Shown here piece by piece: positions 1 through 64,000 of a DNA stretch of 64,000 nt. Position 1 is the stretch's first letter; the number at the start of each line of letters is the position of its first letter. The notes below the pieces were generated by a model that worked only from the letters and a program-made list of their open reading frames with translations, made no database searches and was not told the origin of the DNA. This DNA comes from Phyllobacterium myrsinacearum (GTDB lineage: Bacteria; Pseudomonadota; Alphaproteobacteria; Rhizobiales; Rhizobiaceae), in contig NZ_PVBT01000005.1 of assembly GCF_002980555.1 (NCBI RefSeq), positions 310,001 to 374,000 of the forward strand, given 5' to 3'. The position numbers were made by a program, and so were the translations under genes.

Positions 1-403
1 AATAGGCGACGCCATTGTAACTGGCGACCTTTTTGCGGCCCGCATCGAAGTCATCATAACTGGCATCTGCAGGGTAATATTCAAGCAGCGGCACAATCCA
101 TTTCGACTCGGCAAACAACGCGACATTGGCTTCGTCAATGTAGTAGACATTATACTTGCCTGTTGTGGCCGCCTCCGCCCTTGATTTGGCACGGCGGTCA
201 TTTTCGTTCAGGTAATCGAATTCGAACGATGCGCCCGACAATTTCTTGAATTCATCTTTGTAGCTTTCAAGCAGGGTAAGACTGTCGCGCGGCTGGGCCA
301 GAACCCGGACGGTACTGGTACATATCTGCGCATTCGCCACATTTGCAAAAACGAGCAGGCTGACACCGCTCACAAGAGCAGTGCAATAAGACATTCGTAG
401 CAT
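1..403 (-). CDS. ABC transporter extracellular solute-binding protein (3' part missing)
   Basis: The reading frame starts at 403 and runs off the left edge, so only about 134 N-terminal residues are visible. Residues 5-23 are hydrophobic and are followed by Ala-Asn-Ala at 23-25, a typical signal-peptidase site, so the protein should be periplasmic. The mature part (STVRVLAQPRDSLTLLESYK, then a segment containing EFDYLNENDRRAK) resembles family 1 sugar-type solute-binding proteins. The start is supported by GGGAGGATA just upstream. The rest of the transporter would lie outside the window. Family-level call only; the substrate is unknown. Confidence 0.7.
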   Translation of the reverse strand, partial: MLRMSYCTALVSGVSLLVFANVANAQICTSTVRVLAQPRDSLTLLESYKDEFKKLSGASFEFDYLNENDRRAKSRAEAATTGKYNVYYIDEANVALFAESKWIVPLLEYYPADASYDDFDAGRKKVASYNGVAY

Positions 404-641
404 TGGTTATCCTCCCAAAGTTCCTTTTTCCCAGGATATGGCAGGCGTTTCTCCTCTCACCCGCTCAATCCGGCAAGAAAATTGGCAGAGGAAAATGAGC
501 TCCGATAGCAGCAAATTTTCAAAAAACTGATACGAATTTGCAAGACTTACCCATCATCGGCTGCTCCAGCAGCCGATGGCAAACCACGCAGGCTTATTGT
601 CATTGCACCGGTAGGCAGCAAGCCCGCCTTTGGTCAGGCCG

Positions 642-1424
642 TCACTGGGCGCCGACCGGCCGCGGCGGGTAGATGGCCTGCACCTGCGCGGCCCTGGGTG
701 CGCCTGATATCGCACCCGTTGTCATGGCCGAGGTTGCCGGGGCGGTTTTTCCGGCAACCAGCATGTCTTCGTGCACCCAACCGATCATGTCGGTGGCGGG
801 AATCACGATATGATGCCATTTGCCGGTCTTGCCATAGGACCGCATTTCGCGTCCCTTTTCCACGGTACCCGCCGGTTCGGATTTATCCCACGCATTGCGC
901 CGCAAAGTCAGCCTTTCCCGGGCATAGACCACCGACGGCGTCATGTTGGGCATATTGATCCCGCGTGGCAGGTGAATGCCTGTCCGGTCTGTAGGACCAA
1001 CGGACAAAGCTGGGCGTTGCAACGGTTGTGGCTGCTGCAATGCTGTCCGCTGCAGCGGTGTGGGCACCACCGGGCTCTGCGATTGCGCGCCGACGGGAAT
1101 GGAGGGGCGCGGAACCGGTGCAGTGAACGCGGTCGCGGGGCTACTGTCCTGGCGCGGCGCGGCTTTCGCAGTCTGTTTGCCATCTGTTTCAGGTTTTGCA
1201 GCCGCGGATCGGCTGGTCTGCGCCGCTGGACGCTCAAACCATCCGGCGAAGGCTTTCAGCGGGCCTTTGTGCTGGGTTGCCGACCATATGCTCAATGCAC
1301 CGACACCGGCAATCACGGCAAGAGCCAGAAATATACCGGTGGAGGACCCACGGGAGGCGGCCCGTGAGGATGTCCGCCTGGGCGAACGTGACGGTGAACG
1401 GGTGCTGCGCTTTCTCTTGGCCAT
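642..1424 (-). CDS. Membrane-anchored SH3-domain protein
   Basis: 260 residues. I start at 1424 rather than at the longest frame (1568), because the N-terminus there is a compact Lys/Arg/Ser-rich cytoplasmic tail (1-28) followed by one membrane helix (about 30-47), with AGGGCAGG upstream. A long Pro/Gln/Ala-rich linker follows. A bacterial SH3 domain lies at about 165-225 (VVYARERLTLRRN, GTVEKG, WHHIVI, GWVHEDML). Such proteins usually sit in the periplasm and bind peptidoglycan or partner proteins. No operon partner is evident, and the precise role is unknown. Confidence 0.65.
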   Translation of the reverse strand: MAKRKRSTRSPSRSPRRTSSRAASRGSSTGIFLALAVIAGVGALSIWSATQHKGPLKAFAGWFERPAAQTSRSAAAKPETDGKQTAKAAPRQDSSPATAFTAPVPRPSIPVGAQSQSPVVPTPLQRTALQQPQPLQRPALSVGPTDRTGIHLPRGINMPNMTPSVVYARERLTLRRNAWDKSEPAGTVEKGREMRSYGKTGKWHHIVIPATDMIGWVHEDMLVAGKTAPATSAMTTGAISGAPRAAQVQAIYPPRPVGAQ

Positions 1425-1617
1425 ATAAATCCTGCCCTTTTCGGCCCGGTTGTGGTTGGGCCAGATCACTATCGGGTTTGACAACACGCCTGAGCGTCGA
1501 ATCGCGATGTCATCCAGCCTGACAGGGCTTCCTTGGTATTTCGTTACCGGGCAGCAAAGACACGACATAGCAGCGGCCCGAGGGATAAGACCGCTGGAGC
1601 CGCCGGCGCTTTCTGGA

Positions 1618-2004
1618 TCAGATCTGCGCTTCGATGGCGGCCTTGTCTATCACCGACCAGACCAGTGCAATCTTCCCGTCGCGAAACTGGTAGAACACGT
1701 TTTCGCTGAAAGACACCTTCCTGCCATTGATGGGAAGGCCAAAGAAATTTCCCTTGGGCGTCACGTTGAACAGGAGCCGGGCGGCGATATGGGATTGGTC
1801 GGAGACCAGCAGGTCAATATTGAAATACAGGTCCGGAATTTCGACGAAGTCCTTCACCAGCAGCCCTCGATAACCCGTCAACCCGATCAGCTTTCCGTTG
1901 TAATGCACGTCCTCCTGAACGAAATTTCCGAGGTTCGGCCAGTCCTGCCTGTTTAGGCAGGATATATAGGCCTTGTAGATTTCCGCGAGGTTTGTCTCAG
2001 TCAT
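1618..2004 (-). CDS. SnoaL-like / ester-cyclase family protein
   Basis: 128 residues, the size of a single-domain NTF2-fold protein. The pattern YKAYISCLNRQDWPNL near the N-terminus, GYRGLLVKDF in the middle and VFYQFRDGKIALVWSVIDK near the C-terminus is typical of SnoaL-like polyketide-cyclase relatives, which include hydrolases and isomerases of small molecules as well as proteins of unknown role. AAGGAG precedes the ATG. It is divergent from the SH3 gene at 2264 and not obviously in an operon. The specific substrate cannot be inferred. Confidence 0.7.
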   Translation of the reverse strand: MTETNLAEIYKAYISCLNRQDWPNLGNFVQEDVHYNGKLIGLTGYRGLLVKDFVEIPDLYFNIDLLVSDQSHIAARLLFNVTPKGNFFGLPINGRKVSFSENVFYQFRDGKIALVWSVIDKAAIEAQI

Positions 2005-2263
2005 GAAAACTGCTCCTTGGCTACCGGTGAGGTTGGGGATGAGGCGAATAGGTGCGTCGGCGACGCAGTAAGACTCAACTTATGACAACATGCCAGCACT
2101 TATCCAAATCGGGCGCGAAGCAGCCATATAGGCATGAGCAATCCGGGTGCCGGAACAAAGGTTCTGGAAACATTCTGTAAAGCAACTGGACAAATCGCGA
2201 TAAGTTCAATCTATTGTCACGGACATCCAACTTAACTCAGTGTTATTGCAGGGGGATTGAGCA

Positions 2264-2656
2264 ATGAACATGAAAAGCTTTCTCACATTACTTGTTTTTT
2301 GTTCCACAATGATATTTTCGGCAGGTTCTGCTTTTGCTGACGCCGCCTATACGACCGGAAATGTCAATCTGCGCACCGGTCCGGCAACACATTACGCGCG
2401 CGTTGGTACTCTGGCCGCGGGAACACGCGTCAATGTCCTGGCCTGTCAGTCAAACTGGTGCCGGATCGGCCGGCAGGGGATCCGGGGATGGGTGTCGGCC
2501 AACTATCTCGATCGCATCGCCGTTCACAGGCCTGCCATCGTGGTACGGCCAACAATCATTGTACGCCCCCCCTATCATCACGGTCACCGTCCGCCGCACC
2601 GGCCTCACCGCCCTCGTCCGAATTGCAAGATCGCACCGGGATTCTCTTGCCGGTGA
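2264..2656 (+). CDS. Small secreted SH3-domain protein with His/Pro-rich tail
   Basis: 130 residues. Residues 1-25 form a signal peptide ending in SAFA. One SH3b domain occupies about 29-84 (NVNLRTGPATHYARVGTL, VNVLACQSNWCRI, GWVSANYL). The last 40 residues are rich in His, Pro and Arg (HHGHRPPHRPHRPRP), which may bind metal or simply be disordered. GGGGGA precedes the ATG. A strong hairpin follows the stop codon, so this is probably a single-gene transcription unit. Confidence 0.8.
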   Translation: MNMKSFLTLLVFCSTMIFSAGSAFADAAYTTGNVNLRTGPATHYARVGTLAAGTRVNVLACQSNWCRIGRQGIRGWVSANYLDRIAVHRPAIVVRPTIIVRPPYHHGHRPPHRPHRPRPNCKIAPGFSCR

Positions 2657-2666
2657 TATCGACGGC

Positions 2667-2699
2667 ACGCTCCTTCAGCCGCAGAGGTTGAAGGAGCGT
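2667..2699 (+). terminator. Rho-independent terminator after the SH3 gene
   Basis: A 14-bp stem (2667-2680 with 2686-2699, one G-U pair), a 5-nt loop GCAGA, then TTCTTCT. It lies 11 nt after the stop at 2656. Confidence 0.75.
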
Positions 2700-2886
2700 T
2701 CTTCTGCGCACCATTAACTGTAAATCGCCTTACAACTCAGTAATATTCAGATAAATCATTTTCATTCGACAGATTAGAGTGTAGAAACGCTTTCTGCGTT
2801 CTGAAACTTCACATCTATCAATACCAATCTTAACTTGAACACAACTGATATCTCCCCATAGTGTTGTTACGAGTAGGTATGCGTCG

Positions 2887-4059
2887 ATGAAATTCATTTT
2901 CCGCAATGTTCTCGGATTAAGTCTACTCTTGTCTTCCAGCCTCTTTTTTCATGCCCATGCCATGGCTGAACCAGGCATTTGCATCCGGCTCAGACAGCAG
3001 CTCAAGCTGCCGGTCCGGGAAGAGCCGCAGACTAGCAGAGCCGTTCAGACGCAGGCGATCAAACTTCAGCAGGCGCGCGCCCGCGCCAGCCAGGCGGGTT
3101 GCGGCAACACGCTCTTTTCCCGGGGCGATCCAAAGCAATGCGCGCGTTTTCAGCGGAATATCGAAAGCTTGATGAACGGGCTTGAGAGACAGAAGCGCGC
3201 AGAACTCCACTCCATAGGGTCCGCTCCGTCCAGGGCGCGCATTCTTGCGTCCCTCAAAGCAAATGGCTGTTCCGAAGAGCGGCGGCCGGGGCTGCTCGAA
3301 GCCCTTTTCGGCAGTTCCACTCCCGAGCCTGCAGTGATGAAGACCGCAACCCTTCCCCGGCAGATGATTGAAAGAAAGCGGCCGAGGCAACCAAGTCAAA
3401 CCACCGATGCATCGAGTAGAAAACTTTACCGGACACTGTGCGTGCGAACCTGCGATGGATATTATTTTCCAATCTCTTTCGCGGTCCAGACCAGATATTT
3501 CGATCGCGACCAGAACACCTGCAGTGAAATGTGCCCCGGATCGGAGGTAAAATTATACTCCCATGCCATACCGGAGCAGTCTTCCGAGGACATGATCTCC
3601 GTTGAAACCAAGACCCCCTACAAGGATCTGCCAGCCGCGTTCAATTACCGGATTGTCGGTGCCCCGGCCGCAGCGCAATGCACGTGCCATACTGCGCAAC
3701 CATCACTGAATGCGGCAGCGCCGGCAAGCCAAAAAGCCTCAACCGTCATTGGTCCCGAACTGCCAATGGCGAAACATGGCGCCAGGGATGAACGGGCAAC
3801 AGACTTGGGTACCGCATCCAGTGACGGCGGCAACCCTTTTGGCATGATCCTGGCAGCACCCGCCCAAGAAAATAACCGGCGTAATGTACGCATAGTCGGT
3901 TCGGCATATCTCCCCGATGACGAAGGAAAAATCGATTTCAAGGCATCACGGCCATCCGAACCGCTTTTTGCCCAAGACCCCGACCGGGCAAACAGGTTCA
4001 CCTTCGGCATGGCCATCGAAACGGTTGCAGCCGATATACTGAAGCGGCTTGGAGACTAG
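2887..4059 (+). CDS. DUF2865 domain-containing secreted protein
   Basis: 390 residues. Residues 1-27 form a signal peptide (hydrophobic stretch, then AMA). The family hallmark is the Cys-rich core at about 180-270: LCVRTCDGYYFPISF, TCSEMCPGSEVKLY, and the later KDLPAAFNYR and CTC. DUF2865 is found mostly in Hyphomicrobiales and has no defined function. The Cys pairs suggest disulfides in the periplasm. The regions before and after the core are low-complexity and poorly conserved. The gene stands alone between intergenic regions; the neighbour at 4120 is convergent. Confidence 0.85.
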   Translation: MKFIFRNVLGLSLLLSSSLFFHAHAMAEPGICIRLRQQLKLPVREEPQTSRAVQTQAIKLQQARARASQAGCGNTLFSRGDPKQCARFQRNIESLMNGLERQKRAELHSIGSAPSRARILASLKANGCSEERRPGLLEALFGSSTPEPAVMKTATLPRQMIERKRPRQPSQTTDASSRKLYRTLCVRTCDGYYFPISFAVQTRYFDRDQNTCSEMCPGSEVKLYSHAIPEQSSEDMISVETKTPYKDLPAAFNYRIVGAPAAAQCTCHTAQPSLNAAAPASQKASTVIGPELPMAKHGARDERATDLGTASSDGGNPFGMILAAPAQENNRRNVRIVGSAYLPDDEGKIDFKASRPSEPLFAQDPDRANRFTFGMAIETVAADILKRLGD

Positions 4060-4119
4060 GCCGTGCACGCGTAAATCTGGTCGAAATGCGCCTGAAGGGC
4101 ATGGCAATTGACCTCCGTT

Positions 4120-5226
4120 TCAAACCAGCGCCGCCACATATTGCGCGATGGGCAGACAGGAGGTCAGCCCCGGACTTTCAATGCCAAACAGATTGACCAG
4201 ACCTTTTACACCATGCGACGATGGCCCCTCGATAAGGAAATCCGTCACCGTTTCGCCTGCGATACTCAGTTTTGGCCTGATGCCGCAATAGGCAGGCTGG
4301 AGAACCCCATCGGGCAAAGCAGGCCAGTATTTCCGTATCGCCTCATAGAAGCGCTCGGCCCGCGCCGGATCGACCGAATAGTCAATGGTATCCACCCACT
4401 CGACATCCGGGCCAAACCGCATGCTGCCTCCCAGATCGAGTGTCAGGTGGATACCCAGGCCTCCGGGCTCCGGCACAGGATAAATCAGATGCTGAAACGG
4501 CGCGGTACCTGGCACCGAGAAATAGTTTCCCTTTGCATATCGGCGCTCCGGCACGTGATGCTTCGGCAATGCCGCGATTTTCGCCGCCAGTTCAGGCGCG
4601 TTCAGCCCGCAGGCATTGATAAACACATCGGTGCGGAATTCGTACGGCCGGCCGGTTTCCGTCTCGATTGTGTGAACGACAAATCCGTCGCTGTCAGCCT
4701 CCACGGACACCACCTTGGTGTGGGTTGCGATCATTGCATCGTGCGCCTGCGCATCTCCAAGCAGCGCCAGCATCAGGTCATGGCAATCAACGATTCCGGT
4801 AGACGGCGACATAATCGCGGCCGTGCAGTTCAGTTCCGGTTCGACGCGCCGGGCTTGCGCGCCGGAAAGGAATTGCAGATCACTCACGCCGCATCTGCGG
4901 GCGCGCCCGGCAATTTCGGTCAGGGTCTCAACCTGCCGGTTGTCTGTCGCAACGATCAGTTTGCCGCAGCGCTTATGCGCTACGCCGTATGCATTCGCAA
5001 ACCGGTAGAGCGCCGCATTGCCATCCACGCACAACCACGCCTTCAAACTCGTTTCCGGGTAATAGAGGCCGGCATGGATTACACCCGAATTGCGGGAGCT
5101 GATTCCATTGCCCACCCCTCCGCTCTCCTCGGCAATGAGCGTTTCAATTCCTCGCCTTGCAAATTCACGCGCTATGGCAATCCCGATGACGCCACCACCC
5201 GCAACAACGCAGCCTATGCGATCCAC
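4120..5226 (-). CDS. FAD-dependent oxidoreductase, L-2-hydroxyglutarate dehydrogenase-like
   Basis: 368 residues with an N-terminal FAD-binding Rossmann motif (GGGVIGIAIAREFARRG, residues 10-26) and the DAO-fold segment NSGVIHAGLYYP at about 45-57, which is characteristic of the L-2-hydroxyglutarate oxidase/dehydrogenase group. The C-terminal GLVNLFGIESPGLTSCLPI is also typical. It likely oxidises a 2-hydroxy acid, passing electrons to O2 or quinone. The start codon is GTG at 5226, supported by GGGGTGAAGA upstream. It is preceded by a small unknown gene on the same strand, 24 nt away. The family is confident; the substrate is inferred. Confidence 0.8.
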   Translation of the reverse strand: MDRIGCVVAGGGVIGIAIAREFARRGIETLIAEESGGVGNGISSRNSGVIHAGLYYPETSLKAWLCVDGNAALYRFANAYGVAHKRCGKLIVATDNRQVETLTEIAGRARRCGVSDLQFLSGAQARRVEPELNCTAAIMSPSTGIVDCHDLMLALLGDAQAHDAMIATHTKVVSVEADSDGFVVHTIETETGRPYEFRTDVFINACGLNAPELAAKIAALPKHHVPERRYAKGNYFSVPGTAPFQHLIYPVPEPGGLGIHLTLDLGGSMRFGPDVEWVDTIDYSVDPARAERFYEAIRKYWPALPDGVLQPAYCGIRPKLSIAGETVTDFLIEGPSSHGVKGLVNLFGIESPGLTSCLPIAQYVAALV

Positions 5227-5250
5227 TCTTCACCCCATCGTCTCACGGAA

Positions 5251-5526
5251 TCATGATGTCAGTTTTTTCTCCAGGCTCTGCAGCGTCTCTATTATCTTGC
5301 TGCCGACCCGCTCATAGCTGGGATAATGCAAGAGGTGTTCCTTGTCCCAGTCAGCCGGTGAAAGATCATTGGCACCATCTTGCGGCGCAAAATTCTTCAG
5401 CTCGTTGAGAAACTCCTGAACCGAGCGCGCCGTCGGCGGAGTCCCGGTTGCCGCGTACAGGAAAAGAGCCCGCAGCCAGAACTGGATCGCCATCATCTCT
5501 GTCCGTATCTGCTCGTCCTCAATCAT
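5251..5526 (-). CDS. Small conserved-looking hypothetical protein
   Basis: 91 residues, ATG start with CAGGA upstream. I recognise no domain. The sequence is acidic and helical, with a WLRALFLYAATG segment at about 17-28 and an SLEKKL C-terminus. It lies 24 nt upstream of the FAD oxidoreductase on the same strand and may be co-transcribed with it. The composition looks coding, but the function is unknown. Confidence 0.5.
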   Translation of the reverse strand: MIEDEQIRTEMMAIQFWLRALFLYAATGTPPTARSVQEFLNELKNFAPQDGANDLSPADWDKEHLLHYPSYERVGSKIIETLQSLEKKLTS

Positions 5527-5904
5527 GGAAATCCTGGCTCACACGCTACGCCCTTCACGCCCATTTCTTTACCACTATTGTGAGCCGGATTGGTAATTGG
5601 TCTGACGGATATCAGGTATATCCTTAAGCGTTCGGCTGACATGTGAAGACAATAAAAACGATTATCTTCCGATATCTTTCAATGGACACGGCAGCGCCAA
5701 TTGTCACCCTTCGATTCTTGCCCGCATCGTATTGAGGACCGGGATACGTCGAACGGCTTAGCCGCCTTTCAACTGAAGAGACAGCTTAAACCGGCTTTCG
5801 CAAAGCGCTAAAATCAATGCTGCCTGTGTGCCGTACGACGTAAATATCTGCCCGGCGAACAAGCGCTCGAAAAACGGTCGACAATCATTCAGAGAGGTCA
5901 GAGG
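5527..5904. promoter_or_regulatory. Intergenic region before the polysaccharide locus
   Basis: 378 bases between divergent genes, so it should carry the promoter of the flippase gene. An inverted repeat GGATAT-5 nt-ATATCC lies at 5607-5623, and AT-rich sequence (ACAATAAAAACGATTATC) follows at about 5650-5665. No convincing protein or RNA gene is seen. Confidence 0.35.
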
Positions 5905-7377
5905 GTGAGCGCTGTACGCCGGGCATTTTTCATGGCGATACTGGAACAGTATTCGCAAGTGATCGTCAGCGTGGCGATGATCACGATCCTGTCGCGCATG
6001 CTGAGCAGCAGCGAGATCGGGATAGCCGTCATCGGCTTGGGAATTGGCACGATTGCGCTCACGGTCAGGGAGTTCGTCACGTCGGAATACCTCATTCAAC
6101 GTGGCACGCTCACACGCGAAGACATACGAACCAGCTTCACGCTGACCCTCGGCTTCTCCATGGCCATAGGCTGCGCCCTGTTCTTTTCAGCGCCGTTCCT
6201 TTCCCGATTTTATGCCGCGCCCGAGCTGCTCGCATTCATCAAAATACTGGCCTTTGCCGGCGTCATCGATGCCGCTGTCTGTCCAATCATCGCCCTGCTG
6301 CGCCGGGATCTCACCTTTGGTGCGGTAACCCGCATCAACGCCATCGGAAGCATCACCAATGCGGTCGCAACCATCGCATTTGTCGCCCTGCATTTCGGCT
6401 TCATGAGCTTTGCCTGGGGAACGCTCGCCTCCGCCGTGGTCAGGATGCTTCTCGCTTTTCATACCAGACCAATCTTCTGGATGTTAAACCCCTGCTTGAA
6501 GAGCTGGCGGGCGGCTTTCGCCTTCGGCTCCTACAAAGGCGCCTCAACCCTCCTGGACCGCTCCTATGAGGCACTCCCCCAGCTTGTCCTGGGCAGGATC
6601 ATGCCGCTCACGGCAGTCGGCCTCTACAATCGTGCAAATCTCGTCTGCGGCCTGCCGGACAAGATCCTGCTTTCAGCAATCTTCTCCGTCGCCTTTCCCG
6701 CATTTGCATCCGAAGTCAGGGCGGAGCGCGACGTCAAAGCGGCTTATCTGCGCATCATAAGCTACATCACGGCCCTCTATTGGCCGGCAACCCTGGCAAT
6801 GGCCATTCTGGCCTATCCGATTGTCCGCATCGCGCTTGGCCCGCAATGGACCGAGACGGCACCGCTGGTCCAGATTTTTGCGCTTGCGGCGCTCTTCTGG
6901 TTTCCCAATATTCTGACTTTTCCCGTTCTCGTCGCGATGGGGGCAAACAGACAGGCATTCGAAGCCAATTTCATTGGCCGGGGGCTGTCGATGCTTGTGA
7001 TCTGCGCCGCCAGCTTTTTCGGGCTCTACGCCCTGGCACTGAGCCAGTTCATTGTCCTGCCCTTCCAGATGTATCTTTCGCTGGTCTATGTCCGCCGGCA
7101 GGTCCCCTTCGCCTGGGGAGAGCTGTTCCAGGTTTTATACAGAAGCGGCCTGGTCACGATGTATGCCATTGCCGGTCCACTGCTCGTTCTCGCCGCCAAC
7201 CGCTTCCAGTTCGACATGTCGATTGCGCAAGCCTGCATTGCCGGTCTGCTCTCGGCCATCGGATGGCTGGCAGCGCTGGCTTACTTCAGGCATCCGTTCT
7301 TCGACGAAGTGGAAAACATTGCAAGGATCGCAATGCCTGCACTGCTGGCAAGGATAAACACCGCGGTTGCCAAATGA
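5905..7377 (+). CDS. Polysaccharide flippase (Wzx-like, MOP superfamily)
   Basis: 490 residues with about 12-14 hydrophobic helices and the polysaccharide-synthesis flippase layout (early AILEQYSQVIVSVAMITIL, the central loop FAFGSYKGASTLLDRS, then GLYNRANLVCGLP). Wzx proteins move undecaprenyl-PP-linked repeat units across the inner membrane. It starts at GTG 5905, preceded by GAGG; an internal ATG at 5932 is possible. It is the first gene of the glycan locus and fits with the polymerase, export and kinase genes downstream. Confidence 0.85.
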   Translation: MSAVRRAFFMAILEQYSQVIVSVAMITILSRMLSSSEIGIAVIGLGIGTIALTVREFVTSEYLIQRGTLTREDIRTSFTLTLGFSMAIGCALFFSAPFLSRFYAAPELLAFIKILAFAGVIDAAVCPIIALLRRDLTFGAVTRINAIGSITNAVATIAFVALHFGFMSFAWGTLASAVVRMLLAFHTRPIFWMLNPCLKSWRAAFAFGSYKGASTLLDRSYEALPQLVLGRIMPLTAVGLYNRANLVCGLPDKILLSAIFSVAFPAFASEVRAERDVKAAYLRIISYITALYWPATLAMAILAYPIVRIALGPQWTETAPLVQIFALAALFWFPNILTFPVLVAMGANRQAFEANFIGRGLSMLVICAASFFGLYALALSQFIVLPFQMYLSLVYVRRQVPFAWGELFQVLYRSGLVTMYAIAGPLLVLAANRFQFDMSIAQACIAGLLSAIGWLAALAYFRHPFFDEVENIARIAMPALLARINTAVAK

Positions 7378-7416
7378 GCAGCCCCGCGCTTCGCTTCAAG
7401 GATTGGATCTTCGACA

Positions 7417-8421
7417 ATGAAATCCATTGACGTGGTCATACCAAACTACAATTACGCCCAGTATCTGCAGGACTGCGTCGACAGTGTACGCAGCCAGCCT
7501 GCCGAGAGGCTGCGCATCCTGATCATCGACAATGCCTCCACCGATGACAGCGCTGTTATCGCCAGGACGCTGGCGAGTGCCGATCCCAGAATAGAACTGA
7601 TGCTGCGCCCCAGAAACCTCGGGGCGCATGCTTCCTTCAACGATGGCATCGACTGGGCCCAATCGGACTATTTTCTGATCCTTTGCTCGGACGATTATCT
7701 GGCTCCGGGCGCGCTCGCCAGGGCGATGAGCTTCATGGAGGAAAATGACGACGTTCACTTGACCCATGGCAGGACGCATTTTCGTGCAGACGCCACCGAC
7801 GGCGATCATCTGCCGGACACCCCCTTGCTTTCGGATTGGTCAAAACAGGACGGCAAATCCTTTCTGACCTCTCTCTGTCAAAGCGGCAGGAATTTTGTGA
7901 GCGGGCCCACGGTGATCGTGCGTACGGCGATCCAGAAGAAAGCCGGGTATTACAAGCCCGCTCTGCCCCACACCGACGATCTTGAGATGTGGCTGCGTTT
8001 TGCGCTTCACGGTGCAGTGGGCCGAACGGACAATATTCAGGCAGTCGCAAGAGTCCATGCTTCCAATCAGTCCGCGACCGTTCGCACCCTGGAGCAATGG
8101 AGCGTCGAATTCGAGGCGGCGTTCCGGTCATTCTTCGAGAATGACGGGGCAATTCTTCCCGAAGCGGAAGCACTTCTGCGGCAAGCGCGCGATGCGCTGA
8201 GTGAACGGGCCTACTGGTCGGCAATCGCGCAAATATGCCGGGGTGAACCGGGCGCTACAGCGTTGATGCGTCACGCTATCCGGCTGCGGCCATCCGCAGC
8301 CTGGCTGCCACCGTTCCGCTATCTGCTCAACAGATCAGACGCCTCGGCATTGATAGGCCGCAGCGCAAAGGCCCTCGGCCGGCGGCTTGGTACATCCATG
8401 ACCTCGGGCGGCCGGTTATAA
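7417..8421 (+). CDS. Glycosyltransferase family 2
   Basis: 334 residues with a GT-A fold: VVIPNYNYAQYL (5-16), IIDNASTDDS (about 36-45), a DxD-type LCSDDYL at about 90-96, and DDLEMWLRF at about 188-196 as the acceptor-side acid motif. It transfers a sugar from a nucleotide donor to the growing repeat unit on the cytoplasmic face. The gene lies 39 nt after the flippase; its 3' end overlaps the convergent pyruvyl transferase by 6 nt. Donor and acceptor are unknown. Confidence 0.85.
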   Translation: MKSIDVVIPNYNYAQYLQDCVDSVRSQPAERLRILIIDNASTDDSAVIARTLASADPRIELMLRPRNLGAHASFNDGIDWAQSDYFLILCSDDYLAPGALARAMSFMEENDDVHLTHGRTHFRADATDGDHLPDTPLLSDWSKQDGKSFLTSLCQSGRNFVSGPTVIVRTAIQKKAGYYKPALPHTDDLEMWLRFALHGAVGRTDNIQAVARVHASNQSATVRTLEQWSVEFEAAFRSFFENDGAILPEAEALLRQARDALSERAYWSAIAQICRGEPGATALMRHAIRLRPSAAWLPPFRYLLNRSDASALIGRSAKALGRRLGTSMTSGGRL

Positions 8422-9639
8422 TGACATGGCGAACTGTGCCGTGAAAAGCGGACCGATAACAGCTTCTTCCAGCAATTTTTCCTGGATGAAAAGCTGCCGT
8501 TGAACGCGCGCATTCGCTCTGGCCAGCTCCAGATGCACCTGGTTGAGGTTTGCAAGCATGCGCCGGGTCTGGTCTTTCAAAACTTCGACATCAAAGGTTT
8601 CAATGTGCTGGCACGCGTGCTGGTCATATTGGGCCAGGAGTTCATCGTTCTTCTGGGCATATCCGAGCGAGATCGTGGGGCGGGCGAGCTTCAAGGCACA
8701 GACAACATTGTGATAGCGCGTCACAACCACGATATCGGTCTTGCCGATCTCCCGCATCAGGTCGTGGAGCGTGGCGCCATGCTCCACCGTGACGCGCTCC
8801 TCTGGCCTGTCGCGGGCTGGCACCGAGAGTCGCTCGGTAATGTCACCCACGGCCTTCCAGTCGCGCTCGTCGCCGGTCAACAGACGGACATTGTGCCCCT
8901 CATCGAGCAGCCACTGGATGAAGGAGGCCAGCTTGCCGATATAGGAGCGATAGATTGCTTCACCAAACACCGCATCCTTTGACCATCCGCGGTAATCCAT
9001 CACGCCGACGCCAACGGTCACCGGGCTGTTATATCCGGGAGACGGGAAAGATGGGGCTGGAAGCCGGAACGCAATATCGGGGAACAGGCCATCGCGCTCG
9101 ACAGGAAGGCTAATCCTTTTCATATAGGCCAGGGAGTAGCTGTCCCGATAGGACCGGTACTGCGCCATCCTGGCCGCCGAACGCAGAAACCAGCGGCTGA
9201 GGGGATGCTCGATCGGCCCCGCACCGATGCTGACGAACGCGATGTTCGCCCCCCGCAACCGGGCGGCCAAACACCAGCGAAACAGCACAAACGGCCAGCC
9301 AAAGGGCGTCTCCTGGAAATCATCCAGAATACCGGTGCCGGGAATGATCAACAGGCCAACGCCGCTCAAGCTTGCAAACAGCATGTAGATGCTGGCGATA
9401 CGGCGCGGGATATCGGCAAGAAACGCATTCATACGAATGAACCACGGGTCTTGCAGAACCAGACCGCTGATCCCGATCGACTTGATCTTATATTCCTTTT
9501 CGACCAGTTCCGGATTGGAACAGATACACATGAGTTCGGCTTCGAACGGTAATGAGCGCAGGAAATTCACCATAGCTTCAAGCGAGCCGTCATTCCCGGT
9601 ATTACCGCTGCCAAACTGCCCCAGTAAGCATATTTTCAT
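8416..9639 (-). CDS. Polysaccharide pyruvyl transferase family protein
   Basis: 407 residues. I start at ATG 9639 (GAGGATGTAGGG upstream), which removes 39 poorly supported residues of the longer frame. The N-terminal MKICLLGQFGSGNTGNDGS and the C-terminal IVVVTRYHNVVCALKLARP and TISLGYAQKNDEL are the pattern of the PF04230 pyruvyl transferases, which add ketal pyruvate from PEP to sugars in exopolysaccharides. The last 70 residues are helical and charged. It is encoded opposite to its neighbours, so it is regulated separately. Confidence 0.8.
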   Translation of the reverse strand: MKICLLGQFGSGNTGNDGSLEAMVNFLRSLPFEAELMCICSNPELVEKEYKIKSIGISGLVLQDPWFIRMNAFLADIPRRIASIYMLFASLSGVGLLIIPGTGILDDFQETPFGWPFVLFRWCLAARLRGANIAFVSIGAGPIEHPLSRWFLRSAARMAQYRSYRDSYSLAYMKRISLPVERDGLFPDIAFRLPAPSFPSPGYNSPVTVGVGVMDYRGWSKDAVFGEAIYRSYIGKLASFIQWLLDEGHNVRLLTGDERDWKAVGDITERLSVPARDRPEERVTVEHGATLHDLMREIGKTDIVVVTRYHNVVCALKLARPTISLGYAQKNDELLAQYDQHACQHIETFDVEVLKDQTRRMLANLNQVHLELARANARVQRQLFIQEKLLEEAVIGPLFTAQFAMSL

Positions 9640-9869
9640 CCCTACATCCTCAACATCGCGCGCGATCAATCGGATATCTTGCAGAGCAAAGTTTGCGGCT
9701 GCCGCCCGGCAAAAAACACATGGCCTTTGGAACAGCGCGGCCAGCCTAATGAGCAAGGGGCTTCACCCAAAGGGTTATAGGCCTCACCCGCCGCGACACA
9801 TTCAATTCGCGCGCCTCCCGGTCCATGCTGTTTTCCGGATGAAGCCGAAACACGCAAGGACAGGACTTC

Positions 9870-11066
9870 ATGAAGTTCGCATATTTCGTCCGCCCCCATA
9901 TTGGCGGCACATATACGGTGTTCAGACAGCTGCGGGCCGCCCTGGCTGAAAAGGACATAGACGTCCGCTGGCTCGGGATGGCCTCCTACGGCGTGCCCTG
10001 CGATGCCCAATGGCTTCCAGAGTTCTCATACGGTTCGCTTGTGGAAACACCCAATGGCGCGAGCGAACGGGATCAGGCTGAAGCCCTTGCGCAAGCGCTC
10101 GAAGAAGGCCAATTCGACGGAATATTCATCAATGTCCTCAGCGACCGAATTCAAACGAATATTGCGCGTTATCTTCCCGACAGGTTCCTGCGCATCATGA
10201 TCGTGCACAACATCACTGCCGGCACTTACAGCGCGGCAGGCGCGATCAGGGACCACGTGCACGCAACCGTCGGGGTTTCCGACCGCATTTGCAGTGACCT
10301 GGTCAGGAAACTGGGCTTCCCCGCCGACCGAACCTTTGCAATTCCGCATGCTGCGGGCACATCGGCCGTGCGGCAATTCAAAAGGGAACCCAGCCCGGAC
10401 GATATATTGAGGGTCATTTTCCTTGGCCGCGTCGAGGATGCGTCGAAAGGGGTGCTCTGGCTGCCGGATATTTTCGCGCATCTGCCGCAATCCATCCACC
10501 TCACCATTGCGGGTGATGGTCCGGACCTCGAACGACTGAAGTCAAGGATGGCGCCGCATCAACGGCAGGCCGCTTTCCTCGGCGCTGTTCACCCAGAAGC
10601 CGTTTTCGATCTCCTGCTTCGGCATGATGTGCTCATCATGCCCTCGCGTTTCGAAGGATTTGGCCTGACCATTACCGAAGCAATGTCAGCCGGCTGCATA
10701 CCGGTTGTTTCGCGCATCCGGGGGGTTACCGACACCATCGTCGATGATGGCACCAACGGCTTCCTCTTCACCATCGGCAATGTCCGGGAAGCCGCAGAGA
10801 TCATCGGCCAGATCCATTCCAGCCCGCAAACAGCGCATTGGATGTCCGATGCGGCCCGGTGCAAGGCAGACGGCACATTCACCATCGGGAATATGGCGGA
10901 ACGGTATGACGGCGTCATCCGGCAGATCACGGCGCATAGGCCCGCAATCGCACCATCACTCAGAATCAAAGACTGGGCCATGCCGAAAGGTCTGCGCCCG
11001 GGTTTGCGAACTTTCGTACCGCGCCCGGTGAAGAATTGGCTGCGCATGATGCGGGAGCGCATTTGA
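9870..11066 (+). CDS. Glycosyltransferase family 4
   Basis: 398 residues with a GT-B fold: N-terminal MKFAYFVRPHIGGTYTVFRQ, the donor-binding segment VIFLGRVEDASKGVLWLPDI, and the EX7E motif EGFGLTITEAMSAGCIPVV near residue 270. It is a retaining glycosyltransferase for repeat-unit assembly. AAGGACAGGA precedes the ATG. It begins a plus-strand run that continues through the aminotransferase and DUF4038 genes. Sugar specificity cannot be read from the sequence. Confidence 0.85.
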   Translation: MKFAYFVRPHIGGTYTVFRQLRAALAEKDIDVRWLGMASYGVPCDAQWLPEFSYGSLVETPNGASERDQAEALAQALEEGQFDGIFINVLSDRIQTNIARYLPDRFLRIMIVHNITAGTYSAAGAIRDHVHATVGVSDRICSDLVRKLGFPADRTFAIPHAAGTSAVRQFKREPSPDDILRVIFLGRVEDASKGVLWLPDIFAHLPQSIHLTIAGDGPDLERLKSRMAPHQRQAAFLGAVHPEAVFDLLLRHDVLIMPSRFEGFGLTITEAMSAGCIPVVSRIRGVTDTIVDDGTNGFLFTIGNVREAAEIIGQIHSSPQTAHWMSDAARCKADGTFTIGNMAERYDGVIRQITAHRPAIAPSLRIKDWAMPKGLRPGLRTFVPRPVKNWLRMMRERI

Positions 11067-11103
11067 AGATATCGCGGCATATCAGGCAGAAGGGGTTTGG
11101 CAC

Positions 11104-12474
11104 ATGGCTGCATCCATCCACAATTTCGAAAAGTCCGATCACCTGCGCGAACTGGCACATGATCTGGTGCCCGGCGGCGCACATACCTATGCGAAAGGCG
11201 ACGACCAATACCCCGTGCTGTCACCCGGCTTCATAGCCCGGGGGTATGGCAGCCACATCTGGGACATCGATGGCAATGAATATATCGAGTATGGCATGGG
11301 CAACCGTGCGGTGGGACTGGGCCACGCTTATCCTTCTGTCCTTGAGGCCGTCATGCGCCAGCTCCAGCGCGGCTGCAACTTCACCCGCCCGGCCGAAATC
11401 GAGGTCGAATGCGCAGCGACCTTCCTTGCGACGGTGCAGTCAGCCGAAATGGTTAAATTCTGCAAGGACGGCTCCGACGCGACATCGGCAGCCGTTCGAC
11501 TGGCCCGGGCTGTCACCGGGCGGGATATGGTCGGTGTTTGTGCGGACCATCCATTCTTCTCGACCGACGACTGGTTCATCGGTACGACGCCAATGAATGC
11601 AGGTATACCAGCTGCCATTCAGGCACTGACCGTTGGATTCAAGTATAATGATCTCGAAAGTGCACGCGCGCTCTTTGAACGGCATCCCCACAGGATCGCC
11701 GCGCTCATACTCGAGCCGTCGCGTACGGAAGGCCCGGCGCAACCGTTCCTGAACGATCTGATGGAGTTGTGCCACGAGAACGGGGCTTTGCTCATTCTCG
11801 ACGAAATGATCACGGGGTTCCGCTGGCATGCAGGCGGTGCGCAGAAACTCTACGGTATCGAACCGGATCTCTCATGCTTTGGCAAAGCGCTGGGCAATGG
11901 CTTCTCCGTCTCGGCGCTCGCCGGCAAACGCGAATTCATGAACCTCGGCGGCATCACGCAGGTGGTCAAACCGAGGGTATTCCTGCTGTCGACAACGCAC
12001 GGCGCAGAAACCCACGCGCTCGCCGCAGCAATTGCCACCATGCGAATCTATCAGAACGAACCGGTGATTGAACATCTTCACGCACAGGGACGTCGGCTGA
12101 GAAGCGGTGTTCAGCAGTCGATTGCCCGGCATGATCTTGCCAGCTATATCGGCGTTACCGGCCGTGATTGCTGCCTTGCCTACACCACTCTGGATACCGA
12201 GCGCTTGCCCTCGCAGGCGTTCAGAACATTGTTCTTGCAGGAAACGATCCGCCGCGGTGTTCTCATGCCATCGCTGGTCGTAAGTTACACACATACGGAC
12301 GAGGATATCGACCGCACGATAGATGCGATCGATGGGGCGCTGGCCGTCTACAAGAAGGCGCTGCAGCACGGCGTGGACAAGTATCTCGTTGGCCGCGCTT
12401 CGCAGCCGGTTTTCCGCCGCTTCAACAGTCCCGACACGCCTGCGCCCGTTTTAAAACGCGTCAGCAATGCTTGA
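11104..12474 (+). CDS. Class III aminotransferase, glutamate-1-semialdehyde aminomutase-like
   Basis: 456 residues. It contains PLP-enzyme signatures: GNEYIEYGMGNRAVGLGH (early substrate domain), KFCKDGSDATSAAVRLAR, LILDEMITGFR (the Asp that contacts the PLP ring), and the Schiff-base Lys in SCFGKALGNGFSVSAL. The set matches the HemL subfamily but the gene sits in a sugar locus, so it may aminate a sugar or an attached group rather than make 5-aminolevulinate. The stop overlaps the DUF4038 gene start by 8 nt, so the two are coupled. Confidence 0.8.
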   Translation: MAASIHNFEKSDHLRELAHDLVPGGAHTYAKGDDQYPVLSPGFIARGYGSHIWDIDGNEYIEYGMGNRAVGLGHAYPSVLEAVMRQLQRGCNFTRPAEIEVECAATFLATVQSAEMVKFCKDGSDATSAAVRLARAVTGRDMVGVCADHPFFSTDDWFIGTTPMNAGIPAAIQALTVGFKYNDLESARALFERHPHRIAALILEPSRTEGPAQPFLNDLMELCHENGALLILDEMITGFRWHAGGAQKLYGIEPDLSCFGKALGNGFSVSALAGKREFMNLGGITQVVKPRVFLLSTTHGAETHALAAAIATMRIYQNEPVIEHLHAQGRRLRSGVQQSIARHDLASYIGVTGRDCCLAYTTLDTERLPSQAFRTLFLQETIRRGVLMPSLVVSYTHTDEDIDRTIDAIDGALAVYKKALQHGVDKYLVGRASQPVFRRFNSPDTPAPVLKRVSNA

Positions 12475-13801
12475 CGCGTTTCCAAGGCTGGTTCTGCAAT
12501 GGGCGCTGTTGTTGCTTCTGGGGTTGTGCACGCCGGCGGAGGCAGGGAAAACAGCGTTCCCCCTGCAGGTCTCGGTCAACCAACGCCATCTGGAAGATGC
12601 GGCCGGGCGGCCATTCCTGATAGTAGCGGACACGGCCTGGTCCCTCATAGGGGACCTGTCCCGCGAAGAAGCCGATCACTACCTGGAGGATCGCAGGAAA
12701 CGTGGTTTCAACACCATTTTGGTTTCGCTCATCGAGCACCGCTTCAGCCGCAACGCGCCGGGTAATTTCTACAGGCGCAAGCCATTTGCGGCAGGCGGCT
12801 TTGCCGCCCCCAACGACGCGTATTTCGATGATGCCGAATGGATCCTGCGCCGGGCGCAGGACCGCGGATTTCTCGTTCTGCTCGTCCCGGCCTATCTCGG
12901 CGTGAATGGCGGAGACCAGGGATGGTATGGCGAGATGCGCAATGGCGGCGTGGCGGCAATGAACGCCTATGGAACCTATATCGGCAAGAGATTCAGTAAA
13001 TTCAACAATATTATCTGGGTACAGGGTGGTGATTACGATCCGCCGGACATGAACCTGGTCGATGCCCTGGCCGGATCGATAGCCCGCGCCAACCCCAGCG
13101 CATTGCAAACGGTGCATGGCGGGAGAGATGCACGGACGGACCTCGTCTGGCAGGCATCCTGGAAGAGGCTCGATACGTTCTACACCTATGGCAATGTTGC
13201 CCAGGCAGCGCTTGTTCAATATCGCGTATCACCGGCAAGGCCGTTTTTTCTCATTGAAGGGCTGTATGAGGGGGAGAACGGGGCAACGGAGGAAACGGTC
13301 CGGGCAACGGCATATTCCGCCCTTCTGTCCGGTGCCGGCGGCCAGGTATTCGGCAACAATCCCGTCTGGCACTTTTCCGGTCCCGGTGTGCATGAGGAAA
13401 CCGGGACCTGGCAGAAAGCGCTCGCAAGCCGCGGTGCCCAAAGCATGACCTATCTCACGCAATTCTTCGAAACCATTCCCTGGTGGGAACTTGAACCCGA
13501 TCAGGGCAAGTTGCTGACGCCGCAACGCCAGCCCGCCTCCAGCATCGCTATGGGCGCCCGTTCTCCCGGCGAAAGGCTTGTCGTGGTCTATCTCTCAGGC
13601 GCGGACAGCGTCGCCCTCCAGGTGAAGGCGGACTGGCCGTCAACCCGCGATATCCGCTGGTTCGACCCGTCCTCCGGACAGTACATGGCTGCCACCGAGC
13701 CGACGGCGGGCGTTGCCGGCGCGTTGGAATACCATGTTCCGGCGGCCCGGAATGCGTCGGGTTACCGGGACTGGCTTCTCATTGCCAAACAGCGCGACTA
13801 A
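12467..13801 (+). CDS. DUF4038 (apiosidase-like) putative secreted glycoside hydrolase
   Basis: 444 residues. A signal peptide occupies about 1-27 ([14 protein letters not shown]). DUF4038 follows: [31 protein letters not shown], a long TIM-barrel-like middle with [12 protein letters not shown] and [13 protein letters not shown] (candidate acidic catalytic residues), and a small C-terminal beta domain after about 355 typical of the family. Relatives act on apiose or other sugars. In this locus it may trim or edit the exported polysaccharide in the periplasm; that role is inferred. Confidence 0.75.
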
Positions 13802-13943
13802 GGCAGATCAGGCAAAAGAAGTAGGCGCTTCGCCGAAGGTTCAGCCAATTGCATTCTCGATCCTCCAAACTCCTCTCTCGTCCGAGCCCGCCCACTGGAA
13901 GTACCGTGGCATCAAAGACGGTTTCTTGGAAAGGGTTGGAACA

Positions 13944-15014
13944 ATGAAGGTACTTGTGACAGGACATCGCGGCTATATCGGTTCAGTCATGGTTCCTTTC
14001 CTGCAAAAGGCGGGCCATGAGATTCACGGATTCGACAGCGAACTCTACCGGAATTGCCACTATGCACCCGGCGGGACCCTGCCCGACATACCTGGGGTGT
14101 GCAAAGACATCCGTGACGTCACTGCAGACGAATTGGAGGGCTATGATGCTGTTATTCATCTCGCAGCGCTCTCCAACGACCCGCTGGGGAACCTCAACCC
14201 GGAGGTCACCTACGATATCAACCATCGCGCAAGCGTTCATTTTGCGACGACTGCGAAGAAGGCTGGCGTTCCGCGTTTTCTCTACGCCTCCTCATGCAGC
14301 AATTATGGTCAATCCGGCAGCGCAACAATCGATGAAACCGGGGAATTGAACCCGGTCACGGCCTATGGATGTTCGAAAGTATTGGCCGAGCGCGACATTG
14401 CGGAACTCGCCGACGATACGTTCAGCCCGACCTATCTGCGACCGGCAACGGCCTATGGCCTGTCACCCATGCTGCGTTTCGACATCGTCTTGAACAATCT
14501 CGTGGCATGGGCGGTGACGGAAGGTGTCATCCTTCTGAAATCCGACGGAACGCCATGGAGACCAATCGTCCACATCGAGGATATCTCGCGGGCTTTCCTG
14601 GCCGTGTTGCAGGCTCCCCGGCATGCCGTACACAACGAGGCATTCAATGTCGGGCAGTCCGAACACAATTACCGTATCCGCGATATCGCTGAAATCGTCG
14701 CGGATATCGTTCCGGGCTGCCGACTGGAATTTGCTCCCGGTGCCGGCCCCGATACCCGGTCCTATCGGGTCAGTTTCGACAAGATCAGGCGGGTTCTTCC
14801 GGATTTCAAACCGCGCTGGGATGCACGGGCCGGGGCCGAGCAATTGCATGCGGCCTATATCACTTCGCATTTGACGTTGGCGGAGTTCGAAGGGCCCCGC
14901 TATCAGCGGATCAGTCATATCCGCCAGCTGCTCGACGACCGGAAACTCACCTCCAACCTGCGCCGCCTGTCAGCAACGGAGCGCCATTCCGCACTATCCG
15001 ATGCCATTATATGA
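13944..15014 (+). CDS. NAD-dependent sugar epimerase/dehydratase (SDR family)
   Basis: 356 residues from ATG 13944 (AAGGGTTGGA upstream); the longer frame from 13713 overlaps the DUF4038 gene and is unlikely. It has the extended-SDR NAD motif TGHRGYIGS (5-13), the Ser region ASSCSNYGQ and the catalytic YxxxK in [11 protein letters not shown]. The end overlaps the DUF4910 gene by 14 nt. It probably converts a nucleotide-linked hexose in the same pathway as the cytidylyltransferase and C-methyltransferase; whether it acts as epimerase, reductase or dehydratase is unresolved. Confidence 0.85.
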
Positions 15015-16371
15015 CCATCCCGCACCCGTTGATAACAACATGGTAAATGCGCCCGACCGGACAAGGTCCTCCGTTGGAACAGCGACAGACATGGGTCTTG
15101 CCATTCACACCCTGGCTGCCCGCCTGTTTCCCATATGCCGCAGCATCACGGGCAACGGCGTCCGTGACACCTTGGCCATTCTGGGTCAGCAGATCGATAT
15201 GGCCGTGCACGAGGTTCCCACGGGCACGCCGGTGTTCGATTGGGTCGTACCTCCCGAATGGAATATTCGCGATGCCTATGTAAAGGATGGTTCCGGCCGC
15301 AAGCGCATCGATCTGGCCAAATCCAATCTGCATGTGGTCAGCTACAGCAATCCCATTCACCGCGTCATGCAGCTAAGCGAACTCAGATCCCATATCCACA
15401 CATTACCGGATCAGCCCGATCTGATCCCATATCGAACCTCATACTACAGCGAGCAATGGGGCCTGTGTACAAGCCATAATGCCCTTCTTGGACTGGCGGA
15501 TGGCGAATACGAGGTGCTCATTGACGCGGAAAAGACCGACGGACATCTCACCTATGGTGAATATCTGCACAAAGGCAGCACTGACAGGGATGTGCTGTTT
15601 TCCGCCCATATCTGTCATCCCTCGCTTGCCAATGACAATTGTTCCGGTCTCGCCCTCTTGACCCTGTTGGGCAAAAGCATGCAGTCCCGCAAGACACGCT
15701 ACAATTATCGCTTCCTCTTTGCGCCTGGAACGATCGGGGCGTTGACCTGGCTTGCCCGCAACGAAGACAAGGTTGCGCGCATCGATCATGGCCTGGTCGT
15801 ATCGTGCGTCGGAGACGGCGGCGGCCCCACCTACAAGCGCAGCCGGCAAGGCAATGCCATGATCGACCGGGCGATGGAAAGCGTCCTGTGCTGCGGCAAC
15901 CGGCAGGCGATCATGCAGGATTTCAGCCCCTACGGATATGATGAACGGCAATATTGTTCCCCGGGATTCAATCTTCCCGTCGGCCTGTTCCAGCGCAGCG
16001 GCTTTGGAACCTTCCCCGAATATCACACCTCCGCGGACAACATGGCGCTCATCACGCCCGAAAATCTTGCGTTCTCCTACCAGATGATCAGCGAAGTCAT
16101 TGATATCATTGAAACGAACTGGACCCCGGTCAACCTTTTTCCCAAGGGCGAGCCGCAACTGGGCAGGCGCGGCCTCTACGCCTCGCTGGGAGGTGACAAA
16201 TCAGCGGTGCAGACCTCGATGGCCTTTCTCTGGGTTCTCAATCTCGCTGATGGAAATTACAGCCTTCTCGACATGTCACTGCGCTCCCGCCTGCCCTATG
16301 CGGATATTTTCCGCGCCGCGCAATTGCTGCTGGAAAAAGGATTGCTTGGCGGCGAGCTGCCGCAGGCATGA
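15001..16371 (+). CDS. DUF4910 (M28-like aminopeptidase fold) protein
   Basis: 456 residues with the layout DUF2172/DUF4910 plus a C-terminal winged helix. It shows the family's [17 protein letters not shown] opening, [26 protein letters not shown] (metal-binding His and Asp of the M28 fold), [16 protein letters not shown] and [10 protein letters not shown] (further metal ligands). The metal site looks intact. Genes of this family often lie in polysaccharide and deoxysugar clusters beside cytidylyltransferases; the role may be deacylation of a sugar intermediate. An internal ATG at 15091 is an alternative start. Confidence 0.75.
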
Positions 16372-16435
16372 TGGAATGGACACGACCTGAGGAGCCGGCA
16401 GGCTCCTGATATCCCTTGCTGCACTCATGTTTGGG

Positions 16436-16978
16436 TCAACTGCAAAGCTGCGCGCCGAGAAGCGGCCAGGACCGGTCCTTCTCGGAAAGGACCGCGGGCG
16501 GCGCCGGCCAATCGATGGCAAAGGCCGGGTCATCAAAGCGCACACCATCGGCAGCGGCTGGGTGGTAAAATTCTGAAATCAGATAGGACACCACGGCATC
16601 ATCGCTCAGGGTTTGGAATCCATGCGCGAAACCTTTGGGTATATAGAGCTGGCGATGGTTACCCTCCGACAGTTCAAACCCCGCATAACGCCTGTAACTC
16701 CGCGAATCCGGCCGCAAATCGATGATCACATCCCATATTGTGCCCCTTATGCAGGAAACCAGCTTGACCTCCGCGTGCGGCGCCTTCTGGAAATGCATGC
16801 CGCGCACCGTATGCATGGTCAGTGAATGCGAGGCGCTATGCTGCACAAACTCGGCGGCAAGCCCGTGTTCACGGAATTCCTGTGTGCAAAATGTCCGGGC
16901 AAATGATCCGCGCGCGTCGTGATGAGGCAGCGTCTCCACAAGCCATGCTCCACTCAGTTCTGTCTCGGTGAACCGCAT
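16436..16978 (-). CDS. rfbC: dTDP-4-dehydrorhamnose 3,5-epimerase family protein (RmlC-like)
   Basis: 180 residues, normal for RmlC. I take ATG 16978 (GAGGCGGG upstream); ATG 16993 is also possible, and the frame from 17131 is too long. It has the RmlC cupin pattern: RGSFARTFCTQEF, HTVRGMHFQK with the catalytic His, IWDVIIDLRPDS, and LYIPKGFAHGFQTLSDDAVVSY. It epimerises C3 and/or C5 of a 4-keto-6-deoxy nucleotide sugar. No rmlABD is present, so the substrate is probably the CDP-linked 4-keto sugar of this module. Confidence 0.85.
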   Translation of the reverse strand: MRFTETELSGAWLVETLPHHDARGSFARTFCTQEFREHGLAAEFVQHSASHSLTMHTVRGMHFQKAPHAEVKLVSCIRGTIWDVIIDLRPDSRSYRRYAGFELSEGNHRQLYIPKGFAHGFQTLSDDAVVSYLISEFYHPAAADGVRFDDPAFAIDWPAPPAVLSEKDRSWPLLGAQLCS

Positions 16979-17292
16979 CTGTTCCCGCCTCATCCCCGAT
17001 GATCTCCCAATAGTGGGCACGATCTTGTCAGAGCCCCGGCATGAATGAAACTCTCCAATAGGCGTAGCGAAAGCTGTCCTTGAGGGTGATCGCGGCGCTA
17101 CCGCGCCCTTTTCGCCGCGGTGCCGTTTCAAAGCACACCGTTTGACGGAACGCCGCTTTCACGGGTCATCCGTTCGGATGATCCGTTTGATCGCATTGGC
17201 AGGTCGCCTGCCATCCCGTGAGGCCATAGATTCAGACTGGGGAAGACAATCCCCCGCATCCAGGACACCGGCAATTCATCGGGAGCGAAGGC
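16979..17292. promoter_or_regulatory. Divergent promoter region with inverted repeat
   Basis: 314 bases between divergently transcribed rfbC and the C-methyltransferase gene. It contains a perfect inverted repeat TCATCCG-TT-CGGATGA at 17166-17181, a plausible regulator site. No further gene is supported. Confidence 0.35.
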
Positions 17293-18588
17293 ATGAATCT
17301 ACTGACGAACACGTTTCCCCTGGCGAACCAATCAGGCAGCAGGCCCCATGTCTGCCGCCTTTGCAGCACGCCCCTCAGACATACATTCGTCGATCTCGGC
17401 ATGTCGCCGCCTTGCGAGAGCTTTGTTTCCCGCGACCGGCTCGATGAGATGGAACCCTATTATCCATTGCACGCCTTCGTTTGCGAGGAATGCCTTCTCG
17501 TACAATTGAACGAGTATGTCACGCCGCAGGCCATCTTCGAGGAATATGCGTATTTTTCCTCCTATTCGACCAGCTGGGTCGAACATGCGAGAACCTATTG
17601 TCACCAGATAGCCAAGCGGTTGCAGCTCGATAAGCAAAGCCTCGTCGTCGAACTCGCCAGCAATGACGGGTATCTGCTGCAGCACTTCATCCCGATGCAT
17701 ATTCCGGCTCTCGGCATAGAGCCGGCCGCAAACGTCGCCAAGGTTGCAATCGAAAAAGGCGTTGCCACCCGGGTGGAATTCTTTGGTGAAGCCTATGCCC
17801 AACAGCTGGTTTCGGAAGGCCTGCAGGCCGACCTCATCGTCGGGAACAATGTCCTGGCGCAGGTTCCCGATCTCAATGATTTCGTCGCCGGCATGGTTAC
17901 GCTGCTGAAACCGCAAGGCGTCATAACCCTTGAATTTCCGCATCTTGAGAAATTGATGTCGCAGGGTCAATTCGACACGATCTATCACGAGCATTTCTCC
18001 TATTTCTCGCTGCTGGCCATCGAACATCTGGCGAAACGGCATCACCTCAAAATTATCGATGTGGAAGAGCTGACGACCCATGGAGGGTCGCTGCGGGTGT
18101 ACCTTACCCACGCCGCCAGTACATGGCTCGTGCGGGAAAGCGTTGCCCGGATCAGGCAGGGTGAAATGAACGCGCGTCTGGATGAGCTGGCCACCTACAC
18201 CGCCTTCGCCGGCCGCGCCCGCAAGGTCAAGCGCGATCTCCTGACCTTTCTCATTGCAGCCAAATCTGAAGGCAAGACGATTTGCGGCTATGGCGCGCCG
18301 GGCAAGGGCAACACCCTGCTCAACTATTGCGGCATCGGACCCGACTTCCTCGATTTCACCGTGGACCGCAATCCCTACAAGCACGGCCGCTATACACCCG
18401 GGATGCACATCCCGATTGAACCGGTGGAGGCGATCGACCGGCTCAAGCCCGACTACATTCTCATTCTCCCCTGGAACCTCAAGGACGAAATCGTGAAGCA
18501 AATGCATCATGTGCGCGAGTGGGGTGCCAAATTCGTCGTGCCCATTCCGGGTATCGACATTGTTGATCCGAGAGGTGACGAGCTATGA
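17293..18588 (+). CDS. SAM-dependent sugar C-methyltransferase
   Basis: 431 residues with the three parts of NDP-sugar C-methyltransferases. An N-terminal zinc site has CRLC (18-21) and CEEC (61-64). The central SAM domain has VVELASNDGYLLQHF (about 118-132). The C-terminal domain contains GYGAPGKGNTLLNYCGIG and TVDRNPYKHGRYTPG. It methylates a carbon of a nucleotide-linked 4-keto sugar, giving a branched sugar. GGGAGCGAAGGC precedes the ATG. The stop overlaps the cytidylyltransferase start (ATGA), so the two are translationally coupled. Confidence 0.88.
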   Translation: MNLLTNTFPLANQSGSRPHVCRLCSTPLRHTFVDLGMSPPCESFVSRDRLDEMEPYYPLHAFVCEECLLVQLNEYVTPQAIFEEYAYFSSYSTSWVEHARTYCHQIAKRLQLDKQSLVVELASNDGYLLQHFIPMHIPALGIEPAANVAKVAIEKGVATRVEFFGEAYAQQLVSEGLQADLIVGNNVLAQVPDLNDFVAGMVTLLKPQGVITLEFPHLEKLMSQGQFDTIYHEHFSYFSLLAIEHLAKRHHLKIIDVEELTTHGGSLRVYLTHAASTWLVRESVARIRQGEMNARLDELATYTAFAGRARKVKRDLLTFLIAAKSEGKTICGYGAPGKGNTLLNYCGIGPDFLDFTVDRNPYKHGRYTPGMHIPIEPVEAIDRLKPDYILILPWNLKDEIVKQMHHVREWGAKFVVPIPGIDIVDPRGDEL

Positions 18589-19397
18589 AAGTGGTTCTGT
18601 TCTGCGGCGGTATGGGTACCCGTATTCGCGAGTACTCGGAAAATGTCCCCAAGCCCATGATTCCACTCGGCTCCCAGCCTATATTGCGCCACGTGATGCA
18701 GTATTATGCCGACTATGGACATGAGGATTTCATTCTGTGTCTGGGTTACAAGGCGAATGTCATCAAGGATTTCTTTCTCAACAGCCGGCCGCAGACATTT
18801 GCCGATTGCGTGGTCAGCGGCGACGGGACTGTCGAAGTCCTGGGTGAATCCCAGAAAGACTGGCGCATATCCCTGATTGACACCGGCATCTGGCGCAATA
18901 TTGGCGAGCGCCTCTGGGCCGTGCGCGACCAGTTGCGCGGCGAGCGCATCTTCCTCGCCAATTACAGCGATGGACTGACCGATGTCGATCTGGACGACAT
19001 GATTGAAAAATTCGAGGCAAGCGGCAAGATTGCCTGTTTCCTCGCGGTGCGCCCGCCACTGACCTATCATCTGGCGGATATTGCCGATGACGGCCGCGTT
19101 TGCGAATTCCGATCCTCCGACCGTTCGGATATCTGGATCAATGGGGGGTATTTTCTCATGCGCGGTGAAATATTTGACTACATGCGCGAGTCCGAAGAGC
19201 TGGTGCTGGAGCCCTTCAGCAGGCTTATCAAGGACAACATGCTCATGGCTTACAAGCATGAGGGGTTCTGGCGTTCCATGGATACGCTCCGCGACTGGCA
19301 GGCGTTGCAGGAAATGGTGGAAAGAGGGGAAATGCCGTGGATGATCCATGCGCCTGCCCGCTCTAATTCCAGAACGCAAAAGGTGAAAGCTTTATGA
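18585..19397 (+). CDS. rfbF: Glucose-1-phosphate cytidylyltransferase
   Basis: 270 residues, family size. The nucleotidyltransferase signature is at the N-terminus (LFCGGMGTRIREYSENVPKP), followed by the RfbF-type QPILRHVMQYYADYG, LCLGYKANVIKDFF, and FLANYSDGLTDVDL (metal-binding Asp). It uses CTP and glucose 1-phosphate to make CDP-glucose, the entry to CDP-deoxysugars. It is coupled by 4-nt overlaps to the methyltransferase before and the PIG-L gene after it. A dedicated CDP-glucose 4,6-dehydratase (rfbG) is not obvious in the window, unless the SDR at 13944 serves. Confidence 0.85.
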   Translation: MKVVLFCGGMGTRIREYSENVPKPMIPLGSQPILRHVMQYYADYGHEDFILCLGYKANVIKDFFLNSRPQTFADCVVSGDGTVEVLGESQKDWRISLIDTGIWRNIGERLWAVRDQLRGERIFLANYSDGLTDVDLDDMIEKFEASGKIACFLAVRPPLTYHLADIADDGRVCEFRSSDRSDIWINGGYFLMRGEIFDYMRESEELVLEPFSRLIKDNMLMAYKHEGFWRSMDTLRDWQALQEMVERGEMPWMIHAPARSNSRTQKVKAL

Positions 19398-20062
19398 GAT
19401 CATTGCCCTTTGCCCGCCCCGGGCAACGGCTGTCGGTGTTGTGTCTCGGCGCCCATTCCGATGACATCGAGATTGGTGCCGGCGGCACAATCCTGCACAT
19501 GATTTCAGGCGGCGCCTTGCTTGACGTTCATTGGTGCGTGATGAGCAGTTCGAGCGACCGCGCCACGGAAGCACGCGCATCGGCCGATGATTTCCTTGCC
19601 GGCGCATTGTCAAAGACGATCGAGATCGCCAATTTCGAAGACAGCTACTTTCCCAGTCAAACGCGTGAATTGAAAGCTTGGCTCAATGCGTTGCGCGGCC
19701 GCATCTCGCCCGACATTATTTTCACCCATGCGCGCCACGACGCACACCAGGATCACCGCGAGATCAATCAGCTCACCACGAACGTGTTCCGGGACCACCT
19801 GGTGCTGGAATATGAGATTCCCAAATGGGACGGCGACCTGACCGAACGCAATGTCTACCTTCCCTTACCCGCTGAGATCATGCAGCGTAAAACCGAACTC
19901 CTCCTCAAACATTTCGGAACCCAGCGGTCCAAGGACTGGTTTGACGAGGATACGTTCCGCGGCCTTGCGCGCCTCAGAGGCATGGAATGCCGTGCACCGA
20001 GCCGGTTTGCAGAAGCTTTCACGGTCCGCAAACTGATGCTCGGCATGGGCACTGTTCAATAG
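19394..20062 (+). CDS. PIG-L family deacetylase
   Basis: 222 residues. The zinc-binding motif is AHSDDIEIGAG (about 21-31; most relatives read AHPDDE), with the third ligand in HARHDAHQDHREINQLT. Members remove N-acetyl or other acyl groups from GlcNAc-like sugars. Coupled to rfbF by ATGA, it likely deacylates an amino sugar made by this module. A hairpin with 8-bp arms (20061-20068 with 20086-20093) follows the stop and may end the transcript. Confidence 0.85.
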   Translation: MRSLPFARPGQRLSVLCLGAHSDDIEIGAGGTILHMISGGALLDVHWCVMSSSSDRATEARASADDFLAGALSKTIEIANFEDSYFPSQTRELKAWLNALRGRISPDIIFTHARHDAHQDHREINQLTTNVFRDHLVLEYEIPKWDGDLTERNVYLPLPAEIMQRKTELLLKHFGTQRSKDWFDEDTFRGLARLRGMECRAPSRFAEAFTVRKLMLGMGTVQ

Positions 20063-20483
20063 GCAAATTGCCCGCTGTGCAATCCATTTGCCTCATTCCA
20101 GAAGAACGATCCTTTCACCACGTCCCATTTTTTCCAACCAGACACATCGTCATGATCCGAACGGAGCCAACATGGCCCGTCCTGATTCGGAACCGCCGTT
20201 TTACAACGCCTGCGCGGTCTATAAGGCAGGTCTAAATCACGCCCTAAAGCCCGTAATACTCTCGTTCTATTTTGCGCGGGCTACTTCTCTATTTTAATTA
20301 TACTAATGGATTAGTCACTCCCTAATTGCTCGCTTGCTTCCCATCCAAAGGACTACGCGTGGGGTTAAAGACTTTCTTCAAGGGAAAGCGTAAATTGATA
20401 TTGCCAAAAGAAGTGCAATTGAGCGGAACAATCCGTTCATGACAAATAAATGTGCAGCAAAGCATCTAACTTGGGGATAAATT
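20063..20483. promoter_or_regulatory. Intergenic region before regulator and export genes
   Basis: 421 bases. The left edge carries the hairpin after the PIG-L gene. The right half is AT-rich (TCTCTATTTTAATTATACTAATGG at about 20286-20310) and should hold the promoter of the regulator-exoP-exoF unit. No gene is supported here. Confidence 0.4.
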
Positions 20484-21275
20484 ATGGAAAATATGCGTAG
20501 CAGCCATGCCATAGATGAATCAGTAGATGAAGTTATTCATGAGATTGTCGAAAGCAATGACAATTCATCTTACACAATAAGCTCCAATGAGAACAAATTT
20601 CAAAAGTATTCTACCAGCGACTATTTGCTTATTATCGACCGGCGCGCCCTTGAGCGAGAGTGTCTCGCCCAGGCTCTGGCCGCCCATCACATGGGCATGA
20701 AGGTCAAGACCTGCGGTTCACTGCAGGAATGGCAAACTTCCAATCAAAATGCCGCTGGACTGCGTGCCGTGCTCGTCAACACGGGCAACCGCAACCTGGG
20801 CGACGGCGATCTCTCCGCGGAAATATGCGAACTGGTCGAAGCCTTCCAGAGGGTGGCCGTCGTGATGGTCGCAGACAATGATGACCTGACCACCATTCTC
20901 AAGGCACTCGAACTGGGTGTGCAGGGTTATATTCCGACGACAGTTGGAATCGAGATCTGCATGCAGGCCATCGAACTTGCGATTGCGGGCGGAAAATTCG
21001 TTCCGGCAAGCTGTGTTCTGTCCCTCAGGAAACTCATGGGCGGCCGCAGCGACGAATTCCGGCATATAACGACCTCGTTCACCGCGCGGCAATCGGCCGT
21101 TGCCGAGGGATTGCGCCGGGGCAAGGCCAACAAGATCATCGCCTATGAACTCAATCTCTGCGAGAGCACGGTGAAGGTTCACATACGCAACATCATGAAG
21201 AAGCTGGGTGCAACCAACCGGACAGAGGTGGCTTACAAGATCGGTGACATGATTCCACACGAATCCAGATTTTGA
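20484..21275 (+). CDS. LuxR-type regulator with Asp-less receiver-like domain
   Basis: 263 residues. After a 45-residue Ser/Asn/Glu-rich leader comes a receiver-like fold (YLLIIDRRALERECL, then ALELGVQGYIPTT). The strand that should end in the phospho-acceptor Asp reads AVLVNTGNRN, with no Asp. The C-terminal HTH is intact: FTARQSAVAEGLRRGKANK, NLCESTVKVHIRNIMKKLG. It likely controls the polysaccharide export genes 51 nt downstream by a phosphorylation-independent signal. GGGGA precedes the ATG. Confidence 0.8.
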   Translation: MENMRSSHAIDESVDEVIHEIVESNDNSSYTISSNENKFQKYSTSDYLLIIDRRALERECLAQALAAHHMGMKVKTCGSLQEWQTSNQNAAGLRAVLVNTGNRNLGDGDLSAEICELVEAFQRVAVVMVADNDDLTTILKALELGVQGYIPTTVGIEICMQAIELAIAGGKFVPASCVLSLRKLMGGRSDEFRHITTSFTARQSAVAEGLRRGKANKIIAYELNLCESTVKVHIRNIMKKLGATNRTEVAYKIGDMIPHESRF

Positions 21276-21326
21276 TGCCGGCTGGATCGCAGCCGCTCGC
21301 CATCCGATTTTGCAGGGACTCGCGCA

Positions 21327-23525
21327 ATGATCTTCTCCGACAGCATTCCTCACGCATCAGGGCCGGCAATCCATCGCCTTGTGTCAGTTGTTCTCAAGCG
21401 GCGCAAAACCATGCTCGCGGCGTTGTCGGCATGCCTCTTGCTGACCACCGCCGCCTATATGACAACACCGGCCCAATATGTATCCGAGGCAATCCTTGCT
21501 CTGGACGTGCGCAAATTGCAGGCCCTGCCGACGGAATCGGTCGTCTCGCCTTTGCCGCAGGAAAGCCCGGTATTGCGCACCGAACTCGATATTATCAGCT
21601 CACGCATGATGGCGGGCAAAGTGCTGACGCGGCTTGATAGCCTGAACTTCGATGCAGACGGGCGCATCAATCCCGCCGATCAGCAACCGCCAGCAACCGC
21701 CGATGGCAATGATCCGGTCAGCCCCTTGCCCGCGCAATCGGACGAGGACCGCAATCGCAGCCGGATCGACAAACTGCTTTCCAACGTCAGCGTGGTGAAT
21801 GACGGCCGCTCCTACACGATCTACATCAGCTACAGGGCGGACAACCCCCTGTACTCCGCTGCGGTGGCCAATGCCTTTGGCGAAGCCTATCTTGACTATC
21901 AGGTCGATCTGCAGACATCCGCAACCCGGCGTGTAAGCGACTGGCTTGGCGGAAAACTTGTCAGCCTGCGCGCAACACTTGAACAATCGGAGCGGGCTGC
22001 AGCGGATTTCCGTGAAAAGTCAGGCCTTGTCAAAGCCAACGGCATGACCCTGCAATCGCAGCAGATTGCCGCCCTCAACACGGAACTTGCCAATTTGCGC
22101 GCCAAGCTCGCGGGCGCCGAGGCGCGCCTTTCCACGGCAATCGACGCGTCGAACAACAAGGCCGGCGTTGCATTGTCTGAAATTCTGGGTTCGCCCGCCA
22201 TCCAGCAATTGCGCGCCGAGCAATCGCGGGTCGAGCGGTCTCTCCAGGAAATCAGCGAGAGCGGTGCGATGCAAAGTGTGCAGCTGCCACAGCTGAACTC
22301 GCAACTGGCCTCGCTGAAGAGCCAGATTGCCGGCGAAGTGCAGCAGGTCATCGATAGTCTGCGGAACGAAATCAACGTCACCCACCGCCAGCAGGCGGCC
22401 GTGGAGGCGAACCTCAAGGAAATGCAGGAAGGCATGTCCGCGGCCAACCAGGCCCTCGTGCACGCCGACCAGCTCGACCGCGAGGCCAGTGCAAACCGGG
22501 CGATCTACGAGAGCTACCTGACCAGATACAAGCAAACCATAGAGCAGGACGGCATCGCAACGGCTGAAGCCCGCATGATCTCGCGCGCCGTCCCGGCACG
22601 GTCGAGGGCAAGCCCGCATCTGTCGACCTGGATGGCGCTCGGCATCATTGGCGGCTCATTCCTGGGCATATGCGCGTCCTTCCTTCTGGAAATGAGGGAC
22701 AAGTCGATCCGTTCGGCACAAGCGCTCGAAAGTGCCACCAGAACCCCCATCATCGGCCGCATCCCCAAATTGTCCAGCCGCGAGCGCAAGAATGCCGCGC
22801 TCATTGTCAGCGAAGGGCGCTACAGTTTTGCCCGCGCGATTGCGGATCTGCAGGCGCATCTTCTTTTGTCTTCACCCCAAAAAATGGCCCGTGCGGTTGC
22901 AGTCACATCCGCAGGAACCCAGGAAGGCAAAACGCTTATTATTGCCGGTCTGGCCCGGTCATTGGCAGCAACGGGTGTGCGGACCATCATCATCGACGCC
23001 AATTTCACCGCTCCTATGGTCGGGCAGGAATTCGGCGATCAGTTCGGGCCCTATCTGGAGGATGTAATCAGAGGCAGGCACACCCTGGAAGCCGTCATTC
23101 AGCACGACGTATTTTCCTCGATCGACTTTGTGGCAACGCAAGCCTGTACCGTTCCGGCCGAATTCCTGCTGGGGCACGAGCAATTTGCCAAGGTGATCCA
23201 TGCCCTGAAGCATCAATATGACGTCGTGCTTATCGATACGCCAGCCGTGTGCCTGGGCGCGGACGCAATCCGTGTGGCCTCGCTCGCCGATACCACAATC
23301 CTTGTCGCACAATGCGAAAAAGCCAACATGGATGACATTCTCAACGCCGTGAAGATACTCAGTTCCGACGGACGAAAACTCAACGGCATTGTCCTCAACA
23401 GCGATCCAAGCATCAAGGATGCCTCTCCTCCCGACCAGCTGCCGCCGGCACCCGCCACGGCAAAGCGCTTTGTGCTGGAAATCGCCAGCTACAAGAAACT
23501 CCGCTCGTCAGCGGCCAAGGTATGA
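21327..23525 (+). CDS. Polysaccharide chain-length/BY-kinase-like protein (ExoP/Wzc family)
   Basis: 732 residues. A Wzz-type periplasmic region lies between membrane helices at about 29-48 and 433-455, with coiled-coil helices in between. The cytoplasmic ATPase domain has Walker A TSAGTQEGKT (about 527-536), Walker A' TIIIDANF and a Walker B-like VVLIDTPA. The C-terminus lacks the usual cluster of tyrosines; only one Tyr remains in the last ~30 residues (ASYKKL). It regulates polymerisation and export together with the ExoF-like protein, whose gene overlaps by 4 nt. Confidence 0.85.
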   Translation: MIFSDSIPHASGPAIHRLVSVVLKRRKTMLAALSACLLLTTAAYMTTPAQYVSEAILALDVRKLQALPTESVVSPLPQESPVLRTELDIISSRMMAGKVLTRLDSLNFDADGRINPADQQPPATADGNDPVSPLPAQSDEDRNRSRIDKLLSNVSVVNDGRSYTIYISYRADNPLYSAAVANAFGEAYLDYQVDLQTSATRRVSDWLGGKLVSLRATLEQSERAAADFREKSGLVKANGMTLQSQQIAALNTELANLRAKLAGAEARLSTAIDASNNKAGVALSEILGSPAIQQLRAEQSRVERSLQEISESGAMQSVQLPQLNSQLASLKSQIAGEVQQVIDSLRNEINVTHRQQAAVEANLKEMQEGMSAANQALVHADQLDREASANRAIYESYLTRYKQTIEQDGIATAEARMISRAVPARSRASPHLSTWMALGIIGGSFLGICASFLLEMRDKSIRSAQALESATRTPIIGRIPKLSSRERKNAALIVSEGRYSFARAIADLQAHLLLSSPQKMARAVAVTSAGTQEGKTLIIAGLARSLAATGVRTIIIDANFTAPMVGQEFGDQFGPYLEDVIRGRHTLEAVIQHDVFSSIDFVATQACTVPAEFLLGHEQFAKVIHALKHQYDVVLIDTPAVCLGADAIRVASLADTTILVAQCEKANMDDILNAVKILSSDGRKLNGIVLNSDPSIKDASPPDQLPPAPATAKRFVLEIASYKKLRSSAAKV

Positions 23526-24820
23526 GGGCGAAAATGCTCAAACAACAAAGGAAAAATCCGTCCTCCCTTCTATCACGAATGAGCCGGATTCTCATCGCAG
23601 GAACCGTATCCTCCACGCTCTTGCTTTCCCTGGCGGCAGCGCCGGCCCGGGCCAATCAGGAGCCGTACAGGATTGCATCAGGGGATGTCCTGCTCATAAC
23701 AGTCTATGGGGATACCGGATTGACAGGGATCTTTCCTGTCAGCGTCGACGGAACAATTGCCTACCCCATTCTTGGCAATGTAGCAGTTGCCAATCATACG
23801 ATCAGCGAAATCGGGCAAACCATCACACAATCGCTCCTGCAGCATATACCCGGTCTTTCCGTCTCCGTTGCCGTGAAGGAATATGCTCCGGTCTTTGTCA
23901 TTGGCGATGTGCAGAAACCCGGAAAATATGAGTACCGGCCCGGAATGATTGCCCTGGAATTGTTTGCCTTGAGCGGAGGTTTGCGGCAGGCGGCCGACAA
24001 GCTCGACACGGCGGGCATCCAGCTGGTTGCGGCGCGGCAGGAATATACCGACACGTCGTTGCAGCTCTTTGCACAGGATGTGAAGCGCGTGCGCCTTGAA
24101 GCCGAACTGAACGGAAAACAGTTCGACTATGACCTGACGGCAAGCGTCGACGCGATCGATGACAAGGCCGAGCGGCAGCGGATCGTTGATTCCGAGCGCA
24201 AGCTTTTCGATCTTCGCCTTTCCGCCCTGGAAAGCGAAGCCACCGCACTCGAGGCACAGAAGCAGAACTATGCGGAAGAAATCACCACGCTGGAAGAAAG
24301 CACGAAGTTGCGCAACGAGGAGATTTCGCTTCTAGAGCAAAATGTGAAAGCGTCGCAGAGTCTGGTGGACAAAGGGCTTACGGCGCAATCGACCCTGCGC
24401 GATACCCAACGCCAGCTTTCGGCAATGCGCCGGGATGCGCTCGAATTCGGCTCCTTCCTGGCACGGGCGAAACAGAATGAGAATGCGATTCAGCAGCGCC
24501 TGCTTGCCCTGCACGATTCGCGCTCCAACGATGCGGCCAAGGACTTGCGGGACATTGATCTCGATATCATGAGACTGCGCAAGAAAATGACATTCATCGC
24601 ACAAAGCATGGGTGAAATCGGTGCTGCGGCCCAGCGTGTGTCGTCGCGCGAGGAAACGGTCAAGCTGACCTTCACGGTGGTTCGGGTGGTGGACGGAAAC
24701 TATCAGGAAACCGCGCTGGCGGAACATGACGAGATCAAGGCCGGCGATATTCTGCGCGCGCAACTTGAACTGCCCAATACGGCCGCACCCAAAGCGATCG
24801 TTCCCAAGGCCATCAACTGA
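23522..24820 (+). CDS. exoF: Polysaccharide export protein, ExoF-like
   Basis: 432 residues. A signal peptide (to about 43, APARA) is followed by the Poly_export domain (YRIASGDVLLITVYGD, VSVDGTIAYPILGNVAV) and an SLBB segment (APVFVIGDVQKPGKYEYRPG). Two long coiled-coil blocks (about 175-310) follow, then a small C-terminal beta region. This long form, close to the size of S. meliloti ExoF, differs from short Wza lipoproteins: there is no lipobox Cys. It probably forms the outer or periplasm-spanning part of the exporter, translationally coupled to the ExoP-like gene. Confidence 0.82.
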   Translation: MRAKMLKQQRKNPSSLLSRMSRILIAGTVSSTLLLSLAAAPARANQEPYRIASGDVLLITVYGDTGLTGIFPVSVDGTIAYPILGNVAVANHTISEIGQTITQSLLQHIPGLSVSVAVKEYAPVFVIGDVQKPGKYEYRPGMIALELFALSGGLRQAADKLDTAGIQLVAARQEYTDTSLQLFAQDVKRVRLEAELNGKQFDYDLTASVDAIDDKAERQRIVDSERKLFDLRLSALESEATALEAQKQNYAEEITTLEESTKLRNEEISLLEQNVKASQSLVDKGLTAQSTLRDTQRQLSAMRRDALEFGSFLARAKQNENAIQQRLLALHDSRSNDAAKDLRDIDLDIMRLRKKMTFIAQSMGEIGAAAQRVSSREETVKLTFTVVRVVDGNYQETALAEHDEIKAGDILRAQLELPNTAAPKAIVPKAIN

Positions 24821-24853
24821 CCGTGTGCGCGTTGTAGTCACCGGGATTCGTCA

Positions 24854-25843
24854 TCACCCCGCCTGCACCAACCCCTGCGAAGACGCTGAGGATGCCTGCC
24901 AACGGCTGTAGAGATCGCGAATGCCGGCCTCCAGCTCAATGCGCGGACGCCATCCCATGGCCTCCATCTGCGAACAATCCAGCAGCTTTCGCGGCGCGCC
25001 GTCCGGCTTCGATGTGTCGAAATCCACGCAACCGCGATAATCCACGATCCTGGCGATCAGGAGTGCGAGATCGCGGATGGAAATCTCCGCCCCCGAACCG
25101 ATATTGACGTGGCTGGCCGAGGCATGGTTTTTCATCAGAAAGACGCAGGCATCCGCAAGGTCGTCCACGTGCAGAAATTCACGCCTGGGCGTTCCCGTGC
25201 CCCATACAATGGCGCGGGCATTGCCCGTCTCCCTGGCCTCATGCATTTTGCGTATCAGCGCCGGCAAAACATGGGACTGCTGCAGATCGAAATTGTCGTT
25301 CTGTCCGTAGAGATTGGTTGGCATGGCTGTGATGAAGCATTGCCCGTACTGGCGCGCATAGGCCTCCGCCAGTTTCAATCCTGCGATCTTGGCAATCGCA
25401 TAAGCCTCATTTGTCGGCTCAAGGCTTCCTGTCAGCAGTGCCCGCTCCTCGATGGGCTGGTCGGCATATTTAGGGTATATGCAACTCGAACCAAGCCACA
25501 GGAGTTTTTCCACATCAAGCCGGTGCGCGGCATGCATGATGTTCATGGCAATCATCGTATTCTCGTAGAGGAAATCGGCGGGGTGATGGGCGTTCGCCAG
25601 GATCCCGCCAACCCGTGCCGCAGCGATGAAAACAACATCCGGCCGCGCAACCGCCATCCATTCCTCTGTCTCGCGCTGACGCGTCAAATCAAGCTCGGCG
25701 TGATCAACGGTAATGAGGCGGCATTCCTCCTGCTTCAGCCGCCGCACCAGGGCGGAACCGACCATGCCGGCATGTCCGGCAACCCAGACCCGTTTGCCCC
25801 GAAGCGCGAAACTGTGCCGGGACACCTCAACCATAGAAGTCAT
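24854..25843 (-). CDS. fcl: GDP-L-fucose synthase
   Basis: 329 residues. It has the SDR NADP motif [18 protein letters not shown] (about 19-36), [10 protein letters not shown] with the catalytic Ser, and the YxxxK motif in [26 protein letters not shown] is the GDP-fucose synthase signature. It epimerises and reduces GDP-4-keto-6-deoxymannose to GDP-L-fucose. It overlaps the upstream gmd by 17 nt and is convergent with exoF. Confidence 0.93.
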
Positions 25844-26897
25844 TGCGGCTTTCTTCCCGCATGATCGTCCTCATATCCGATTCAACCATTTCCGATACGA
25901 GATCCTCAAAGGCGGTCGTATGGCTCCAGCCCAGCTTGATGCGGGCCTTTTCCGGGTTCCCCAGCAGCAGGTCAACTTCCGCGGGCCTGAAATAGCGCGG
26001 ATCGATCTCGATGATCTCCTTGCCGCTCTTGCGGTCATAGCCGATTTCATCAACACCGCTGCCACTCCATTCGATGGATTTTCCAACCGTCGAAAATGCT
26101 CGTTCGACAAATTCGCGCACCGTATGGGTTTCGCCTGTCGCCAGCACATAATCGTCGGGATCATCCTGCTGGAGAATGCGCCACATCCCGTCGACATAAT
26201 CGCGTGCATGGCCCCAGTCTCGCTTGGCCTCAAGGTTTCCCAGACGAAGCTTGTCCTGCAATCCACGCTCAATCGCGGCGACGGCACGCGTGATTTTCCT
26301 CGTCACGAATGTCTCGCCGCGTATCGGGCTTTCATGGTTGAACAGGATGCCGTTCGAGGCGTGAAAGCCGTAGGCTTCCCGATAGTTGACGGTTATCCAG
26401 TAGGCATAGAGCTTGGCCACCGCATAGGGGCTGCGCGGATGAAACGGCGTGCCTTCATGCTGAGGCGCTTCTATGCTTTTGCCGAAGAGCTCGGATGTCG
26501 AAGCCTGATAAAAGCGGCAGGTCTTTTCGATCTTCATGATGCGCATCGCCTCCAGCAGGCGCAATGTACCCATTGCATCTGCATTTGCGGTATATTCCGG
26601 CGTTTCGAAGCTGACCTGCACATGGCTTTGCGCTCCAAGATTATAAATCTCGTCGGGTTGGATTTCCTGAACCACCCGGCAAAGGTTGGTGGCGTCGGTC
26701 AAGTCACCGAAATGCAGGTGAAACCGGACATCATCATCGTGCGGATCCTGATAGAGATGATCGATACGGGCCGTATTGAACGACGACGATCGACGTTTCA
26801 GTCCGTGCACGATGTAGCCCTTCTTCAGGAGAAACTCGCTGAGATAGGCTCCATCCTGTCCCGTAACCCCAATGATCAATGCCTTTTTCCCAGTCAT
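25827..26897 (-). CDS. gmd: GDP-mannose 4,6-dehydratase
   Basis: 356 residues from ATG 26897 (a TTG two codons upstream, at 26903, is less likely). It has [19 protein letters not shown] (NADP motif), [26 protein letters not shown] (catalytic Thr/Glu), [10 protein letters not shown] (YxxxK) and the C-terminal [15 protein letters not shown], all typical of GMD. It makes GDP-4-keto-6-deoxy-D-mannose, the substrate of fcl. The pair shows that fucose or a related 6-deoxyhexose is a likely constituent of the glycan. Confidence 0.95.
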
Positions 26898-27270
26898 TCG
26901 CAATTCCCGTCCGTGTGTCCTTGAAGCGTGGTGACAAACGCATTGCCGCGCCGAATTCCATCATGGGGAAACCCGCCACCGGCAATGGATGGAAGCCAAG
27001 TATAGGCGGTGGCACCGAATAGGCACTTCGGTAATAGGGATAGGAATGCTGATGAAAAACAGCGATTCCGTCATGCGACGGCCGATAATGACACGACGGC
27101 ATGCACATCTGTCCGCCTCACCCTCTCCGGAAGGCGTAGAGGCTTAAGCCCGCCAGAACCGTCCGTAGTGCGTTTGTTGATCTTGCTTGCGCGCGCCGCG
27201 ACCTGCGAAACTTCATTCCTAGCTTTGCCTGCGCCCGCACAAAAGGGCCCGGGTATAGGAAGGATCCGGA
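26898..27270. promoter_or_regulatory. Divergent intergenic region gmd / glycosyltransferase
   Basis: 373 bases between divergent genes. It should hold both promoters. Small open frames exist on both strands, but none has coding character or a good ribosome-binding site. Confidence 0.35.
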
Positions 27271-28527
27271 ATGAGAATTGTCTTCGCAAACCGCTATTTC
27301 CTGCCCGATCAATCGGCCACGAGCCGCATGGTATCCAGCCTGGCGTCCGCGCTTGCGCACCGTGGCTTTGACGTCACGGCAATCGCAAGCCGCACGCTGC
27401 ACGACCATTCGGGTGTCGTTCTTCCGGCGGAAGAGATGATTGCCGGCGTTGCGGTGAAACGGCTTTGGGCCACCCGGTTCGGACGTCATCACCTGGCAGG
27501 AAGGATCGTTGACTATCTGACCTTCCACATGTCGGTTTTCATATGGTGCCTGAGATATCTTCGCCCCGGCGACATGTTTGTCGTTTGCACCGATCCGCCT
27601 TTGCTATCGGTGACAACCGCCCTGCCGGCCCTGTGGCGCAATGCGCGGACAATAAACTGGGTCATGGATCTTTTTCCTGAAGTTGCCATGGAACTGGAGA
27701 TGCTTTCAAACAGAGGCATTCCGGGAAAAATCAGCAAGATGCTGCGCAACTGGTCCATGCGCAAATCGACCATGATTGTCTGCCCGACCGAAATGATGGC
27801 ATCTTACCTGCAGGACGGCGGCATTCCGGCCAACCGGCTCCGTGTCATGCACCATTGGTCGGACGGCAGCGAAATCTATCCGGTTCCACGATCAGTCAAT
27901 GGCCTGAGACGTCACTGGGGACTGCAGGATAAATTCGTCGTTGGCTATTCCGGCAACTTTGGCCGGGCGCATGACTTTACAACCCTGATTGAAGCGGCAG
28001 CCCTGTTGAAGGACGACAGCGATATACAATTCCTCCTGGTCGGGGGCGGGCAGCAGCGGGCGCGCATCGAGGAAATTGCCCAGAAACGCCAGTTGAAAAA
28101 CATTCTGTTCAAGCCGTTGCAGCCTCCGGAAAGCATTTCGGAAAGCCTGAGTGCTGCCGATGCGCATATCGTCTCGCTCATCCCGAGGCTTGAGCATTGC
28201 ATTGTCCCGAGCAAGTTTTACGGCATTCTGGCCGCTGGCCGGCCCACGCTCTTTGTTGGGGCACCCGATGGGGAGGTTGCAAACGTGATTGCATCAACCC
28301 GGTGCGGCGAGGCTGTCGAAATCGGCGAAAGCCAGAAGCTTGCGGCGCTGATCGTCCAGTTGAAGAATTCCCCCCAGCAATGCACCCAGATGGGGCGCAA
28401 CGCACGGGACCTGCTGGAAACCGTCTATTCGCGCGACAATGCCGTGCAGTCATGGTCCGACGTCATGTCGGCGTTTCAGCAACCGGGTACGGATCCGTTG
28501 AGGTCCACCATTTTCAGGTCAGCATGA
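27271..28527 (+). CDS. Glycosyltransferase family 4, WbuB-like
   Basis: 418 residues. The N-terminus MRIVFANRYFLPDQSATSRM and the following domain pattern (NWVMDLFPEVAMEL, GYSGNFGRAHDFTTLIEAA, LLVGGGQQRARIEEIA, CIVPSKFYGILAAGRPTLFVG) match the WbuB group of GT4 enzymes, often fucosamine or deoxysugar transferases. AGGAAGGATCCGGA precedes the ATG. Overlap with the next gene is 4 nt (ATGA). It belongs with gmd/fcl by position, but donor sugar is inferred only. Confidence 0.85.
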   Translation: MRIVFANRYFLPDQSATSRMVSSLASALAHRGFDVTAIASRTLHDHSGVVLPAEEMIAGVAVKRLWATRFGRHHLAGRIVDYLTFHMSVFIWCLRYLRPGDMFVVCTDPPLLSVTTALPALWRNARTINWVMDLFPEVAMELEMLSNRGIPGKISKMLRNWSMRKSTMIVCPTEMMASYLQDGGIPANRLRVMHHWSDGSEIYPVPRSVNGLRRHWGLQDKFVVGYSGNFGRAHDFTTLIEAAALLKDDSDIQFLLVGGGQQRARIEEIAQKRQLKNILFKPLQPPESISESLSAADAHIVSLIPRLEHCIVPSKFYGILAAGRPTLFVGAPDGEVANVIASTRCGEAVEIGESQKLAALIVQLKNSPQQCTQMGRNARDLLETVYSRDNAVQSWSDVMSAFQQPGTDPLRSTIFRSA

Positions 28528-29777
28528 TGGGTGGAACAGTTGTCGTCAGTCAGCTGGGAGCACGTATGCACTATGCCGTGCCCCGCATACTCGCCGCGCA
28601 AGGCCGGCTTGCGCATTTCTATACGGATATCTGCGCAACCGATAGCTGGCCACGTGTGATCAACAGCGTGCCCCGGTCGATGCTCCTCCCGTCTCTCAAG
28701 CGCTTGATCGGCCGCGTGCCCAAGGGCGTGGCGCCTGACTTGACCTCGACCTTTCCCGCATTCGGCGTCATCTCGGCAATCCGCCGGCTGAGAGTCACAA
28801 ATGTCGTTGAACAAACCAGGCATGCCGTCTGGGCCGGGACCCATTTCTCGCAACTGGTGGCATCCAGCGGATTTCATGGAGCGGCCGGCCTCTATGCGTT
28901 CAGCGGTGATGCTCTTGAACAAATGCAGGCGGCCAAAGCCGAGGGAATGTGGACGGCGGTGGAACAGATGATCGCGCCGCGCGAGGTTGTTGAAGAGCTT
29001 GTGCAACAGGAACAACGCAGTTTTCCTGACTGGGCAGGGAAATATGAAGTGAACCGCTACGCACAAACCTTCGCCGCGCGTGAGAAGGCCGAATGGGCCC
29101 TTGCGGACATCATCATCTGTCCCTCCGAATTTGTACGCTCCAATGTTGTCGCTTCCGGTGGGCCTTCCGAACGATGTGTCGTCGTTCCCTATGGCATCGA
29201 CGCTGAATTCGAGGACCGCAAGACCCTTCGAACGGATGGTCCCCTGCGTGTGCTGACCGTCGGCGAGGTGGGATTGCGCAAAGGCTCCCCCTATGTGGCC
29301 GAGGCGGCAAGGCTGGTTGGACCATCGGCACAGTTCCGCATGGCCGGGCCAACCATACTGTCGGCTGACATCCGGCACAAGCTGGCTGCAGTGGTGGAGC
29401 TGCGCGGCATCATACCCCGGTCGGAGATGATAAAGGAATATCAATGGGCTGATGTCTTCCTTCTCCCCTCGATATGTGAAGGTTCCGCCACCGCGATCTA
29501 TGAGGCGCTCGCTGCAGGCCTGCCAGTCATTTGTACCGAGAATGCCGGCAGCGTCGTCAGGGATGGAATAGAAGGCTTCATCGTGCCTATCCGCGATAGC
29601 GAGGCGATCGCAGATGCACTTCTGCGGCTTGCAAAAAATCCGGCATTGCGCGCCCGCATGTCGAGCCAGGCACAGGAGCGGGCTTCGGAATTCACTGTCG
29701 AACGCTATGGCCATCGCCTTATGGACGCCCTGGCTCCCCGTCTTCAAAAGCAATTCGCGGCGGAACAACAGCCATGA
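28524..29777 (+). CDS. Glycosyltransferase family 4
   Basis: 417 residues from ATG 28524, which overlaps the stop of the preceding gene (ATGA); the open frame extending back to 28197 lies wholly inside that gene and is not used. It has GT-B signatures: VPYGIDAEFEDRKTL (linker before the donor domain), LRVLTVGEVGLRKGSPYVAE, and an EX7E-type CEGSATAIYEALAAGLPVIC. The middle (TRHAVWAGTHFSQL, AGLYAFSGDALEQM) is that of a less studied GT4 subgroup. Second of three consecutive GT4 genes. Confidence 0.85.
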   Translation: MMGGTVVVSQLGARMHYAVPRILAAQGRLAHFYTDICATDSWPRVINSVPRSMLLPSLKRLIGRVPKGVAPDLTSTFPAFGVISAIRRLRVTNVVEQTRHAVWAGTHFSQLVASSGFHGAAGLYAFSGDALEQMQAAKAEGMWTAVEQMIAPREVVEELVQQEQRSFPDWAGKYEVNRYAQTFAAREKAEWALADIIICPSEFVRSNVVASGGPSERCVVVPYGIDAEFEDRKTLRTDGPLRVLTVGEVGLRKGSPYVAEAARLVGPSAQFRMAGPTILSADIRHKLAAVVELRGIIPRSEMIKEYQWADVFLLPSICEGSATAIYEALAAGLPVICTENAGSVVRDGIEGFIVPIRDSEAIADALLRLAKNPALRARMSSQAQERASEFTVERYGHRLMDALAPRLQKQFAAEQQP

Positions 29778-29832
29778 AAACACACGCCGCACAGCCATTG
29801 TCTGAACAGACGCCAAGCAGGAGAGTTCCGCT

Positions 29833-31011
29833 ATGCGCATAGTTCATATCATTTCCTCCATAGACCCCGTCCATGGCGGCCCGCAGGGCGGATGCATTCG
29901 CCTGGCAGCGGCGCAGTCCAGTCAGGGCCATGATGTGCATATCGTCAGTTATGGAGGACCCGACATACAGAGACGGGCTTTTGGAGCCGCCGCGACCGTC
30001 CCGCATTTCGCAGCGATAAAATGGCATTTGTTGCCGGATCCGGATTGGAAGGAGCGCATTCTTTGCCTACGGGGCCGCAAACAGCTACGCGCAATTGTGG
30101 ACACGGCATCCTTCGTTCATGTCCACGGTGTCTGGGAACCTTTGCTCAAGGTCGCGGCAAAGATCGCACATGGCAAAGGCATCCCGTATTGCGTGCAACC
30201 GCACGGAATGCTCGATGTCTGGAGCATGAAACAGAAAGCCTTCAAAAAGCGGCTTGCCTTGCTTTTGGGTTACCGCGCAATGCTGAACAACGCCAAATTC
30301 ATACTGGCGCTGAACGCGGACGAAGCCCAATTGCTCAAACCGCTGGAACTCGCATCGCCCAATCTCATCATTCCCAACGGCGTGTTTCTCGAAGAATTCG
30401 AGGCGCTTCCATCGCACGGGTTCTTCAGAGAACGTTTTCCGTCCATCGGCAACAAACGCATCATTCTGTTTTTGTCGCGGCTCCATACCAAGAAGGGCCT
30501 GGATATCCTGGCAACGGCCTTCGCGCGCGTCGCCGGTTCCTATCCCGATGTCGATCTGGTTGTGGCTGGCCCGGACGGCGGCGCACGCGACGCCTTCATC
30601 AATCTGGTCAGCCAGCTGCACCTGAATGACCGCGTTCATTTGGTTGGCGGCCTTTATGGCAAGGACAAGCTGCGCGCCCTCGTCGACGCCACCTGCTTTT
30701 GCCTGCCAAGCCGCCAGGAAGGCTTCAGCGTCGCTATTCTCGAGGCGCTTGCATGCGGATTGCCGGTTGTGATCAGCGATGCCTGTCATTTTCCGGAAGT
30801 CCGCTCAGCCCGCGCCGGCGCTGTGGTGACCCTTGCACCGGAGGACGTCGCATCCGGTCTTTGCGATATTCTCAGCGATGCGGGAATGGCGCATGCCATG
30901 GGCCGGAATGGCCGTCAGCTTGTTCGCGACCAATACACCTGGCCGCGGATAGCCGCATCAACCATCAATGGCTACATGCAGAGCATTCGCCCGACACTCC
31001 CGGCATCGTGA
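29833..31011 (+). CDS. Glycosyltransferase family 4
   Basis: 392 residues. The N-terminus has a Gly-rich acceptor loop (IDPVHGGPQGGCIRLA), with FVHVHGVWEPLLKVAA in the first domain. The donor domain contains IILFLSRLHTKKGLDILATA and the EX7E motif EGFSVAILEALACGLPVVIS. This pattern is common in colanic-acid-like and capsule GTs. AGGAGAG precedes the ATG, 55 nt after the previous gene. It is convergent with the WcaF-like gene. Confidence 0.87.
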   Translation: MRIVHIISSIDPVHGGPQGGCIRLAAAQSSQGHDVHIVSYGGPDIQRRAFGAAATVPHFAAIKWHLLPDPDWKERILCLRGRKQLRAIVDTASFVHVHGVWEPLLKVAAKIAHGKGIPYCVQPHGMLDVWSMKQKAFKKRLALLLGYRAMLNNAKFILALNADEAQLLKPLELASPNLIIPNGVFLEEFEALPSHGFFRERFPSIGNKRIILFLSRLHTKKGLDILATAFARVAGSYPDVDLVVAGPDGGARDAFINLVSQLHLNDRVHLVGGLYGKDKLRALVDATCFCLPSRQEGFSVAILEALACGLPVVISDACHFPEVRSARAGAVVTLAPEDVASGLCDILSDAGMAHAMGRNGRQLVRDQYTWPRIAASTINGYMQSIRPTLPAS

Positions 31012-31029
31012 TGCTGCACAGGCATGGGT

Positions 31030-31617
31030 TCACAAGGGACCGCCGCGCCGGAGCCTGACCGGTTTCGCCGGATTGCCGACATAGATCATCCACGGATCCA
31101 AGGCGCGCGCGGCGACCGCCCTTGCGCCAAGGACGGCGCCCTCCCCGATGACGACACCGGGGCCGACAAAGGCCTCCGCCGCCACCCAGGCGTTCGCCTC
31201 GATTCTGATCGGACGGCTGGTCAGCGGAAAATCGACGTCATCGACGTCATGGGTGCCTGTACACAAATGGGCGCGCTGTGAAACGATCGCAAAATCGCCG
31301 AATGTTATCTCGGCGACGTTGTAACAAAGCACACCTGGCCCCATGGATGCATGCTGTCCCATAACGAGATTACCGGGCCACCAGATCCGCGCACTGCCGC
31401 GAACAATAGCCGTGGGATGAATGCGCGCGCCAAAGCGCCTGAGCAGCCAGATACGCCAGCGGCTGCACGGCGACGGGGTCCAGGCAGCCAGAAGGGTCCA
31501 GCAAATAATCCAGCTCAATCGCATCAGTCTGAATCTCAAGGCGAAAGTCGCACCGCCTAAGCGAGGCAATGGCTCTCCTGACGTGTCGAGGGCCGTATCG
31601 GCAAAACGTGATCGCAT
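31030..31617 (-). CDS. WcaF-like O-acetyltransferase (left-handed beta-helix)
   Basis: 195 residues. An N-terminal amphipathic region (FALRFRLMRLSWIICWTLLAA) is followed by hexapeptide repeats (RIWWPGNLVMGQHASMGPG, AEITFGDFAIVSQ, ANAWVAAEAFVGPGVVIG), the catalytic His in LCTGTHDVDDVDFPL, and MIYVGNPAKPVRLR at the end. It transfers acetyl from acetyl-CoA to a sugar of the lipid-linked repeat unit. GGGAG precedes the ATG. It is the last gene of the minus-strand run that begins at wecA-like 35649. Confidence 0.88.
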   Translation of the reverse strand: MRSRFADTALDTSGEPLPRLGGATFALRFRLMRLSWIICWTLLAAWTPSPCSRWRIWLLRRFGARIHPTAIVRGSARIWWPGNLVMGQHASMGPGVLCYNVAEITFGDFAIVSQRAHLCTGTHDVDDVDFPLTSRPIRIEANAWVAAEAFVGPGVVIGEGAVLGARAVAARALDPWMIYVGNPAKPVRLRRGGPL

Positions 31618-31675
31618 CGTATTTCTCCCTTAAAACATTGCCCGGCCGGCGGCGTGCCGGCCCGGTGATCCCCGC

Positions 31676-32968
31676 CTAGCCCGATGCGGCCGGGTACAGG
31701 CGCAGAGGCGCTGTAGTGGCGAGCGATTGCACCGGCGGCGCGTGAGATGCCGGGCGCCGCGCCCATCCAAGGGCGGGCACCAGGAAAATCAGCATGTGCA
31801 CCCACACAATCAGCGCCCAATCCGTCTGATGGGAAATGGCATGCATGGCCGGGACGATCGACAGCATGTAGACGATCTGCGCTGTCGTCGCGCCGGCATT
31901 GGCCGAGACCCACAATCGGCGGACGATATAGGACAGGAGAAGAAATTTCAGGGCACCAAAATACCAGAACGACTGAAAAGCATCCGCCATTCCCGTTTCT
32001 GTTGTCCCGGTCAAAGGATTGTATTCGCGGCCCAGGGATGGCAGTTTTGCCATCAATGCGGTTTTGAACTTGTCGCCAAAAATCTGCGCGGGAACATAGT
32101 TGAAGACGAGACGGTTCCAGTGGAACAAGCCATAGTCGAATTCCAGCGACATATCGGTGTTGTAAACCCGCAATATGGCATTGCGCATTTCCGGCCCGCC
32201 GTTCTTCAGAAGATTGTCGAAATTGGATGTGATGTCGATCCGGGAGATGTCGCCCCAGATCGGTCCGGAATTGGCGCGCGTTATGTCACGGTAGTCGCTC
32301 ATCGAGCTCATCAGCAGCATGCCGATCACAATGCCGATGACGGCAAATGCGCGCGGCACGACCCATGATCTCTGGAACCAGAATGCCAGAACGAATATCG
32401 CAATCAGTTCCACCGCTTCAGCCCGCTTGCCCGTCACCACGATCCGGTCGAGATAGAAGACCAGATCCCCGGCAATGATGATGGCAGCCATCCAGGAAAT
32501 GCGGCGGGCGAAACACAGTGCGGCAATGGCGAGGCCATAGCTCATGAACCGGGCAAAGAACAGCCATGCCACGGGCGCGCCGCTCATCTGGACGCCGACG
32601 GAAACGTCACCGGGCAACCGGCTCAGCTTGTAATAGAAATAGGCCCCCGTAACCGACAGCAGCAGTGAAACAATCAGAAGCTTCCTCTCTTCAAAGGACT
32701 GGTGAAGGAAGCGGAACGGCTGGGCATTTGCCGACCATCCGATCCGGCACATGATCAGGCAAAGAATCGAAAACGCTATCGTCTTGACGTAGGCTCCATG
32801 CGGCAGGAACGGGTCCGCCGCGAGTGCTGGAATCTGCGGCAGGATAAAGCTGAATGTGATGACGCCGACCAGAAACGGAAACTGGTAAATCCGTTCGCGC
32901 TGCAGGAGACCCCAGCCGATCAGCCAGAGAACTGCAGCGAGCATCAACCATGTGAAAAGCCAGTTCAT
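31676..32968 (-). CDS. Polytopic membrane protein, candidate polysaccharide polymerase (Wzy)
   Basis: 430 residues from ATG 32968, which overlaps the upstream stop by 4 nt. It has about 10-11 hydrophobic segments and a large periplasmic loop (about 220-330) containing RANSGPIWGDISRID and REYNPLTGTTETGM, typical of O-antigen or EPS polymerases of weak sequence conservation. The assignment rests on topology and on the locus having a flippase, an initiating transferase and export genes but no other polymerase candidate. Confidence 0.65.
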   Translation of the reverse strand: MNWLFTWLMLAAVLWLIGWGLLQRERIYQFPFLVGVITFSFILPQIPALAADPFLPHGAYVKTIAFSILCLIMCRIGWSANAQPFRFLHQSFEERKLLIVSLLLSVTGAYFYYKLSRLPGDVSVGVQMSGAPVAWLFFARFMSYGLAIAALCFARRISWMAAIIIAGDLVFYLDRIVVTGKRAEAVELIAIFVLAFWFQRSWVVPRAFAVIGIVIGMLLMSSMSDYRDITRANSGPIWGDISRIDITSNFDNLLKNGGPEMRNAILRVYNTDMSLEFDYGLFHWNRLVFNYVPAQIFGDKFKTALMAKLPSLGREYNPLTGTTETGMADAFQSFWYFGALKFLLLSYIVRRLWVSANAGATTAQIVYMLSIVPAMHAISHQTDWALIVWVHMLIFLVPALGWARRPASHAPPVQSLATTAPLRLYPAASG

Positions 32969-33627
32969 GCCAGCATCCCCGCGGCAAAGGTCCGGGCATC
33001 CCGTTCGCCATGATCTTTCCACAAGGAGGCACGCAGCATATACCAGAGGCTCTTGGGGTATTCCTTGAAAATCTGAACGCCGTCCTGCTCGACCGCGATC
33101 CGCCAGATGGGAACGTCCGGCTCGACGGGAACCGACTGCCACTGGATGTTGAACGCGATTTGTCTGAAACTGTTCAGGGCGCGCCGCGAATGAAACCAGC
33201 TGGTGACGAGAATAGCTTTACGCACCTGCATGCGTTGCAGGATAGGACTGGAGAAAAGCGCATTCTCCCAGGTGTTCCTGGACTGGCACTCAACCGTGAT
33301 TGATCCGGCTCCGACGCCGAAGTCTATCAGGGACTTGCGTATCCAGTAGCAATCCCCATCGCCGGTTATCAATATTTTCTGCGCCATGCCAGCCTGCCAC
33401 AAACGCGCGGCCTGGGCGGCCCGGGCAGGCCCGTCTCCGCCCAGAATAACGATGATGTCCGCCTGGGTAGCGGGGCTGCGGGCGCTCAGCAGCGTGTTGG
33501 CAAACAGGATTGCCAGGGGATAGCTGCTCAGGGCACACAGGCCGAGGAAAAGGACAGCGGTGAACCTCCAGCGGCGAACCGGACGTCCGCCTTTCCGCTT
33601 CGAGATGGGCGCAGGCACCGGCGTCAT
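32965..33627 (-). CDS. YdcF/DUF218 family membrane protein
   Basis: 220 residues from ATG 33627 (ATGA overlap with the glycosyltransferase stop); the longer frame to 33858 lies inside that gene. One N-terminal membrane helix (about 20-42) is followed by the DUF218 pattern ADIIVILGGDGPARAAQAARLW, KILITGDGD, TWENALFS and KAILVTSWFHSRRAL. The family is implicated in envelope polysaccharide processes, with no settled reaction. Coupled between a GT2 and the polymerase candidate, it may help in repeat-unit transport or modification. Confidence 0.85.
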   Translation of the reverse strand: MTPVPAPISKRKGGRPVRRWRFTAVLFLGLCALSSYPLAILFANTLLSARSPATQADIIVILGGDGPARAAQAARLWQAGMAQKILITGDGDCYWIRKSLIDFGVGAGSITVECQSRNTWENALFSSPILQRMQVRKAILVTSWFHSRRALNSFRQIAFNIQWQSVPVEPDVPIWRIAVEQDGVQIFKEYPKSLWYMLRASLWKDHGERDARTFAAGMLA

Positions 33628-34457
33628 ATCGATAGACCATGTTCGCGGCGGCGCTGCTCCTGAATCTTGATTACAATCATGTATTCGTAAGCAGCAATCA
33701 GCCGGCAATAGTGGTAGCCCTGCCAGCCATCGAGGAATCCGCCGCGCAACAGATACATATAGGCAAAGCGGGCTGCCGGACGGAACGGTATCCGGTATGA
33801 CAGTTCTTTGAGCGCTCTGCGCCGGGCTTCGGGAAGCGGGCTGAAAAACTCCTTCCACGGGATGCCCTTGTCGCGCAGGATCTGCAGCGACTCCTTCGCT
33901 TCAAAGCCGGAATACCTGTTGTGCTTGTCGAACCAGGCAGTCAGGCCCTTGCTGAAACTGTAGTGGATGAAGTGGGATTCCAGCCGTCCCGTCGGGCCGT
34001 CCCCCACGCAACGCGAATGGCATTCGCGCTCATATCTTACTCGCTCCGGGCGGCACAGCCGGGTTATCCAGGTCGGATAAAGGCTGCTGTGCTTGACCCA
34101 GCGCCCCATGAACATGTTCTTGTAGCGGACGCGGAAGAGCGCTTCCGGCCGGTCGGGATCACGCGCAATGGCCAGCATTTCATCGCGCAGATCGTCGGGG
34201 GTAATTTCGTCCGCATCCGGCATGTAGACCCAGGGATGCTTGAATTCGATTTCCTTGAGGCCGTACATGCGCTGCCTGGTTTCCGTTTCATATTTGTGCT
34301 GATAGATTCGCGCCCCCGCCGTCCGGGCTATCTCAAGCGTTTGATCGGTGCTGAAGGAATCCAGAATGACGATATCATCGCACCAGGACAGGGATGCCAG
34401 ACAGGCCGGAAGACTTGCTTCCTCATTCAGCGTCATGATCAGGACAGATACTGACAC
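33624..34457 (-). CDS. Glycosyltransferase family 2 (LPS-core-type)
   Basis: 277 residues from GTG 34457 (GGAG at -11 to -8); the track to 34685 overlaps the wecA-like gene and is rejected. It has VSVLIMTLNEEASLPACLASL, IVILDSFSTDQTLEIA, the DxD-type YMPDADEITPDDL, and a C-terminal segment with FIHYSF and KELSYRIPFRPAARF, as in WaaE/LgtF-like beta-glycosyltransferases. It is coupled to the DUF218 gene downstream (ATGA). Confidence 0.85.
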   Translation of the reverse strand: MSVSVLIMTLNEEASLPACLASLSWCDDIVILDSFSTDQTLEIARTAGARIYQHKYETETRQRMYGLKEIEFKHPWVYMPDADEITPDDLRDEMLAIARDPDRPEALFRVRYKNMFMGRWVKHSSLYPTWITRLCRPERVRYERECHSRCVGDGPTGRLESHFIHYSFSKGLTAWFDKHNRYSGFEAKESLQILRDKGIPWKEFFSPLPEARRRALKELSYRIPFRPAARFAYMYLLRGGFLDGWQGYHYCRLIAAYEYMIVIKIQEQRRREHGLSI

Positions 34458-34479
34458 GCGAACACTCCATTCGTAGGTG

Positions 34480-35649
34480 CTAAACGGGATCCGACAATAT
34501 GCCGGGGTTCGGCTGCACCGGTTGATGATTGGTGCCGAAGTTCTTGCCCGCCTCGGGGCGCAGAAGAACGGGCGGAATAGAATTGAGCTGTCCCATTGTT
34601 GCCGGACGCATGCGCACGGCCTGGCCGGCGCCGCTCGCCAGGAAAACAAAGGCCGAATGAATGATGACCGGGACGAATAGGCCAAATGTCATCAGGTAGT
34701 TGGAGGCTCCCGCCAGGATGCCGGCGACCCCGACGCCACCGCAAAGCGCGGACGATGCCACGATGATATTCGTGGTCATCGCATGGGAGTGCGACCTGTC
34801 CAGCAGCAGATGATGCAGATGCCAGCGATCCGCCGTGAGCGGGTTGCGGCCCGCATGCAGCCTTCTGACGATAAGGCTCATCGTATCGGTAACCGGCACG
34901 ACGACGATCCAGAGCAAGACGGGAAAGGCAATCTCGGCCCGCCGCGACAGGGTGATGATCAGATAGGCAATGACGGCACCCAGCGCAGTGCTGCCGGCAT
35001 CGCCAAGAAATATTCTGGCGCGCGCGGACCAGGGGCTGCGCATGTTGAACAGGAGAAAGCCGCACACTGCAGCCAGGAGCACGAGGCTGGAGCAGCCCAG
35101 CGCTCCAAGCCCCTTGTAGAAAGAAAGCAGGCTGATCCAGAAAATGGCGGCAGCCGCGCAGCCGCCTGCAAGTCCATCCACGCCGTCAACCATGTTCCAT
35201 GAATTGATCAGGCCGATAACAAACAGAATGGCAATGATCGTCAGGACAGGCAGTGCTGAACCGGCGAGAGCCAGGGGCAGCATGTTTGCCACATAGATGC
35301 TCGGTCCGGCCAGCGGGATGACCAGAATGGCGCTGGCGAAAAATTGTACAACGAGCCGGGTTCGCGCCGAAAGTTCCATCCGGTCGTCCATCACGCCAAT
35401 GCTCAGAACCATCAGAATGCCGATCCAGAAACTGACCGGGAACGCTGCGGCGCCTCGGGAGAAAAGACTGACCAGAAAAAATGCCGAAAAGATCGCGATG
35501 CCACCGCATAACGGAACGACATTTTCGTGCTGTTTCCGGCTATCGGGATAATCGACGAGGGCCAATGCATGGGACGTCTTCTTGAGAAATCCTATGAGCA
35601 ATACTGTCATGGACAGCGTGGCAAGACAGCTGGTGAACCAGAAGAACAA
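34480..35649 (-). CDS. Undecaprenyl-phosphate sugar-1-phosphate transferase, WecA-like
   Basis: 389 residues, about 11 membrane helices. It has the MraY/WecA motifs DYPDSRKQHENVVPLCGG, GVMDDRMELSARTR, NMVDGVDGLAGG, IFLGDAGSTALG, and the HLHH-like RWHLHHLLLDRS. It transfers a sugar 1-phosphate (often GlcNAc or a relative) to undecaprenyl phosphate, which starts repeat-unit assembly. The start is TTG 35649 with GGGGGT about 7 nt upstream. It is the first gene of the minus-strand block. No PglC-type initiator is seen. Confidence 0.88.
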   Translation of the reverse strand: MFFWFTSCLATLSMTVLLIGFLKKTSHALALVDYPDSRKQHENVVPLCGGIAIFSAFFLVSLFSRGAAAFPVSFWIGILMVLSIGVMDDRMELSARTRLVVQFFASAILVIPLAGPSIYVANMLPLALAGSALPVLTIIAILFVIGLINSWNMVDGVDGLAGGCAAAAIFWISLLSFYKGLGALGCSSLVLLAAVCGFLLFNMRSPWSARARIFLGDAGSTALGAVIAYLIITLSRRAEIAFPVLLWIVVVPVTDTMSLIVRRLHAGRNPLTADRWHLHHLLLDRSHSHAMTTNIIVASSALCGGVGVAGILAGASNYLMTFGLFVPVIIHSAFVFLASGAGQAVRMRPATMGQLNSIPPVLLRPEAGKNFGTNHQPVQPNPGILSDPV

Positions 35650-36185
35650 GGTCTACCCCCACTTGGTGATGCATTCATCAATGCCAGGTGTCATCACCTT
35701 CATTGTTGACGTGAATGCTTTTCCGAAAAGGTAGCGCTGCCCTGAAACCAGTTCTATTTAGGAGAAATGACGAGAAGGTCCGTCTGAAGTATGAGGTAGT
35801 ATGGACCTTTGGACTACGGTGGCAAAGGCGGGTGCCTATGTTTCTGCCACGCACGGTGCGTCCTTCGGGTGCGTGCCCGCCAATGCCTGCAAAAGGTTTA
35901 AGCAGAACAAGCCCATCAGACTATATTTTCTGCCCAAGTAAAAACTTGGAACTATCAAAATCATGACCTGGGCCGCGTCAAGCAAACTATCCGGCCTACC
36001 CGAAACCGCTCCAGACTATCAATCAGCCTAGGCAAGTCACGCCCGCGTCACTCCCAAGTAATTAACTTAATCTTTATTAATGCCGAATGGGCATTGCCGC
36101 GCGGACGGGCATTTTGAATTACGCGCGAAAAATAACGAAAAAACAAAAACTTACAGGTCTATTCCTGTCAAAAATGGGGGCAAGC
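35650..36185. promoter_or_regulatory. Long intergenic region before LuxR-type regulator
   Basis: 536 bases between divergent genes. Features: an inverted pair CACGCAC (35848-35854) and GTGCGTG (35869-35875), an inverted repeat ACAGG-6 nt-CCTGT at 36153-36168 close to the regulator start, and AT-rich DNA near 36060-36150. No protein or RNA gene is convincingly supported. Confidence 0.4.
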
Positions 36186-37025
36186 ATGAATAGTAATGTG
36201 CCTTTTAACCTAAGCGAATGCATGAATAGCGAACCCGGAAAGAACTTTGAAAGCAAATCCGACAACAGCATCTTCATTTATGCTGAAACAGGGGTCGTTT
36301 TCCAGGGACTGGTCAAGTCATTGGAAAGAACATTCGCCGATATCCGGATAACGCTGTCGAGCTTTCTTCCCGATGCCCAGGATCCCGACCCGGGCATCGG
36401 CTTGGTCCTCCTGCAGACGGAGCTGATCACCGATCTTCCCGACTGCATCGAGCGCTGCCGGATATGTTTTCCCAATGCATCCATCACGCTGATGATCAAT
36501 GGCGATGGATGTGCATCGCAGGGATTGAACAGATTGTTCTGCGACCGGAGAATCCAGGGCCTGCTTCCGTTCACGCTGAAACTCGACATCTGGCTGGCTG
36601 CCATATGGCTGCTGCTCAATGGCGGCGAATACTACCCCTACGGCGTCATGCAGTCGCTGGAAAAACTGGCAAAGGACGGCCATGCCCGCCATCAGCAGCC
36701 GTCTCTGGCGGACGGCAAACGGGCGCATCTGTCCGCCGCCAAGCCCATCGATACTTTGACATTGCGCGAACATCAAATTCTCGAGCTGCTCTCCGAAGGG
36801 CTGCAGAACAAAACCATCGCCGACCGCCTCAGCCTGTCCGACCACACGGTCAAGGTCCATGTCCATAATCTCATTCGCAAGCTCAAGGTGCACAACCGGA
36901 CACAGGCAGCCGCCGTCTACCGCAATCACATCGATCACGAATCCCTGCAATCGGCCTTCAGCTGGAACACCGAGCGCGCCTTCAGCCGCAATACCGAAAT
37001 CACAGACCTCATCATCAATATCTGA
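36186..37025 (+). CDS. LuxR-type regulator with Asp-less receiver-like domain
   Basis: 279 residues from ATG 36186 (GGGGGC upstream); the frame from 36087 has no good ribosome-binding site. The N-terminal part has a receiver-like layout (IFIYAETGVVFQGLVKSLE), but the phospho-acceptor position reads GLVLLQTEL, with no Asp. The C-terminal HTH is canonical: TLTLREHQILELLSEGLQNK, LSLSDHTVKVHVHNLIRKLK. It resembles the regulator at 20484 in design. It lies between the glycan locus and the RiPP locus and could control either. Confidence 0.78.
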   Translation: MNSNVPFNLSECMNSEPGKNFESKSDNSIFIYAETGVVFQGLVKSLERTFADIRITLSSFLPDAQDPDPGIGLVLLQTELITDLPDCIERCRICFPNASITLMINGDGCASQGLNRLFCDRRIQGLLPFTLKLDIWLAAIWLLLNGGEYYPYGVMQSLEKLAKDGHARHQQPSLADGKRAHLSAAKPIDTLTLREHQILELLSEGLQNKTIADRLSLSDHTVKVHVHNLIRKLKVHNRTQAAAVYRNHIDHESLQSAFSWNTERAFSRNTEITDLIINI

Positions 37026-37744
37026 CGGAGCGCACCATGAATCCGCCTCTCCTGGAAGGAGACGGGCGCGCGTCGGTCTGTTTCATGCTGCGCAACCGAT
37101 CGGGGGCCTGAATGGCGGATACCCCTATCGTGATCTCGCCGTCTTTGGCGGCCATGGAGCAACCCACTAAACTGCGCCATGGACATCGCCCCTCCTCTGG
37201 GGCTGCGGCAAAACCATGCACAATAACGGCGCAGGCTGGACAAGCGAGCGGACTTGGCGCGGGAGCGTCTACGCGATACGCACAGACGCCGACCCCCCCT
37301 AAAAGCAGCCAGAGGAAATATAATAGATGCATTCTGGACAATCATGAATATATCAGCGAAGCTACCTGTATAAACTCGCTAAAATATAAGTATATAAATA
37401 AAAATTGGAAATAAATATCAAAAGATACGGGAGAATTCATTAAAATTAACTTCCTTATAATTCATGCATTATACCAGCCATTCACGCCATATTTGGCGCA
37501 ATGAAAATCCGCCCGCATTTTATATCAAAATCAACCATTTCCTGTCGACTTCGAGCTCAGCCTACGCCCTTGGGTGAAACTCCCGCCAACCTGCTTAATT
37601 CAAATTTATTACGACTAAAGTTGATAATGACTATAGAGAACTACTGCAACCTATAGTAGATTTCATTACGAGGGCCGGAAGTAAACAACAATAATATGCA
37701 TTTCTAATCATAAATAAGGGTGACATACGGGGGCTTTAGCCATT
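37026..37744. promoter_or_regulatory. AT-rich leader before the SARP/RiPP locus
   Basis: 719 bases without a convincing gene. The left part is GC-rich; from about 37345 the DNA turns strongly AT-rich (11 G/C of 60 bases in 37381-37440). Two CTATAG motifs at 37631-37636 and 37651-37656 lie exactly 20 bp apart, and several TATA-like stretches occur. It probably holds the promoter and operators of the regulator at 37745. The shift in composition is compatible with horizontal acquisition. Confidence 0.45.
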
Positions 37745-39769
37745 ATGCGGTTGACAGTTTTGGGAGAGGCAACGGTTATGAGTATTGGCGGGCACCTGGT
37801 CCCGCGCGTACCGGCGAACTTTCTGCGAATTGTCACCTATATCCTGCTGGAGAGCAATTGCCACTCGGTGGCGCGCAGCAAGCTGGCACAAATACTCTGG
37901 TCGGAAACCGACCAGACTCACGCCAGCGTGAATTTGCGCCAAAGCCTTGCGCGCATCCGCCGATTCCAGGAGCAACTAGGCATCACCCTGATTGAAAGCG
38001 ACGCTGTCTATGTCAGGCTCAATTTAGCCTCGGTCGAACAGGGCCTTCTCGATATCGATCTGATGGAGTTTCTCAGCTGCGCCGCACGGGGAGGAGCCGA
38101 ACCCGCTCTCAGGATCTGCGAACTTTATCGGGGCGACCTTCTGATACAAAATGAACCCGACAACTCTGACTTCGACGAATGGCTGGATATCAAGCGCGTC
38201 AAAATTCGCGATGATGCGATCGTTGCCCTGCGATCGGCTCTTGATCAGCCTCATTTCAATATTGACGAGAGACGGCAATGCGCGCGCAAGCTGATCGACA
38301 TCGACCCCTATCAGGAGGTCGGCTATCGCATGCTCATGCAAACGGCATCCCAGCTCGGGATGATCACGATGGTCGAACGAACGTTCCGGGAATGCGCGAA
38401 GAAACTGCGCGATGACCTGGATATCGATCCAGAGGCTGAAACAATCGAGCTATACCAGCATCTGCACACCAAAAGATCGCTCAACTTGCCGCAACCCGTC
38501 ATTCATTCACCGGTGCTGGGGTCCTTGTCTCTCAACGATGCTGACCATCACCGGTCCTACTTTCTTCAGCCGGCAAATTCGCTCGAACTGTCAAGACAGC
38601 CCATCCTGCCAAAGATTATTGTATTGTACCTGCCGCAAACCCTCGCAGACCCCATGGAGCAGTTGGCAGCCTCCCTGGTTGACGATATCACGATAGGATT
38701 GTGCCGCCTGCGTACGCTGTCCGTGGTCGCTCCCTATACATCCATCCGGGTTGTGACGGAATCGAGCATCAACGGCTTCTCCGACCTTCACGAACAATTG
38801 GGCGTGGATTTTGTCTTCGACAGCAGACTGATGCGCGGCGATGGCTTTTGCTTCCTCTCGGTAAAACTCATCAATACGCGCACGCGGGAGATCGTCTGGG
38901 CGGAAAAACAGAAATTTGATTATACGCTGCCTGAACAGCAGTACCGCCACCTGTCCATGCGCATCGTCCTGTCCATCGTCACCACCATCGAACGGGAGGA
39001 GCTGGACCGCTACAACCGGCTGATCCAGAATCCCGATGCCTATTACTGGTACCTTGTCGGCAAGCGTGAAATCGACAGCCTTGATCTGACGAAAGTCCGT
39101 ACCGCGCGGGATGCTTTCAAGAATGCCCTGATCGCAGCGCCGGATTTCGTGCCCGCCTTGAGCGGTGTCGCGCGAACCATGCAGCGCGAATGGCTTGTTC
39201 TTGCACGCAATGACAAGGATATCCTGCTTGAAGGCGAACAAATCGCCAAGAAGGCCGCGCCCAACGACCCGGATGACGAACGGCCTTTGCGCGAGCTGGG
39301 CACCATCAATATGTATCTTGGCAAGTATGATGAAAGCCTGGAATATTTTGATCAAAGTGAGACGCTCAACCCGCAACATGCCGACCTGCTTGCCGACTAC
39401 GCCGACGCCTTGACCCATTCCGGCGAGCTCGAACTGGCTCTCAGCAAAATCCAGCACGCAATTGCGCTGAACCCCCTGGCGCCCGACTATTACTACTGGG
39501 TGGGCGCTGGCACCTTCCATTATCTCGATCGCTATGCCGAGGCCATCGCGTTTCTTCAGAAGATGAAAAATCCGCGAGCGGCCGCCCGCTTGATGGCAGC
39601 ATGCTGGGCACGATTGGGTGAACATGAACAGGCCGCGGAATACAGAAATTATGCTCTGGAAGATAACCCGTCTTTTCGAATTGACGAATGGGTAAAATCG
39701 ATGAGCCTCAGAATGCCTGCCCACCGTAGGATGTATGAAGAATCTCTACGCGAAGCGGGATTCCAGTGA
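37745..39769 (+). CDS. SARP/BTAD-type transcriptional regulator with TolB-like and TPR domains
   Basis: 674 residues. An N-terminal OmpR-like DNA-binding domain (about 1-90; FLRIVTYILLES, HASVNLRQSLARIRRFQEQL) is followed by a bacterial transcriptional activation (BTAD) helical domain (about 95-245; IDPYQEVGYRMLMQTASQLG). A TolB/FlgO-like middle (LASSLVDDITIGLCRLRTL, TREIVWAEKQKFDY; about 285-420) and TPR-like repeats to about 645 complete it. Proteins of this design often activate neighbouring secondary-metabolite genes. It ends 33 nt before the first small peptide gene. Confidence 0.85.
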   Translation: MRLTVLGEATVMSIGGHLVPRVPANFLRIVTYILLESNCHSVARSKLAQILWSETDQTHASVNLRQSLARIRRFQEQLGITLIESDAVYVRLNLASVEQGLLDIDLMEFLSCAARGGAEPALRICELYRGDLLIQNEPDNSDFDEWLDIKRVKIRDDAIVALRSALDQPHFNIDERRQCARKLIDIDPYQEVGYRMLMQTASQLGMITMVERTFRECAKKLRDDLDIDPEAETIELYQHLHTKRSLNLPQPVIHSPVLGSLSLNDADHHRSYFLQPANSLELSRQPILPKIIVLYLPQTLADPMEQLAASLVDDITIGLCRLRTLSVVAPYTSIRVVTESSINGFSDLHEQLGVDFVFDSRLMRGDGFCFLSVKLINTRTREIVWAEKQKFDYTLPEQQYRHLSMRIVLSIVTTIEREELDRYNRLIQNPDAYYWYLVGKREIDSLDLTKVRTARDAFKNALIAAPDFVPALSGVARTMQREWLVLARNDKDILLEGEQIAKKAAPNDPDDERPLRELGTINMYLGKYDESLEYFDQSETLNPQHADLLADYADALTHSGELELALSKIQHAIALNPLAPDYYYWVGAGTFHYLDRYAEAIAFLQKMKNPRAAARLMAACWARLGEHEQAAEYRNYALEDNPSFRIDEWVKSMSLRMPAHRRMYEESLREAGFQ

Positions 39770-39802
39770 CGCAACGTCCAATACAAACAGGGGAAAACAT
39801 GC

Positions 39803-40039
39803 ATGGAAAAGTATTTCATCATCGGGGAAGCCGGGACTGATGAACTTTGGCTTGTCAACACGGCGGAAAATCGCGTTGAAAAATTGAACAGCGCTGCCGC
39901 TGGATCCGTTATCGAAACCATCAATACAGCGCGAAAGAACGGAATTACACTCATCAAGGGAGTAAGTATCGCGATTGTTACAAACAGCAGGACGGGGGCT
40001 GATGTAAAAATGTCAATTACCGATCCAACAGTTAAATAA
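39803..40039 (+). CDS. Small peptide, candidate RiPP precursor 1
   Basis: 78 residues, ATG 39803 with AGGGGA upstream. The N-terminal half (YFIIGEAGTDELWLVN, then ENRVEKLN) is clearly related to the next peptide, whereas the C-terminal half is not. This is the pattern of a shared leader with variable cores. The C-terminal part is rich in Ile/Val/Ala/Ser/Thr (GVSIAIVTNSRTGADVKMS), with no Cys. It sits immediately before YcaO-TfuA genes. I recognise no annotated family; the precursor role is an inference from context, size and paralogy. Confidence 0.65.
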   Translation: MEKYFIIGEAGTDELWLVNTAENRVEKLNSAAAGSVIETINTARKNGITLIKGVSIAIVTNSRTGADVKMSITDPTVK

Positions 40040-40147
40040 AATAGAAATGTCGTTGGATAAGAAATCTCATCGATAATATTCAATTGATATAGAAACGAAT
40101 CAAAGTACCGTTGCCATGTGGTTCTCCTTCATGGAAAGGTTACTCGC

Positions 40148-40375
40148 ATGGCAAAGTTTTACATCATCGATGAGCCAGAGACCGACACGCTCTGGCTGGT
40201 AAACCTGGAAGAAAAAACCGTTGAGAGTCTTGATCGGAGTATGATTGAATGCTCCGGATCGGCTGGGTATGACTTCATAAAGACTATCAGTAATCGATCA
40301 GAAAATATAATGATTACTGAAGGTTACCGGAATGGCCCAGCGGAAAGACTCTCGTCCGCGAGCCCCTTGCAATAG
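40148..40375 (+). CDS. Small peptide, candidate RiPP precursor 2
   Basis: 75 residues from ATG 40148 (GGAAAGG upstream; ATG 40118 gives a 10-residue longer form). FYIIDEPETDTLWLVN and KTVESLD align with peptide 1: about 16 of the first 28 residues are identical. The C-terminal half differs and contains the only Cys (IECSGSAGYDF). It lies 108 nt after peptide 1 and 70 nt before YcaO. It likely shares a leader recognised by the same YcaO enzyme. Confidence 0.65.
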   Translation: MAKFYIIDEPETDTLWLVNLEEKTVESLDRSMIECSGSAGYDFIKTISNRSENIMITEGYRNGPAERLSSASPLQ

Positions 40376-40393
40376 GCTGCGCTATTCCAGGGG

Positions 40394-40425
40394 ATCATCG
40401 CATTTATCGATATAGGCACGATGAT
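40394..40425 (+). promoter_or_regulatory. Hairpin between precursor 2 and YcaO
   Basis: Perfect 7-bp arms ATCATCG / CGATGAT around an 18-nt loop, 18 nt after the peptide stop and 20 nt before the YcaO start. No T-run follows. It may stabilise the precursor mRNA or attenuate read-through, setting a high peptide-to-enzyme ratio. Confidence 0.35.
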
Positions 40426-40445
40426 AACGGTTCGCTGGAGTAACA

Positions 40446-41702
40446 ATGCAGCAATTGGCCGAAACTTCCATACTGAACAGGCTGGCGGCGGATGAAGTCA
40501 ATCTTTGTTCCGCCGCCCGTCTGGAGCAACGGTCGTCGACACGACTGATCGACGCGGATCTGACGGTGCAAAAACTGCGTCCGCACTTTCCCCATCTCGG
40601 CATCGTCCGGCTGGCCGAGGTAACCGGGCTGGACCGGATAGGAATCCCGGTGTGGATGGCTGTCCGCCCCAACAGCAAGACTCTGGCCGTGAGCCAGGGC
40701 AAGGGGATCACCACAGCCCATGCGCGCGCGTCCGCTGTCATGGAAGCGGCTGAGATCGCCATAGCCGAAAACATTCCCCTCGCATCGGTCCGCGCCAGCC
40801 GGCAGGACTTGCTGCAGGCCGGCAGGACCGTCTTTGACGGGCGGATGCTGGTTATGAAGGGCGCCGACGAACCAGCACCCGAGCTCATCGATGAATGGCT
40901 TGAGGGCTATGACCTTCTGCGGAACAGAACGGTATTCGTACCCAGAGAACTCGTATCGCTCGACTTCACATCAGCGCGAAAAGCGCGGCATTACTGCCAG
41001 TCGACCGATGGCCTTGCCTCGGGCAACTGCCTGCTTGAAGCTGTTATTCACGGCCTGTGCGAGCGCGTGGAACGCGACGCGACCGAACTATGGCGGTTCA
41101 AGCGCGACAGTGCCGTCCATGCCCAGTGCGTCGACCCGGCGGTGTTCCCGGACGCCGGTATCCGCTGGCTGGCAGACAGGATCAGTGGGGCGGGTTTCCT
41201 GCTGCGCCTTTTCGATATTCGTTCCGATATCGGCCTTCCGGTATTCATGGCAACCATCAACCCGGTTTCGCGGAAAGGCACCTATCTGCATTTCGACCTT
41301 TCTGCCGGGTATGGGTGCCACCTGTCGCCGCGCGTGGCCGCCATGCGGGCGATCACCGAGGCGGCCCAGACGCGTATCACCAATATTTCCGGCGCCAGAG
41401 ATGATTTTGATCCCTCGGAATATGCGCAGCGCCTTGCTCCTGATCTCGGTGTCTACATAAGGGCAGAGCCGAGGGCCCATTGGCACTTTGACGAACCGGA
41501 ACCGTCAGAACCTGCGCGCCTCGATGCCTATCTCGACCCGTTGCGCAACCGCGGTATTGGCAGTGCGGTCGTTGTTCCCCTGGGCGGTGAAGCCTATGGA
41601 ATGTCCGTTTGCCGCGTCCTGATCAACGAGCTGGAAAGCCCAGCCGGCATACGCAAACACCGCTTTGGCGGAAGGGCGCTGAACGCGATGTTGCTGCAAT
41701 GA
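40446..41702 (+). CDS. YcaO family ATP-dependent peptide-backbone-modifying enzyme
   Basis: 418 residues. The YcaO ATP/Mg-binding motifs are all visible: SQGKG (83-87), SAVMEAAE (96-103), CERVERD (205-211), RAITEAAQTR (301-310) and SGARDD (315-320). The C-terminus (RALNAMLLQ) lacks the PxPxP tail of azoline-forming cyclodehydratases. Together with the coupled TfuA gene this points to thioamide formation or a related backbone change on the adjacent peptides rather than simple azoline formation. GGAG lies about 6 nt before the ATG. Confidence 0.92.
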   Translation: MQQLAETSILNRLAADEVNLCSAARLEQRSSTRLIDADLTVQKLRPHFPHLGIVRLAEVTGLDRIGIPVWMAVRPNSKTLAVSQGKGITTAHARASAVMEAAEIAIAENIPLASVRASRQDLLQAGRTVFDGRMLVMKGADEPAPELIDEWLEGYDLLRNRTVFVPRELVSLDFTSARKARHYCQSTDGLASGNCLLEAVIHGLCERVERDATELWRFKRDSAVHAQCVDPAVFPDAGIRWLADRISGAGFLLRLFDIRSDIGLPVFMATINPVSRKGTYLHFDLSAGYGCHLSPRVAAMRAITEAAQTRITNISGARDDFDPSEYAQRLAPDLGVYIRAEPRAHWHFDEPEPSEPARLDAYLDPLRNRGIGSAVVVPLGGEAYGMSVCRVLINELESPAGIRKHRFGGRALNAMLLQ

Positions 41703-42445
41703 AGATTCTGTTTGCAGGCCCAAGTCTTTCCAGAACCGAATTCGTGCCCGTGCGCACAAATGAAGATCGCCTGCTGCCCGATCGTTCTCTGACGTGCCGG
41801 GGGCCGGCGAAATGCGGGGATATCACCCGCGCGGTGGATGAAGGCTACAGCATGATCGGACTTGTCGACGGCCGTTTCGAGGATGTGGCCGCGGTCTGGC
41901 ACAAGGAAATACTATACGCGCTTTCGCAGGGCGTCACCGTTCTCGGCGCGGCAAGCATGGGTGCGCTGCGTGCGGCGGAATGCCATCCATTCGGCATGAT
42001 CGGCATTGGGGAGGTTTTTGCGCGCTACGCGTTCGGCGGATTGGAGGACGATGCCGCGGTGGCACAGGTGCATGCACCGGCCGAGTTTGGCTATACTGCC
42101 TTCACAGAAGCCATGGTCACCGTTGATGCGACGCTGGATGCGGCGCTGCATGTATCGGCAATCACGCCCGGCGAACATGTCTTGATCCGCGACAGAGCCA
42201 ATGCAGTGTTCTTCAAGGACAGGAGCTGGGCACGCATATTCGAGGCCCTGGCTCCCGATATCATTGACGCCGCCGGACGGCTCAAGCCTTTCATTCGCAA
42301 CGTCAAAAGACAGGATGCGGAGGCCCTGTTGAACGTGTTGCTTGAAGGCAAAAACCCTGCCGAAGCCGGGGGATTGACGGCAGATTCCACCAGCTGGCTC
42401 TTCAACGAAACGACGCAGTGGCGAAAACTGCGGGCTCAGCACTGA
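41699..42445 (+). CDS. tfuA: TfuA-like protein
   Basis: 248 residues from ATG 41699, which overlaps the YcaO stop (ATGA); the longer frame to 41609 is inside ycaO. The family signature is clear: MKILFAGPSLSR, GLVDGRFEDVAAVWHKEIL (54-72) and GAASMGALRAAE (83-94). TfuA proteins partner YcaO enzymes; in methanogen McrA and in thioviridamide-type peptides the pair is linked with thioamide formation, TfuA being thought to supply the sulfur. The complete 1:1 YcaO-TfuA pair supports a modified-peptide locus. Confidence 0.93.
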   Translation: MKILFAGPSLSRTEFVPVRTNEDRLLPDRSLTCRGPAKCGDITRAVDEGYSMIGLVDGRFEDVAAVWHKEILYALSQGVTVLGAASMGALRAAECHPFGMIGIGEVFARYAFGGLEDDAAVAQVHAPAEFGYTAFTEAMVTVDATLDAALHVSAITPGEHVLIRDRANAVFFKDRSWARIFEALAPDIIDAAGRLKPFIRNVKRQDAEALLNVLLEGKNPAEAGGLTADSTSWLFNETTQWRKLRAQH

Positions 42446-42481
42446 ACGGATCCGCCGGGGTTTCAAAAAGGACTATCCTTG

Positions 42482-42507
42482 GAAGATGTAAGCGACAGTA
42501 CATCTTC
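42482..42507 (+). other. Perfect hairpin after tfuA
   Basis: GAAGATGTA / TACATCTTC, 9-bp arms with an 8-nt loop, 36 nt after the tfuA stop. No T-run, so it is not a classic terminator; it could end transcription by another means or be a protein-binding site. Confidence 0.4.
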
Positions 42508-42691
42508 GATGTATGATCCCTCCTCCAAAAGGATGCGGCCTTCGCTCTGGGTTGGCTTTTTTCAGCGCCCAGTAGGCCGATTTCAGCATCGGACAACCGC
42601 CAAAATCCAAAGCGTTTCCCGCCATGCCTTCCTATAGGATGGTCATCGGAATATTTGGATTGAAAGTTGCACTGTAACCACGGAGGGGACT

Positions 42692-43558
42692 ATGTCACCA
42701 ACTACAGAGCGGCACCGGCCACTCAGCCGCGCGCGACGACACTTTCTCGGCGTGGCGCTTTCCACGAGCGTCAAGGTCGCGGCAATCACAGGCTTGGCCA
42801 CGGCCATGTCTTCCTTCCCCGCGCGGGCCATGGGAAGGAAATGGTGGAGACATGGCGGCGAGCCCGGCCATACCCCCGGCGGCGACAATCAAAACTGCTT
42901 TCTCCGGGGCACCTCGATCAGGACCCCGGCAGGTGAGGTTCATATTGAAGATCTTCGGATCGGCGATGATGTGGAAACCATGAACGGCAAAGCTGCCGCC
43001 GTGAGATGGATTGGACGCCAGGTTTACAAAAGGAACAGCCCGTCCTGGGCGGCCAGCGTCATGCCAATCCGTATTTCACGCCACGCTTTCGATCAGCAAA
43101 CGCCCCACGCGGATCTCTACCTCTCGCCCAATCATGCACTGTATGTCGATGGCGTTCTGATCCGCGCGAAGGATCTGGTGAACGGCCTGTCCATTGCTCC
43201 GTCGCTTCCCCCTGACCGGGAGATCATCGAATATTTCCACATTGTGCTTGATACCCATGACGTGATCTTCGCCGAGGGTGCTCCTGCTGAAACATTCCTG
43301 CTTCGCGACAGTAACCACGAGAGCTTTACCAACTTTTCCGAATATGCACGCCTTTACCCCGCAGGCCTCGGCACACCCATGGTGCCCTTCGCGCCGATCA
43401 TTGGTTATGAAGGCGGCCGCGAGAACCTGATGGCTCTTCTGCGCCTCGGCCTGCCCCGCTTCATCGGCTTGCGTGATCCGGTTCAGGACGCCCGCGACAG
43501 ATTTGCCTTGCGTGCCCGGGAAACCGCAGGCACCGACCGGATGCACGCCATGGTGTAA
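42692..43558 (+). CDS. Tat-exported Hint-domain protein
   Basis: 288 residues. A twin-arginine signal (SRARRHFLG at 12-20, hydrophobic 21-46, cleavage near SFPARAM) precedes a Hint_2 domain that fills the rest: NCFLRGTSIRTPAGEV with Cys69 at the usual reactive position, LYLSPNHALYVDG (145-ff), and EYFHIVLDTHDVIFAEG. Hint domains self-cleave or rearrange peptide bonds in hedgehog and intein proteins. Here almost nothing precedes the domain but the signal. A good GGAGG-type site precedes the ATG. A link to the RiPP genes is possible but unproven. Confidence 0.85.
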   Translation: MSPTTERHRPLSRARRHFLGVALSTSVKVAAITGLATAMSSFPARAMGRKWWRHGGEPGHTPGGDNQNCFLRGTSIRTPAGEVHIEDLRIGDDVETMNGKAAAVRWIGRQVYKRNSPSWAASVMPIRISRHAFDQQTPHADLYLSPNHALYVDGVLIRAKDLVNGLSIAPSLPPDREIIEYFHIVLDTHDVIFAEGAPAETFLLRDSNHESFTNFSEYARLYPAGLGTPMVPFAPIIGYEGGRENLMALLRLGLPRFIGLRDPVQDARDRFALRARETAGTDRMHAMV

Positions 43559-43602
43559 CGAGAAGCGCCGCGGCAAGGAATAGGTAACCGCTTGAATGCG
43601 AC

Positions 43603-43634
43603 AAGCAGGCGTTCCCCTCCGGGAACACCTGCTT
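43603..43634. terminator. Hairpin between convergent genes (possible bidirectional terminator)
   Basis: 14-nt arms 43603-43616 and 43621-43634 with a 4-nt CTCC loop and one mismatch (a G-U pair on the minus-strand transcript). It lies between the Hint gene and the convergent GMC oxidoreductase. There is no strong T-run. Confidence 0.5.
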
Positions 43635-43681
43635 CGACATGTTCAGCAAGAGCGCTTACCTGGCTCAAGTCCGGCTAGTCC

Positions 43682-45331
43682 TCACACGGCTTCAGCGCGT
43701 TCTCCGCCCGTTCGGAAGCCTCCGATGCCTTCATGAAAGCCATGCAGCGCCTTGATATGATCGGCAAGCCGCAATGCCAGCGCGACAATTGTCAATGTCG
43801 GCATATCGTTGCCACAGGTCGGAAACACCGAACTGCCGGCGACGTGCAGGTTGTGGATGCCGTGCACCGTACAGTCCTGGTCGACGACGCCCCTATGCGG
43901 GTCGACATGCATCCGGGTGGTTCCCATATGATGATTGCATCCGATGATCGAAAGCTCAGGCTCTGCAGCCGGCCGCTCGAGATCGACATGTCCGACGCCG
44001 GATGCCTCAAACTCATCCTTAATCAGTCCCAGCATCCGTGAGTGGGTGTGCTTTTCCAGATCGCCGACACGCCAATCAAGTGCTGCCCGGTTGAGGCCCA
44101 ATCTGTCCCGCTGCGCCGACAGCGTAACCCTGCTCTCCCTGTTGGGAACGGGTTCGATGACACTCTCGATCTGGAAATAATCCGACTTCGCGGCGAGCCG
44201 CAGCTTCCGGTAGAGCAGGGATGCCATGAGGTTGGGACTGCCAAGCGCAACGGTGGCAAATGTTCTCAATTTGAAGTCGCGATAATGCCGCCACCGGATG
44301 GCATTGTATATCTCGTGGAAACGCTCGGTCAGCGTGCTGTCCTCGCCCGCCCGGCATGCCCGGAAATAGGTGCGGCACTGCACCAGGTGTTCGTCCCGCT
44401 GAACCTGTTCCGTCAAGCCGAGATGCGCGCTTGCGCTGGTACCATCCACGGCAAGCTTGGGATTGTGATAGGTGTAGCGGGCATCGTAAAAGCGAAACGC
44501 GGCGGCATTGACCGCAGGTATCATCTGGCCAAGGCGAATACGCGGGTGCTCCATGAAATAGCGGCCGACCACATCGTGCTGGTTGCCAAGCCCTCGCTGA
44601 TCACACCGGTTGGACAGCAGGAGAAGACGGGCGTTTTCGATCCCGCCCGCGGCTAGAATGACTCTTTGGGCCCGCACGAACATCATCTTTTGCCCATATG
44701 TCGCCACGTGCACGCCGGTTACAGTTGATGGATCTTCATGCGTCGCGATCTCGGTTGCATTGGCATTCAGCAGCACTTTCGTCGTTTGCGCGGTGCGTAG
44801 AAACGCCTCATAGTCGCGGCCAAACCGCGTTGGCGGGCTAAACTTGCTCACCATCGTCTCAAGCGAGGCATCATTCAGCTCCAGCAGTATGGAGCGGTCG
44901 CCCACGAGATGTTCGTGCCAGAACTGCGGTTCGAAACCGTGATTATTGACTTGGACCAGGTCGCTTGCACGGGCATAGAACCGCTGCATCTCCGTCAGAT
45001 CGAACGGCCATCCACTGTTGGGCACCCAGTGCCGCGGTTCAAAATCAATGCCGATGAACGGTCGTATCCACCCGCCCCAGCAATTGGAACTGCCGCCGAA
45101 TTGCCGGGTTCTCGTCGCCTGAAGGTCGTAGGGGATGCCAAGGTTTTCGCCCTGGTAGAGGGATTGTGACGCGGCATTGAAGTTCAGTCCACCGCCTTCA
45201 AGAACGATCGTTTCAATGCCCCGTTTCTGGAATTCGAGCGCAAGCGTGATCCCTGCGACGCCGCCGCCAACGATGCATATCGCGGCATCCAGAACTGAAC
45301 CCGCTGGAAGTTCTCTGGCGTCAACAAACAT
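43682..45331 (-). CDS. GMC family oxidoreductase
   Basis: 549 residues from ATG 45331 (an upstream TTG 45367 has no ribosome-binding site). It has the FAD motif CIVGGGVAGITLALEFQKRG near the N-terminus, RQFGGSSNCWGGWIRP and the C-terminal GMC signature with NLHVAGSSVFPTCGNDMPTL. The His of IGCNHHMGTTRM lies in the expected catalytic region. Such flavoenzymes oxidise sugars, alcohols or other small molecules. It is convergent with the Hint gene; its relation to either the RiPP locus or the sugar operon upstream is uncertain. Confidence 0.85.
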   Translation of the reverse strand: MFVDARELPAGSVLDAAICIVGGGVAGITLALEFQKRGIETIVLEGGGLNFNAASQSLYQGENLGIPYDLQATRTRQFGGSSNCWGGWIRPFIGIDFEPRHWVPNSGWPFDLTEMQRFYARASDLVQVNNHGFEPQFWHEHLVGDRSILLELNDASLETMVSKFSPPTRFGRDYEAFLRTAQTTKVLLNANATEIATHEDPSTVTGVHVATYGQKMMFVRAQRVILAAGGIENARLLLLSNRCDQRGLGNQHDVVGRYFMEHPRIRLGQMIPAVNAAAFRFYDARYTYHNPKLAVDGTSASAHLGLTEQVQRDEHLVQCRTYFRACRAGEDSTLTERFHEIYNAIRWRHYRDFKLRTFATVALGSPNLMASLLYRKLRLAAKSDYFQIESVIEPVPNRESRVTLSAQRDRLGLNRAALDWRVGDLEKHTHSRMLGLIKDEFEASGVGHVDLERPAAEPELSIIGCNHHMGTTRMHVDPHRGVVDQDCTVHGIHNLHVAGSSVFPTCGNDMPTLTIVALALRLADHIKALHGFHEGIGGFRTGGERAEAV

Positions 45332-45610
45332 GGCGTGAAAGCCCGGATTGAGCAAAGCTGAAAACAATATTGAGCGATATGGCGTGTTCCATTGCCGATC
45401 GACCTCAAGCCAGAACGAGCAAGACCAGTGTTATGCTCACAGAGACAATCCGCCGGTTGGCGGCTTGTCTGTCCCCATCGGATATTTGAGGGCGATTATA
45501 GGGCCGGATGGCCTCCAGGCGGAATATGCTGCGACGGCTAGGACGAGTAGCCCTTTTGCTTAGAGCCCTCCTCATTCGGGCTACTGGTTGCACAACCGAT
45601 TGGGTACAGT

Positions 45611-46516
45611 TCAAAGCTGGGCAGCTTGCCCGAGCGCCGTGGCGCCGCCGGCAGCCTGAACAGCCAGACTTCCCAGAGCAACACCGGCATTGAGGCAGGA
45701 TTGCGGGTCCAGCCCGTCGAGCCAGGCATTGATGAACCCGGCATCGCATGCGTCGCCTGCGCCAGTTGTATCAACGACGGCAACACTTGGAGCAACGCTG
45801 TAGAAATAACGGCCATCCACCATCAGATGGGCACCGCGCGCACCGGATTTGACGACAACGACGGGAAAGTTTTCGGCAAGCTTGCGCAGGCTTTCAACCG
45901 GATCGGACAGGCCGGTGATCGCCGTCGCCTCTTCCTCGTTCGGCAGGAAGATATCCACACCCGCGCAGTTTCCGATAAAGGCGGGATCAAAAATCAGGGT
46001 TTCATCCCAGCTGGGATCGAGGGAAACCGTCAAGCCGTGCGCCTTCGCATTCCGTACCAGATCAGGGATCTCAACGAGAGTGGCATATTCGGCGATATGA
46101 AGATGTGTTGCCTTCTCCCAGGCGAGCGCCGGCAGCAATGTCGCCGGTTGCGCTGACCCGGCCCGGCGTGAGAGAAAGGCCCGCTCTTCACTGTGATTGA
46201 TTGCAACCGAAACCTGCGGGCCGGCATCGGGCGCCTGCTCAAGAAAGCGCAGATCGATGCCGCTGGCCCCGAGTTGATCCAGCAGCCCCATGGACAGGGA
46301 GTCGGTACCAAGCCGGGCAAGAAGCGCCGTGTTCCTGCCCGTATGGGCCAGATAGGCCGCGACGATGAACGCGCCGCCGCCGCCGGTGATGGCCATATTG
46401 CTGGCAAAGACTTCACGCCCGAGCACCGGCATTGACTCAAGCCCGGTAAAAATCAGGTCACAGTAAATCCTGCCGATACTCAGAACGGCATTCTTTTCGG
46501 CTGAATTGGATTTCAT
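45611..46516 (-). CDS. PfkB family carbohydrate kinase
   Basis: 301 residues. It has the ribokinase-fold pattern: N-terminal GGGGAFIVAAYLAHTGRNTALL, VSLDPSWDETL, FLPNEEEATAITG and the C-terminal catalytic motif VVDTTGAGDACDAGFINAW (Asp as base, GAGD anion hole). It phosphorylates a sugar or nucleoside after uptake. It is the last gene of the operon that starts at 52127, and overlaps the ATPase gene by 4 nt (ATGA). Confidence 0.88.
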   Translation of the reverse strand: MKSNSAEKNAVLSIGRIYCDLIFTGLESMPVLGREVFASNMAITGGGGAFIVAAYLAHTGRNTALLARLGTDSLSMGLLDQLGASGIDLRFLEQAPDAGPQVSVAINHSEERAFLSRRAGSAQPATLLPALAWEKATHLHIAEYATLVEIPDLVRNAKAHGLTVSLDPSWDETLIFDPAFIGNCAGVDIFLPNEEEATAITGLSDPVESLRKLAENFPVVVVKSGARGAHLMVDGRYFYSVAPSVAVVDTTGAGDACDAGFINAWLDGLDPQSCLNAGVALGSLAVQAAGGATALGQAAQL

Positions 46517-47547
46517 AAACGGCCCAGCGACTTCTCGGTTTTTGCATCGAAGAGATAGAGTGCCGTTGGTGCGGCATAGGCAGTGACGGTGCTTCCCGTC
46601 GCCGGGATCAGTTTGCCCGGCGCTGTTGCAATGACCGATTGTCCGGCAACGTCGAAGTGCACCAGCGTTTCGGATCCCAGCGGCTCGACCGCCGACACGA
46701 CGCCCTCCAGTTTGAAGTTACCCGGCGCTGCCTCGCCGATCACCAGGTCGTGCGGGCGAATACCGATCAGCATGGTGCCACCGGCTTCCACGGCAACGCC
46801 CGTATCGGTGCGGCGACCGGGAATGAGGTTCATTGACGGACTGCCGATGAACCGCGCGGTGAACACATCCAGCGGGTTTTCGTAGATCTCCATCGGCGTT
46901 CCTGTCTGCAGGATATGACCGTCGCGCATCACGACGATCCGGTCGGCCATGGTCATGGCTTCCACCTGATCGTGGGTAACATAGACGATGGTCGTACCCA
47001 GCCGCTGATGCAGACGCTTGACCTCGATGCGCATCTGCGCCCGCAATTGCGCGTCAAGATTGGACAGAGGCTCGTCGAACAAGAAGGCAGAGGGATTGCG
47101 CACCATTGCACGGCCGATGGCGACGCGCTGGCGCTGGCCGCCGGACAATGCCGAGGGACGCCGTTCGAGCAAGGCGGTCAGCCCAAGCATTTCGGCAGTC
47201 TCATCAATGCGCTTGTCCTTGTCTTCCCTCGACATTTTGGAGGTATAAAGACCGAAGCCAATATTCTGCCGGACGGTCAGGTGCGGATAAATGGCATAGT
47301 TCTGGAACACCATGGCAATGTTGCGTTGCTTGGGTTCACGTTCGTTGACCACATCGCCGCCAATACGCAGCGTGCCTCCGGAAATATCCTCGAGACCCGC
47401 AATCATGCGCAGCGTCGTTGATTTGCCGCAGCCGGACGGACCGACAAAGACAACGAATTCGCCGTCGGCGATTTCAAGGTCGATGCCGTGGACCACATTG
47501 GTCTTGCCATAGCGCTTGACCAGGCCCTGAAGTTCAATTGTCGCCAT
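46513..47547 (-). CDS. Sugar ABC transporter ATP-binding protein (MalK/UgpC type)
   Basis: 344 residues. Walker A GPSGCGKSTTLRMI (37-50), the Q-loop region VFQNYAIYPHLTV, the signature LSGGQRQRVAIGRAMV, Walker B AFLFDEPLSNLD, the H-loop YVTHDQVEAMTMAD, and a C-terminal TOBE/OB domain (LIGIRPHDLVIG) complete a MalK-type ATPase. It powers the permeases encoded upstream in the same operon. The start overlaps the lyase stop by 1 nt (TGATG). Confidence 0.93.
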   Translation of the reverse strand: MATIELQGLVKRYGKTNVVHGIDLEIADGEFVVFVGPSGCGKSTTLRMIAGLEDISGGTLRIGGDVVNEREPKQRNIAMVFQNYAIYPHLTVRQNIGFGLYTSKMSREDKDKRIDETAEMLGLTALLERRPSALSGGQRQRVAIGRAMVRNPSAFLFDEPLSNLDAQLRAQMRIEVKRLHQRLGTTIVYVTHDQVEAMTMADRIVVMRDGHILQTGTPMEIYENPLDVFTARFIGSPSMNLIPGRRTDTGVAVEAGGTMLIGIRPHDLVIGEAAPGNFKLEGVVSAVEPLGSETLVHFDVAGQSVIATAPGKLIPATGSTVTAYAAPTALYLFDAKTEKSLGRL

Positions 47548-49061
47548 CAGGCAGCTCCTACCAATGCTTTGAAATTACGGTCAAGTTCATGGGCCGCCCG
47601 GCTCTCGCTGGTGGAATGATCGGCAGCCAATTGCGCGAAGACCGAAGCCCGGTCGCGATAGGATGACAGTGCCGCGGCCATGGGCTCCGCGGCGGGGCCG
47701 CCGAACCGGCTGCGCACACGGACAAAATAGTCGGGCGATACGATTTCGGCGAATTGATCGCGATCAACCGACGGTGTGCGCCCGGTCGCATGTTCGAAAG
47801 CCGCCAGAAACGGCTCGAAGCCGCCGGTGGGCAGATCGCCCTGTTTGGCAACGACTGCCCTGGCAACCGTAGCGGCGATTTCATGGGCTTCCCGGAACGA
47901 CAGGCCTTCGCGGCGCACCAGTGAATCGGCAAGTTCGGTGATGGTGATGCAGGAGCGGCGGATATTGCCGGCGACACGTTCGGAATCGATACGGATTGCC
48001 GATACGAACGAAGCCATGAGATCGAGAACGCGCGCCGCGGAAACAAAGGCCTCATAGCCCATCGACTGGGTTTCGCCCTCGCTGTCATTCATGTCGGTGA
48101 ATGGAGTATTGTGCATGACGTCAAGCACGGTGCGCGCCCGGCCGAATGTTTGGCTTGCCAGCAGCCGCATATGCTCGATGGGCACAGGATTGCGCTTCTG
48201 CGGCATGATCGACGAAATTTGCACCAGCGCATTCGGGACATAGACCTGCCCCACTTCAAAGCTCGTCCAGAACTGGAAATCCTGGATCAACCGGCCGAGA
48301 TGCAGAAACATCAATTCGATGGCACTGTAGGTGGAGGTAATATAGTCGACCGCGGCGATGCAGCTGTAGGAGTTGCGCAGCGGAGCGGAAAATCCGAGAA
48401 GCTCTGCCACGCGGGCGCGATCGATCGCAAATCCGGAGGTAGTGATGGCCGCGGCACCCATGGGGCTGAGATCGACGATCTGCCGCGCTTCTTCGAAGCG
48501 GTTCATGTCGCGTATCAACACTTCGATGACGGCAGACAAGTAGTGGCCGAAGGTGGTCGGCTGTGCCGGCTGGCCATGCGTGTAGGCAACGATCAAGGTT
48601 GCTTTCTCGCGCTCGGCCGCATCGATCAGAGTATCAAGCAGGTGGCGCGCCTTGCCCATCAGCGCATCGATGCGTGCCTTCAGTCCAAGCTTGAAAAGCG
48701 TATGATCAATATCATTGCGCGAACGGGCCGTGTGGAGGCGTCCTGCGATATCGGCACCAACCCGTTGTTTCAGTTCCTTCTCGATCAGGAAGAAGAAGTC
48801 TTCCACCTCTCCCGTATAGATGAGCGAGGCCGGATCGATGTCGCGGTCAATGGCTTCGAGCGCGACCGCGATTTTGGCCGCCTGCGTGCGGTCGACGATG
48901 CCTGTTTCCACCAGCATCACCAGATGGGCGCGATCGATGCGGCGGAAGCCATCGACATGATGCGACTTGGCACCGTCAAACAGAGGCCGCAGCACCGCTT
49001 CCTTGTAGACCGGATCGGGAAAGAGGCTTTTGTCGGAGAGACGCGGATCATTCAACGTCAT
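47547..49061 (-). CDS. Argininosuccinate lyase-like enzyme (fumarase/aspartase superfamily)
   Basis: 504 residues from ATG 49061 (AAAGGA upstream); the frame to 49349 overlaps the permease gene. Superfamily motifs: LHTARSRNDIDHTLFKL, YTHGQPAQPTTFGHYL, SYSCIAAVDYITSTYSAIEL, and the signature SSIMPQKRNPVPIEH. In bona fide ArgH the first motif is usually GRSRNDQ and the signature SSxMPQKKNP, so this is a divergent member. Located in a sugar uptake operon, it probably cleaves another N- or O-succinyl-type compound, releasing fumarate. The substrate is unknown. Confidence 0.78.
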   Translation of the reverse strand: MTLNDPRLSDKSLFPDPVYKEAVLRPLFDGAKSHHVDGFRRIDRAHLVMLVETGIVDRTQAAKIAVALEAIDRDIDPASLIYTGEVEDFFFLIEKELKQRVGADIAGRLHTARSRNDIDHTLFKLGLKARIDALMGKARHLLDTLIDAAEREKATLIVAYTHGQPAQPTTFGHYLSAVIEVLIRDMNRFEEARQIVDLSPMGAAAITTSGFAIDRARVAELLGFSAPLRNSYSCIAAVDYITSTYSAIELMFLHLGRLIQDFQFWTSFEVGQVYVPNALVQISSIMPQKRNPVPIEHMRLLASQTFGRARTVLDVMHNTPFTDMNDSEGETQSMGYEAFVSAARVLDLMASFVSAIRIDSERVAGNIRRSCITITELADSLVRREGLSFREAHEIAATVARAVVAKQGDLPTGGFEPFLAAFEHATGRTPSVDRDQFAEIVSPDYFVRVRSRFGGPAAEPMAAALSSYRDRASVFAQLAADHSTSESRAAHELDRNFKALVGAA

Positions 49062-49066
49062 AGCGA

Positions 49067-49921
49067 TTATCCTTTCAGTCCGGCCAGCATCACGCCGCGC
49101 ACGATATAGCGCTGCAGCACCAGAAAAACGATGAGCGTCGGCAGCGTGGCGATGGCTGCGCCAGTCATGATCAATTCCCACTGGATCGACTGTTCGACGG
49201 CAAAGCTCGAGAGGCCGACGGGAAGCGTGTAGAGTTCCTTGCTCGTGGTCACGATCAACGGCCAGAAGAAGGCCGTCCAATTGCCAAGGAAGGTGAAAAT
49301 GGCAAGGGCGGACAGCGCCGGCGTAACCAGCGGCATTGCCACTTTCCACCAGATCTGGAACTCGTTCAGACCATCGATCCGCGCAGCTTCCAGAAAGTCG
49401 TTGGGGATGGTGTCAAAGAACTGCTTCATCAGGAAGGTCCCGAACGCTGTCATCATGCCCGGGAACATGATGCCCCAATAGCTATCCAGCCAGCCCAATT
49501 GGCTCGACATGAGGTACCACGGGATAACCAGCATCTCTGTCGGTATCATCAGGGTTGACAGGATGGCGAGGAAGATCAGATAGCGGCCACGGAATTCGAA
49601 CTTTGCCAGCGTGTAGCCAACAAGGCTGTCGAAGAAAACATTGGAAAGCGTCACTGTGACAGCGACAAGGCTGGAATTGAGAAACCAGCGCATGAAGCGG
49701 CCGTCGAGCAGCACTTTGGCATAGTTTTCCAATGTCGGCGCTGCAGGAATAACACGCAGATCGTAGACCTGGCCTGCCGTCTTCAGCGAGGTGGAGAACA
49801 TGAAGAGCAGTGGCGTAATCATGATCAGGCCGCCGATCAGAAGGAGTGTCCAGACGAGGATCTGGGCGGGTCTTATGTTGGCGCGGTACAATCCTGCCGG
49901 CTTCGGGAGAGCAGTGGTCAT
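49067..49921 (-). CDS. Carbohydrate ABC transporter permease (MalG family)
   Basis: 284 residues, six predicted membrane helices. The EAA loop EAARIDGLNEFQIWWKVAMP (about 192-211) shows the ATPase contact. The C-terminal VFLVLQRYIVRGVMLAGLKG is typical of MalG-type proteins. Five nt separate it from the lyase gene, and one nt from the partner permease upstream. Confidence 0.92.
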   Translation of the reverse strand: MTTALPKPAGLYRANIRPAQILVWTLLLIGGLIMITPLLFMFSTSLKTAGQVYDLRVIPAAPTLENYAKVLLDGRFMRWFLNSSLVAVTVTLSNVFFDSLVGYTLAKFEFRGRYLIFLAILSTLMIPTEMLVIPWYLMSSQLGWLDSYWGIMFPGMMTAFGTFLMKQFFDTIPNDFLEAARIDGLNEFQIWWKVAMPLVTPALSALAIFTFLGNWTAFFWPLIVTTSKELYTLPVGLSSFAVEQSIQWELIMTGAAIATLPTLIVFLVLQRYIVRGVMLAGLKG

Positions 49922-49922
49922 A

Positions 49923-50867
49923 TCATTTATCCCTCAAGACGCGCAGTTGCAGCAATGACACCACCAGCAGGATGGAAAACAGCACAACTGTCTGCGCTGC
50001 CGCATACCCCATCTGGTAGGATGAAAAGGCGGTCTGGAAGATCATCAGCACCAGAGGCTTCGTCGAGCCCAGGGGGCCGCCAGGGTCATTGGTGGTCATG
50101 TTGTAGACCTGATCAAAAATCCGCAGGAAGCCAATGGAGGAAAAAACCACCAGAAAAACGGTCGTTGGCTTGAGCAGCGGCAAGGTGATGCGGCGCAGAA
50201 TGGCCCACTCGCCGAGGCCGTCGATGCGGGCAGCCTCATAATAGGTACCTGGAATGGCGCGCAGACCGGCCATGAAAATGATGATCTGGAAGCCAAGACC
50301 GGCCCAAATCGACGTCACCATGATCGACGGCAACGCCTGATTGACCGACCGGATGAAGGGCTGCTGCGGCAAGCCGAAAAGCCCGAGGACATCATTGATG
50401 ACACCGATCGGCGCCGGCTGATAAAACCATCGCCATACCCAGGCCATAGCGGCGGCCGTGGTCAGAAATGGCAGGAAATACAGTGCCCGGATGAAGGCGT
50501 GCATGAAGCGCACGCGATCGAGATAGTAAGCAATGGTGAACGCCAGCAACAGGCTGATCGGGGTGCCGATCAGCAGATAGGTGAAGGTATTGCGGAAGAC
50601 TTTCCAGAACTGCGGATCGCTGAACAACCGCTCGTAATTGCCCAGACCGATGAACACCGGCGGACGCATCAGATCCCAATCCGTCAGCGACAGCCAGAAG
50701 GCTTGCAGCGTCGGATAGAAACGGATGACGCTGTAGAACACGATAGGCAGGGCAAGAAACGACCAGACCCAGATCAGCCGCTTGGTTTTCATGGATAGCC
50801 GGTCCCACACGGGCCCGGTGGGGCGGCTTGCGGCCGCCCCTTCCGTATTGACAGGTGTGGAAACCAT
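49923..50867 (-). CDS. Carbohydrate ABC transporter permease (MalF family)
   Basis: 314 residues. About six membrane helices follow a short cytoplasmic N-terminus. The EAA loop reads EAARIDGLGEWAILRRITLP. A periplasmic LSLTDWDLMRPPVFIGLGNY segment is typical of MalF/UgpA-type proteins. It partners the 284-residue permease and the MalK-type ATPase. It starts 12 nt downstream of the binding protein gene. Confidence 0.92.
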   Translation of the reverse strand: MVSTPVNTEGAAASRPTGPVWDRLSMKTKRLIWVWSFLALPIVFYSVIRFYPTLQAFWLSLTDWDLMRPPVFIGLGNYERLFSDPQFWKVFRNTFTYLLIGTPISLLLAFTIAYYLDRVRFMHAFIRALYFLPFLTTAAAMAWVWRWFYQPAPIGVINDVLGLFGLPQQPFIRSVNQALPSIMVTSIWAGLGFQIIIFMAGLRAIPGTYYEAARIDGLGEWAILRRITLPLLKPTTVFLVVFSSIGFLRIFDQVYNMTTNDPGGPLGSTKPLVLMIFQTAFSSYQMGYAAAQTVVLFSILLVVSLLQLRVLRDK

Positions 50868-50879
50868 TGGACGATGCCC

Positions 50880-52127
50880 TTACTTCTTGGCGGAATCGAT
50901 GATTGCCTGTTCGGCCGTTGCCGCCTGGGCAATCGAGTCTTCCGCTGACTGTCCTTCCAGAAGAACGCGGTTGGCCATGTCCATGGCCGTCTGGCGCTGC
51001 GCAGCCTCATCGACGAATTGCGTGGTATGCGCATATTCAAGTCCCTTGAGGAACGGGCCGAAAATCGGATCGGCCAGATTGGCGTCCGTCAGGGCGGCGG
51101 AACGGCGGGCGGGCAGCTCGCCCACAGTCTTCAGCCAGATGTCCATGGCTTCCGGCGAGGAGATATAGGCCAGGAACTTCTTCGACGCTTCGAGCTTTTC
51201 CCCGCTGACGCGCGCGCCAATACCATTGGCGAAATAGCTCGCGTAATTGGACCGCAGGCCTGCCGCATTGGCGGGCAGTTCAGTGACGCCCCACTCGAAG
51301 GTATTGATCGTCTTGAAGGAGCCGAGACGGAAAGTCCCGTCGATGGTCATGGCCGCCATACCTGCGCGAAACGCTGCCTGGCCTTCATCCATGAAACCGA
51401 CCTGGCCGATCTTCTTCTCCGTCTGCAGGCTGGTGTAGAACTTCAGGGCCTTGATGCCGGCCTCACTGTTATAAGTCACTTTTGTATTGTCGGCCGAATA
51501 GGGTTCGCCGCCATACTGCCGGATAAGAACCTCACGCCACCACTGGTGATCCTGCCCCGTCATATCCAGCGTTGTACCGGCAACGACAAGGTTTCCGGCG
51601 GCATCGCGCTTGGTTGTCGCAACGCCGGCCGCAACGAAATCGTCCAGTGTCTTCGGCGGATTTTCAATCCCCGCCTCTTTCAGCAGCTTCTTGTTGTAGA
51701 ACAGCGCCAGCGAGCGGACAGCTGTCGGCAGGCCATAATAATCGTTGCCCCGCTTCATGGCCGTCACGATGGGAAAGAAATCGCTTTCGATCTTGTCGTG
51801 CGGGAACATGTCGGTCGGGAGCGGCTGCAGCAGCTTGCCCGCAACGAACTTGTCAAGCCATCCGTAGAACAGCTGCATGACATCCGGACCCTTGCCGCCC
51901 ATATTGGCTGCAACAATGCGTGTCTGATAGTCCGCATAGGGGAAAGTCGTCTGCTTGACGGTGATACCGGGATTGGCCTTTTCGAAATTGGCAATCAGCT
52001 GATCCATTGCCTTGACGCGGGTATCGTACACATACTGCCAATATTCGATTTCGACCGCCTGCGCCGTTCCGGCAGCAAAAGTGGCAAATCCGGCAAGCAG
52101 GCCGGCCAATAGAATTCCTTTACGCAT
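50880..52127 (-). CDS. Sugar-type ABC transporter substrate-binding protein
   Basis: 415 residues. A signal peptide of about 25 residues ends in GTAQA. The mature protein has the family 1 solute-binding layout (VEIEYWQYVYDTRVKAMDQL, ANMGGKGPDVMQLFYGWLDK, FRAGMAAMTIDGTFRLGSF, ASKKFLAYISSPEAMDIWLK). It is the first gene of the operon, with GGAGG upstream of the ATG, and sets the substrate range, which I cannot predict. It is divergent from the ROK regulator. Confidence 0.9.
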   Translation of the reverse strand: MRKGILLAGLLAGFATFAAGTAQAVEIEYWQYVYDTRVKAMDQLIANFEKANPGITVKQTTFPYADYQTRIVAANMGGKGPDVMQLFYGWLDKFVAGKLLQPLPTDMFPHDKIESDFFPIVTAMKRGNDYYGLPTAVRSLALFYNKKLLKEAGIENPPKTLDDFVAAGVATTKRDAAGNLVVAGTTLDMTGQDHQWWREVLIRQYGGEPYSADNTKVTYNSEAGIKALKFYTSLQTEKKIGQVGFMDEGQAAFRAGMAAMTIDGTFRLGSFKTINTFEWGVTELPANAAGLRSNYASYFANGIGARVSGEKLEASKKFLAYISSPEAMDIWLKTVGELPARRSAALTDANLADPIFGPFLKGLEYAHTTQFVDEAAQRQTAMDMANRVLLEGQSAEDSIAQAATAEQAIIDSAKK

Positions 52128-52399
52128 ATAACCTCCTGTGCCCTGCCATATCCATCATCGGATGCAGAGCTTCCCTGTTCCCCAGGCACCGGCGCTGCAG
52201 TCCGCATCGACGATCCCCATGACCTCATCCCACCGCACGGCAATGTTTTTGCTGCAGCAACCCCGAACGTTGTCGTGGCTTACATATAAGCTTCACCGTC
52301 AGCGATGATTTGTCAATAACATACTTTACTTGAATTATTGTATTGCGTCAGAACGCCTCTTGGAGGTATCGATGAAAGACTGGAATTGAGGTTCGAGAC
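52128..52399. promoter_or_regulatory. Divergent operator region between ABC operon and ROK regulator
   Basis: 272 bases. The right third is AT-rich and contains an imperfect inverted repeat CAATAACATA ... AATTATTGTATTG at 52314-52345, a plausible ROK-protein operator. At 52372-52389 lies a five-codon mini-frame (Met-Lys-Asp-Trp-Asn-stop) behind a strong GGAGGT at 52362-52367, in another frame than the regulator that starts at 52400. Confidence 0.45.
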
Positions 52400-53623
52400 A
52401 TGGCCCGACAGACGAGCGGTACGCATCAGATTGCCATCGGTAAAAATCCCGAGCGCAGCCGGCATCACAACCGGCGTGTTGTCCTGGATGTGGTACGCAT
52501 TCACGGCTCGCTGGGACGCATGCACATCGCCAAACTGACACAGCTGACCGCCCAGGCGGTGGCCAATATCGTCGACGAGCTGGTCAGCGATAATTTGCTG
52601 ATGGAGGTCGGGCGCCTCCGGTCCGGCCGCGGCCAGCCGCCCATTCAGTTCGCCGTCAATCCCGACGGGGCCATTACCATCGGCATCGAGATTGCCGCGG
52701 ATCACATGGTGATCGTTGTTTTGGACCTTGCGGGGCAGGTGCGTTCCAGAGAAATCGTTCCCGTCAAGAACACCACGCCCGAGCACTTTGTTCCGCGTTT
52801 TGTCGGCGAGGTCGACCGGATTCGCACGCTCTTCAAGGCGAAGCTCCTGGGCATCGGCGTGGTCATGCCGGGACCCTTTGAGATCGATGGCATGACGTCC
52901 GTTGGTCCGACCACCCTTCCCGGCTGGGGTACGATCGACGCTGCAGAGATGCTGTCCGAGGCCAGCGGCGAACTGGTCATCGTCGAGAACGACGCGACTG
53001 CCGCCGTGGTCGGCGAGCGGCTGTTCGGTGCCGGGCAGACGATTTCCGATTTCTGCATGATCTATTTCGGTGCCGGTATCGGCCTTGGCGTCATTCACGA
53101 GGGAACGCCGTTTCGCGGCGCTTTCGGCAATGCCGGTGAAATCGGACATATCGTGGTTGCCCCGCGCGGAAAACAATGCCCATGCGGCCAGAGCGGCTGC
53201 CTTGAACTCTATGCCTCGCTGCATGCCCTGAAGGAAAAACTGCGCGAAGCCGGCATCGCCGCGAGCGAGTTTTCCGACCTTGAGACCCTTCACGCCGGAA
53301 ACCATCCCGTTCTGAGAGCGTGGATCGGTGAGGCCGCAGATTATCTGAGCCCGATGGTTTCGATGCTGGAAAATATTCTGGATCCGGAAACCGTAATGCT
53401 GGGCGGAGCCATGCCGGATGCTATCATCGATGACATCATTTCCGCCATGCACAACCTGCCTGTATCCGTCGCGAGCCGCCGTGTACGCTCCCTGCCGCGT
53501 GTCCAGCGCGGCCAGACGGGTCAATTGACCGCCGCACTCGGCGCCGCAGCACTGCCGCTGTTCGAGGTCGTCACCCCCAAACTTGATACATCACCCACAG
53601 ACATAGCCCATAACACGTTATAA
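52400..53623 (+). CDS. ROK family transcriptional regulator
   Basis: 407 residues. A winged-helix DNA-binding N-terminus (about 28-90; VRIHGSLGRMHIAKLTQLTA) is followed by the ROK sugar-kinase-like fold: IVENDATAAVVGERLFGAG, IYFGAGIGLGVIHEG, GNAGEIGHIVV and the zinc motif CPCGQSGCLELYAS. It probably represses or activates the divergent ABC operon in response to its sugar or an intermediate. The next gene (PIG-L) follows after 16 nt, so both are probably co-transcribed. Confidence 0.9.
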   Translation: MARQTSGTHQIAIGKNPERSRHHNRRVVLDVVRIHGSLGRMHIAKLTQLTAQAVANIVDELVSDNLLMEVGRLRSGRGQPPIQFAVNPDGAITIGIEIAADHMVIVVLDLAGQVRSREIVPVKNTTPEHFVPRFVGEVDRIRTLFKAKLLGIGVVMPGPFEIDGMTSVGPTTLPGWGTIDAAEMLSEASGELVIVENDATAAVVGERLFGAGQTISDFCMIYFGAGIGLGVIHEGTPFRGAFGNAGEIGHIVVAPRGKQCPCGQSGCLELYASLHALKEKLREAGIAASEFSDLETLHAGNHPVLRAWIGEAADYLSPMVSMLENILDPETVMLGGAMPDAIIDDIISAMHNLPVSVASRRVRSLPRVQRGQTGQLTAALGAAALPLFEVVTPKLDTSPTDIAHNTL

Positions 53624-53639
53624 GCGGCAGGAGGATACC

Positions 53640-56039
53640 GTGCTGACGTCCCATGAGCGGATCGAACGACAAAAATCCCGGCCAGCCCTGGCCCGGCTGC
53701 ACCATGCATTGTCCCGGTTGACATCGACGGCAACTGTCATGAACACCGGCGCGCATCCGGATGACGAGCAGAACGGTCTCTTGGCCATGTTCCGCTTTGG
53801 CCTCGGAATGCGGGTTGTGATCGCCTGCTCGACCCGTGGCGAAGGCGGACAGAATGCGCTCGGGCCGGAACGGTTGGGGGCACTTGGCGTGCTGCGATCG
53901 CGGGAATTGGAAGAGGCAGCCCGGCAGATCGATGCCGATGTCCATTGGCTCGGACACGGACCAGAGGATCCGGTGCATGATTTCGGCTTTTCCAAGGATG
54001 GCGACGCGACATTTGCCCGGTGGGACGAGAAGCGCATCATCGAGCGGCTGGTACGCGCCTATCGGCAGGAGCGGCCTGATATCGTCATTCCGACATTTCT
54101 GGATGTTCCCGGACAGCATGGCCATCACCGTGCCATGACCCGCGCCGCTGAAGCTGCCCTTGCGCTTGCCGCGGATGCGGGTGCTTATCCCGAACATTGT
54201 GCCGAGGGCCTGACACCATGGCGCGTGGCCAAATATTACCTTCCCGCCTGGCCGGGCGGCGGCGACACCTATGATGACGAGATCCCTCCGCCGGATGCAA
54301 CCATTGCCATCGATGCTTCAGGCACGGAACCGGCAACGGGCGCCGCTTACGATCATATCGGCGAATGGTCACGCGCCTATCATGCCTCCCAGGGCATGGG
54401 TGTCTGGCGCGATACGCCGCGGCTGTCCTGGCCGCTGCATCTGCGGCATGGCCCCAGGGGAAGCCAATCCGAGCATTCCATTCTTGAAGACATCCCGGCA
54501 ACACTCGCAGATCTTGCCGGCGCCGCAGGCCATTCCGCAGGCAGCGTGCTGCTGGCTGCCCATGACGCGATCAGCAACGCCATCCAGGCCTTTCCAGAGC
54601 GCGACCGTATCACCATGTTGCTCCTGGATGCTGCCGGTTATATCGACAGTATCGAAGCGCTGGCCTCGCCAGACTTCATGGCATGGCACGGACATCGGCT
54701 GGATCGCAAGCGCCGGGAAATTGACGCGGCATTGCTTGAAACGGCGGGGATAGACGTGCGTGCGGTTACAGAACCGCAGCACCTTTCCCCCGGAAGCACC
54801 GGCCGCATTACGGTGCATATGGACAATCCGTCAATCCCGCTCCCGGACGGCATATCGATCACGCTGCCGTCTGACGTAACTGTTGTCCGATCGCAGGATG
54901 CCGCAAGGTCCCGCTCTTTCGACATCAAAGCGGCTGCAACGGCTGCGCTGACCAATCCATATGGACACACATGGTCCAGCCTTGGTGGAAACGGCGCGGC
55001 TTTCGCCAATGTTACCGCCAGAATTGGCAACCGGCAGGTTCAAGGCACGTTCGATCTTGAAGAGCCATTGAGCATCGTGCCCAAGCATTCCCTGACGCTC
55101 CTGCCCGAGGCTATCATCGCCAGACGCGGCGATGCGATGCGCAGCTGGCCGATCCGGGCCGATGGGATGGATCCCGCAGTTGCATTGCGCTTTGATGCGC
55201 CGCCCGGCTGGACAGTCAGGCCGCAGGACGGCCAATGGCTGCTGTCCGCCCCTGAGATGCTGCCCGCCGGGCTCACCCAGATCACGCCGGAAATATCCGG
55301 ACATCCGGCCATGCGCAGCACACCCATTTCCTACCCGCATACCGGGCGCTGCGTCTTCATCGCCCCGGAACGGCTACGGGTGCTCGCACTGGACTTGAAG
55401 CTGCCGGAAGGTGCCAAGATCGCTTACGCCGGCGGCGGCGCCGACAGGGTCGCCCTGTGGCTTCAGCGCATGGGACTGGATGTCACGGAACTTGATGCGG
55501 AGGCTCTTGGCGGCGACCTCTCGCGCTTTACCACCATTGTCGTGGGCATTTTCACGTTCGGCCTGCGAAAAGACCTGAGCGCAGCGACGGAACGCCTGCA
55601 TGGCTTCGTTGAAAATGGCGGCCACCTCGTCACGTTGTATCATCGTCCCGGCGACGGCTGGATTCCCAGCGTCACGCCGCCGCGCTATCTGAAAATCGGA
55701 TCACCGTCACTGCGCTGGCGCGTGACCGATCCCCATGCCCGGGTAACCATATTGTTGCCCCGGCACCCCTTGCTGACGGGTCCCAATATCATCGGGCCAG
55801 CCGATTGGGACGGATGGGACAAGGAACGCGGGCTTTATTTCGCATCGGATTTTGACGATGCCTATGAGCCGCTTTTATCCATGCATGACGCCAATGAACA
55901 GCCACTAAACGGCGGGCTGATTTCGGCCCGCATCGGCAAGGGCAGGCACACCCACACCGGCCTTGTCCTGCATCATCAGCTCGACAGACTGGTGCCGGGC
56001 GCGTTCAGACTGATGGCCAATCTCGTCCAGCCGGCCTGA
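53640..56039 (+). CDS. Large PIG-L family deacetylase with C-terminal extension
   Basis: 799 residues. The GTG start has a full AGGAGGATACC ribosome-binding site. The N-terminal PIG-L domain (about 1-330) shows the zinc motif AHPDDEQNG (about 38-46) and PTFLDVPGQHGHHRAMTRAA. The remaining 470 residues hold beta-rich segments (immunoglobulin-like, about 375-480) and a C-terminal part with GGGADRVALWLQRMGLDV and NGGHLVTLYHRPGDG, resembling a glutamine-amidotransferase-like/ThuA-type fold. No signal peptide is evident. It probably deacetylates the imported sugar derivative. Confidence 0.82.
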   Translation: MLTSHERIERQKSRPALARLHHALSRLTSTATVMNTGAHPDDEQNGLLAMFRFGLGMRVVIACSTRGEGGQNALGPERLGALGVLRSRELEEAARQIDADVHWLGHGPEDPVHDFGFSKDGDATFARWDEKRIIERLVRAYRQERPDIVIPTFLDVPGQHGHHRAMTRAAEAALALAADAGAYPEHCAEGLTPWRVAKYYLPAWPGGGDTYDDEIPPPDATIAIDASGTEPATGAAYDHIGEWSRAYHASQGMGVWRDTPRLSWPLHLRHGPRGSQSEHSILEDIPATLADLAGAAGHSAGSVLLAAHDAISNAIQAFPERDRITMLLLDAAGYIDSIEALASPDFMAWHGHRLDRKRREIDAALLETAGIDVRAVTEPQHLSPGSTGRITVHMDNPSIPLPDGISITLPSDVTVVRSQDAARSRSFDIKAAATAALTNPYGHTWSSLGGNGAAFANVTARIGNRQVQGTFDLEEPLSIVPKHSLTLLPEAIIARRGDAMRSWPIRADGMDPAVALRFDAPPGWTVRPQDGQWLLSAPEMLPAGLTQITPEISGHPAMRSTPISYPHTGRCVFIAPERLRVLALDLKLPEGAKIAYAGGGADRVALWLQRMGLDVTELDAEALGGDLSRFTTIVVGIFTFGLRKDLSAATERLHGFVENGGHLVTLYHRPGDGWIPSVTPPRYLKIGSPSLRWRVTDPHARVTILLPRHPLLTGPNIIGPADWDGWDKERGLYFASDFDDAYEPLLSMHDANEQPLNGGLISARIGKGRHTHTGLVLHHQLDRLVPGAFRLMANLVQPA

Positions 56040-56090
56040 AATCCCAGGCCGGCGGTTTGTTCAGCGCGATTCTGCGTTCAGCCGCTCGAT

Positions 56091-57515
56091 TCAACCCTTC
56101 GACATATCCAGCGGCGGCTCGACGCCAGCCTTGAGCGGGCTGACATAGGGCGTACGGGCCGTCTGCTGGGCGAGCGCATGTTTGGAATCCTCAAGCAGAA
56201 CCGGGTTGGTGAGAACCGCCAGGCCGAGTGCCGCCATGGCCTTGCCCGCATGCACCATGGCTTTGTGCGCAGCCGGTGCCTTGCCCTGTGCAACCACCTG
56301 CCATGTATGGAAAGGCGTGCCGATAGCGACCGTCGGCGCATGCACCTGCACCGTCGGAACGACCCAGCTGACATCCGCAATATCGGTGGAGCCGATGAAA
56401 GGTCTGCGCACTGTATCAAAGGGCACAAGAAACTCCGCCAGCGGCGCATCGGTAACCGGCATGCCGATCGCCTGATAGACGGACGCTATTTCCTGCTCTG
56501 ACAGCGTTTCACGAATCTGCCGGGCAAAATTGCGATCATTGTCATCAAAAGCCGGGGCGCCAAGTTCTTCCATCGCACGGTACAGCGCCTGCTCGAGCGG
56601 CTTGTTGCCCAGCGTATTGGAGACGGCACTGATGATCTTCATGTCAACGCGCGTCTCGGTCATCATCGCCGCACCCTGCGCAATCTTGTGGACCCGCTCC
56701 ACCAGATCGAGCATGCCGGGCAAATCCATGGCGCGAATGGAGTAACGCACCCGCGCATGGGCCTGCACCACATTGGGCGCGATTCCGCCCGTATCGAGTA
56801 TGGCGGAATGCACCCGCGCATCGGACGGCATATGCTCGCGCATGTAGTTGACGCCGACACTCATCAGTTCCAGCGCATCCAGGGCACTGCGCCCAAGATG
56901 CGGAGAGGCCGCCGCATGGGCCGCCCGTCCGGTGAAAACAAAGTCAGCACGGGTGTTGGCCAATGACAGGGCAGGCGCGACTTCCCAGAAACTGTAGGGA
57001 TGCCAGGAGATTGCAACATCCACATCATCGAAGGCCCCGGCCCGCACCATGAAGGCCTTCGCCGCTCCACCCTCTTCGGCCGGGCAGCCATAATAGCGCA
57101 CGCGTCCGGCGATGCCCTTCTCGGCCAGAAAGTTCTTCAGCCCCACTGCCGCCAGCAGGGCGCCCGCACCCAGAAGATTGTGGCCGCAGCCATGTCCATT
57201 GCCGCCAGCTTCAACAGCGCTGTATTGCGTCATCCCGGCTTCCTGAGACAGGCCCGGCAAGGCATCATATTCCCCGAGGAAGGCAATGACCGGTCCACCC
57301 TCTCCGGCCTCACCGACAACGGATGTGGGAATGTCCGCCACACCTTCCGTGATGCGGAAACCGTGATGCAGCAGTTCCGCCTTGTGTTCGGCAACCGACC
57401 GAACTTCCGTGTAGCACACTTCCGGCATGGCCCAGACGCGGTCACTCATTTCAATGAGCCGCTGCTTCTCGTCCTCAACCTTTTGCCACAACCCCTGACG
57501 GTCATTCATGCTCAT
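56091..57515 (-). CDS. M20 family amidohydrolase, AbgB-like
   Basis: 474 residues. The M20 metal site is visible: ALPGLSQEAG, GGNGHGCGHNLLGAGALLA (metal His/Cys region), and PAEEGGAAKAFMV (catalytic Glu pair). The second dimerisation domain follows (FTGRAAHAAASPHLGRSALDA). The sequence is close to AbgB, the p-aminobenzoyl-glutamate hydrolase subunit. AAAGGA precedes the ATG. It is the last gene of the peptide-transport operon and may hydrolyse an amide of the imported compound. Confidence 0.9.
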   Translation of the reverse strand: MSMNDRQGLWQKVEDEKQRLIEMSDRVWAMPEVCYTEVRSVAEHKAELLHHGFRITEGVADIPTSVVGEAGEGGPVIAFLGEYDALPGLSQEAGMTQYSAVEAGGNGHGCGHNLLGAGALLAAVGLKNFLAEKGIAGRVRYYGCPAEEGGAAKAFMVRAGAFDDVDVAISWHPYSFWEVAPALSLANTRADFVFTGRAAHAAASPHLGRSALDALELMSVGVNYMREHMPSDARVHSAILDTGGIAPNVVQAHARVRYSIRAMDLPGMLDLVERVHKIAQGAAMMTETRVDMKIISAVSNTLGNKPLEQALYRAMEELGAPAFDDNDRNFARQIRETLSEQEIASVYQAIGMPVTDAPLAEFLVPFDTVRRPFIGSTDIADVSWVVPTVQVHAPTVAIGTPFHTWQVVAQGKAPAAHKAMVHAGKAMAALGLAVLTNPVLLEDSKHALAQQTARTPYVSPLKAGVEPPLDMSKG

Positions 57516-57534
57516 CTGCCTATTCCTTTATCTC

Positions 57535-58407
57535 TCAGAGTTGTGCCGCATCATCGAAGACCAGCGCGGAAGCCGGTGGAACGGTGCCTTCAAACCAGAA
57601 TGCCGCAGCGGCACGCGACATGGCGGCGCCGTCATGGCCTACCCCTTCCACCCTGATTAACCTCCAGTTGAATTCCATCCCAAGGCGCTTCGCCTCGCGC
57701 TCGGCAAACCCGTAGACGAAGTGCGCGCGTGCATAACGTGAACGCCCCTGTGCAAGCGCTTCCGGCTGGGAGGGCAGGTTCGGATCATCCTCGGCTATGT
57801 CCTGATCGCCGGCGAAAATATGCATCGGATAGGCAAGCCAGCGCGCAAGCTCGTTCTCGGACAGCCCGATTCCGCCCATCCCCTCGGGAAATTGCCGTTG
57901 CAGGTCCGGCAAGGTGTACCAGCCGGGATTGGCAGCAATGACCGCGGAAAAGACACTGGGATCCTGTGTCGCCAGCAGCCGATGTGCAAACTGGCCGCCG
58001 GCGGAATGCCCGAACAGCCTGGCCCGTGCCTGGCGTGTTACACCACTGGCCTGAAGCGCGGCAAAGATGCGGGCCGGAACACCGTAGAGCCATTCCTCTC
58101 GCTTGCGCGCCTCGCCGCTTGCTTCCATGACAAGGCCGTTATTGTAACTTTCGGCCTCTGGAAACTGCGCATCGGAAAATGTCGGCGCAACAATCAGCAG
58201 CCGGTGTTTTTCGGCGGCGGGTATCCAGAAATCCCGATACTCGTCGCCATTGCGCAGCATGCCGTGCTGAACAATGACCACGGGATCGTCAGGACCATGG
58301 GCTTGCGGCCGGTAGAAGTGAACCGTCAGCGGCCGGTCAGGATGAAACCTGTCAATGAGGGGTATCGCACTGCTTCCGGTCGTGGGGATGAGAGGGACGG
58401 ACGTCAT
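57535..58407 (-). CDS. Alpha/beta hydrolase
   Basis: 290 residues. It has the alpha/beta-hydrolase fold with VVIVQHGML (oxyanion-loop HG), the nucleophile elbow LFGHSAGGQFAHRLL (Ser in GHSAGG), an acidic residue candidate in IFAGDQDIAEDDP and the late His in VEGVGHDGAAM. No signal peptide, so it is cytoplasmic. It is coupled to the ABC ATPase gene before it (4-nt overlap) and 19 nt before the M20 gene. Probably an esterase or amidase acting on an imported compound. Confidence 0.85.
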   Translation of the reverse strand: MTSVPLIPTTGSSAIPLIDRFHPDRPLTVHFYRPQAHGPDDPVVIVQHGMLRNGDEYRDFWIPAAEKHRLLIVAPTFSDAQFPEAESYNNGLVMEASGEARKREEWLYGVPARIFAALQASGVTRQARARLFGHSAGGQFAHRLLATQDPSVFSAVIAANPGWYTLPDLQRQFPEGMGGIGLSENELARWLAYPMHIFAGDQDIAEDDPNLPSQPEALAQGRSRYARAHFVYGFAEREAKRLGMEFNWRLIRVEGVGHDGAAMSRAAAAFWFEGTVPPASALVFDDAAQL

Positions 58408-59408
58408 GATATCTCCGAGTTATGCAAATGGCAGGCCGCACTCTGCCCTGAAGCGACGTCCTTGAGTTCGGGGCGGCGTTCACGGCATACCGGCATCGCC
58501 TGGCCGCAGCGCGGATGAAACGGACAGCCGGTTGGCGGGTCGAGCGGCGATGGCAAGTCCCCCTTGAGCGGCTCAAAACTGCGTTTGCGCCGGCTGATGG
58601 ATGGGCTGGCATGGATCAGCGAGGCACTGTAGGGATGTGCCGGCTTGCTGAAGATGGCCGCGGCGGAGCCAATCTCGACGATGCGTCCGAGATACATGAT
58701 CGCTATGCGGTCGCTGATGTGCCGGACGATACCCAAATCATGGCTGACAAACAGATAGGTCAGCCCGTAACGCTCGCGCAAATCCATGAACAGATTGATG
58801 ACCTGCGCCTGGATGGACACATCAAGCGCGGAAACCGGTTCGTCGCAGACCAGAAAATCAGGCTTCACCGCGAGCGCGCGGGCAATACCGATGCGCTGGC
58901 GCTGTCCGCCGGAAAACTGGTGCGGATAGCGGTCCCGGTAGGCCAGATCAAGGCCGACTTCCTCCAGTGCCTGATTGACGGCACCGGCAATTTCGTTCCT
59001 GGGCATCAGCCGGTGCACTTTAAGGGCCTCCCCAACGATCTGGCTGACACGCATGCGCGGATCAAGAGAGGCATAGGGATCCTGGAAGATCATCTGCACC
59101 TTGAGCAGGAAATTCAGCCGCTCCTTGCCCTTGAGTTTGCCGACCGGCTGCCGGTCATAGATCACCTCACCGGCACTTGGCTGGTGAATGCCCGTCGCCA
59201 TGCGCGACAAGGTGGATTTGCCGCAACCCGATTCTCCGACGAGGCCCAGAACTTCGCCGCGCTGGATGCTCAGGTCGACCCCGTCAACGGCACGCAGAAC
59301 ACGTGGCGGCGCAGCCTGGCCGGCGAGGGCCAGAATACGTTCGGCCATGGAGGATTTGGCATGGAAGTGTTTCTTGACACCCCGCATTTCAAAGAAGGGT
59401 TCGGTCAC
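58404..59408 (-). CDS. Peptide-type ABC transporter ATP-binding protein (DppF/OppF type)
   Basis: 334 residues. Walker [14 protein letters not shown], signature [17 protein letters not shown], Walker [15 protein letters not shown] and H-loop [12 protein letters not shown] are intact. The C-terminal oligopeptide-transporter cluster has a Cys pair in [16 protein letters not shown]. It starts at GTG, overlapping the partner ATPase stop by 4 nt (GTGA). One of two ATPases of this transporter. Confidence 0.93.
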
Positions 59409-60406
59409 GGCCTGGCCTCCTGAACTGGCGCCGGACCGGCGGCTTGCGGCACGGGGTTATGGCAGCGCAAACTCCGGCCATCGATCATCTGCTGGACCGG
59501 ATAGCTTTGGGAACAGACCGGCTGCACCCGTTCACAGCGCGGCCGGAACGGGCAGCCGCTCGGGCGGTCATCAATCCGCGGTGCATTGCCGTCAATCTGA
59601 TGCAAACGCTCGCCTGGCCTGACCATACCGGTGGATGAATTCAGCAAACCAAGCGTATAGGGATGCAAGGGCCGGTCGAGTACGTCATCAACCGTGCCGG
59701 TTTCCACAATCTGGCCCGCATACATCACGGCCACGCGGTCGGCGAGTTCAGCCACCACCGCCAGATCATGGGTGATCCAGAGCACGGCCGTACCGGTTTC
59801 ACGCGCCAATTTCTGTACCTCATAGAGAATCTGGCTCTGAATAGTCACGTCGAGGGCCGTTGTCGGCTCATCGGCAATGATCAGGTCCGGATTGTTGAGA
59901 AGCGCTATGGCAATGGCCACGCGCTGGCGCATCCCGCCGGAAAATTCGTGCGGATATTGTTTCAGCCGCACGTCCGGCGAGGAAATCCCGACGCGCCCGA
60001 GGGCTGCCACCGCTTCCCTCGCGGCCTGTGCCTGACCGCAGGCGCGATGTTCAAGGATCGCCTCGCACATCTGCTCGCCAATGGTCAGCACAGGATTGAG
60101 TGTTGACAACGGGTCCTGAAAGATCATGGCGATGCGGTCACCGCGCAAATTGCGCAGGCGCTCGTCGGACGCCCCGCGCAGATTCTCGCCATTGAACAGC
60201 ACGTCGCCCGCGACGATTTCACCGGGCGGATCGATCAGCTGCACCAGCGAGAAGCCGGTAACGGATTTGCCCGAACCGGATTCACCGACGAGGCACAAGA
60301 CTTCGCCGCGCTCAACCGTCAGGTCAATGCCGTCCACTGCGGCCCACGCACCGCCAAGCAGATGAAAAACGGTTTTGAGGCCGCGTACTTCCAATAAAGA
60401 TGCCAT
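59405..60406 (-). CDS. Peptide-type ABC transporter ATP-binding protein (DppD/OppD type)
   Basis: 333 residues from ATG 60406 (a GTG one codon upstream is also possible). Walker A GESGSGKSVTGFSL, signature FSGGMRQRVAIAIALL, Walker B LIIADEPTTALDVT, and the C-terminal SGCPFRPRCERVQPVC Cys cluster are typical of OppD/DppD. It pairs with the other ATPase in the same transporter. It overlaps both neighbours. Confidence 0.93.
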   Translation of the reverse strand: MASLLEVRGLKTVFHLLGGAWAAVDGIDLTVERGEVLCLVGESGSGKSVTGFSLVQLIDPPGEIVAGDVLFNGENLRGASDERLRNLRGDRIAMIFQDPLSTLNPVLTIGEQMCEAILEHRACGQAQAAREAVAALGRVGISSPDVRLKQYPHEFSGGMRQRVAIAIALLNNPDLIIADEPTTALDVTIQSQILYEVQKLARETGTAVLWITHDLAVVAELADRVAVMYAGQIVETGTVDDVLDRPLHPYTLGLLNSSTGMVRPGERLHQIDGNAPRIDDRPSGCPFRPRCERVQPVCSQSYPVQQMIDGRSLRCHNPVPQAAGPAPVQEARP

Positions 60407-61305
60407 CACCCACCCTTCACATTAAAGCTGCGGCGCAGGCGGTCGCCGACAAAGTTGAGTGACATGATCAGCAGCACGAGAGCGAGGCCGGGGAAGACGG
60501 CAATCCAGTATTCGCCGGAAAGCAGATAATCGAACCCGTTGGCAATCAGCAATCCGAGCGAGGGCTGGGTTACGGGAACGCCTACCCCGAGAAATGACAG
60601 CGTGGCTTCCAGCGTGATCGCGCTGGCAATATTGATGGTGGAAACCACGAGGACTGCGCCAATCGAATTGGGCAGCAGATGCGCAAGCATGATGTAGGGT
60701 GTCGGCAGCCCGAAATTGACCGCCGCCTCAATATACTCCTTGCGGCGCTCCACCAGTGCCGATGCCCGCATCAGGCGCGCATATTGCGCCCATTGCACCA
60801 GTATGATGGCGAAAATCACCTTGTCGACGCCGCGCCCCACCGATGCCAGCAGGACGAGGGCGACAAGAATGGACGGAAAGCCCAGCATGAAATCGACGAT
60901 GCGCATGATCAGCGCGTCCACCATCCCGCCCAGCTGGGCGGCAAGCAGGCCCGCCGCAACCCCGATCGTCAACGCGCCCAGCGTTGAAAGCAGGCCAACC
61001 AGGAGGCTGGTGCGCAGCCCATACAGGATGGCGCTGACCATATCGCGGCCTTGCGCATCGGTTCCCAGCCAGTAGACCGAACCGCTCATGCTCGCGGCCC
61101 CGGGCGCCAGCCGGTTATCCATGACGCTGAGCGTGGCAAGATCATAAGGGTTTTGCGGGGCAATCAGCGGGGCAAAAACTGCAAGCAGAACGAGACAGGC
61201 CAGCAATATGCCGGCACCGCGTGTCGTCGGCCTTTTACGGATACCGCGCAAGACTTTCCGGCGCAACGGCGTCGCCGTATCGTCCGGAATGATCGGCTTG
61301 TTCAT
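60406..61305 (-). CDS. Peptide-type ABC transporter permease (DppC type)
   Basis: 299 residues. The N-terminus has a cytoplasmic Arg-rich segment, then a helix (GILLACLVLLAVFAPLIAPQ) with the DppC-typical APQNPYD loop, followed by VYWLGTDAQGRDMVSAILYG. The EAA-like loop is YIEAAVNFGLPTPYIMLAHLLP. It starts by ATGA overlap with the upstream permease stop. One of two membrane subunits. Confidence 0.92.
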   Translation of the reverse strand: MNKPIIPDDTATPLRRKVLRGIRKRPTTRGAGILLACLVLLAVFAPLIAPQNPYDLATLSVMDNRLAPGAASMSGSVYWLGTDAQGRDMVSAILYGLRTSLLVGLLSTLGALTIGVAAGLLAAQLGGMVDALIMRIVDFMLGFPSILVALVLLASVGRGVDKVIFAIILVQWAQYARLMRASALVERRKEYIEAAVNFGLPTPYIMLAHLLPNSIGAVLVVSTINIASAITLEATLSFLGVGVPVTQPSLGLLIANGFDYLLSGEYWIAVFPGLALVLLIMSLNFVGDRLRRSFNVKGG

Positions 61306-62279
61306 ACCATATCTCCGGATAGTTTTACGCGCGGATCAAGAACCGCATAAAGCACGTCGACAATGAAATTGACGGCCACGAACAAAAGCGTTGCCAGCAT
61401 CACATAGGCAACAACGACAGGGCGATCCAGCTGATAGATGCTGTCGATCAGCAATTTACCCATGCCCGGCCAGGAGAAGACTGTTTCCGTGATCGTGGAA
61501 AAAGCCACAAGGCTGCCAAACTCGATACCGACCACAGTCACAACAGGGATGAGGATGTTGCGCAGCACATGCCGGCCAACAATACGCCGGCGCCTCACCC
61601 CCTTTGCCCGGGCAAATTTCACATAATCCTGTGTCATAGCTTCCGTCGTGCCGGCAGCCACCAGACGGATCATCAGCGCCATGTTCGGTATGGCGAGATT
61701 GAGCGAAGGCAGGATCAGATGCCGTAAACCATCCGTGGTAAACAGGCTGGTCTGAATGCCGAGAAATGCAACCGTTTCGCCCCTTCCGGCGGTTGGCAGC
61801 CAGCCGAGCGCCACGCTGAACAACAGAACCAGCATCATCCCCTTCCAGAAACTGGGCAGGGAAAAGCCGATCACCGTGCCCGTCATGATCGCCCGTGACG
61901 GGCGGCTGTCGGGGTTGAGCCCGGCCAGCAGACCCAGCGGAATACCGATCACGGCGGCTCCCGTCATCGACAGGAGCACCAGTTCGAACGTAGCGGGCAA
62001 CCGGGCCAAGATCAGGGAAACGACCGGCACGCCGTGCACGAAGGAGGTGCCGAGATCGCCTTTCAGGGCATTGACCAGAAAGGTGAAATATTGCTGCCAC
62101 ACCGGCAGATCCAGTCCGAGCCGCTTGATCAGCGCCAGCCTTTCGGCGGCGCTGACCTGCGGTGGAACCAGCAGTTCAACAGGATCACCAATGCCATAGA
62201 CGGCAAAGAACACAGCGACGGATACCGCAACAAGAACCAGTGCACTCTGGATCAGCCGCTGAAGAATATAAGCTGTCAT
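61302..62279 (-). CDS. Peptide-type ABC transporter permease (DppB type)
   Basis: 325 residues. It begins with the DppB-type helix (YILQRLIQSALVLVAVSVAV), and the periplasmic part contains LGLDLPVWQQYF and LKGDLGTSFVHGVPV. The EAA-type loop is MTQDYVKFARAKGVRRRRIV. It starts 33 nt after the binding protein gene. It forms the membrane channel with the DppC-like subunit. Confidence 0.92.
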   Translation of the reverse strand: MTAYILQRLIQSALVLVAVSVAVFFAVYGIGDPVELLVPPQVSAAERLALIKRLGLDLPVWQQYFTFLVNALKGDLGTSFVHGVPVVSLILARLPATFELVLLSMTGAAVIGIPLGLLAGLNPDSRPSRAIMTGTVIGFSLPSFWKGMMLVLLFSVALGWLPTAGRGETVAFLGIQTSLFTTDGLRHLILPSLNLAIPNMALMIRLVAAGTTEAMTQDYVKFARAKGVRRRRIVGRHVLRNILIPVVTVVGIEFGSLVAFSTITETVFSWPGMGKLLIDSIYQLDRPVVVAYVMLATLLFVAVNFIVDVLYAVLDPRVKLSGDMV

Positions 62280-62312
62280 GGCATATCACTCAGATTTCTG
62301 TCCCGTGCCGGC

Positions 62313-63923
62313 TTATTTCACCGGCTTGACGGACATCGCCAAAGTGAACTGGTCTGAACGGCCTGTGTAGGTGAGGTTGGCCTTGTGTGCCCACACGGCG
62401 CTTTCGAAATGCAGCGGGATGAACGCGAAATCCTTCATCATTTCGGTCTGAGCCTGCTGCAGCAGGGATGAACGCTTGGCATCGTCCAGCGTCGAAATCG
62501 CCTCCAGGATCAGCTTGTCAAATGCGGGGTTGGAATAACCGCCGTAGTTGGAACCGCCAACCGTGCCCTCCTTGTTGGGCGTTGCCGGCCACTGACGCAG
62601 GAAGGACGAGGCCTCACCGCTGGTCGATCCCCAGCCACCGAGCGCCACACTCAACTCCTTCTTCGAACGGCGCGGGAAATAGATGGCGCGGGTCATGGCG
62701 TCAACGTCAGCCTTGATGCCGACCTGCGTCAAATATTGCGCCACGGCCTGCGTGATTTGACTGTCATTGATGTAGCGGTCATTGGTGGTGGAAAGCGTCA
62801 GCTGAAAGCCGTTTGCATAGCCTGCTTCGGCGAGAAGTTTCTTGGCTTCGGCCGGGTCATAACGCAGCTCCGGCGGATTGGGCAGCGTGCCGAACATGCC
62901 GGTCGGCAGGAACTGGTAGGCGGGTTCAGCCGCACCGTCCATCAGGCGCGCGACGATTGCCTTGCGGTCGATGGCGAGCGACATCGCCTGGCGCACACGC
63001 ACATCCTGCAGCGGGTTCTTGCCGTCGGCAGCCTTGACAAAGGGGCTTTGCGCGCGACCGACATCAAGCTGGTAGTAGATCACCCGCGTCGTCGGCGTAA
63101 TCACATAACCGAAGCGCTTGTCATCCTTGATACGGGCGAGATCGCGGGCAGCCGGATTTTCAATCACGTCATAGTCGCCGGCGAGAAGACCGGCCAGACG
63201 CGGTGCCGCATTGGGGACCGGCAGAAAACGGACGCTTTCCCACGGTTCGGCATCGCCCCAGTATTTGTCATTGCGGTCGAGATCGATGGCGGAGCCCCTT
63301 GTATAGCTCTTCAGCTTGTACGGGCCGGTTCCGATGGCGAGCTTGCCGTCATTGAAATCCCCGACCACCGGCCAGGTACCGGTAACGCCGCAATTCTTGC
63401 CAATATCGAAACTGAGCTTGTCGTGCTTGACGATGGAAGAGCTCAAAATACCGACGGTGCCGAGGAATGTCGGCAGCAGCGGTTCAGGCGCCTTTGTGGC
63501 GATGACCACCGTATGCGCATCCGGCGTTGTGACGGACTCGAAATTGCCGGTAATGTCGGCGAATGAACCGGCAATCGCGGTTTCGTTCTTCAGTGTACGG
63601 CAGAACGTAAAGACCACGTCATCGGCCGTGAAGGGCGATCCGTCCGAGAATGTGACACCCTCACGCAGCTTGAACGTCCAGGTGTTCTTTCCATCATTTT
63701 CCCACGAGGTCGCGAGTGCCGGATGCAGCTTCTGCTTTTCATCCTGCCGCGTCAGCCCTTCAAAGATGTGGGCAGTGAGCGCATTATTCGGCGTAAGATC
63801 GTGATAATGCGGGTCGATTGCGGTCGGCTCGGAGCCGAGAGCAATGCGTAAAGGCTGTGCATGGGCAGAGCCGGCGAAAAGACATGTTGTCAGTAGGCAT
63901 GCCAATAGTGTCTGTTTATGCAT
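62313..63923 (-). CDS. Peptide-type ABC transporter substrate-binding protein (SBP_bac_5)
   Basis: 536 residues from ATG 63923 (GGAG upstream); the track to 63974 adds 17 residues that do not look coding. A signal peptide of 22 residues ends in GSAHA. The family 5 binding-protein pattern follows: LRIALGSEPTAIDPHYHDLT, HIFEGLTRQDEKQKLHPALA, FKLREGVTFSDGSPFTADDV, VRQAMSLAIDRKAIVARLM. It gives the transporter its substrate range (peptides, opines or sugar derivatives). The AT-rich DNA upstream (63924-64000) should hold the promoter. Confidence 0.92.
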   Translation of the reverse strand: MHKQTLLACLLTTCLFAGSAHAQPLRIALGSEPTAIDPHYHDLTPNNALTAHIFEGLTRQDEKQKLHPALATSWENDGKNTWTFKLREGVTFSDGSPFTADDVVFTFCRTLKNETAIAGSFADITGNFESVTTPDAHTVVIATKAPEPLLPTFLGTVGILSSSIVKHDKLSFDIGKNCGVTGTWPVVGDFNDGKLAIGTGPYKLKSYTRGSAIDLDRNDKYWGDAEPWESVRFLPVPNAAPRLAGLLAGDYDVIENPAARDLARIKDDKRFGYVITPTTRVIYYQLDVGRAQSPFVKAADGKNPLQDVRVRQAMSLAIDRKAIVARLMDGAAEPAYQFLPTGMFGTLPNPPELRYDPAEAKKLLAEAGYANGFQLTLSTTNDRYINDSQITQAVAQYLTQVGIKADVDAMTRAIYFPRRSKKELSVALGGWGSTSGEASSFLRQWPATPNKEGTVGGSNYGGYSNPAFDKLILEAISTLDDAKRSSLLQQAQTEMMKDFAFIPLHFESAVWAHKANLTYTGRSDQFTLAMSVKPVK

Positions 63924-64000
63924 AAAGTTCTCCGTTCCCCAACGTCTCGTCATTTTTGACATGTTTATTTTCAAAAATAACGTATATGAAAATTTTATGC

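Follow-up and report, generated by a model that had tools for sequence, protein, structure and literature searches.

What does a YcaO–TfuA pair modify when two small paralogous peptides of no recognized family precede it? The question is raised by a locus of Phyllobacterium myrsinacearum within a window of 64,000 nucleotides (the whole stretch of DNA analysed, whose positions are used below). An initial annotation had described two paralogous small open reading frames upstream of an overlapping ycaO–tfuA pair, all on the forward strand, and we re-found the same coordinates and sizes: peptide A (78 aa; 39803..40039), with a leader and a single core-like tail; peptide B (75 aa counted from its ATG; 40148..40375; the mechanical ORF list begins at a GTG at 40118), with a leader and one core unit; a TfuA-associated YcaO (418 aa; 40446..41702); and TfuA (248 aa; 41699..42445), whose start lies inside the end of ycaO in an overlap of 4 nt. 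Its account of the locus stood for the peptides, YcaO and TfuA and left out the most constant member, a BTAD/TPR regulator of 674 aa identified by Pfam (37745..39769, forward strand), the stop of which lies 33 nt 5' of peptide A. Downstream of tfuA is a weak terminator-like hairpin with a T run (42536..42554, forward strand); such sites numbered 9 in the scanned region versus a mean of 6.2 in shuffles. Promoter and Rfam scans added nothing to this picture. Among other neighbours, Hint, GMC and pfkB genes were found again only in P. calauticae (L056), the GMC oxidoreductase gene lying on the other strand (43682–45367), and the LuxR gene had a same-side homologue only in L052 and L056, being elsewhere downstream on the other strand. 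Because they were poorly re-found in relatives, we excluded all four from the unit.

Both peptides are encoded by real genes: compared with P. calauticae, A has a dN/dS of 0.064/0.657 and B one of 0.006/0.595, a pattern not seen in the other two forward frames. Neither peptide belongs to a family in NCBIfam, PHROGs or PADLOC; B had no match in Pfam, and the two matches of A, CYAA_C (E 0.083) and PIN-TPR-GreABC (E 0.13), fell far below cut-off and were rejected. A and B share a leader motif in which M1, K3, W16 and L17 are invariant across 21 rows of A and B, and the leader is predicted, at low confidence, to be beta-beta-beta-alpha (mean pLDDT 60.3). The proposed core region of A, residues 61–78 (NSRTGADVKMSITDPTVK; 39983..40036, forward strand), is unstructured in a low-confidence predicted model; that of B comprises the unit YRNGPAERLSS and the tail ASPLQ (40325..40372, forward strand), the probable border being placed from the alignment in A and likewise putative in B. 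Neither glycine nor cysteine is invariant in the Phyllobacterium cores, so the modification site is not obvious.

In relatives the core is often repeated. Both peptides occurred in all 19 Phyllobacterium loci read, and in 14 of these peptide B carries 3–7 core copies (RS[DN]PS[DE]R..) behind its conserved leader. The window's B has a single unit, the counterpart of the repeated RSDPSDRAFS units, and TRF found no repeat in it. In the wider set, 17 of the 83 records have tandem cores according to a mechanical criterion, which 9 of 1660 shuffled tails also satisfied. Units are kept at the protein level in four arrays, where summed pairwise synonymous/nonsynonymous differences between units were 93/6 (L051, the P. 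sophorae locus, whose B has seven units), 56/6 (G007), 49/14 (L046) and 31/11 (L048). Silent changes are not dominant in every repeat array: the values were 70/75 in L047, 73/66 in G014, 66/62 in L049, 59/50 in L041, 99.5/75.5 in L042, 78/57 in L045, 49/23 in L055 and 18/14 in L050.

In Pfam, YcaO matches PF02624 over the entire 325-position model (E 6.4e-60), and TfuA matches PF07812 (E 2.7e-39). By sequence, the closest solved structures are MJ1094 (6pe3) for YcaO and 6xp8 for TfuA; the conserved stretches of YcaO align with MJ1094, the thioamidation enzyme, over residues 30–322 (E 1.9e-27). The nearest NCBIfam equivalogs are the YcaO and TfuA of McrA-glycine thioamidation (TIGR03266 and NF033432), with scores under the curated cut-offs (193.7 of 365 and 153.8 of 235.2 bits); the sole NCBIfam model passed by either protein is the general YcaO-type kinase (170.8 versus a cut-off of 75.65 bits). 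Core type tracks the YcaO tree: with core patterns composed post hoc, after inspection of the sequences, and in a tree for which the program warned that long branches meet, an SG core was found in 62 of the 63 rows of one clade (support 100/99), the exception being L184. Outside this clade, 4 of 27 rows match neither pattern and one (L048, labelled by peptide A) matches the wrong one.

A leader profile recovered relatives in 78 of the 394 genomes of the family (79 minus one chance match) and in 17 genomes from other families of the order. Seven genomes whose records were not fetched (G211, G256, G270, G323, G363, G407 and G427; E 5e-13 to 4e-12 or better) are counted in the 78, and two (G465 and G622) among the 17. 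Elsewhere, in the samples of the class and the phylum, matches look fortuitous; these samples include members of the order, so that the genomes truly outside it number fewer than 385 and 299; G737, G743, G837, G1115, G1138 and G1298 were called chance from E values of 0.002–0.008 and odd frames alone. We fetched 86 peptide records and dropped L193, L194 and L198 as chance, leaving 83. In 75 of these a YcaO gene follows on the same strand, in 74 cases no more than 160 nt beyond the stop codon of the peptide gene, and tfuA is directly 3' of ycaO in 69; in the remaining six, all of one genus, TfuA is encoded elsewhere in the genome. The peptides were not found widely without YcaO, an occurrence that would have refuted the annotation's reading: eight of the 83 records lack a nearby YcaO, of which one stops at a contig end (L190) and seven come from genomes with TfuA elsewhere. 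Every one of the 78 peptide genomes accepted in the family sample also held TfuA (Fisher p 9e-49, from data that are not independent because the species are related). Conversely, 78 of the 123 TfuA genomes in that sample had a recognized peptide and 45 had none. We inspected 18 of these 45 loci: in four (L236, L241, L243 and L244) the regulator lies just 5' of YcaO, and in three of the four we saw by eye an ORF of 142–158 aa between the two, a candidate for an even more divergent precursor.

Of all neighbours, the regulator accompanies the precursor most consistently. A homologue lies directly 5' of it in every one of 82 loci, with a median gap of 24 nt, the eight records without a nearby YcaO among them, and likewise in L041–L056. 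Pfam places BTAD at residues 126–240 and C-terminal TPRs at about 505–645, and the N-terminal part presumably binds DNA. Length has a median of 606 aa over the 82 loci, some starts having been placed too late. Mean pairwise identity across 60 of the 82 regulators was highest in the TPR part (52.8%, versus 24.7% for BTAD), and the window's own genome holds one other match only, a distant one (22%). BTAD/SARP proteins are activators of biosynthesis. Among the 14 largest neighbour clusters, the eight that we examined included no protease and no evidently shared exporter or immunity gene, and ABC ATPases were scattered (7 of 78 loci).

We consider it likely that this cassette is a RiPP biosynthetic unit in which the leader is recognized, the core is thioamidated by YcaO–TfuA and the cores are then released. 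It has two features of TfuA–YcaO RiPP clusters, namely adjacent ycaO and tfuA and a nearby small precursor with a conserved leader and a variable core. The annotation's reading as a probable RiPP system is well supported by the conserved leader, the variable and often tandem core, and the linkage to YcaO and TfuA. The cassette, carried by relatives of Rhizobium, is very probably a source of chemically modified peptides, its precursors joining a constant leader to one or several variable cores; the best reading of the whole is an order-wide TfuA–YcaO RiPP family whose modular precursors are probably thioamidated. In the proposed scheme, the unit would run from the regulator through two precursors to YcaO and TfuA, each precursor consisting of a conserved N-terminal leader of about 55–60 residues and an unstructured C-terminal core. 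The YcaO–TfuA pair would recognize the leader and modify the core, YcaO using ATP to activate a backbone amide and TfuA aiding sulphur insertion to give a thioamide. Cores might then be freed by a non-dedicated protease, and shifts in core number between species would reflect duplication of whole units. We infer that A and B are the substrates and a thioamide the product. Processing, export and what the regulator does are likewise proposals, and so is the modified residue, for which our guess is the glycine of the SG step in SG-type cores and an amide within RSDPS[DE]R in Phyllobacterium.

Other chemistry or another target would fit parts of these data. Azolines and amidines are also among the products of YcaO enzymes (PMC7136475), and many cores contain Ser or Thr; an azoline or other YcaO product is nevertheless quite unlikely, since the partner is TfuA, no E1-like or ThiF-like family was found by Pfam among the eight proteins examined at the locus, and some core ends, such as AVFAGYFD (the last eight residues in G029), have no Cys, Ser or Thr. 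The pair could instead act on a different protein of the cell, as its archaeal counterpart does on McrA, with the small proteins as accessory subunits. The nearest curated enzymes are indeed the McrA thioamidation pair, and the leader may form a small fold, to judge by the model described above; tails that are duplicated as whole units and whose type fits the YcaO clade behave as substrates do, however, and we judge this reading very improbable.

The constancy of the regulator, including where YcaO is not nearby, suggests a further possibility, compatible with the RiPP reading: a peptide-sensing pair in which the TPRs bind the precursor or a released modified core and switch the operon. TPRs were confirmed by Pfam in two members, RRNPP systems likewise place a small propeptide beside a TPR receptor (PMC10075063), neither an exporter nor an immunity gene is evidently common to the loci, and upstream in 38 of 78 loci stands another cluster of HTH regulators, of which Pfam identified one member. 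Yet a core-specific receptor should vary alongside the cores, whereas conservation in the regulator peaks in its TPR part, which makes the leader a likelier ligand than the core; the regulator exceeds the 250–500 aa of RRNPP receptors (PMC10075063); and a plain cluster activator would account for the linkage too. We hold such sensing to be unlikely. Also unlikely is its extension, a Gram-negative modified-peptide signal formed by regulator and multi-core precursor, separable from YcaO–TfuA, in which the regulator reads the precursor (likeliest the leader) or matured cores; if true, rhizobia would possess a genetically encoded circuit for peptide communication or self-monitoring. The tie between a TPR regulator and a precursor makes peptide sensing by Gram-negative bacteria a question that can be tested.

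With 78 of 123 TfuA genomes of the family sample carrying the precursor, the RiPP reading, if true, would assign to many TfuA-related clusters in common plant symbionts a family of substrates whose cores can be predicted, making their products directly testable. The series of one to about eight cores also offers material for studying leader recognition by the TfuA–YcaO pair.

The cassette shares traits with several known systems. RRNPP pairs of Firmicutes, in which a secreted propeptide yields a mature form that binds the TPRs, show the same arrangement of a small peptide gene beside a TPR regulator gene (PMC10075063), with receptors of a length that the regulator here surpasses. Their pheromones are short and believed to carry no modification (PMC12998947). 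The methanogen McrA thioglycine pair (PMC5589413), nearest in curated models and solved structures, acts on a large enzyme rather than on a small precursor. Trifolitoxin of Rhizobium anhuiense T24, from which the name TfuA derives, is likewise rhizobial; it is described as containing azol(in)es and as produced by tfxABCDEFG (PMC9670871, PMC4603692). Genome mining of proteobacterial TfuA-related clusters reported more than 500 in Rhizobium and 797 precursor networks (PMC8120280), probably including loci of the present family; its main text nowhere uses the terms repeat, multi-core, modular, Phyllobacterium or SARP. Our search of the main text of open papers found no description of the cassette, in keeping with its annotation as undescribed. 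The thiovarsolin cluster of Streptomyces varsoviensis (varA/varY/varT) has a TfuA–YcaO pair and a precursor in which a leader comes with imperfect repeats of the core, their number ranging from zero to five across that family; thioamide absorbance is placed near 270 nm (PMC6511847). Core repeats are shared by our precursors in relatives, the window's B having one unit. Thiovarsolins differ in their APR/GPR cores, in their actinobacterial origin, and in heme oxygenase-like, ATP-grasp, amidinotransferase and MFS genes that Pfam did not find among the eight proteins at 36087–45367; a BTAD/TPR-type regulator goes unmentioned in the parts of that report consulted (PMC6511847). By analogy, the cassette may work as the thiovarsolin repeats do, but with other cores, another leader and other neighbours.

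The cassette in the window runs along the forward strand as a BTAD/TPR regulator of 674 aa (37745–39769, +; Pfam BTAD and TPRs), peptide A (39803–40039, +), peptide B (40148–40375, +), YcaO (40446–41702, +; Pfam YcaO) and TfuA (41699–42445, +; Pfam TfuA), with neither peptide matching a Pfam family above cut-off. Successive genes from regulator to YcaO are separated by 33, 108 and 70 nt, and YcaO and TfuA overlap by 4 nt. The initial annotation had two peptides preceding YcaO–TfuA in the same orientation, and this arrangement held, both lying on the + strand 5' of YcaO. The closest match to this YcaO was that of P. calauticae (89%). Compared with the locus of that species (L056), dN and dS were 0.064 and 0.657 for A and 0.006 and 0.595 for B; both peptides are thus under purifying selection, a signal absent from the other two + frames at A and B in the same comparison. 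A Hint_2 domain protein lies directly 3' of the cassette (42692–43558), a place it shares, among the compared loci, only with L056.

YcaO was found in 18 of 20 other Phyllobacterium genomes searched; G012 and G013 had neither YcaO nor TfuA. A followed by B was present in 19/19 Phyllobacterium loci (the window, fetched loci L041–L056, and genomes G007 and G014). Peptide A has one core-like tail in every locus examined. Peptide B has a leader of 55–59 residues followed by units such as GRSDPSERAYS: a single unit in 5 of the 19 loci (the window, L052, L053, L054 and L056) and, by a fixed pattern, 3 to 7 in the other 14, where they recur every 13, 19 (one step of 45) or 24 residues. In B of P. sophorae (L051), Tandem Repeats Finder detected a 39-nt unit present 7.4 times (91% matches); it found no repeat in B of the window. 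Counted as synonymous/nonsynonymous sums over pairs of units, which are not independent, and with L043 and L044 left out, silent changes between B units dominate in L051 (93/6), G007 (56/6), L046 (49/14), L048 (31/11) and L055 (49/23), and show no clear excess in L042 (99.5/75.5), L045 (78/57), L041 (59/50), L050 (18/14), L049 (66/62), G014 (73/66) and L047 (70/75). At G014:C4:946151-947035 and G010:C21:20909-21510 lie partial second copies of YcaO and peptide, one with an internal stop. A second, distant YcaO (31% identity) occurs at G007:C6:56700-57722 and G020:C86:53754-55348, adjoined by TfuA in G020; by eye, the ORFs upstream of it include no recognised precursor in either genome.

To survey the family beyond the genus, we used A1, a profile of A-type peptides, which matched 79 of 394 family genomes (21 of 109 genera) and, in the order sample, 24 of 297. 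Matches in G187 (family sample) and in G573 and G600 (order sample) were judged apparent chance. Since 5 of the 24 order-sample matches belong to the window's own family and two are apparent chance, 17 genomes come from other families of the order. With A3, a wider profile of 34 rows, one of them flawed, 385 class and 299 phylum genomes gave only weak matches beyond the window's own genome and four known family members. Within the samples searched, the peptide family seems confined to the order.

The precursor is closely linked to the enzymes. We assembled 86 peptide records outside Phyllobacterium, of which 3 were dropped as chance, giving 83 records in 82 loci; this set leaves out 9 further genomes with profile matches. 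YcaO lay 3' of the peptide on the same strand in 75/83 records (within 160 nt in 74 of these), and TfuA followed immediately in 69/75, the remaining six all being of one genus with TfuA elsewhere in the genome. PF07812 occurred in 123 of 394 family genomes, including all 78 accepted peptide genomes; in the other 45, TfuA occurs with no recognised peptide. In eight records, one at a contig end, regulator and precursor were present with no YcaO in the stretch. The cassette can be split: the YcaO–TfuA genes of G337 and G073 lie on other contigs than regulator and precursor, where their neighbour is a fragment of a regulator (L227) or what looks by eye like a precursor remnant (L228). Downstream of TfuA, small proteins of about 100 aa form two clusters, present in 13 and 7 loci (for example, L121, L154, L160, L161 and L195); the two members tested had no Pfam family above cut-off. 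ORFs of 142–158 aa occupy the precursor position between regulator and YcaO in L236, L241 and L243; two start like 'FFIVGKKGFGVLFIRT', and these ORFs may be distantly related to the leader.

Two sorts of core were distinguished, 'SG' tails (for example, VFSGHFDG, VSGGYMDG and AFSGKLE) and 'RS' tails (for example, RSDPSDRAFS, TRSDAASHIFYG and RSDAASHHYFPNRG). A mechanical rule found C-terminal tandem repeats in 17/83 records versus 9/1660 shuffled tails. The units number 8 in L191 and L192, 7 in L184 and 6 in L188. With label patterns set after the sequences had been inspected, a maximum-likelihood tree of 90 YcaO proteins contained a clade of 63 rows (support 100/99), 62 of them labelled SG, and the 27 rows outside it were 22 RS, 4 neither and 1 SG. 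Core type and YcaO largely travel together.

In a tblastn search, one SG-type peptide matched 59 plasmid records; among the 30 matches listed were Rhizobium tropici CIAT 899, R. etli 8C-3, Neorhizobium galegae, R. leguminosarum BIHB 1148 and S. meliloti Ak57. The annotated order in BIHB 1148 is helix-turn-helix regulator, 'peptide antibiotic resistance protein' (in the position of the BTAD/TPR regulator), hypothetical protein, YcaO-like and TfuA-like; the Ak57 annotation shows no TfuA after YcaO. In the plasmid records CP091033.1, CP087975.1, NZ_CP022567.1 and CP090106.1, the names given to TfuA ('antibiotic resistance protein') and to the regulator ('peptide antibiotic resistance protein' or 'adenylate cyclase') look misleading. 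On pSymB of Ak57, about 0.6 kb ahead of the cassette regulator, the annotation shows an aminoglycoside N-acetyltransferase of the AAC(3)-VI family (fetched locus L226, 1281–2099).

In 82/82 loci the regulator lies directly 5' of the peptide, at a gap of −5 to 258 nt (median 24 nt), and it is likewise upstream in all of L041–L056. The oddest fact of the cassette is that this regulator remains beside the precursor even without the enzymes; among the records with no YcaO in the stretch, the regulators of L175 and L196 lack a visible N-terminal part. An HTH protein cluster, one member of which was identified by Pfam, precedes it in 38/78 loci. Across 60 of the 82 regulators, mean pairwise identity was 52.8% for the TPR part, 43.2% for residues 286–425, 34.4% for the first 100 residues and 24.7% for BTAD; other parts are labelled putative wHTH and TolB-like. 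The regulator may be a sensor, because RRNPP receptors are likewise TPR proteins adjoining their propeptide (PMC10075063). However, the TPR is the best conserved part of the regulator, yet the cores vary, a combination in keeping with an invariant ligand, for instance the leader, or with a plain activator of the cluster.

A low-confidence predicted model of peptide A (mean pLDDT 60.3) has three strands and a helix in residues 4–45 and no structure in the tail. By sequence, the nearest solved structures are MJ1094 (6pe3) for the window YcaO and 6xp8 for its TfuA, and the nearest NCBIfam equivalogs, both under cut-off, are the McrA-glycine thioamidation pair. From these likenesses we infer that the leader would be recognised, a core amide activated in an ATP-driven step, and sulphur inserted into the core. 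No description of the leader, cores or regulator link was found in searches of an open-access library, in section 9 of PMC8120280 or in passages of PMC6511847, PMC8692822, PMC12993520, PMC7136475, PMC9670871, PMC4603692 and PMC10075063. TfuA-related clusters in Rhizobium are already known as such (PMC8120280). The RiPP family, with its putative chemistry, is real, widespread and coherent, combining modular precursors and a constant regulator with enzymes of a known kind.
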